Shown here one piece after another: positions 1 to 34,606 of a stretch of DNA of 34,606 bases. A program made the translations under genes and the position numbers. The stretch lies in contig JABSRH010000006.1 of NCBI GenBank assembly GCA_013215175.1, positions 1-34,606 on the forward strand, in the 5' to 3' direction. Within the stretch, counting starts at the first letter, position 1. Each line of letters starts with the position of its first letter. Source of the DNA: Parvularculaceae bacterium. Lineage in GTDB: Bacteria; Pseudomonadota; Alphaproteobacteria; Caulobacterales; Parvularculaceae. The notes under the pieces are model-generated. The model was not told the origin of the DNA. It saw only the letters and a list, made by a program, of their open reading frames with translations, and ran no database searches.

Positions 1-1564
1 CGGCGGCACCGTGCCCGAAGCGGCGGACCAGCGTCTCGACGCCGCGACCCGTGCGACCATCATGCTCTCCAAGCTCGGGTTCACTGACTTCGATCAGCCG
101 GTGACGACACTGTCCGGCGGCTGGCGCAAGCGTCTCTCGCTGGCGTGCGCGCTTGCCCATGATCCCGAGGTTCTCCTCCTCGACGAGCCCACGAACCACC
201 TCGATCTCGACACGATCCTGTGGCTGGAAGCGGAGCTGAAACGCCGACGGTCCGCGTTCGTGCTCATAAGCCACGACCGTCGTTTCTTGCAGCACCTCAG
301 CACCGCGCCCGTCTGGCTGGACCGGGGCCCCCCGCGGCACCTTAACAAGGGATTCTCCCACTTCGAGCCTTGGCGGGATCAGGTGCTCGAAGACGAAGAA
401 CTCGCGGCGCACAAGCTAGACCGTAAAATCGTCCGTGAGGAGCATTGGCTGAGATATGGTGTGACCGCCCGTCGTAAGCGGAACGTTCGCCGTCTCGCGC
501 AACTCAACGACTTGCGGCAACAACGCCAAGACCGTCGGGGGCCGCAAGGACAAGTCACCCTCGCCGCTTCCGAGGCTGAAGCCTCAGGCAAGAAAGTCAT
601 CGATGCGGATGGCCTGAGCTTCGCTTACGGTGGCCGCACGATTGTTTCCGACCTGACGTTGAAGCTGAACCGTGGCGATCGCCTCGGCGTCGTGGGACCG
701 AACGGTGCGGGCAAGACCACGCTGCTTAGGCTGTTGCTCGGCCAACTCGAGGCGGCAGACGGCACGGTGCAGCACGGCACGAAGCTCGAAATTGTGGGTC
801 TCGACCAAGAGCGCGTTGGACTCAAAGACAGTACACGCCTCATCGATGCGCTGACGGAAGGCCGTGGCGATCAGATCACTGTGGGCGGCCAACCTCGTCA
901 TGCGCTCTCTTATCTCAAGGATTTCTTGTTCACGCCGGAACAAACCCGGCAACCCATCGGCGCGCTTTCGGGTGGTGAGCGAGGCCGCCTGGCCCTGGCC
1001 ATCGCGTTGGCCAAGCCATCAAACCTTCTGGTGCTCGACGAGCCGACCAACGATCTCGACCTTGAAACGTTGGACGTGCTGGAGGAGACCTTAGCCAACT
1101 ATCAGGGTACGTTGATGTTGGTCAGCCACGACCGAGACTTCCTTGATCGGGTGGTCACCAGTGTGCTGACGCCTGTCCCGGAAGAAGGTCAAGGCAAGTG
1201 GCGGGAATATCCCGGCGGCTATGCCGACATGGCGGAACAGCGCGCCGACGCTCTGCGAGCCCGGCAAGCCGAAACAAAGAAGTCCTCGCCGAAGATCTCA
1301 TCAAGCCCGAGCTCGAAAAAGTCTTCGAAGAAGCTCAGCTACAAAGACAAACACGCGCTGGAAACCCTTCCTGCACGGATGGAACAGCTGGAAGCCGCCA
1401 TCGCCAAGCATGAAAGCACCCTCGCCGACCCCAACCTCTTCACGCAGGACCCCAACGGTTTCCAACGCGCGCAAGAAGGCTTGACCGAGGCCCAGACGGC
1501 CCTGGAAGCGGCTGAAGAACAATGGCTTGAATTGGAGATGAAGCGAGAAGAGCTAGAGGGTTAG
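1..1564 (+). CDS. uup: ABC-F family ATPase (Uup-like), 5' truncated by window edge
   Basis: ABC signature LSGGWRKRLSLA and Walker B VLLLDEPTNHLDL of domain 1 without its Walker A (upstream of window); full domain 2 with GPNGAGKTT, LSGGERGRLALA, LVLDEPTNDLD; C-terminal coiled-coil extension. Listed ORF Met at 11 is probably internal. Confidence 0.9.
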   Translation, partial: GGTVPEAADQRLDAATRATIMLSKLGFTDFDQPVTTLSGGWRKRLSLACALAHDPEVLLLDEPTNHLDLDTILWLEAELKRRRSAFVLISHDRRFLQHLSTAPVWLDRGPPRHLNKGFSHFEPWRDQVLEDEELAAHKLDRKIVREEHWLRYGVTARRKRNVRRLAQLNDLRQQRQDRRGPQGQVTLAASEAEASGKKVIDADGLSFAYGGRTIVSDLTLKLNRGDRLGVVGPNGAGKTTLLRLLLGQLEAADGTVQHGTKLEIVGLDQERVGLKDSTRLIDALTEGRGDQITVGGQPRHALSYLKDFLFTPEQTRQPIGALSGGERGRLALAIALAKPSNLLVLDEPTNDLDLETLDVLEETLANYQGTLMLVSHDRDFLDRVVTSVLTPVPEEGQGKWREYPGGYADMAEQRADALRARQAETKKSSPKISSSPSSKKSSKKLSYKDKHALETLPARMEQLEAAIAKHESTLADPNLFTQDPNGFQRAQEGLTEAQTALEAAEEQWLELEMKREELEG

Positions 1565-2226
1565 GCGCCCGCGCCGTCCTCAACGCCGAACACAAACTCT
1601 TCCTGAGTATCGTTCCAAAGCGGATATTTCTTCATGCTACGGACAAAAACATCCGAAGCGAGATGCCCCGCTAGCCAAGCCAGTAAAGCCGGCCAAGGTT
1701 GCGCCTCGAACCAATCCACATCTGGAATACGGAACTGCCGCACAAAGGGAAAAATCGCATAATCCGCAAAGCCCGGCTGCTCGCCAGCAAGATGAGGCTG
1801 CTGTTCTAGCACCGCGTTCAGCTCTCGCAGAAACGAAGCACCGCTCTCGCGATGCAACAAGGGATCCACATCCTGATACCGGTTGGGATATTTGTACCGG
1901 TCCAGATCTCGCTTAAAGGGCCCGTCATTGCGCGCGACAAGTTCATGATGCGCGCCCTTGATCCACGCTGGCTCCTTGGCCCAGGCCATGACGTCGAGGC
2001 TTTCGTCGATCACCTGGCCATTATTCAGCACCAAGACGGGCACGGTGCCCTTAGGCGAAGCTTCCAACATCGGCGCCGGCTTGTCCCGCAGGACCAGCTC
2101 TCTTAGGCGGACAGGCTTCTCCGCTAATACCAAACTCATCCGTGCTCGCATAGCATAGGGGCAACGCCGGAACGAATAGAGGACCGGTAGATCCTCTGGC
2201 AGCTCTCTTGGCGCGTCAGCGGCCAA
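1561..2226 (-). CDS. glutathione S-transferase family protein (thioredoxin-like N-domain)
   Basis: VLYSFRRCPYAMRARMSLVLAEKPVRLRELVLRDKPAPMLEASPKGTVPVLVLNNGQVIDESLDVMAW. ORF extends to 2310, but that part overlaps trhO; TTG at 2226 (LAADAPREL...) is a likely start. Confidence 0.8.
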   Translation of the reverse strand: MAADAPRELPEDLPVLYSFRRCPYAMRARMSLVLAEKPVRLRELVLRDKPAPMLEASPKGTVPVLVLNNGQVIDESLDVMAWAKEPAWIKGAHHELVARNDGPFKRDLDRYKYPNRYQDVDPLLHRESGASFLRELNAVLEQQPHLAGEQPGFADYAIFPFVRQFRIPDVDWFEAQPWPALLAWLAGHLASDVFVRSMKKYPLWNDTQEEFVFGVEDGAGA

Positions 2227-3124
2227 GATGCTTCTCCCCGCGTTCAGCCGCCAGTGCCATCTGCTTGCTACGCTCAGCGAAGCGCTCGCGCTCTTCAGCA
2301 CTGAATTCATCTATACACTGAGGACATGACACGCCCGGCACATAAGCGATGTGCGCCTTCATCGCCTCATCAATAGGGCGACGACAGGCAAAGCACTGGT
2401 CATAGGTGCCCGGCTCAAGGCCGTGCCGCACGGAGACGCGACCGTCGAAGACGAAGCACTCGCCCTCCCAACGGCTCTCCGCCTTATCCACCTCTTCGAG
2501 GTACTTCAGGATGCCGCCTTGGAGGTGCACAACGTCATCCACACCTTGAGACAGGACGTACGAGGTCGCCTTCTCACAGCGGATACCGCCGGTGCAGAAC
2601 ATCGCGATTTTCTTGTCCGGATTCTCCGCACGGAATTGGTCGAACCAGGCGGGAAACTCTCGAAAAGAATCCGTCCTCGGATTGATCGCACCCTCAAAGG
2701 TGCCAATGCCAACCTCGTAATCGTTCCGTGTATCGATGACCAAGGTATCGGGATCAGCCAAAACCTCGTTCCAAGCCTTCGGCGTCACATACCGCCCCAC
2801 CTGCGCGTTGGGGTCGATACCCTCGACACCCATGGTGACGATTTCCTTCTTCAGCCGCACCTTCGTGCGTAAGAACGGCTGCTTCGGGGCTGCGCTGAAC
2901 TTCACCTCAAAGGCAGGCGCACCCGGCAGGTGGCGCAAAGCCGACAGCGCTGCTTCCACCCCGGCCTGCGGCCCGGCAATGGTGCCGTTGAAACCTTCAT
3001 CAGCAAGGAGGATTGTGCCGCAGACCTCATTGTCCGTCAGCACGGCAAGCAACGGCTCCCGATGGCGCTCAGGCGTCTCGAGGCGGAAGAAATTGTAGAA
3101 GGCGGCAACAGTAAACTCGGTCAC
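2216..3124 (-). CDS. trhO: tRNA uridine(34) hydroxylase / rhodanese-domain protein (TrhO/YceA)
   Basis: N-terminal FYNFFRLE..., rhodanese active site MFCTGGIRCEKATSYVLSQG, C-terminal paired Cys (CFACRRP ... CPQC). Confidence 0.9.
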   Translation of the reverse strand: MTEFTVAAFYNFFRLETPERHREPLLAVLTDNEVCGTILLADEGFNGTIAGPQAGVEAALSALRHLPGAPAFEVKFSAAPKQPFLRTKVRLKKEIVTMGVEGIDPNAQVGRYVTPKAWNEVLADPDTLVIDTRNDYEVGIGTFEGAINPRTDSFREFPAWFDQFRAENPDKKIAMFCTGGIRCEKATSYVLSQGVDDVVHLQGGILKYLEEVDKAESRWEGECFVFDGRVSVRHGLEPGTYDQCFACRRPIDEAMKAHIAYVPGVSCPQCIDEFSAEERERFAERSKQMALAAERGEKHLGR

Positions 3125-3183
3125 GGCGGCCAGATATCACAGCAGGCAGGGCCGGGTCCAGAACCCCGCCCCGCCGTCGTGAG

Positions 3184-4170
3184 CTAGCGCAACTCCTCGA
3201 GCAGACCGAAACTTCGCGCCGCGACCACGGGATCGAAGATCTCCACATATTCGGTGATTTGACCGTCTGCATTGAACCGGAAGGTCGAGAAGTACTGGTT
3301 CTGATAGACGCCTGCACCGTCCGGAAGAACCAGCTCACCGCGATAGCGCACAAAAACGATGTTTGGGTCTTCTAGAGCCATCAGCTGCTCGATGGGGAAG
3401 CGCATGCTGTCGAACCGATCCGGCACGGGAGACCAATAGGCCAATAGCGCTTCCTTTCCGCGCGCACCGCTGGGAAAGACACCACCCGTATACGGATTGT
3501 TCTGCATCGCATCCTCAGCGAATAGTTCGACCATGCCGTCGATGTTCCCACTTTCGAGAAGACCAAAGAAGCGGCGGACGCTGGCCTTGTTCCGTTCAGC
3601 GACAACCAGGGTATGCCCGGGGACAGCTTTGGTGCCGGCAGCCTCGAGGACAGGACCAAAGATCTCACGAGATCCCGTTTCATCCTCGAGTGTGTACGTC
3701 ATGGCGGTGATCTGCCAATCCGAAGCTCTCTTCCGGAGCGAAAAATCGTACCGCCCTGAGACTTGCCAAAACGAAGCACCGAACCAGTGCAACGCCACAA
3801 CATCGGCGGTGGCGGTCGCCTCGGCACTTTCGATTTGCACACGAATGTTGGACAGGTCATGTCGTGTGCGATCAAAGCCCGGCAAGACGGCGGCCCACTC
3901 GCCCATCAAAGCCAGAGGCGTCGTCGAAGTAGCGGCCTGCCCGTTGAGCGATGAGTAATCGAGCACGAACTCCTCAGCAAAGAGCCTCGACAGCGCATCA
4001 AACTCGCGCCGATCCGCGAGGTTGGCCACGGCCTCCACAACAGTCGCGACGGCTGCCTCATCTGGCGTTGACTGCTGAACATCAGGCTTAGTCATGGAGG
4101 TCTCTGCAGTGTCGCAAGCGGTGAGAAGGCTGAGGGCGAATAAGGCTGTAAAGATCGATTTGATCTGCAT
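3184..4170 (-). CDS. lipoprotein with two tandem SnoaL/NTF2-like domains
   Basis: Signal peptide with lipobox (MQIKSIFTALFALSLLTAC); two consecutive NTF2-like segments, about residues 40-170 and 190-325 (NKASVRRFFGLLESGNIDGMVELFAEDAMQNNPY...). Confidence 0.75.
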   Translation of the reverse strand: MQIKSIFTALFALSLLTACDTAETSMTKPDVQQSTPDEAAVATVVEAVANLADRREFDALSRLFAEEFVLDYSSLNGQAATSTTPLALMGEWAAVLPGFDRTRHDLSNIRVQIESAEATATADVVALHWFGASFWQVSGRYDFSLRKRASDWQITAMTYTLEDETGSREIFGPVLEAAGTKAVPGHTLVVAERNKASVRRFFGLLESGNIDGMVELFAEDAMQNNPYTGGVFPSGARGKEALLAYWSPVPDRFDSMRFPIEQLMALEDPNIVFVRYRGELVLPDGAGVYQNQYFSTFRFNADGQITEYVEIFDPVVAARSFGLLEELR

Positions 4171-4175
4171 ACCCC

Positions 4176-5114
4176 TTACTCCTGAAAGAAATCGGCTACG
4201 GCATCGGCAGAAGACTGCACGACATCGGCACGGTCGTAGAAATCGAATTGATTGATATCGTCGGCCAACCAGAGCTTTTGCAGCGGGGCACCTGTGCTCT
4301 GCTCATAGGCTTCCGCGCCGGCGGGCAAAGCCATGCCCGCTGAGCCCACGAGGAAGACCGGTTTGGTCAACCGTTTGGCCGACACTTGACCATTGTAGGT
4401 CAACCAAGGCTTCCAAGACAGTACACTGAATTTATTATCATAGGCATTGATGAGCCCACGATTGTCTTCGGTGTAGTAAGGCGCCTGGAACATCGGCGCT
4501 GTGTCATCTGTTGTGCTCGCGGCTGTGAGAACAGGAACACTCGCCGATCCCGCCGCCACTTGGCTGGCCGCGATCAGCTCATTGACGCCTTCAAGCCCCC
4601 CATAAATCGACACCGCCATCGGCAAGTCGTGAAGCCAAGGCGCCACCAGCGCTAGCTTTGCGAGGCCAGCATGATCGGCAACCGCCTCAGCCATGTAGCC
4701 GGACGATGCACAGATACCGAGGCCGAACAAACGCTCCGCATCAACACCTTTCTGTTGCGCGAGGAAGTCCACCGCAGCGTGAATGTCCGCCGTCTTCAAG
4801 GCAGGGTCCTCAACATAGCGTCGGTCTCCGTCGCTCTCGCCCCAGCCGGTGAAATCGAAGCTCAGCGCAATCATCCCGCGTACGGCCAATTCCCGCGCGT
4901 AGGTGCCAGCCATCTGCTCTTTCACTGTGGTCCAAGCGCCCGTGACGACGGCAGCTGGCAGTCGATTACCGCCGCGCAAGATCTTGGCCCAGCGTGAGCG
5001 CGCAGGTTTATACAGTGTACCCCGTAGAGTGACGCCTGCACTCTGGAACGAGACGGCCTCGCTCTCGACACTATCCGGGGTGGCGGTGTTCTGCAGGTTG
5101 ATCAGCTTTGCCAT
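4176..5114 (-). CDS. alpha/beta hydrolase, YcjY/DLH-like with GxCxS nucleophile elbow
   Basis: ALSFDFTGWGESDG, FGLGICASSGYMAEAV; good SD (AGGAG) upstream; 5-bp gap to the SnoaL lipoprotein indicates an operon. Confidence 0.8.
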   Translation of the reverse strand: MAKLINLQNTATPDSVESEAVSFQSAGVTLRGTLYKPARSRWAKILRGGNRLPAAVVTGAWTTVKEQMAGTYARELAVRGMIALSFDFTGWGESDGDRRYVEDPALKTADIHAAVDFLAQQKGVDAERLFGLGICASSGYMAEAVADHAGLAKLALVAPWLHDLPMAVSIYGGLEGVNELIAASQVAAGSASVPVLTAASTTDDTAPMFQAPYYTEDNRGLINAYDNKFSVLSWKPWLTYNGQVSAKRLTKPVFLVGSAGMALPAGAEAYEQSTGAPLQKLWLADDINQFDFYDRADVVQSSADAVADFFQE

Positions 5115-5205
5115 GGAAAACTCCTTCGCTGAGGAGCACCTAATCGAAGCGCCTGATCACATTAATGGGTGCATTTTTCATCTTATTCCTGTATGATATC
5201 GAATA

Positions 5206-6114
5206 ATGCGCCTTCCTCTGTCCACGCTGGAGATCTTTGAAGCCATTGCTCACCACGGCTCGTTCAAGGCGGCTGCTGATGCGCTTGGGGTTCAGGCTTC
5301 GACGGTGAGCCATCAGCTCAAAGCCCTCGAACATCAGATGGGCGTTGCGCTTGTGGCCAGGACCACGCGGTCCGTTTCCCTCACCGAAGCAGGGGAGTTG
5401 CTCTTTCGAGGTTGTCATCCGGCGTTCGATCAAATTCGTGCAGCGCTTCAGGCAGCCCGTGACGCAGGTCGAAGCCAACGCGGCACGCTCCGCCTCACCA
5501 TGCCAGGCTTTGCCTACGACATGTTCGTGGCGGATAAACTTGCCGCTTTCCGAGAGGCTTATCCCGATGTTGAGCTCGAGATCAGCATCGACGAGACCAT
5601 GGTGGATCTGTTCGAGAACGGCTTTCATGCAGGCATTCGCCTGGGTGAACGCCTCGATCCCGATATGATTGCGATACGGATCAGTCCTCCCCTCAGCCTC
5701 GCGGTGGTGGCTAGCCCCGACTACCTTGATCGCTACAGTGCCCCCACAGCGCCGCAAGACTTGGTGCACCACGAGTGTATTCGCTATCGCTTCGGGCGCC
5801 TACGGACATTCGCACCGTGGGAGTTTGTTGGCAAGGATGGCACCTATTCGGTGGCGGTGAGCGGCAAGCTCATCGTCAACACCCTGCCCTCGCTATTCAC
5901 CGCTGTCGCTGACGGCCTCGGTCTGGGCTTCACCTTCGCCGACTATCGCCCAAAAGGGCTCGCGTCCGAGGTCATACCGCTCCTGCAAGAGCACACACGG
6001 CCCATTGCCGGCGCCTATCTCTACTACCCGCGAGAGTACAAATCGCGGGAGCTTCTGCGCTTGTTCATCGATTTTCTTGTTGAGCCCATGGGATCAGCTG
6101 GCCTGGACAATTGA
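5206..6114 (+). CDS. LysR-family transcriptional regulator
   Basis: N-terminal wHTH LSTLEIFEAIAHHGSFKAAADALGVQASTVSHQLKALEHQMGVALVARTTRSVSLTEAGE plus LysR substrate-binding domain; divergent from the hydrolase. Confidence 0.93.
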   Translation: MRLPLSTLEIFEAIAHHGSFKAAADALGVQASTVSHQLKALEHQMGVALVARTTRSVSLTEAGELLFRGCHPAFDQIRAALQAARDAGRSQRGTLRLTMPGFAYDMFVADKLAAFREAYPDVELEISIDETMVDLFENGFHAGIRLGERLDPDMIAIRISPPLSLAVVASPDYLDRYSAPTAPQDLVHHECIRYRFGRLRTFAPWEFVGKDGTYSVAVSGKLIVNTLPSLFTAVADGLGLGFTFADYRPKGLASEVIPLLQEHTRPIAGAYLYYPREYKSRELLRLFIDFLVEPMGSAGLDN

Positions 6115-6172
6115 CAACCGGCGCGATGCCTCATCCAGTCGGGCCCGTAATGCGTGGAGTTGGGGTCTAGTT

Positions 6173-7582
6173 ATGTGGAAGATTTTGAAGTTCGGGCTGT
6201 TCGGCTGGCTCGTTTTGAGTGTCCTCACCCTGCCTCTCTACTGGCCCTTCATCCGCATGTTCTGGGTGTTCCTGCCGATGATCGAGGCCCCAGACTACGA
6301 ACCACCCACGAGTGTGGTGGAAGCACGGATGCAGGACGTCGACTACCTCGGCAAGCTGACGCAATACGATCGCTCCTTCACGTTTGGCGAGGCCGTGACT
6401 TTTGCGGCCAAGCTCGATGCCGCGAACGAGCGGGCCTCCAGCCTGACAGACGCAGAATTCTACCTCGCACTGGCTGAGGCCGTGGCTGTGGCGGATAATG
6501 GGCACACCAACTTGAGTTACCGCCCTCAGTACACCGAATTTAGCACCATCGGCGCGCGGCTCTACGAGTTCAGCGACGGCACGTACATTCTTCGCGCGGC
6601 GGCCGACAAGGCAGCAACGCTTGGCCACCGGGTTGTTGAGGTGGAAGGCGTGCCGGTCGAAGAGCTACGGCCTTCCCTGTACAAGTATAAGGGCGGCAAC
6701 GAGACTTGGCGCAAATTGTACAGCACACTGCTGATTGAATCGCCGGACCTACTGTCTGCAGCCGGGCATGCAGCCTCCTCTGAGGCAATCGAGCTTACGC
6801 TCGAAGCACCGGACGGTACCATCGAGACGGTATCGTTCGATGCCCTACCCCCAGACGAAACCGTCAAGCAGCCCTGGCGCGCCGCGTGGTATACGATCAA
6901 TCCTGATACCCAGAACCCAATCTATGAAGGCTGGTCGCACGTCCTAGACGACGGCGGAGTCGCTCTGCCGGCCTACCTCACCAAGATTGGCGCAACGCTT
7001 TCCTACGTCATGGAGGGCAATGGCCTTTACATAAGAGCTCTGCCCGGTTTCTCCGCAGGCGAACAGTCCATTCCTGCCGCGTACAAAGAGATGCTTACTG
7101 AGCACGAGGACGGCAGCTTGGACTACCTCGTCCTCGACTTTCGCCTGCATGATGGCGGCGACTACACCAAGTCGATGAAGTTCGCGAAGACAGCGCCGAA
7201 CAAGGTGAAAGAGGATGGCCACATCTATATCATCACCGGCCCCAACACGTTCTCTGCAGGGATTGTGACCGTCGCTATGCTGAAATACTACGCCGGTGAC
7301 CGCGGCATGATCATCGGCGAGCAAATGGGCGACCGAGAGAAGTTTTGGGCCGAACGCGGCGGCGACTTCCGACTGCCAAATTCCGCATACTACGTAAACT
7401 ACGCCACTGGTTATCACGATTGGGAAAAGGGCTGCAAAGGCGAACCCTACTGCTACACCATGAACGAGATGTACGAAGTCCCCGCCGGGTCTCTCTCACC
7501 GACGGTGCCTCTACCCCTCGACTTCGAAAGCTACCGCCGCGGCGAAGACGTGGTCATGGACTGGATAGCGGCACGGCATTGA
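6173..7582 (+). CDS. membrane-anchored peptidase S41-like protein
   Basis: ORF begins at 6005 overlapping lysR; ATG at 6173 gives N-terminal TM helix MWKILKFGLFGWLVLSVLTLPLYWPFIRMFWVF. Later TLGHRVVEVEGVPVEEL (PDZ-like) and LVLDFRLHDGG...ITGPNTFSAGIVTVAML resembling the S41 core around the catalytic Ser. Confidence 0.65.
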   Translation: MWKILKFGLFGWLVLSVLTLPLYWPFIRMFWVFLPMIEAPDYEPPTSVVEARMQDVDYLGKLTQYDRSFTFGEAVTFAAKLDAANERASSLTDAEFYLALAEAVAVADNGHTNLSYRPQYTEFSTIGARLYEFSDGTYILRAAADKAATLGHRVVEVEGVPVEELRPSLYKYKGGNETWRKLYSTLLIESPDLLSAAGHAASSEAIELTLEAPDGTIETVSFDALPPDETVKQPWRAAWYTINPDTQNPIYEGWSHVLDDGGVALPAYLTKIGATLSYVMEGNGLYIRALPGFSAGEQSIPAAYKEMLTEHEDGSLDYLVLDFRLHDGGDYTKSMKFAKTAPNKVKEDGHIYIITGPNTFSAGIVTVAMLKYYAGDRGMIIGEQMGDREKFWAERGGDFRLPNSAYYVNYATGYHDWEKGCKGEPYCYTMNEMYEVPAGSLSPTVPLPLDFESYRRGEDVVMDWIAARH

Positions 7583-7641
7583 CAATATATCAGCAAGGCT
7601 AGTCGGTCCGCCAACAGCCCAGCGGATCTCGCAAATCGTCA

Positions 7642-7665
7642 TGTTGGCGGCAGACGCCACCAACA
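7642..7665. terminator. putative bidirectional terminator hairpin between convergent genes
   Basis: TGTTGG-C-GGC AGAC GCC-A-CCAACA (9 bp, one C/A mismatch) followed by ATATTTGT; between S41-like stop (7582) and lipoprotein stop (7717). Confidence 0.5.
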
Positions 7666-7716
7666 ATATTTGTCCCCATGCATTGGTATACTGAGGGTTC
7701 CGTTCAATAAGCCGCG

Positions 7717-8598
7717 TTAGAAATTGACCTTGGCGCCTTCTGAATTCGCCTTAGCGGCCTCATTGGCGTCAAGCTGTTCAATAACCTGTGTGTAGCGTTC
7801 GCTGGCGCTGCGTAGAGCGGAAGCCACCAACGCAATTTCCATGCTGGATCCGCTTTCGTCACCTTGGTTCTGATAGATTGTAAACCATAGCGCGATGTTA
7901 TCGGAGAAAACCGTCTTGCGGATCTCAGTCCGAAGGCTCTCGCGGCTACCACCGCATGCATCGAGAACTTCATCGACAGTCTTGCGGTGCCAGCACCCAA
8001 AGTTGGGGATGTTCTCCCGCGCCCACGCGGCGCCTGATCGGCCATCGCCTTGGCCGTCATAGGTCTCCCAACTCATCCGGTAGGTCCCAAAGCTCTCCGA
8101 CGATTCGGGGAACGTATTGGTCGTAGGCGGACCATAACGTTCGATGAGGGCTGCCTGCCAAGAGTCAAGATCTTGGATGCCGCCGAAGACCTGATAGAGA
8201 CGAATTCTGAAGACGCGCGCTACGCCTTCTGGGTCACGATAGGCTGCGACCTGCAACCGCATGTCCTCGCCCTTGAGAACTTCGCGACCGGTATCTTGAA
8301 ACGTCTCTTCGTCATTGTAGAAGCCAATCTCCCCAGACCAACCGTCCGCCGCCAGGATAGCTTTCGCCTCCTCCACAGTCATTTCGGGCCGCAATCCGGA
8401 CACCTCAAACGCAAGGATCTTCTCAGGCGCAAGGCCTAGGTCACCAGACCCTTTAGCCTTGGCCATTTTGGCAGATGCAGAGCTACTTTTCGCGGGAGCC
8501 TCCCCGGAAGTTTCGGCCCCGCCCTCGCCACACGCTCCTAGTGTCAGAGCCAACCCACAGGTCAGGATCAGTGTACTCACGGAATTTTTGAGGCGCAT
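7717..8598 (-). CDS. lipoprotein of unknown function
   Basis: MRLKNSVSTLILTCGLALTLGACGEGG lipobox (LGAC); SD GGGAG upstream; no family recognised. Confidence 0.75.
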   Translation of the reverse strand: MRLKNSVSTLILTCGLALTLGACGEGGAETSGEAPAKSSSASAKMAKAKGSGDLGLAPEKILAFEVSGLRPEMTVEEAKAILAADGWSGEIGFYNDEETFQDTGREVLKGEDMRLQVAAYRDPEGVARVFRIRLYQVFGGIQDLDSWQAALIERYGPPTTNTFPESSESFGTYRMSWETYDGQGDGRSGAAWARENIPNFGCWHRKTVDEVLDACGGSRESLRTEIRKTVFSDNIALWFTIYQNQGDESGSSMEIALVASALRSASERYTQVIEQLDANEAAKANSEGAKVNF

Positions 8599-8695
8599 CG
8601 CGGTTCTCCCTTCGGCAAATGTCTCAAAGCATGAAATAACATGACTTATGCGACATTTTGACGAAAGCGGTAAAGCGCACCAGCAAGAGCGAAAA

Positions 8696-8770
8696 TGGCA
8701 CTCCCTAGGGGAATCGAACCCCTCTTTCCAGGTTGAAAACCTGGCGTCCTAACCGATAGACGAAGGGAGC
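8696..8770 (-). tRNA. tRNA-Glu (anticodon TTC), CCA encoded
   Basis: Minus strand GCTCCCT TC GTCT ATCGGTTA GGAC G CCAGG TTTTCAA CCTGG AAAG AGGGG TTCGATT CCCCT AGGGAGT G CCA folds as a cloverleaf; loop TTTTCAA gives TTC. Confidence 0.97.
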
Positions 8771-8800
8771 GCATGAGCTTGCGCCCGGAGACGGGCTCAT

Positions 8801-8830
8801 AGGAAATTGAGCGAGGCGGATCAAGCGTTT
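8801..8830 (-). promoter_or_regulatory. putative sigma70-type promoter of tRNA-Glu
   Basis: Minus strand TTGATC - 17 nt - TATGAG about 30 nt upstream of the mature tRNA 5' end. Coordinates approximate. Confidence 0.4.
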
Positions 8831-8907
8831 TTTCGCTGAGTTTCTATCTGGCTTGGCTTTTCTTGTTCCCAGCTACGTGACGGTGAATTCCTCTATATAT
8901 CAGCAAC

Positions 8908-10713
8908 TTATTCCGCTCCTACCACCTCTGCGCCGTCGCTGACGTCGAACTGCGCCGCCTCACCACCTCGCCAAGTGTCGGGTTTGACGCGGCCTGCGAG
9001 GTGCACACGCGGCCTGCCCTCCTGACAAAGCAGGTCACCGAGGGGCTCTCCCACCACGCCAAACGCGATTCCCGTGGCGGTTTTGCCCAGGCTATCTTCG
9101 ATTCGCAGCGAGACATGCCGCTCGCCCACAATGCGCGCGTGACGGATGGTGACATCCGACAGCGCGAAGGTCGGCTCGGGGTTGCCCGCGCCGAAGGGCC
9201 CGGCAGGTTTGAGCGCCTCGCAGGTTCGACCATGCACCGCGCCGACAGACAGGACGCCATCGAGGTCGAGGGGCCTTTCCTCCGTGGCTTCCGCCACGGC
9301 ATCGCCCAACCGTTCGGCAAGGAAGGCTTGGAACGGTTCGATCTGGTCTTGTCGGATAGTCAGGCCCGCCGCCATCGCGTGGCCGCCGCCACCTTCGATG
9401 ATGCCAAGACGGGCCGCCTCCGATACCGCTGAGCCCAGATCAACACCGTGCACAGAGCGTCCACTGCCCGTCCCAACGCCATCTTGCATCGCGATGCAGA
9501 AGGCGGGCTTGTCAAATCGTTCCTTCAGGCGCCCAGCCACAATGCCGACCACGCCGGCGTGCCAGCCCTCGCCGACCGCGAGCAAGGCACCGTCCGGCAC
9601 CTCGCCTGCTGCTTCGATCTGGGCCAACGCTTCACGGCGGACCTTGTCCTCAATCGCGCGGCGTTCTTTGTTCAGGGCCTCAAGCTTTTGAGCAATGGCT
9701 GTGGCGCGGCTCGACTCGTCCGTCGTCAGAAGGTCGAATGCGACCTTGGCGTGACCAATGCGACCAGCGGCATTGATCCGTGGGCCGATTTGAAAGCCCA
9801 GGTGCCCGGCATCTGCCTCACCCTTTAGACCCGCAACCAGCGCCAAAGCTCGCAGACCGGGATTACCGCCCAGACTATGCTCAAGATCACCGATCAGCTT
9901 GAGGCCTTGGGATACCAATGTTCGCGTGAGACCGCGCAGCGGCATGACATCAGCGATCAAGCTTAGTGCGACGAGGTCAAGGTAGGACAGAAGCTTGGGC
10001 TCGGGCCGTGTGCTGAAAAATCCACGCTGGCGAAGGGTTCGGTTCAACGCGACGAGCGTCATGAACGTTACGCCGCCAGCGGACAATCCGCCAAGGCCTG
10101 AGGCATCCCCTGGCCTCTGCGGGTTCACCAGGGAAAAGACTTCAGGCCGCGCGGTCATCAAGTGGTGGTCCAACACCACAACATCCGCTGACAGAGGTTC
10201 CAGCACCGCACCGTGGTTAGAGCCGCAATCTACCGTCACGATCACCGACGCGCCGCGCTCTTCGAGGCTGCGCAGCCCAGCTTCGCTGGGGCCGTATCCT
10301 TCTGTAAACCGATCAGGCAGGTGGACGACGGGGTCGGACCCGACCGCACGCAGATAACGGGTCAGCAGCGCGGCGGCCGTGGTGCCGTCCACATCATAGT
10401 CACCGAAAATGCCTATTGTCTGTCCACCGATCACTGCATCGGCCAGGCGATCAGCCGTGGCGTCCATCTCTTCCAAGATCGACGGATTGGGGAGGCTGCT
10501 CTTAAGGCTCGGCGAGAGGTGCGCCTCGAATTCATCCAGCGTCACACCACGCGCCACCAAGACGTCCGCCAACAGCGCATCAACGCCCAAACGCTGAACG
10601 GCGGTTTCCGATGTACGGCGACAAATCGGTCGCTGCCGCCATATGCGTCCGCGAGCGGAACAGGTGACGCCAAGCAGCGGTGTGCCATCGGTGGCGAGCG
10701 AATCAAGAGGCAT
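8908..10713 (-). CDS. recJ: single-stranded-DNA-specific exonuclease RecJ
   Basis: DHH motif IFGDYDVDGTTAAALL, TVDCGSN, VVVLDHHL, GPRINAAGRIGHA, DHHA1 GIIEGGGGHAMAAGL. Confidence 0.95.
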   Translation of the reverse strand: MPLDSLATDGTPLLGVTCSARGRIWRQRPICRRTSETAVQRLGVDALLADVLVARGVTLDEFEAHLSPSLKSSLPNPSILEEMDATADRLADAVIGGQTIGIFGDYDVDGTTAAALLTRYLRAVGSDPVVHLPDRFTEGYGPSEAGLRSLEERGASVIVTVDCGSNHGAVLEPLSADVVVLDHHLMTARPEVFSLVNPQRPGDASGLGGLSAGGVTFMTLVALNRTLRQRGFFSTRPEPKLLSYLDLVALSLIADVMPLRGLTRTLVSQGLKLIGDLEHSLGGNPGLRALALVAGLKGEADAGHLGFQIGPRINAAGRIGHAKVAFDLLTTDESSRATAIAQKLEALNKERRAIEDKVRREALAQIEAAGEVPDGALLAVGEGWHAGVVGIVAGRLKERFDKPAFCIAMQDGVGTGSGRSVHGVDLGSAVSEAARLGIIEGGGGHAMAAGLTIRQDQIEPFQAFLAERLGDAVAEATEERPLDLDGVLSVGAVHGRTCEALKPAGPFGAGNPEPTFALSDVTIRHARIVGERHVSLRIEDSLGKTATGIAFGVVGEPLGDLLCQEGRPRVHLAGRVKPDTWRGGEAAQFDVSDGAEVVGAE

Positions 10714-10771
10714 GCTCGATTATCGCACGCGCCTGCAGGCCCGCCAAACCAAGGCTTTCCACGTCTTGGAG

Positions 10772-11215
10772 CTAGTTCAGCTTCTTCTTAGTGTCGGATG
10801 GCGTGGGGATCGGCTGCGGGACCGGCGCGACGGTGACGCCCTCGTCCTTCAGCTCTTTTACCTCACTCGGCGTTGCTTCGCCGTAGATTGGTGCAGGTTT
10901 GGTTTCGCCGTAGTGTTGGCGACGCGCTTCTTCGGGGAACTTCTTGCCCACATGCTCGAAATTCTTGGCGACGTAGTCCTGTGCTTTCTTCGCAGCGCTG
11001 TTCCACTCCTCAGCCATCTTCGCGAGGGCTTCAGGCGCCTTCACGCTGCCACCCTTCACGATGGCAGGCGCCATAAGCGCCTTTTCCACATGCTTAGAGC
11101 CACAAACAGGACATTCCAGCAGAGCCTCGCTCTTCTGGCGGTCGAAATCGGCGCTTGAGGAAAACCAGCCTTCAAACTTGTGGTTTTCAGCGCATTGGAG
11201 AGCGTACTTGATCAC
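10772..11215 (-). CDS. DUF1178 family protein
   Basis: MIKYALQCAENHKFEGWFSSSADFDRQKSEALLECPVCGSKHVEKALMAPA, typical DUF1178 N-terminus; 4-bp overlap with the upstream nitrilase-family gene. Confidence 0.88.
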   Translation of the reverse strand: MIKYALQCAENHKFEGWFSSSADFDRQKSEALLECPVCGSKHVEKALMAPAIVKGGSVKAPEALAKMAEEWNSAAKKAQDYVAKNFEHVGKKFPEEARRQHYGETKPAPIYGEATPSEVKELKDEGVTVAPVPQPIPTPSDTKKKLN

Positions 11216-12036
11216 GCTTTCAACATGCGGAGTTTCGTCGTGCGATCAAGCCCTAAGGAGGGGATGCGCTGGCGCATGTCGCCGACCCGCGAGAGGTCGA
11301 GGTCCGCCGCTGCGACGCCCGGCTCGTCATGGGGCAAGTGATCCAGGATCTCGCCCCAAGGGCTTATGATCATCGAGTGGCCATAGGTCACGCGGCCGTC
11401 TTCGTGCTCACCGCCTTGCGCGGCGGCGAGGACAAAGCTGCCGGTCTCAATCGCCCGCGCCCTCAGCAAAGGTTCCCAATGGGCCCGACCTGTGGGCACC
11501 GTGAAGGCGGCGGGCACCGTGAGGATGGTAGCGCCAGCTTGGGCCAACTGCCTGTAAAGGTGAGGAAAGCGCAGGTCGTAGCAAATCGACAGGCCAAGGG
11601 TCGCCTCGCCTAGATCCACAGCTACCGCTTCCTCACCGCCCGCATAGAGCTTGGACTCGCGCCAGCTTTCACCCGTGTCGAGGTCGACATCGAAGAGGTG
11701 CACCTTGTCGTAAGCCGCAAGGCGCCGACCTTCCACATAGACCACCGACCGGTTGGCCACCTTCTCGCTGGCCCCCAAAGCAAAGGGGCTGGAGCCGATC
11801 ACCAACGCTATCCCCAAACGCTGGGAAAGTGCCGCGAAGTGCTCTTCCTCGTCGGGCAAAGGCTCCGCCAATGTGGCCAGCATCCGCTCGCGACGCCGAT
11901 CGAGCAACGTCGTCATTTCCGGCGTGAGCACCAGGGTCGCACCCTGCTCCGCCGCCTGCTCGATAAGCCGCGTGGCGGCCTCCAAATTGGCCGACCGGCT
12001 GATGCCGGAGCGCATTTGGACCACCGCCGCTCTCAT
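11212..12036 (-). CDS. carbon-nitrogen hydrolase (Nit2-like nitrilase superfamily)
   Basis: AAVVQMRSG, TPEMTT, YDKVHLFDV, LSICYDLRFPHLYRQLA (catalytic Glu/Lys/Cys motifs). Confidence 0.92.
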   Translation of the reverse strand: MRAAVVQMRSGISRSANLEAATRLIEQAAEQGATLVLTPEMTTLLDRRRERMLATLAEPLPDEEEHFAALSQRLGIALVIGSSPFALGASEKVANRSVVYVEGRRLAAYDKVHLFDVDLDTGESWRESKLYAGGEEAVAVDLGEATLGLSICYDLRFPHLYRQLAQAGATILTVPAAFTVPTGRAHWEPLLRARAIETGSFVLAAAQGGEHEDGRVTYGHSMIISPWGEILDHLPHDEPGVAAADLDLSRVGDMRQRIPSLGLDRTTKLRMLKA

Positions 12037-12039
12037 GGC

Positions 12040-12297
12040 TTAGGCCGCCAGTTTCGCGTCGAGCTTGCCCGCGCGATCAAGCGCCAACAGGTCGTCGCAG
12101 CCGCCGACATGCTCGTCGCCGATGAAGATCTGCGGGAAGGTCCGGCCACCGCCAGAGCGTTGGATCATTTCTTCTTTTTTCGCCTTATCGAAGGCGGCGG
12201 GGATTTCGTCGATGTCCGCGCCCTTCTCTTTCAGGACGTGCATCGCGCGAATACAATAGGGGCACATGGTTTTGGTGTAGATCGTAACTTTGGCCAT
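12040..12297 (-). CDS. grxC: glutaredoxin 3
   Basis: MAKVTIYTKTMCPYCIRAMHVLKEKG...GRTFPQIFIGDEHVGGCDDLLAL; CPYC motif. ORF runs to 12366 but Met at 12297 is the natural start. Confidence 0.93.
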   Translation of the reverse strand: MAKVTIYTKTMCPYCIRAMHVLKEKGADIDEIPAAFDKAKKEEMIQRSGGGRTFPQIFIGDEHVGGCDDLLALDRAGKLDAKLAA

Positions 12298-12310
12298 GAT
12301 GTGATCTCTT

Positions 12311-13132
12311 TCAGACTTCAGGAAGGGTGATATCGGGGTCCTTGCTGTTCGGTAAAACCCTCGCAACGGTCACAGCGCCGACCCACCGCGCTTTGCCTCG
12401 GCGCAACGCGCGAGCACAGGCGATCAGCGTTGCTCCGCTGGTCAGCACATCGTCGACCAGAATGAAAGCGCCGCCTTCGGCCCCATCCGTGGCGGTGAAT
12501 GCGCCCGCGGCGTTGCGGAGACGAGCCTGCGGTCCCAGCCCCTTTTGCTGCGGCGTGGCCCGATGGCGCTGCAACGAGCGCTGATCCAGCGGCATTCCGG
12601 TTTGTTGAGCCAACGCTTGCGCGATCAGGCCGGACTGGTTGAAGCGCCGCTCCCGCAACCGGCGCGGATGCAGGGGAACGGGCAGCAATCGCGCGTCACT
12701 CGGCGCTCTCAAGGCCTCCAGCGGCGAGACGAGCAAGCGTCCAAAGATCTGCGCTAAATCATGCCGATCGCCGTATTTCAGCGCCATGATGAGCGGTGCC
12801 GTCACCTGGTCATAGCCCACCGCGCTGCGCAGGCGGTTCAGCCGATCCTTGCCCGTGAGCCGGGTCGGCAAGCCTCGCGGCGCCGCACAGCTGACGCAAA
12901 GGACCTGCTCGTGAGCCTCATCCTCGAAGGGTAATCCACAAGCCTGACAACACGGTTCCGACAGAAATCGGACTTGTCCCCAACCCTCGGGGGAAAACGC
13001 TCCGGATTTTTCCACAGGCTGTCCGGTGATGGCGCAGCGGTGTGGAAAAAGCAGCCGGCCCGCCGCCGTTAGGGGGGACTGGAGTCGCGGTGCGAGCTTC
13101 GGCAGAACAGGAAGCCACCGATGGGTATCCAA
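12311..13132 (-). CDS. ComF family phosphoribosyltransferase-like protein
   Basis: Zn-finger-like Cys pairs (CCQACGLPF, CVSCAAPRG), ALKYGDRHDLA, PVPLHPRRLRERRFNQSGLIAQALA, PRPP loop FILVDDVLTSGAT. Exact start uncertain (TTG at 13132). Confidence 0.9.
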   Translation of the reverse strand: MDTHRWLPVLPKLAPRLQSPLTAAGRLLFPHRCAITGQPVEKSGAFSPEGWGQVRFLSEPCCQACGLPFEDEAHEQVLCVSCAAPRGLPTRLTGKDRLNRLRSAVGYDQVTAPLIMALKYGDRHDLAQIFGRLLVSPLEALRAPSDARLLPVPLHPRRLRERRFNQSGLIAQALAQQTGMPLDQRSLQRHRATPQQKGLGPQARLRNAAGAFTATDGAEGGAFILVDDVLTSGATLIACARALRRGKARWVGAVTVARVLPNSKDPDITLPEV

Positions 13133-13138
13133 AAGACT

Positions 13139-14017
13139 ATGGTCCAGCGCCCGCCTCCTGAGGTTTTCTCGCCCGCCCTAAGGCGACGTCGTTTGGAACG
13201 CGCGGCAGTCAACTTTCGCGAACATGCGTTTATCCATGAGCGTGTGGCCGATGACATTGTCGACCGGCTCGAGACCACGCTGAGGCGCTTCGACAAGGCG
13301 TTGTTCATGGGGCCGGGCGCACCAATTCTTCAGGAACGTCTGACCGATGCCTGCCAAGTGGGAGACGTGACCATCGCCGGGGAATCCGCCGCCTTTCTGA
13401 AGGCGCAAGGCATCTCCGACGCTCTAGAAGTTGATGCCGCCCGCTTACCCTTCGCCGACGCTCAGTTCGAGCTCGTGATCTCATCGATGAGTCTGCATGC
13501 TGAGAACCGCCTGCCCGAGGCCCTGGTCGAAGCTCGTCGGGTACTAAAGCCCGACGGTCTGTTCATCGCCTCTTTCCCAGCAGGACAAACTCTCAGTGAA
13601 CTGAGGCAAGCGCTGCATGGGGCCGAAGCGCAATCCACCGGTGGCGTGGGCGCGCGTGTCGCGCCCATGGTCGCCATCAAAGACGGTGGGGCCCTGCTGC
13701 AACGAGCAGGTTTCGCCCTACCCGTCGCGGACACCCAACCGCTCCGTGTACGCTACCAGGATCCATTGAGGTTGCTTCGTGACCTTCGCGGCATGGGTGA
13801 GACCTCGACGCTGGTAAGAGGCCCCAAAGGCGCCCTACGCCGCGATGTCCTGGCACCCGCCATGGCCGCACTATCCAGCCAGGAAATCCTGTTCGATATT
13901 CTCGTGATCACCGGTTGGGCCCCTCACCCAAGCCAGCAACAGCCGTTAAAACCGGGCAGCGGTAAAGTCTCCATGGCAGACGCCATCAAAGCTAACATTC
14001 CGCAGGCAGACGACTGA
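13139..14017 (+). CDS. SAM-dependent methyltransferase (NDUFAF5/BioC-like)
   Basis: FDKALFMGPGAP, LVISSMSLHAENRLPEALVEARRVLKPDGLFIASFPAGQTLSELRQAL, GALLQRAGFALPVADTQPLRVRYQDPLRLLRDLRGMGETS. ORF starts at 13121; Met at 13139 equally plausible. Confidence 0.85.
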   Translation: MVQRPPPEVFSPALRRRRLERAAVNFREHAFIHERVADDIVDRLETTLRRFDKALFMGPGAPILQERLTDACQVGDVTIAGESAAFLKAQGISDALEVDAARLPFADAQFELVISSMSLHAENRLPEALVEARRVLKPDGLFIASFPAGQTLSELRQALHGAEAQSTGGVGARVAPMVAIKDGGALLQRAGFALPVADTQPLRVRYQDPLRLLRDLRGMGETSTLVRGPKGALRRDVLAPAMAALSSQEILFDILVITGWAPHPSQQQPLKPGSGKVSMADAIKANIPQADD

Positions 14018-14018
14018 T

Positions 14019-14405
14019 CTAAGCGAGCAAGTCGCGCACCGCCGCCGCCAGCGGACGGTCTCCGGGGCAAAGATCAAAGCCCATCAACTTGTCTGGCGAG
14101 CTCCAAGCCAGGTTCTGACCCTCGAGGGGAGCCGGGATACCTTTGTACTTTCGGCAAACGTAAAGCAGCAGAAGGACCTCGCCGTGGGTGCTGAAACTGA
14201 GCGGCGCAAGGCAGCTTTCCTCCGTATCGATACCAAGCTCTTCCTTCAACTCTCGGATCAACGCCGTCGCGGGTTCTTCATTCGCCTCGATCTTGCCGCC
14301 CGGAAACTCCCACAGACCACCATGATGCTTGTGCGCAGGCCTTTGGCCAAGCAGCACCTGGCCATCACGATCAATCAAAGCGCAAGCGGCAACGGGTATC
14401 ATCAA
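14019..14405 (-). CDS. mutT: Nudix hydrolase, MutT-like 8-oxo-dGTP diphosphatase
   Basis: Nudix box GGKIEANEEPATALIRELKEELGID; LWEFPGGK. Confidence 0.9.
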   Translation of the reverse strand: MMIPVAACALIDRDGQVLLGQRPAHKHHGGLWEFPGGKIEANEEPATALIRELKEELGIDTEESCLAPLSFSTHGEVLLLLYVCRKYKGIPAPLEGQNLAWSSPDKLMGFDLCPGDRPLAAAVRDLLA

Positions 14406-14413
14406 GGGGCGAC

Positions 14414-15412
14414 TTACTGACCACGGATCAACGCGATGGTCCCTGCCACGGTTTCGGCCTCCGCCTCAATGGCTGCCGGATCACGAAGATCGACCGGCAC
14501 GCGGTCCCGCGCTTCGGCCAGGGCTTCCGCTAAGGCCTCGCGGCGCAGGGCGTCTTCGATGTCATCACGGCGGTCCTCCAGTGGCGGCAAGCGCACGGCC
14601 CGCATTCCGTCCAGCTTGAGGATGTGCCACCCGGCCTCCGTCTCCACCGGATCGGAAAAGCCACCTAGGCCTAGGCCCGCCGCGGCATCAGCCAAGCGGG
14701 GATGAAGATCCGCGGCGCGTACCTCGCCCATGGCTCCGCCATCCGAAGCCGTGGCTTCGTCGATGGAGCGCTGACGCGCCAGCATCACAAAATCCGTCCG
14801 GGGCAATTTCGCTCGGATCGATTCGGCGGCCTCTTTGGTGGGCACAACAATCTGCGAAAGCCGCATCACACCCTCGCGAGCAAGCGCCCGCGTTTCTTCC
14901 TGGTAGCGCTGAAGGATCGCTTCTTCGGAAATGGCTTGGTTGGCAGCGCGCTCTAGGAAGGCCTCGGCGAGAATGTGCCGCTCAGCTAGGGCCACCGCGG
15001 CGCGCACTTCCAACGCATCGGCCAAACCCTCTTCCCGAGCCATTTCAGCTAGCGCCAGGTGATCCACCGCATCGTCGAGCGTCCCAGTCTGGATCAAGCT
15101 GCTCATATCTTGAGCATCGTCCTCACCGACGAAGGCGGCGTGAGCGAATGCGTCGGAAACCCGCAAAACCTGTGTGCCGACCGACGCCACCACGGGATCT
15201 TCCACCAGATCCAATTCACCCGGACCAAGCGGACGCTCAATCAACCCGAAGCGGATACCCTCTAGGCTCGCGGCGGTGACGAGGACCGCCAAGAAAACAC
15301 CGCGAAGCAACTCGCGGGCCCGGACGGTAGCCAGGGCCTGACGGCAGATGCTTGTTTGAGCAGCCAAAAAGCTACCGAAGGCGGGTTTTTTCGTGTTCTT
15401 CACGTCGGTCAT
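14414..15412 (-). CDS. parvulin-type peptidyl-prolyl isomerase, membrane anchored
   Basis: VMRLSQIVVPTKEAAESIRAKL...ATASDGGAMGEVRAADLHPRLADAAAGLGLGGFSDPVETEAGWHILKLDG (rotamase); TM LLRGVFLAVLVTAASL. ORF opens at 15514; Met at 15412 (MTDVKNTKKP) is the likely start. Confidence 0.85.
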   Translation of the reverse strand: MTDVKNTKKPAFGSFLAAQTSICRQALATVRARELLRGVFLAVLVTAASLEGIRFGLIERPLGPGELDLVEDPVVASVGTQVLRVSDAFAHAAFVGEDDAQDMSSLIQTGTLDDAVDHLALAEMAREEGLADALEVRAAVALAERHILAEAFLERAANQAISEEAILQRYQEETRALAREGVMRLSQIVVPTKEAAESIRAKLPRTDFVMLARQRSIDEATASDGGAMGEVRAADLHPRLADAAAGLGLGGFSDPVETEAGWHILKLDGMRAVRLPPLEDRRDDIEDALRREALAEALAEARDRVPVDLRDPAAIEAEAETVAGTIALIRGQ

Positions 15413-15514
15413 ACAACCCCATTTAGAAAGTAAACGCTTCCTTAACAGGCGCGCGGACCTCTGACGGAGGATGCAGTGCGAAACAAGTGCCACGAGGACA
15501 CACCTTTTGGACAT

Positions 15515-15544
15515 TTGACAGCGCTACACCCCCTTACCTATCTG
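15515..15544 (+). promoter_or_regulatory. putative secA promoter
   Basis: Consensus -35 TTGACA at 15515-15520 with a weak TATCTG -10 at 18-nt spacing, about 90 nt upstream of the secA ATG. Confidence 0.35.
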
Positions 15545-15631
15545 CGAGCAGGCTAGGTTTTGTCCCGGCACGATTGGTGCTTCCCAGCACGGTCGGGGTG
15601 AGGCACAGAGGATCAAAAAGGCACTGTAAAC

Positions 15632-18589
<2,958 letters not shown>

Positions 18590-18640
18590 ACCCCTCGGCA
18601 CCGAAGCGAAGCCTAGAGCTTCCCAACAATAGACGCTAAG

Positions 18641-18670
18641 CACGGCTGTTCAGGAGACTGGACAGCCGTG
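18641..18670 (+). terminator. strong hairpin after secA (putative intrinsic terminator)
   Basis: CACGGCTGTTCAG GAGA CTGGACAGCCGTG: 13-bp stem (one T-G wobble) with GNRA tetraloop, then TTGTCC; 52 nt after secA stop. U tract is poor. Confidence 0.6.
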
Positions 18671-18713
18671 TTGTCCATTCGATACTCGCTCCCGAACGCA
18701 TGAAAGCTGACCC

Positions 18714-19982
18714 ATGACCGCAGAATTTCGATCGGATTTCCTCCGCACGCTCGATGAGCGCGGGTTTATCCATCAGTGCACCGATATGACGGCGCTGGAC
18801 GAAAAACTCAGCGCGGGAACGCAGTCAGCTTATATCGGCTTCGATGCAACGGCAGACAGCCTGCACGTGGGTAGCCTCGTGCAAATCATGCTGCTGCATC
18901 ACTTTCAGGCTTGCGGCCACAAACCCATCGTCCTGATGGGCGGTGGCACCACCAAGGTCGGCGATCCGACGGGTAAGGACGAACAACGCAAACTTCTCTC
19001 CGACGGAGATATCGAAGCCAACATCGCCGGAATAAAACGCGCGTTCGAACCTTTCGTGCGGTTTGGCGACGGCGAGAGCGATGCCATCATGGCCAACAAT
19101 GATGATTGGTTATCTGAGCTTTCCTACATTCATTTCCTGCGCGACTATGGCGTTCATTTCACGATCAACCGCATGCTGACGTTTGATAGCGTGAAGCTGC
19201 GCCTCGATCGCGAACAGCCCATGACGTTCCTCGAATTCAACTACATGCTGATGCAGGCCTACGACTTCCTCGAGCTACAACGGCGTCACGAGTGCGTCCT
19301 GCAAATGGGCGGCAGCGATCAATGGGGTAACATCGTCAACGGCGTCGAGCTTATCCGCCGTGTTGGCGCTACCCAAGGTGAAGAGCGCTCATCGTTCGGA
19401 TTGACCACGCCGTTGGTAACCACCTCGTCCGGCAAGAAAATGGGCAAGACCGAGAACGGTGCCGTGTGGCTCAATGCTGACAGAACGTCCGCCTACGACT
19501 ATTGGCAGTTCTGGCGGAATTCCGACGATGCTGACGTTGGCAAATGGCTACGCCGCTTTACACTGCTGCCCATGGACGAAGTTCGTCGGCTCGAGGCCTT
19601 ACAAGGCAGTGAGATCAACGACGCCAAGAAGATCCTCGCCACGGAAGCCACCACACTTCTCCACGGCGCCGAAGCTGCAGCGAACGCTGCAGCGACTGCA
19701 CAAAAAGTCTTCGAGCAAGGCGCTGCGGGAGGCGATCTGCCGTCCATCACAGCGAACGCCGCAGACCTTGGCGACGGCCTCGCCTTATTTGCTCCGTTCC
19801 AAGAGCTTGGCCTCATTCAATCCAATGGCGAAGGCCGTCGGCACATCAAAGCGGGTGCCCTCAAGATCAACGACAAGTCCCTGAGCGAAGAGCGAAAGCT
19901 GAGCCCCGACGATGTTGTGGACGGACAAATAAAGCTGTCGATCGGAAAGAAGAAGCACGGCCTGATCAAGGTGCAAGCATGA
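18714..19982 (+). CDS. tyrS: tyrosyl-tRNA synthetase
   Basis: [26 protein letters not shown] (HIGH-like), [27 protein letters not shown] (KMSKS-like), C-terminal S4 domain. Confidence 0.96.
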
Positions 19983-20863
19983 CCGTTCGCACCACTTGGC
20001 AAGGCCCTCGCCCCCTGCTCGAAGCCGCAGAACAGGTGCTCACTGAGCTGATCGACCCACCGGTGGACGCCGCCTCGCTCGTTCGCGATGACGATGCCAG
20101 TGCTGAGCCAGAGAACGCGCCGTGGCTGCTCCACACCTATGCGGAAGAGCCGCTCAGCGCCGAAGCTAAGGCTATGTTGCCCCAAGGTTTGGGCGAGCCC
20201 ACCGAAGAGGTGCTCGAAGAACGCGACTGGGTCGCTCACGCCCTCGAAGGCCTCGGTGTCATTCGCGCTGGCATGTTTATTCTCTTCGGTAGTCACGATG
20301 CTGACAAAGTCATGGGCGACGAAGGCATCAAGCTCCAGATCGAGGCGAACCGAGCCTTTGGCACTGGCCACCACCCCACCACGGCAGGCTGCCTTGAGGC
20401 TCTCACCGAACTGGCCGGCGAACAACCCGCTTCGATCCTCGACATCGGCACAGGCTCTGGCATCCTTGCCCTTGGTGCACGGAAGATTTGGTCAAACAAC
20501 CCGATCATCGCCACCGATATCGACCCAACATCCGTGGACATTGCGCGCGAGAATGCTGAGATCAATGGCGTCACCGATGTGCAATGGGATGTGGCCGCGG
20601 GTACTGATGCTGAGCTCATCCAAGGCCAAGCGCCCTATCAAATGGTATTTGCCAATATCTTAGCAGGTCCACTCGTGGAGTTAGCGCCCGACATCAACCA
20701 GGTGATCGCACCCAAGGGCCATCTAATCCTCGCAGGATTGCTTGATGAGCAAGAAGAGCGCGTGCAGAGGGCCTATGAAGACGAAGGCTTTCATCTTGTT
20801 CGCAAAGGGGGAACAGAGCGCTGGCCAACACTGACCCTAGTAAAGGACGCTTCAAACGCATGA
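19979..20863 (+). CDS. prmA: ribosomal protein L11 methyltransferase
   Basis: [57 protein letters not shown] overlap with tyrS. Confidence 0.93.
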
Positions 20864-22011
20864 AGGTCATCACGGACACCGCCGGCCTTCAGGCCTTTGT
20901 CAACAGCGCCCAGGGCGCTCCGTTCATCACGGTAGACACGGAATTCATGCGCGAGAAGACCTACTTCTCGCAACTTTGCCTGATCCAAGTCGCTACGCCA
21001 GACGATGCGGTCATTATCGATCCGCTAGCGGACGGTATTGACCTGGCCGTACTTTACCCACTGCTCACTGCGCCTGAAACGGTGAAAGTGTTTCACGCCG
21101 CACGCCAAGATCTCGAGATCTTCGTCAAACTGATGGGCACGGTCCCAGCGCCCCTCTTTGACACACAAATTGCAGCGATGGTGTTCGGTTACGGCGATCA
21201 AGTCGGGTACGAACCGCTGGTCCGCGATCTCACCAGCGCGCAAGTGGACAAGGGCAGTCGCTTCACGGATTGGTCACGCCGTCCGTTATCAGACAAACAG
21301 CTGACGTACGCGTTGGGAGATGTCACGCATTTGCGCGACGTCTACGCCAAACTCACCCAAAAACTCGCCGACAGCAATCGTCTCGCTTGGGTCGAGGAAG
21401 AGATGCTAGCGCTCAACGACATCAATCTGTACTCGGTTGATCCCGACGAAGCTTGGCAGCGCCTGAAGCTACGCAACCCTAAGGCCAAAGAGCTGGGTCC
21501 CATCATCGCCCTCGCCAAATGGCGTGAGGCCGAAGCCCAATCGCGGAATGTACCGCGTAGCCGCCTGCTCAAGGACGACGCCCTATTCGAGCTGGCGCGT
21601 GCGCAACCGGACAAACCTGAGGCCCTCGGCAAATTGCGCTCGATCCCGCAAGGCTTTGAGCGTTCAGCAACGGCCAAGGCGCTCCTAGCAGCCATCACGG
21701 ATGGCAAGGCGATGGACAAGGAGGCGCTGCCGCAACTCGACCGAAAGCCACGTGAGCAAGCACCGCAGGATGTAGTTGAATTGCTGCGTGTACTGCTCAA
21801 ACGGCAGTGCGCTGAACATGATGTGGCACCTAAGCTACTCGCGTCCTCTTCAGACCTTGATGCCATCGCCCTCGATGATGACGCCGATGTTCCCGCGCTG
21901 CGCGGTTGGCGCCGCGAAGTGTTTGGTAACATGGCCCTAAAGCTGAAAAGAGGCGAACTAGCGCTCAGCCTGTCCCGCCGGCGCGTTAGCGTCCACGAAA
22001 TTTCGAGCTAA
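20860..22011 (+). CDS. rnd: ribonuclease D
   Basis: FITVDTEFMREKTYFSQLCLIQVA, VKVFHAARQDLEIF, TDWSRRPLSDKQLTYALGDVTHLRDVY, HRDC region; ATGA overlap with prmA. Confidence 0.95.
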   Translation: MKVITDTAGLQAFVNSAQGAPFITVDTEFMREKTYFSQLCLIQVATPDDAVIIDPLADGIDLAVLYPLLTAPETVKVFHAARQDLEIFVKLMGTVPAPLFDTQIAAMVFGYGDQVGYEPLVRDLTSAQVDKGSRFTDWSRRPLSDKQLTYALGDVTHLRDVYAKLTQKLADSNRLAWVEEEMLALNDINLYSVDPDEAWQRLKLRNPKAKELGPIIALAKWREAEAQSRNVPRSRLLKDDALFELARAQPDKPEALGKLRSIPQGFERSATAKALLAAITDGKAMDKEALPQLDRKPREQAPQDVVELLRVLLKRQCAEHDVAPKLLASSSDLDAIALDDDADVPALRGWRREVFGNMALKLKRGELALSLSRRRVSVHEISS

Positions 22012-23498
22012 CTCGTTATCTCGTAGGCCAGTCCAAACGCGTCAGCCAGGCGACTCAAATCTTTGAGGGCCTGCTCCACCACCACATCCTTGACGCTGTC
22101 AGACACACGCAACTGCACAGCCTCGGTGCTGACCGACAGAGTAAAACCAGAGCGTTGGCGATAAAGGGGTGAACGGAGCGAAGCGGCCAATCGGTGGGCT
22201 CGACCCACACGCAATGCATAGTCCATCTGCTCTTCCGACATGACCGACGTGGGGACAATGGCATCCGATTTGCCAACGGAACCCCCAAAGCGACATTTGA
22301 CCATCGTCGCGAGGATGGCCCGTTCAACATGATCGATGCCCACAAAAGCACCCGACATGATGATAGCCGCCGCGTGGTTGGCACGCTCATCTGGGTGAGA
22401 TGTATTCGCCACACGGATCATCATGGCGGCCGCTTGTCTTAGACGCCGCATCGCCGCATCGTCCTGAAACAGCGGATCGACAAACTTCATGACAGCATCA
22501 ACTGATGGCAAGCGGCCGCCTGTGTGGCTCTTGGCCAAGTCCTTGGCTAGGGAGAACAGCGGCTCCTCTCGACGAATACGCAAGGGTAGGCGATCGAACA
22601 GCAACCCCTCACGCACGCCGCAAGAGCTAACGACAACCTTCTCTGCACTACTTTTATCAATCAGCTTACGGAGGGCCATGGCTGCCATGGGCAAGGTCGG
22701 CACCCGCTTCTTCTGAACGCCCTTAATCTTGAAAAGCTGTTCTTCGCTGGCCTCCTCCACAAACCGGCAAACGTCTCGGGCCTGATCCGCTGACATCGAA
22801 TAGTGATCAAGGATGGACAGCGGATGCTCGGCCAACCACATACCAACGCGCGCAATAGCGCGCCATGCCCCGCCAACAATGTAGAGATGCGTCTGCTCGA
22901 GACCGGCCAGCCAATCGGCTTGGGCAAACTGCTCGTCCAAGTACTGAGCTGCAGTTTGTCGGTCATCAGCAAACTGAGTGTAAAGCCGAAGAGATCCGAT
23001 AGGCAGGCTGATCATATTATCAACCTCGGCCTCGGGACCGCCAAGTAGGCTTAGCTCGAGACTACCGCCACCCAGGTCGCCGCCCACAGCCGCCAAATTG
23101 TCCCGCATGATCTCCGGCGCACTGCAGAGAATGCCCAGCCCCGCAAGGCGGGCCTCTTCCTCTCCACTGATCAGTCGAGGTCGCAAGCCAATCGCGTCGA
23201 TGGCCCGCAAGAAACTCCGCCCGTTCGGCGCATCACGGACCGCCGCTGTGGCAAAGACCTCCAGCGTGGCTGGTTGTTCTTGATCCAGGACGTGCACGAA
23301 CCGCTTCAAGGTTGAAAGTGCGCGCTCGATGGCCTCGGGGCGAAGGTTGCCTGTCTCGGGGTCACGATCACCAAGGCCACACAGAGCCTTCTCATTGGTG
23401 ATGGTGACAGGCACACGCGGCGTGCCAGAAAAGATCACGAGGCGGACAGAGTTGGATCCAATATCAACGACAGCGGATCGTGCAGCCTGCCCCACCAT
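22008..23498 (-). CDS. ppx: exopolyphosphatase (Ppx/GppA family)
   Basis: SAVVDIGSNSVRLVIF, EVFATAAVRDAPNGRSFL, GGDLGGGSLELSLL; downstream of ppk. Confidence 0.93.
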   Translation of the reverse strand: MVGQAARSAVVDIGSNSVRLVIFSGTPRVPVTITNEKALCGLGDRDPETGNLRPEAIERALSTLKRFVHVLDQEQPATLEVFATAAVRDAPNGRSFLRAIDAIGLRPRLISGEEEARLAGLGILCSAPEIMRDNLAAVGGDLGGGSLELSLLGGPEAEVDNMISLPIGSLRLYTQFADDRQTAAQYLDEQFAQADWLAGLEQTHLYIVGGAWRAIARVGMWLAEHPLSILDHYSMSADQARDVCRFVEEASEEQLFKIKGVQKKRVPTLPMAAMALRKLIDKSSAEKVVVSSCGVREGLLFDRLPLRIRREEPLFSLAKDLAKSHTGGRLPSVDAVMKFVDPLFQDDAAMRRLRQAAAMMIRVANTSHPDERANHAAAIIMSGAFVGIDHVERAILATMVKCRFGGSVGKSDAIVPTSVMSEEQMDYALRVGRAHRLAASLRSPLYRQRSGFTLSVSTEAVQLRVSDSVKDVVVEQALKDLSRLADAFGLAYEITS

Positions 23499-23501
23499 CC
23501 G

Positions 23502-25676
23502 CTAGCCTCGCACGGTAAGATCTTGGGGCGGTTCATCGTCGAGCGCGCGGCCACGTCCCGAAAGACTAGGGTTGGTCATGAAATAGTCTTGCACGTTGAA
23601 GGGCTGCTCGCCCTCAGCAGGCTGAACGCGCGTGTACTTCCCATCCGCACCGAGCGACCAACTTTGCGTGTTGTCCTTCAAATTCGCCACCATGATCTGG
23701 TCCAAAATCTGACTATGCGTGGTCTGATTCGTCACCGGACAAAGAACCTCGACACGGCGGTTCAAATTTCGCGGCATCAAGTCAGCCGACGAAATATAGA
23801 CCTTGGCCGCATCAGAAGGCAGATCTTGCCCCGCACCGAAGCAATAGATTCGCGAGTGCTCGAGATACCGACCCACAATACTCTTGACACGAATATTATC
23901 GGATAAGCCAGGCACACCAGGCCGCAGGCAGCAGATGCCTCGAACCACGAGATCAATCTTCACGCCCGCTTGCGACGCCGCATAGAGACGATCGATGATC
24001 TTGCCATCCACCAGCGAATTCATCTTGGCCCAGATCGACGCCGGCCGACCAGCCTTAGCATGCTCAATCTCATCCGTGATAAGTTCATCAATATGCTGAC
24101 GGAAATTGATCGGCGCCACCGCGAACCGCGAGAATCCTGCTGGTGCTGCGTAACCTGTCACATAGTTGAAAACCCGGGCCGTGTCCTGCACCACCTTCGC
24201 ATCACAGGTGAACAGCGAAATGTCTGTGTACACCTTCGCTGTGATGGGATGGTAGTTACCCGTACCAACATGGACATAGCCTTTCGTGGCACCGCCCTCT
24301 CGACGAACCACGTAGCTCAGCTTCGAGTGGGTCTTGTAGTCAACGAAACCGTATACCACGTTGACGCCAGCGCGCTCGAGCGCCCGAGCCCATTGGATGT
24401 TCGCCTCTTCGTCAAAACGGGCCTTGAGCTCCACCAGCGCTGTCACGTTCTTCCCGGCTTCAGCGGCTTCGATCAGTGCATGGATGATCGGTGACTGTTT
24501 CGACGTCCTATAGAGCGTTTGCTTAATCGCGATGACATCGGGATCCGCTGCAGCCTGCTGAAGAAACTGAACCACCACATCAAATTCTTCGTACGGATGG
24601 TGAACCACCAAATCCTTGGAAGCGATTGCCGCAAAACAGTCCATGCTGTGTTCACGAATCCGTTCGGGATAGCGCGCTTCGAAAGGTTGGAACTGCAGAT
24701 CCCCGCGGTCGGATGGAATCATCTGCGATGTTTGGCCCAGTCCTAGGAGACCGTCCACAAGCACCACATAATTAGGCTGCACACCGAGCTTTGCGCTCAC
24801 CAGCTCTCGCAACGCCGTCGGCATTTTAGAGTCCACGGTCAGCCGGATGACATCGCCGCGGCGACGGCGTCGCAACATCGTCTCGAACTGTTGAACGAGG
24901 TCCTCGGCCTCTTCCTCCACTTCGACGTCGCTGTCACGAATGATGCGGAAGACACCCGACGACTGGATCTCGCGCTCGGGAAAGACATGCTTGAGGAAGT
25001 GCGAGATCGTCTGCTCAAGGCTGATGAAGCGCACCTTAGGCAAACCACCTTCGGGCTCTTGGGTCGATGGTAGGCGGATGAACCGCTTCACCTTGCTGGG
25101 GATCGGCAGCAGCGCCGTCAGCTCGCCATCAGGCCCATCGAGTTGGTAGCAGAGCACAAACCCTTGGTTAGGAATGAAAGGGAACGGGTGCGCCGGGTCG
25201 AGGGCGAGAGGCGTGAGGACGGGGAAGACGTTCGTCAGGAACTCGTCCTCGAGCCATGTGTTCTCTTCGTCGGAGAGCTCAGACGCCGTGACAACCTCGA
25301 TACCTTGATCAGCCAACTGATGACGAAGGTCGCGCCATGTTTCCTGTTGGTTGGCCATCAAGGCCAGCGCCCGTTCATTGATCAGCTTCAGCTGTTGTCC
25401 GGGGCTCATGCCCTCCTGGCTGCGGCTGGTCACGCCGGAACGCACCTGGCCGACCAACCCAGCGACCCGCACCATGAAAAACTCGTCGAGGTTATTCGCT
25501 GAGATCGACAGGAAGCGCAGACGCTCCAGCAGGGGTTGGTCGGGATTGTTAGCCTGTTCGAGCACCCGGTCGTTGAAATCGAGCCAGCTCAGTTCACGGT
25601 TGATGTAGCGGTCCGGACTATCGAGCGTGATCGTTGGCAGGTTCAAGTCGTCGTCAGTCATGGCTGCGTCGCCCAT
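23502..25676 (-). CDS. ppk: polyphosphate kinase 1
   Basis: [97 protein letters not shown]. Confidence 0.97.
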
Positions 25677-25694
25677 GGGGAGATCCTTGCGGTG

Positions 25695-26372
25695 TTAGCG
25701 GCTGAACGCCGCGTGAGACTTTTCCAAGGCAAGTTCAAGTCGTTCCGGCAACGCCAGGCCCAACGGGGTGGCGTCCAGCGCGCGACAGAACGCACGCGGC
25801 GCATGAAACGTCCTGGGGAGAGAGCCAGCCGCCTGCTTGAGCGCCGCATGGCTGAGGCGATGGCCATGCAATTCAAGGTCAGCCCGCAACGCCCGGAGCA
25901 GCGCGCTGTCGCCAGGCCGATCAAGTGTCAGCCGAGGCGCAGCCATCAGCCGAGACGTCAGATCAGGCGGCACATTGGTGGGATCATGCAGAAACCATTT
26001 GTCCGGAGACCGACGGTCTTCCAGGACCAAGATACCGCCGCTAGCCGCCGCGCTATTGATCTCGGCGAAAAGGTCGAGGGGCGCGATGCCTTTGATAGGC
26101 AAACACATGCCGTCCACGGAAGGATTCGATGCCAAGACCTCTTCCACCATGCGGGTCTTGCCGCACCCCTCCGGGCCCGACAGCAACAAGGTCGTCAATC
26201 CACCGCGCGCTTCCACCATGCGCTGAACAAAATGATCGAGCAGCTCGCCGGCATCGGCTTGCGAGTCACTCGGCCGGTAAGGCGAAGGGTCCGTGATCCG
26301 GGGCGCGAAGGGAAGCAGCGGCTGTTGCGCTTCGTCAAAACCGCCAGCGACCTTGTCGTCAGTTAGGGTCAT
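25695..26372 (-). CDS. hdaA: HdaA-like DnaA-related regulatory protein (AAA+)
   Basis: Met at 26372 (MTLTDDKVAGGFDEAQQPLLPF); N-terminal clamp-binding-like QQPLLPF; LLLSGPEGCGKTRMVEEVL; VPPDLTSRLMAAPRLTL; located upstream of ppk. Confidence 0.8.
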   Translation of the reverse strand: MTLTDDKVAGGFDEAQQPLLPFAPRITDPSPYRPSDSQADAGELLDHFVQRMVEARGGLTTLLLSGPEGCGKTRMVEEVLASNPSVDGMCLPIKGIAPLDLFAEINSAAASGGILVLEDRRSPDKWFLHDPTNVPPDLTSRLMAAPRLTLDRPGDSALLRALRADLELHGHRLSHAALKQAAGSLPRTFHAPRAFCRALDATPLGLALPERLELALEKSHAAFSR

Positions 26373-27726
26373 CACCGAAGAGGTCCTCCGGGAGATCCGG
26401 CACGTCGTCTTCGGTATCTCGCGAACGGTTGTTGCGGCGACCGAAGATCCGGCCAAGGCCTCGACGTTCTTCAACCTGCTCGTCAAGATCAGTCGTCAGT
26501 GGACGGAGTTCCTTCTTGAGCTCAGCCGCGAGATCCTTCTCGGCGATATGCCAACGGCCGGTGCTATCCTGCCAGACGTCCAGCGCGTGCTGGGCCATCG
26601 CCAGTCTGAACTGGTTGGCCTCACCTACCACCGTCAGGTCGACGATGGCGTTCTTGCGATTGAACACGCCGTCCTCCCGCTCAACCACCAGGGCCGACGA
26701 CTGGATCGCATCCTGAATATCCGACCAACCGCGTTGGCTTTCAAACCAGGCCGTGAGGCGCAAGGTCCTGCGCAGGCCGAAATCCACCAAGGTCTGGCGC
26801 TTCCAGCGGCGAGCGTGGTTCTCGACCGTACCCTCCACCGCCTGACGCGCGAGAAGAGGGAAATCGTTGACGCCGCCGCGGAAGTAGGCCTCGCCCACAC
26901 GTGCACCGATCGCGCTAATTTCGCCCACCTCAACCGGCGGCGTCGCCTCAATCAGTGTGACGGTGAATTGAAAATCGGGGCCCTGCTCTCGCAACTCGCC
27001 CACCGCAAGCATCAATCGCGAGAGGTTATAGCGTTCTGCGAAAGCCCGTAGGCGAGCCGTGTCGAGGTTGAGAGCCTCCTCGGCCGTGATCGCCTCGATA
27101 TCGACGATATCGCCTCGGGGCATCACGAAGGGAGTCAGCTCGTGGCTGAGCGGGCGATCGAGCCAAGCTCGGGCCCAGGGGTTCTTCGCCTCCCAGAGGT
27201 AGACGCCGTTCGCCGTCTTCAGCACGGGCAAGATCATCGCCTCGCGTGCTTGTTCCTCCGAATACGGCAGGCGAGCCCCCTGCAGCAGCGCACGAATCGC
27301 ATCGGGCTTGAAACGGTAGGTAATGCTGGCCCGATATGTGGTCCCCGACGACTTTTCGTCGAACACGTTGGTTTCCTGCTCCAGACTGCGCAGGCCGTTG
27401 GCATCGACCGTCACCGGCGTCTTCATGCGCGGCGCCATTTCCGATGACAGGTCAATGTCTAAGCCTTCGCCGAACATCTCCGGGCTGGCCGCCGCCGGTA
27501 GGTTCTGGCTCATCTGAGGCAGGTAGATCCAATCCTCCTCTGCCACGAGGCGACGCATCAACAGGTCGAAAGCAACCGCCCGGCCCTGGTCCCGGGCCTC
27601 AGCCCTCGCCTGCGCTGAGCTTTTCGCCTGGGCAAAAACAGGCACTTCGGGCACCGTGAACACACGGTCCGAAGACCAAGCCCGAGCAGAGAAAAACACA
27701 AGAAAAACAAGCAAAATGCGTGACAT
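26359..27726 (-). CDS. DUF2066 domain-containing protein with signal peptide
   Basis: MSRILLVFLVFFSARAWSSDRVFTVPEVPVFAQAKSSAQARAEARDQGRAVAFDLLMRRLVAEEDW; 14-nt overlap with hdaA. ORF opens at 27801, Met at 27726 fits a signal peptide. Confidence 0.8.
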   Translation of the reverse strand: MSRILLVFLVFFSARAWSSDRVFTVPEVPVFAQAKSSAQARAEARDQGRAVAFDLLMRRLVAEEDWIYLPQMSQNLPAAASPEMFGEGLDIDLSSEMAPRMKTPVTVDANGLRSLEQETNVFDEKSSGTTYRASITYRFKPDAIRALLQGARLPYSEEQAREAMILPVLKTANGVYLWEAKNPWARAWLDRPLSHELTPFVMPRGDIVDIEAITAEEALNLDTARLRAFAERYNLSRLMLAVGELREQGPDFQFTVTLIEATPPVEVGEISAIGARVGEAYFRGGVNDFPLLARQAVEGTVENHARRWKRQTLVDFGLRRTLRLTAWFESQRGWSDIQDAIQSSALVVEREDGVFNRKNAIVDLTVVGEANQFRLAMAQHALDVWQDSTGRWHIAEKDLAAELKKELRPLTTDLDEQVEERRGLGRIFGRRNNRSRDTEDDVPDLPEDLFGDDPN

Positions 27727-27864
27727 GCAAGAAACCTTTGGGTCCACCATCAACGTTCTAGCAAAGCCCGCCCTAGGGCGCGACCACAAAGCCAACCTCA
27801 ACGAACTTGTCAGATAGACAGCAAAAATACTTCACGAACGGCGCGGCCAGCCCTAACGGGAGCC

Positions 27865-28857
27865 ATGACTGATGCCTATCAAAAAGCTGGGGTGGACATC
27901 GACGCAGGCAATGCCCTCGTCAAGCGCATTGCTCCGCTCGCCGCCGCGACCCGCCGCCCTGGAGCCGATGCCTCACTCGGAGGTTTTGGTGGGCTCTTCG
28001 ACCTTAAGGCCACTGGCTTCGAGGACCCTATCCTCGTGTCAGGAACCGACGGCGTGGGCACCAAGTTGCTCCTCGCGATCGAAGCTGGCGCCTATCACAA
28101 TATCGGGATCGATCTCGTGGCCATGTGCGCCAACGACGTCTTGGTTCAGGGCGCGGAGCCCCTTTTCTTTCTAGACTACTTCGCCACCGGCAAGCTGCAC
28201 CAAGACTCAGCCGCGTCCGTGGTCGAAGGCATCGCCGAGGGGTGCCGGCAAGCGGGCGCTGCGCTGATTGGCGGTGAAACCGCCGAGATGCCGGGGCTTT
28301 ACGACGACGGTCACTTTGATCTCGCGGGCTTTTGCGTCGGTGCCGTCGAGCGAAACCGCATCCTCCCCAACCAAGAGGCCATGGCAGCGGGCGATGTGAT
28401 GATCGCACTACCGTCGTCCGGGCCCCACGCCAACGGCTTCAGTTTGATCCGTAAGCTGCTGACCGAACAGGGCGTCAATATCGCCGACGAGGCGCCATTC
28501 GGTGGGACGTGGTCTGATCACCTTCTTGCGCCGACGAAGATCTACGTTGAGGACATCAAACCGCTCCTCGACCAGCAACTCCTTCGGGGCATGTCACACA
28601 TCACAGGCGGCGGCCTGATCGAAAATATGCCCCGCGTTCTTCCCGATGGACTTGTTCCGCACTATGACGAACAAGCGCTCGCGCTGCCTGACTTGTTCGC
28701 CTGGTTCCAAGACGCGGGCCAACTGGGCCTGCAAGAGCTACGCACGGTATTCAATTGTGGCGTCGGCATGGTGCTGATTGTTGCACCAAAGGATGCAGCA
28801 CAAGTGTTACATGCGACACCTGACGCCTTTGCTATAGGCGAACTCCGCTCGTCATGA
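27865..28857 (+). CDS. purM: phosphoribosylformylglycinamidine cyclo-ligase (AIR synthetase)
   Basis: YQKAGVDIDAGNALVKRI, LVSGTDGVGTKLLLAIEAG, DLVAMCANDVLVQGAEPLFFLDYFATGKL, LIGGETAEMPGLY. Confidence 0.97.
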   Translation: MTDAYQKAGVDIDAGNALVKRIAPLAAATRRPGADASLGGFGGLFDLKATGFEDPILVSGTDGVGTKLLLAIEAGAYHNIGIDLVAMCANDVLVQGAEPLFFLDYFATGKLHQDSAASVVEGIAEGCRQAGAALIGGETAEMPGLYDDGHFDLAGFCVGAVERNRILPNQEAMAAGDVMIALPSSGPHANGFSLIRKLLTEQGVNIADEAPFGGTWSDHLLAPTKIYVEDIKPLLDQQLLRGMSHITGGGLIENMPRVLPDGLVPHYDEQALALPDLFAWFQDAGQLGLQELRTVFNCGVGMVLIVAPKDAAQVLHATPDAFAIGELRSS

Positions 28858-29465
28858 CACAGAACATCGCGATTTTCATCTCTGGTCGCGGCTCCAACAT
28901 GGCGGCACTGATCGAAGCCGCACAAGATAGCGAACTCGACGCGCGGGTCGCGCTTGTTGTCTCAAACAAACCTGATGCCGCTGGTCTCGAGAAAGCCACC
29001 GCCGCGGGCATCGAGACGCTGGTGGTTCCGTCGAAGGGAAAAAGCCGCGAGGCGTTCGAGCAAGAAGTTGAAAGACACCTTATCCGTGAGCAGATCGATC
29101 TGATCTGCCTTGCTGGCTTCATGCGAGTCTTATCGGCCGGCTTCGTTGGGCGCTGGGAGAGCAAGATCCTGAACATCCACCCGTCCCTTCTACCCTCGTT
29201 CCCTGGCCTTCACGTTCACGAACAAGCCCTGAGTGCGGGCGTCGCTGTGTCTGGTTGTAGTGTGCATTGGGTCACCGCCGAGTTGGACAGCGGACCGATA
29301 GTGGGACAGGCTGTGGTGCCGGTGAGTGCAATCGAAAGCGCCGACGATCTCGCTGAACGCATTCAACAGGCGGAGCACCCACTCTACGCAGCTTGCCTAC
29401 GTCGCGTGCTCGGCGGCAAGCCAAAAACCGAAACAACGGATCAATATTTGCTGTGCGTTCTTTAA
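28854..29465 (+). CDS. purN: phosphoribosylglycinamide formyltransferase
   Basis: IAIFISGRGSNMAALIEAA, LICLAGFMRVLSAGFVGRWESKILNIHPSLLPSFPGLHVHEQAL; ATGA overlap with purM. Confidence 0.97.
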   Translation: MTQNIAIFISGRGSNMAALIEAAQDSELDARVALVVSNKPDAAGLEKATAAGIETLVVPSKGKSREAFEQEVERHLIREQIDLICLAGFMRVLSAGFVGRWESKILNIHPSLLPSFPGLHVHEQALSAGVAVSGCSVHWVTAELDSGPIVGQAVVPVSAIESADDLAERIQQAEHPLYAACLRRVLGGKPKTETTDQYLLCVL

Positions 29466-29541
29466 GAACCAGCTACCACGCATACAGATTAAACCTAAAC
29501 ATGATCTATGGCAGGAGAAGAAGGCCCGCTCCGCCGTACCG

Positions 29542-30102
29542 TCACTCAGATGGAGGCAGCAAGACGGCATCGATCACATGCACCCTGCCGTTCGCCACTT
29601 GAATATCCGGCAGAACCAACACAGCGGTTCCGGGCTCCGTACCGAGCGAAACCACACCACCAGATCCGTCAAACGGCAATGGATGGCCTGACGCCATGGT
29701 AAGGGTTGAGGGCTGAGCCTCTAAGACTGCACCCTGCACGACCTCGTCGGCTACATGGTACGCCAAGATTGTGCGCAAAATGTCTTTATACGCCGGATCG
29801 AGCAGCGTTTGTACCGAAACAGCTTCTGGCAATTGATCAAATGCAGCATTGTTGGGTGCGAAGAGGGTCAGGCCTTCAGAGGTCTCCAAGACATCCATCA
29901 TGTCGGCAGCTTCCAGTGCTGCTCGGAGCGTGGAAAAGCGAGGCTCATCCGTAATGAACGCCGCCATGGTGCGCAGGGGAGCCGGCTCCTCGGCATCTTG
30001 CGCGACAGGTTCGCTGGCCTGAGGTTCGGCGGCTTGCTCCGCGCCGCACGCGATGACCATCAAAAGAGAGGCTAGCAAAAGACTTTGTTTTAACGAGACC
30101 AT
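29542..30102 (-). CDS. fasciclin-domain lipoprotein
   Basis: Met at 30102: MVSLKQSLLLASLLMVIACGAEQ (lipobox VIAC); FSTLRAALEAADMMDVLETSEGLTLFAPNNAAFDQLP...LAYHVADEVVQG...ANGRVHVIDAVLLP. Confidence 0.9.
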   Translation of the reverse strand: MVSLKQSLLLASLLMVIACGAEQAAEPQASEPVAQDAEEPAPLRTMAAFITDEPRFSTLRAALEAADMMDVLETSEGLTLFAPNNAAFDQLPEAVSVQTLLDPAYKDILRTILAYHVADEVVQGAVLEAQPSTLTMASGHPLPFDGSGGVVSLGTEPGTAVLVLPDIQVANGRVHVIDAVLLPPSE

Positions 30103-30187
30103 TCCTGCACTCCTATGGGCCGCTTGTCCCTCTAGCGCAGAAGTCTCGCCACTAGAAGCCAAAGCCCTGCTAAGTTGTATCCAGGTA

Positions 30188-33100
30188 CTAAGCCGTGGAG
30201 GCGAGGCCCGCCACACCCCGGATCATTTGGAGTGCATTCTTGGCTCCCTCACCCACGCGAACATCGGCTGGCAAAGCGACAACAACCTCGATGTCCGACT
30301 CTGGGAGAGGCAAAATGAGGCGCAAACCGGCGTCTTGATCCGACTGTGCGCAGGCGCGCAGGCTGGCCCTGATCTCCGCTAAGGCATCCGCTTGGCCGAC
30401 CGTCACGTCGACGGATGCCGGTCCAGAAGACCTACTCTGAGCATCGCCTGCCTCCAAGCGCCGAACGGCCTCCAGCGTGAGGCGCGTGCTGCCAGAACTA
30501 TCATCGACGTTCACCGACACGATCAGAGGCTGACCAGGTACGAAAAGATCCTGATATTGTTGAAGTGTTTCACTAAATGCAGTGACCTCGTATTCACCAC
30601 TCTCATCCGACAGGGTAATCCAAGCGAAGGGCTTGCCACTTTTCGAGCGGCGGTTCGTCACGTCACGCACGACCCCCGCAAACAGAACATTGCGTATACC
30701 GATCTCTTCTTGGTTCAAGACTGAAGAGGACATAACAATGCCCTTCTCGTCCAAGACATCCCGGTAGGCCGACAGGGGGTGGCCTGACAGATAGAACCCA
30801 ATGGCCTGACGCTCCTGGTCAAAGGCCTCTGCGGTCGGCCAGGGCGTCACGGACGGAAGCACGGGCCGAGCCACTTCGCTCGTTGTTGCACCGAACAAAC
30901 CGCCTTGGTCAGACGACCGCTCCTCGGCAAGACTTCCCGAGTAGCGCACGAGGAAGTCAGCCGACGACAGAACTTCTGCCCGATTGTCATGCACAGCATC
31001 GAAGGCACCAGCGCGAGCCAATTGTTCAATGCCGCGCTTACCCACCTGGCGACAGTCCACACGTTCAGCAAAATCAAGAAGATCTTTGTAAGGACCACCA
31101 TCACGCCGCGTGGCCTCAATGAGGCGCATGGCCTCAAACCCCACGTTCTTGACCGCGCCTAACGCGTAGAAAATTTGTGGGCCTTTTGCGATGAAATCAG
31201 CACCGCTTTGGTTGATGCAAGGCGGATGCACAACGACGGAGCTACGCTTGGCTTCGGCGCTGAACACTGCGAGTTTATCCGTATTCGCCAGATCGAGAGA
31301 CATCGACGCGGCCAAAAACGCTGCTGGGTGGTGCGCCTTGAGAAACGCCGTCTGATAGCTGATCCAAGCATAGGCAGCGGCATGGGACTTGTTGAAGCCA
31401 TAGCCCGCGAACTTCGCCACAAGTTCGAAAATACCTTCGGCCTTGGCAGCCGACACATTGTTGTCCTTAGCGCCATCCACGAACCGGATCTTCTGCCGGT
31501 CCATTTCCTCCTTCTTCTTCTTGCCCATGGCACGACGAAGAAGGTCGGCCTCGCCCAGCGAATAACCTGACAAGATCTGGGCGATTTGCATCACTTGTTC
31601 TTGGTAGATGATGACGCCGAACGTCTCCTTCAGGACATCCTCCAACAGAGGATGAAGGTAGTCGGGCTCTTCATCACCCGCCTTACGCGCGTTGTATGTT
31701 GGAATGTTGTCCATCGGCCCCGGGCGGTAGAGCGAGACCAGCGCAATGATGTCCTCCAACGAATCAGGGCGCATGCCCTTCAGCGCAGCCCGCATCCCTG
31801 CACTTTCAAGCTGGAAGACACCGGTCGCCTCACCCCGCGTCAGCATCGCGAAGGTGTCCTCATCACCCGTCGGTATACGGTCGATATCGACGTCAATGTC
31901 TTGCTCTGCCAAATTGTCGAGGGCTCGCCGAATGACCGTCAGCGTCTTCAGCCCCAGAAAGTCGAACTTCACCAAGCCCGCTGGTTCAACCCATTTCATG
32001 TTGAACTGCGTGGCTGGCATATCCGCACGCGGATCAAGGTAAAGCGGGACGATCTCTTGAAGGGGCCGATCACCAATGACGACGCCAGCCGCGTGTGTGG
32101 AAGCGTGGCGGTAGAGGCCCTCTAGCTTCAACGCGGTTTCGATCAGCACCCCAACTTGAGAGTCGTTCCGCTTCTCATCTTCAAACCGCGGCTCACCTTT
32201 GACGGCCTCGTCCAGGGTCACAGGGTTTGCCGGGTTGTTGGGCACCATCTTGCAGAGCCGGTCGACCTGCCCGAACGGCATTTGCAGCACACGGCCAACA
32301 TCGCGGAGCACTGCGCGCGCCTGCAACTTACCAAATGTGATGATCTGCGCCACTCGGTCTTGGCCATAGCGCTCTTGCACGTAGCGGATCACCTCATCGC
32401 GACGGTCCTGGCAGAAGTCGATATCGAAGTCCGGCATCGACACCCGCTCGGGGTTGAGGAAGCGCTCGAAAAGAAGACCAAAGCGAAGCGGGTCGAGGTC
32501 AGTGATGGTGAGGGCGTAGGCGACCAGACTCCCCGCACCAGAACCCCGCCCTGGCCCTACCGGAATGTTCTGCGCCTTCGCCCACTGGATAAAGTCAGCG
32601 ACGATGAGGAAGTAGCCCGGGAAGCCCATCCCTTGGATCACCGATAATTCGTGCTCCAAGCGCTTCTCGTAGGCTTCCCGCGGAGCCGCTAATTCAATGG
32701 CGTTCAGCCGAGCCTCCAGCCCCTCTCGCGCCTTGTCAGCCAACACTTGGCTTTCAGCTTCAAGGTCACCCGCGAACGAGGGCAACATGGGGTCAGCAAG
32801 CAACGGGCGATAGGCACAACGCTGAGCCACCTCAACCGTGTTTTCGACAGCCTCAGGCAGGTCACTGAACACCGCTTGCATATCCGCCGCGGACTTGAAC
32901 CAAAAATCCTCTGGCACCCGGCGGCGATCATCTTGGCTTATGTAGCTGCCCTCAGCGATACAAAGCAGCGCCTCATGAGCACGGTAGTCATCCGCACCAG
33001 GAAAGTAGACGTTGTTGGTAGCCACGAGCGGCAGGGCGTGCTCGTAAGCAAGGTCGACAAGTGTCGGTTCGTGAGAAAACCTGCCCTGGTCGTCGGTGCG

Positions 33101-33646
33101 CGCATCAATGGGTGAACGCTGTAACTCGACGTATAGGCGGCCTGAATATGCGTCGCGCAGGCTCAGCAATAAGGTTTCAGCAGCTTCGTCACGACCGTAC
33201 CGAAGCTCGCTATCGACCGGGCCCTCTAACCCGCCGGATAAACAGAGAAGACCATCCGTGTCCTGACACACATCATGGAATGGGACACAGGGCTCGCCAT
33301 CGCGAGCAGGTCGCAAGAAACTCTGCGACCCCAAAGCCATGAGACGGCTATAGCCGACCTCGTTCTGGGCAAGCAGCACCAACTTCGTCAGTGGCGGTCG
33401 TTTTCCCGAGCGGTCCGCCTCGCCGCCCATGCAAACGGCGATCTCGATGCCCGCGATCGACTGGATACCAGCCCCAGCCATGGTCTCCGAAGCCTCCAAC
33501 GCTCCGAAGAGGTTGTTGCTGTCCGTGACTGCGATGGCAGGCATGTTCTCGCGAAGGCAGAGATCCTTCAGCTTCCCAACGGGAATGGCACCCTCAGCGA
33601 GCGAATAGGAAGAATGAACGTGGAGATGAACAAAGGACGCGGTCAT
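30188..33646 (-). CDS. dnaE: DNA polymerase III alpha subunit (DnaE1)
   Basis: PHP [88 protein letters not shown]; C-terminal OB fold. Confidence 0.98.
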   Translation of the reverse strand: [1152 protein letters not shown]

Positions 33647-33706
33647 GGGTGCACCCTAGTCGATTCAAGGCGGGCGTAGCCCACCTGGTTGTCCACAGAG
33701 GACGGC

Positions 33707-33784
33707 TCAGCCGACGACGGCAACCACCGTGGTGAGAACGCTGAGAAGAATAGCGAAACCTGCGATATCTTTGGCGAAAGTCAT
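33707..33784 (-). CDS. 25-aa hydrophobic single-TM microprotein, candidate SOS-induced SidA-like division inhibitor
   Basis: ATG ACT TTC GCC AAA GAT ATC GCA GGT TTC GCT ATT CTT CTC AGC GTT CTC ACC ACG GTG GTT GCC GTC GTC GGC TGA = MTFAKDIAGFAILLSVLTTVVAVVG; purine-rich SD (GAGGGA) 7-8 nt upstream; LexA-type box 16 nt upstream. Below the ORF-track length cut-off. Confidence 0.6.
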   Translation of the reverse strand: MTFAKDIAGFAILLSVLTTVVAVVG

Positions 33785-33800
33785 GTTTTAGTCCCTCTTT

Positions 33801-33815
33801 GTTCTTTTCTTGTTC
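33801..33815 (-). promoter_or_regulatory. putative LexA operator (alphaproteobacterial SOS box GTTC-N7-GTTC)
   Basis: Exact GTTC-TTTTCTT-GTTC, 16-30 nt upstream of the microprotein ATG; overlaps a possible GCTATGG -10 element on the minus strand. Confidence 0.65.
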
Positions 33816-33970
33816 CATAGCGGAACGAAGCATGCAAGAGGGCAATGTGCACAAAATGTTCTCCTCACCGTCAGCAGCCGCCGGCCAGCCTTGTTTCCTA
33901 ATTGTTCTCGGATGCGGAACGTTCTCATCGACGGCGAGGCGAGCACGTCACGTGTCGCTTGGGTGCCGAC

Positions 33971-33989
33971 TCCGCTATAAACTGGCCCA
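33971..33989 (+). promoter_or_regulatory. putative -10 element of uvrD, suggesting a leaderless transcript
   Basis: CCGCTATAAAC resembling the Caulobacter-type GCTANAWC -10; TATAAA ends about 10 nt before the uvrD ATG. Confidence 0.35.
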
Positions 33990-34606
33990 TGCCTTCTTTG
34001 TCTGAGCGCGCCCGAAGCGCGGCCGCCCCCTCACCTGCTAGCTATCTTGACGGGCTGAACGACCGACAGCGCGAGGCCGTGCTAACCACAGAGGGGCCTG
34101 TGCTGATGCTTGCTGGTGCTGGCACCGGCAAGACCAAGGCGCTGACCACGCGCATTGCTCATTTGCTCTCCGCCGGTCACGCCCGCCCCTGGGAGGTCCT
34201 CGCCGTGACCTTCACCAACAAGGCCGCGCGCGAGATGAAAGAGCGCGTCACCAGCTTGGTCGGCCCGGCGGCAGAGGGCCTTCGCTGGATGGGGACGTTC
34301 CACTCCGTCGCTGCGCAGATCCTGCGCCGTCACGCCGAGGTGGTCGGGCTGAAGTCCAGCTTCACGATCATCGACACCGACGATCAGATCCGGCTGTGCA
34401 AGCAAGTGATCGCGGCCGCCGGTCTTGACGAGAAGCGTTGGACCGGTCGCGGCATGGCTGCGGTTATCGATGGTTGGAAAAACCAAGGCCTGACGCCGGG
34501 AGACTTGAAAGCGCACGACGGCGACGCGTTTGGCGATGGCAAGGCGGTCACTCTTTATAGGGACTACCAGTCGCGGCTGATCGATCTCAACGCCGCTGAC
34601 TTTGGC
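33989..34606 (+). CDS. uvrD: UvrD/PcrA-type DNA helicase II, 3' truncated by window end
   Basis: Open frame of 206 codons without stop: YLDGLNDRQREAVLTTEGPVLMLAGAGTGKTKALTTRIAHLL...VLAVTFTNKAAREMKERV...WMGTFHSVAAQILRRHAEVVGLKSSFTIIDTDDQ. Not in ORF track because no stop. Confidence 0.95.
   Translation, partial: MPSLSERARSAAAPSPASYLDGLNDRQREAVLTTEGPVLMLAGAGTGKTKALTTRIAHLLSAGHARPWEVLAVTFTNKAAREMKERVTSLVGPAAEGLRWMGTFHSVAAQILRRHAEVVGLKSSFTIIDTDDQIRLCKQVIAAAGLDEKRWTGRGMAAVIDGWKNQGLTPGDLKAHDGDAFGDGKAVTLYRDYQSRLIDLNAADFG

Follow-up and report, generated by a model that had tools for sequence, protein, structure and literature searches.

Lineages differ in their SOS division inhibitors, which as a rule have come to light one by one, through genetics. 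One of them, SidA of Caulobacter, an inner-membrane protein of 29 aa that is induced in the SOS response, inhibits division through FtsW (PMC4211646), and deletion of sidA suppresses filamentation in a lexA mutant (PMC12700426). Does a short open reading frame (ORF) that lies between a LexA-type box and dnaE encode such an inhibitor in the window, by which we mean the whole 34,606-nt stretch of DNA analysed here? We judge it likely that this microORF is the gene for a SidA-like SOS-induced inner-membrane division inhibitor acting on FtsW, and a positional ortholog of Caulobacter sidA. A first-pass annotation had picked out the ORF, its GAGGGA Shine-Dalgarno motif and an exact GTTC-N7-GTTC, all of which, coordinates included, were borne out on re-reading the sequence; as it had also supposed, the ORF is too short for gene callers and was missed by standard annotation. 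The locus is made up of the following parts.

33707..33784, minus strand: microORF for the putative SidA-like peptide MTFAKDIAGFAILLSVLTTVVAVVG, 25 codons, ATG to TGA, stop included (minus-strand reading around it: ...CGTTCCGCTATGGAACAAGAAAAGAACAAAGAGGGACTAAAACATGACTTTCGCC...GTCGTCGGCTGA)
33767..33769, minus strand: codon 6 of the microORF (Asp6, GAT), the acidic residue just before the predicted transmembrane helix
33792..33797, minus strand: Shine-Dalgarno-like GAGGGA, 7 nt before the microORF ATG
33801..33815, minus strand: predicted LexA box GAACAAGAAAAGAAC, exact GAACN7GAAC (GTTCN7GTTC on the plus strand)
33847..33861, minus strand: degenerate second LexA-like site GAACATTTTGTGCAC, 1 mismatch, upstream of the main box
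30188..33646, minus strand: dnaE, DNA polymerase III alpha subunit (NF004226, 1404 bits)
33989..34606, plus strand: divergent uvrD-like helicase gene (5' part), identified from the frame MPSLSERARSAAAPSPASYLDGLNDRQREAV...LAGAGTGKT, context only

The LexA-type box lies 16 nt upstream of the microORF ATG. A second box upstream of the first is also present in several relatives, and double boxes recur in two other families of the order, f3 (Caulobacteraceae) and f5. A sigma-70 promoter scan at the locus found none. Elsewhere in the genome of the window, lexA has an exact box near its start and recA a one-mismatch box 98 nt before its profile match, so GTTCN7GTTC is very probably the LexA operator here. 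The significance of the box alone was rejected as evidence, being no better than chance in two controls: at least one exact box turned up in 78 of 100 shuffles of the window, and exact box sites number 75 genome-wide against 123 for the reversed control pattern. As a separate observation, the centre of L005 (G000:C2:22873-22887) carries an exact LexA-type box GAACAAAACAAGAAC before a long frame (…MRHRIVSNQQMSVESLVPSDIKSRYDVYEWRN…), a candidate SOS gene.

The combination of box and ORF behaves differently from the box alone. Upstream regions of dnaE were sampled from the family of the window (f1, the Parvularcula group), from other families of the order and from class-level genomes, and the strict criteria were an exact box, an ATG start 5-60 nt after the box, a length of 18-60 aa and a hydrophobic core. 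Such an ORF is carried by 114 of the 127 dnaE-upstream regions with an exact box, compared with 2.7 expected from shuffling the DNA between box and dnaE; the sampled genomes are related and hence not independent trials, and the point is the spread over several families. The microORF with its box stands above chance because it is conserved upstream of dnaE across families, and judged by this conservation it is a real gene.

Counted by family, the strict criteria single out 46/52 genomes in f1, 21/28 in f5, 17/31 in f3, 9/27 in f4 and 0/28 in f2, together with 11/55 class-level genomes, and counts overlap slightly in that three 'named' records are the same species as f1 genomes. With relaxed criteria (a box with at most 1 mismatch and a milder hydrophobicity limit, giving single-helix ORFs of 25-47 aa) the numbers become 48/52 in f1, 31/31 in f3, 28/28 in f5 and 10/27 in f4, with f2 still at 0/28. 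In some of the remaining f1 gaps the ORF is in fact there, but starts with GTG or has no box that can be recognised. The first-pass annotation had proposed looking for a conserved hydrophobic ORF upstream of dnaE in relatives, and had named a lack of conservation of the ORF or its start codon as the observation that would speak against it; the ORF is present in f1, f3, f5 and f4, and relatives keep its start, stop, frame and position. In Parvularcula, for example, P. maris has the microORF sequence MNMIKDCAGFATLLVLLAAAVAVVG. Box and microORF also precede dnaE in scattered other Alphaproteobacteria; for class-level genomes without a near box, extending the search to 1.5 kb upstream of dnaE added nothing more, and a direct DNA similarity search with the ORF region gave matches in three sister species only. 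In Falsochrobactrum shanghaiense (L088), a 28-aa boxed peptide MTDLVYDLLSFISVSLFIATFALWVSAI is found about 300-390 nt upstream of dnaE and is a candidate SidA-like gene in Rhizobiales.

Family f2 is the exception: in none of its 28 genomes are the microORF and its box found ahead of dnaE. Profile searches of eight f2 genomes found no boxed copy elsewhere, a profile search for a relocated copy in f2 and f4 returned weak matches only, with no box at the loci inspected, and the reverse-oriented boxes found upstream of dnaE in some f2 genomes are accompanied by no matching microORF. There has apparently been a loss or replacement of the checkpoint peptide in this family. One f2 genome (G113) has, around position 1500 of L375, a small peptide gene MLKLRLRDLLSLNALAGLSAVILCVVLVTDPAVMALLG with a weak match to the family profile and no LexA box.

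Coding constraint was evident at the level of the reading frame. Within the genus of the window, pN/pS is 0.44 in frame and 0.86 and 2.53 in the shifted frames, with 57/18/79 differences at codon positions 1/2/3. In-frame values elsewhere are 0.32 (a second f1 genus), 0.45 (f3) and 0.64 (f5), and shifted-frame values over the four groups range from 0.82 to 2.68; by this measure the microORF frame is under purifying selection in all four. The three closest relatives with the 25-aa form keep start, stop and length. A Shine-Dalgarno-like core precedes 119 of 139 dnaE-upstream microORFs, and the median box-to-ATG distance is 19 nt in f1; relatives have this motif at a comparable spacing. What the family conserves best is an acidic residue before the hydrophobic core (137/138 peptides), usually with a basic or polar partner ahead of it, followed by one hydrophobic helix and almost nothing after the helix. 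The window peptide has a best 15-residue Kyte-Doolittle mean of 2.74 and a core without charge.

Caulobacter provides the link to a known gene. The C. crescentus genome in f3 was recognised by its PopZ, 100% identical to what we take to be the PopZ sequence of that species. Directly upstream of its dnaE, under a LexA box, is an ORF of 29 aa. NCBIfam NF033228, 'cell division inhibitor SidA', matches it with 72.4 bits, the cut-off being 35, and the SidA sequence was identified by this model together with genome position. This confirms the sidA-dnaE adjacency that the first-pass annotation had put forward. Across the order, NF033228 is above cut-off in 19/160 genomes, all of them f3 and only at the place upstream of dnaE. 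Among the named control genomes exactly one, presumably C. vibrioides, exceeds the cut-off; the C. crescentus peptide type recurs in two named Caulobacteraceae records. Published locus numbers agree: dnaE is CC1926 (PMC1839093), sidA is CCNA_02004 (PMC11034885) and recN is both CC1983 (PMC1839093) and CCNA_02062 (PMC12700426), and the recN offset between the two numberings puts CCNA_02004 at or next to dnaE.

How close the window peptide itself is to SidA depends on the route taken. It has no match to NF033228 at E 10, nor has anything in its genome at E 1, and Pfam and NCBIfam returned nothing credible for peptides of the window family. With a profile built from Caulobacteraceae only there is no signal (P 0.38); P is about 0.01 with f5 as the profile and, on a restricted set, about 0.002 when the profile takes in every non-f1 member apart from f4. 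For the family at large, 41/44 f1 peptides exceed, with the non-f1 profile, the 95% mark set by control ORFs, and 25/26 Caulobacteraceae peptides exceed, with the f5-only profile, the 99% mark set by shuffles. Blind genome-wide searches with non-f1 sequences ranked the dnaE-upstream ORF first in G015, G001, G022, G006 and G049 and second in G010 and G005, and missed the microORF in the genome of the window, where the family profile finds one such gene. These comparisons support homology of the whole family via intermediates such as those of f5 (MRRVVQDVSAATAVLGFAWMIAMWGSVLGAA) and Parvibaculum (LKDVAALASIGGFVWVAGTW), and the putative homology of the window peptide to SidA rests on synteny and sister species. 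The first-pass proposal of an SOS checkpoint peptide orthologous to sidA thus holds for the locus and its regulator site, and for the peptide in size class and membrane architecture, but the SidA model is unmatched. We file the ORF as a SidA-like variant, and not as SidA, because it does not match NF033228; on the sequence evidence it is a divergent SidA-like positional ortholog and not a certified SidA.

In the mechanism that we propose, LexA would bind at 33801-33815 and repress the microORF, and DNA damage, acting through RecA, would lead to LexA self-cleavage and free the promoter. The 25-aa single-helix peptide would then enter the inner membrane, with an N-in orientation suggested by the Lys5-Asp6 flank, and contact FtsW of the septal wall-synthesis complex, blocking a late division step. 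The block would last until repair is done and LexA returns. Sequence evidence, namely the predicted operator, supports the repression step, and the composition of the peptide supports membrane insertion. FtsW is suggested as the target only by analogy with SidA, and the genome has two FtsW/RodA-family genes, both below the cut-off of the FtsW-family model. We infer translation, membrane orientation and division arrest for the window peptide, as we do LexA binding and induction.

Some other membrane function would also be compatible with a conserved single-helix peptide under LexA control. The peptide could be a toxin of the TisB/DinQ type, lowering the proton-motive force and bringing about SOS-induced dormancy with no divisome block. 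Regulator, size and single-helix design are the same as in the window peptide, and E. coli has in DinQ a toxic peptide with a single transmembrane segment that is under SOS control (PMC3567139). Yet by synteny and through the intermediates the window peptide is tied to sidA, with FtsW as the SidA target (PMC4211646), the helix core of the window peptide lacks a charged residue, and no Rfam match was seen at 33400-34100 (E 1), hence no known antisense antitoxin family. We find the toxin improbable.

The peptide could instead be incidental, the box making dnaE SOS-inducible and the short ORF coupling its translation to that of dnaE. The dnaE start lies 60 nt past the microORF stop on the same strand, and a scan found no terminator-like site between them, so read-through is plausible and dnaE may be co-induced; RNA structure in the interval is unremarkable (z -1.0). 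In Caulobacter, however, the active product is the peptide (PMC4211646). The amino-acid-level constraint on the microORF also argues against a mere leader, as does the distance from its stop to dnaE, which ranges from 5 to more than 300 nt while box-to-ATG stays short. We hold a leader function to be quite unlikely, and both the toxin and the leader are weaker explanations than the SidA-like division inhibitor.

Still less probable, to the point of being very unlikely, is a reading in which the box controls the divergent uvrD-like gene and has nothing to do with the small ORF. In E. coli, uvrD belongs to the classic SOS genes, and here it starts at 33989, 173 bp away. However, the sister species L128, L131 and L132 carry, besides the microORF box, a separate LexA box (GAACGCCTCGTGAAC or GAACGCTTCGGGAAC) beside the divergent uvrD-like start. 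At about 33950-33970 of the window the matching site has decayed and the box is lost, and SOS control of uvrD may thus have been lost here. With uvrD having had a box of its own, the box at 33801-33815 would belong to the microORF, and the box-ORF pair persists in other families with a different upstream neighbour. Finally, although a box alone is expected in a window of this size, a short hydrophobic intergenic ORF beside a chance LexA-like repeat has a negligible probability and is refuted by the conservation data (114 vs 2.7 expected, constraint at the codon level and the same place in at least four families).

For the SidA-like reading, the scope may be wider than one locus. The SidA family appears, from these searches, much broader than the curated model, and if anything the first-pass annotation understated its finding, which concerns a widespread, fast-evolving family and not a single candidate. 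We lean slightly towards an ancient alphaproteobacterial SOS checkpoint of which SidA is the most visible branch: a LexA-box single-helix peptide of 25-47 aa, with an acid before the helix, encoded ahead of dnaE in the majority of Caulobacterales families as well as in, for example, Parvibaculum, Sneathiella and Falsochrobactrum, fast-evolving and possibly co-transcribed with dnaE. We propose that the curated model is confined to Caulobacteraceae because the family evolves so fast. If this is true, damage would stop division and raise Pol III together. Our search of open papers found none describing the breadth of the family; the original SidA paper (Genes Dev 2011) lay outside that search, and priority is uncertain. 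The fixed order of LexA box, microORF and dnaE is a sequence rule that finds SidA-like candidates where the curated model finds none, and it opens the checkpoint to testing in many Alphaproteobacteria. More than a hundred natural variants come with it, and from them it can be read which residues matter: the acid ahead of the helix is retained and the Trp cluster is not. The arrangement further raises the questions of why a checkpoint gene stays beside dnaE and what replaced the microORF in f2.

Among known systems, SidA of C. crescentus is the nearest. Both genes lie directly upstream of dnaE on the same strand, with a LexA box (predicted in the window) before the start codon, and both peptides consist of a short N-terminal segment ending in an acidic residue and then one hydrophobic helix to the C-terminus. 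The window peptide differs in having 25 aa instead of 29 and in lacking Trp and the FVWM motif, and its locus differs in the divergent uvrD-like gene upstream and the unmatched NF033228. TisB of E. coli is likewise a LexA-controlled single-helix peptide, as is DinQ (PMC3567139). The two target the membrane, however, and each pairs with an antisense RNA; no RNA family of that kind was seen in Rfam at the window locus. DidA of Caulobacter, a small inner-membrane protein, responds to DNA damage and inhibits division (PMC4211646), although it is LexA-independent (SOS-independent), whereas the microORF is under a predicted LexA box. YneA of Bacillus, SosA of Staphylococcus and ChiZ of Mycobacterium share induction by DNA damage, a single membrane helix and an action late in division; FtsW is the binding partner of YneA, and models of low confidence position SidA, SosA and ChiZ at FtsW TM7 (PMC13396833). 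YneA, SosA and ChiZ are longer and come from unrelated loci, YneA and ChiZ contain a LysM domain, and the design that all three have in common with the SidA-like peptide is probably convergent.
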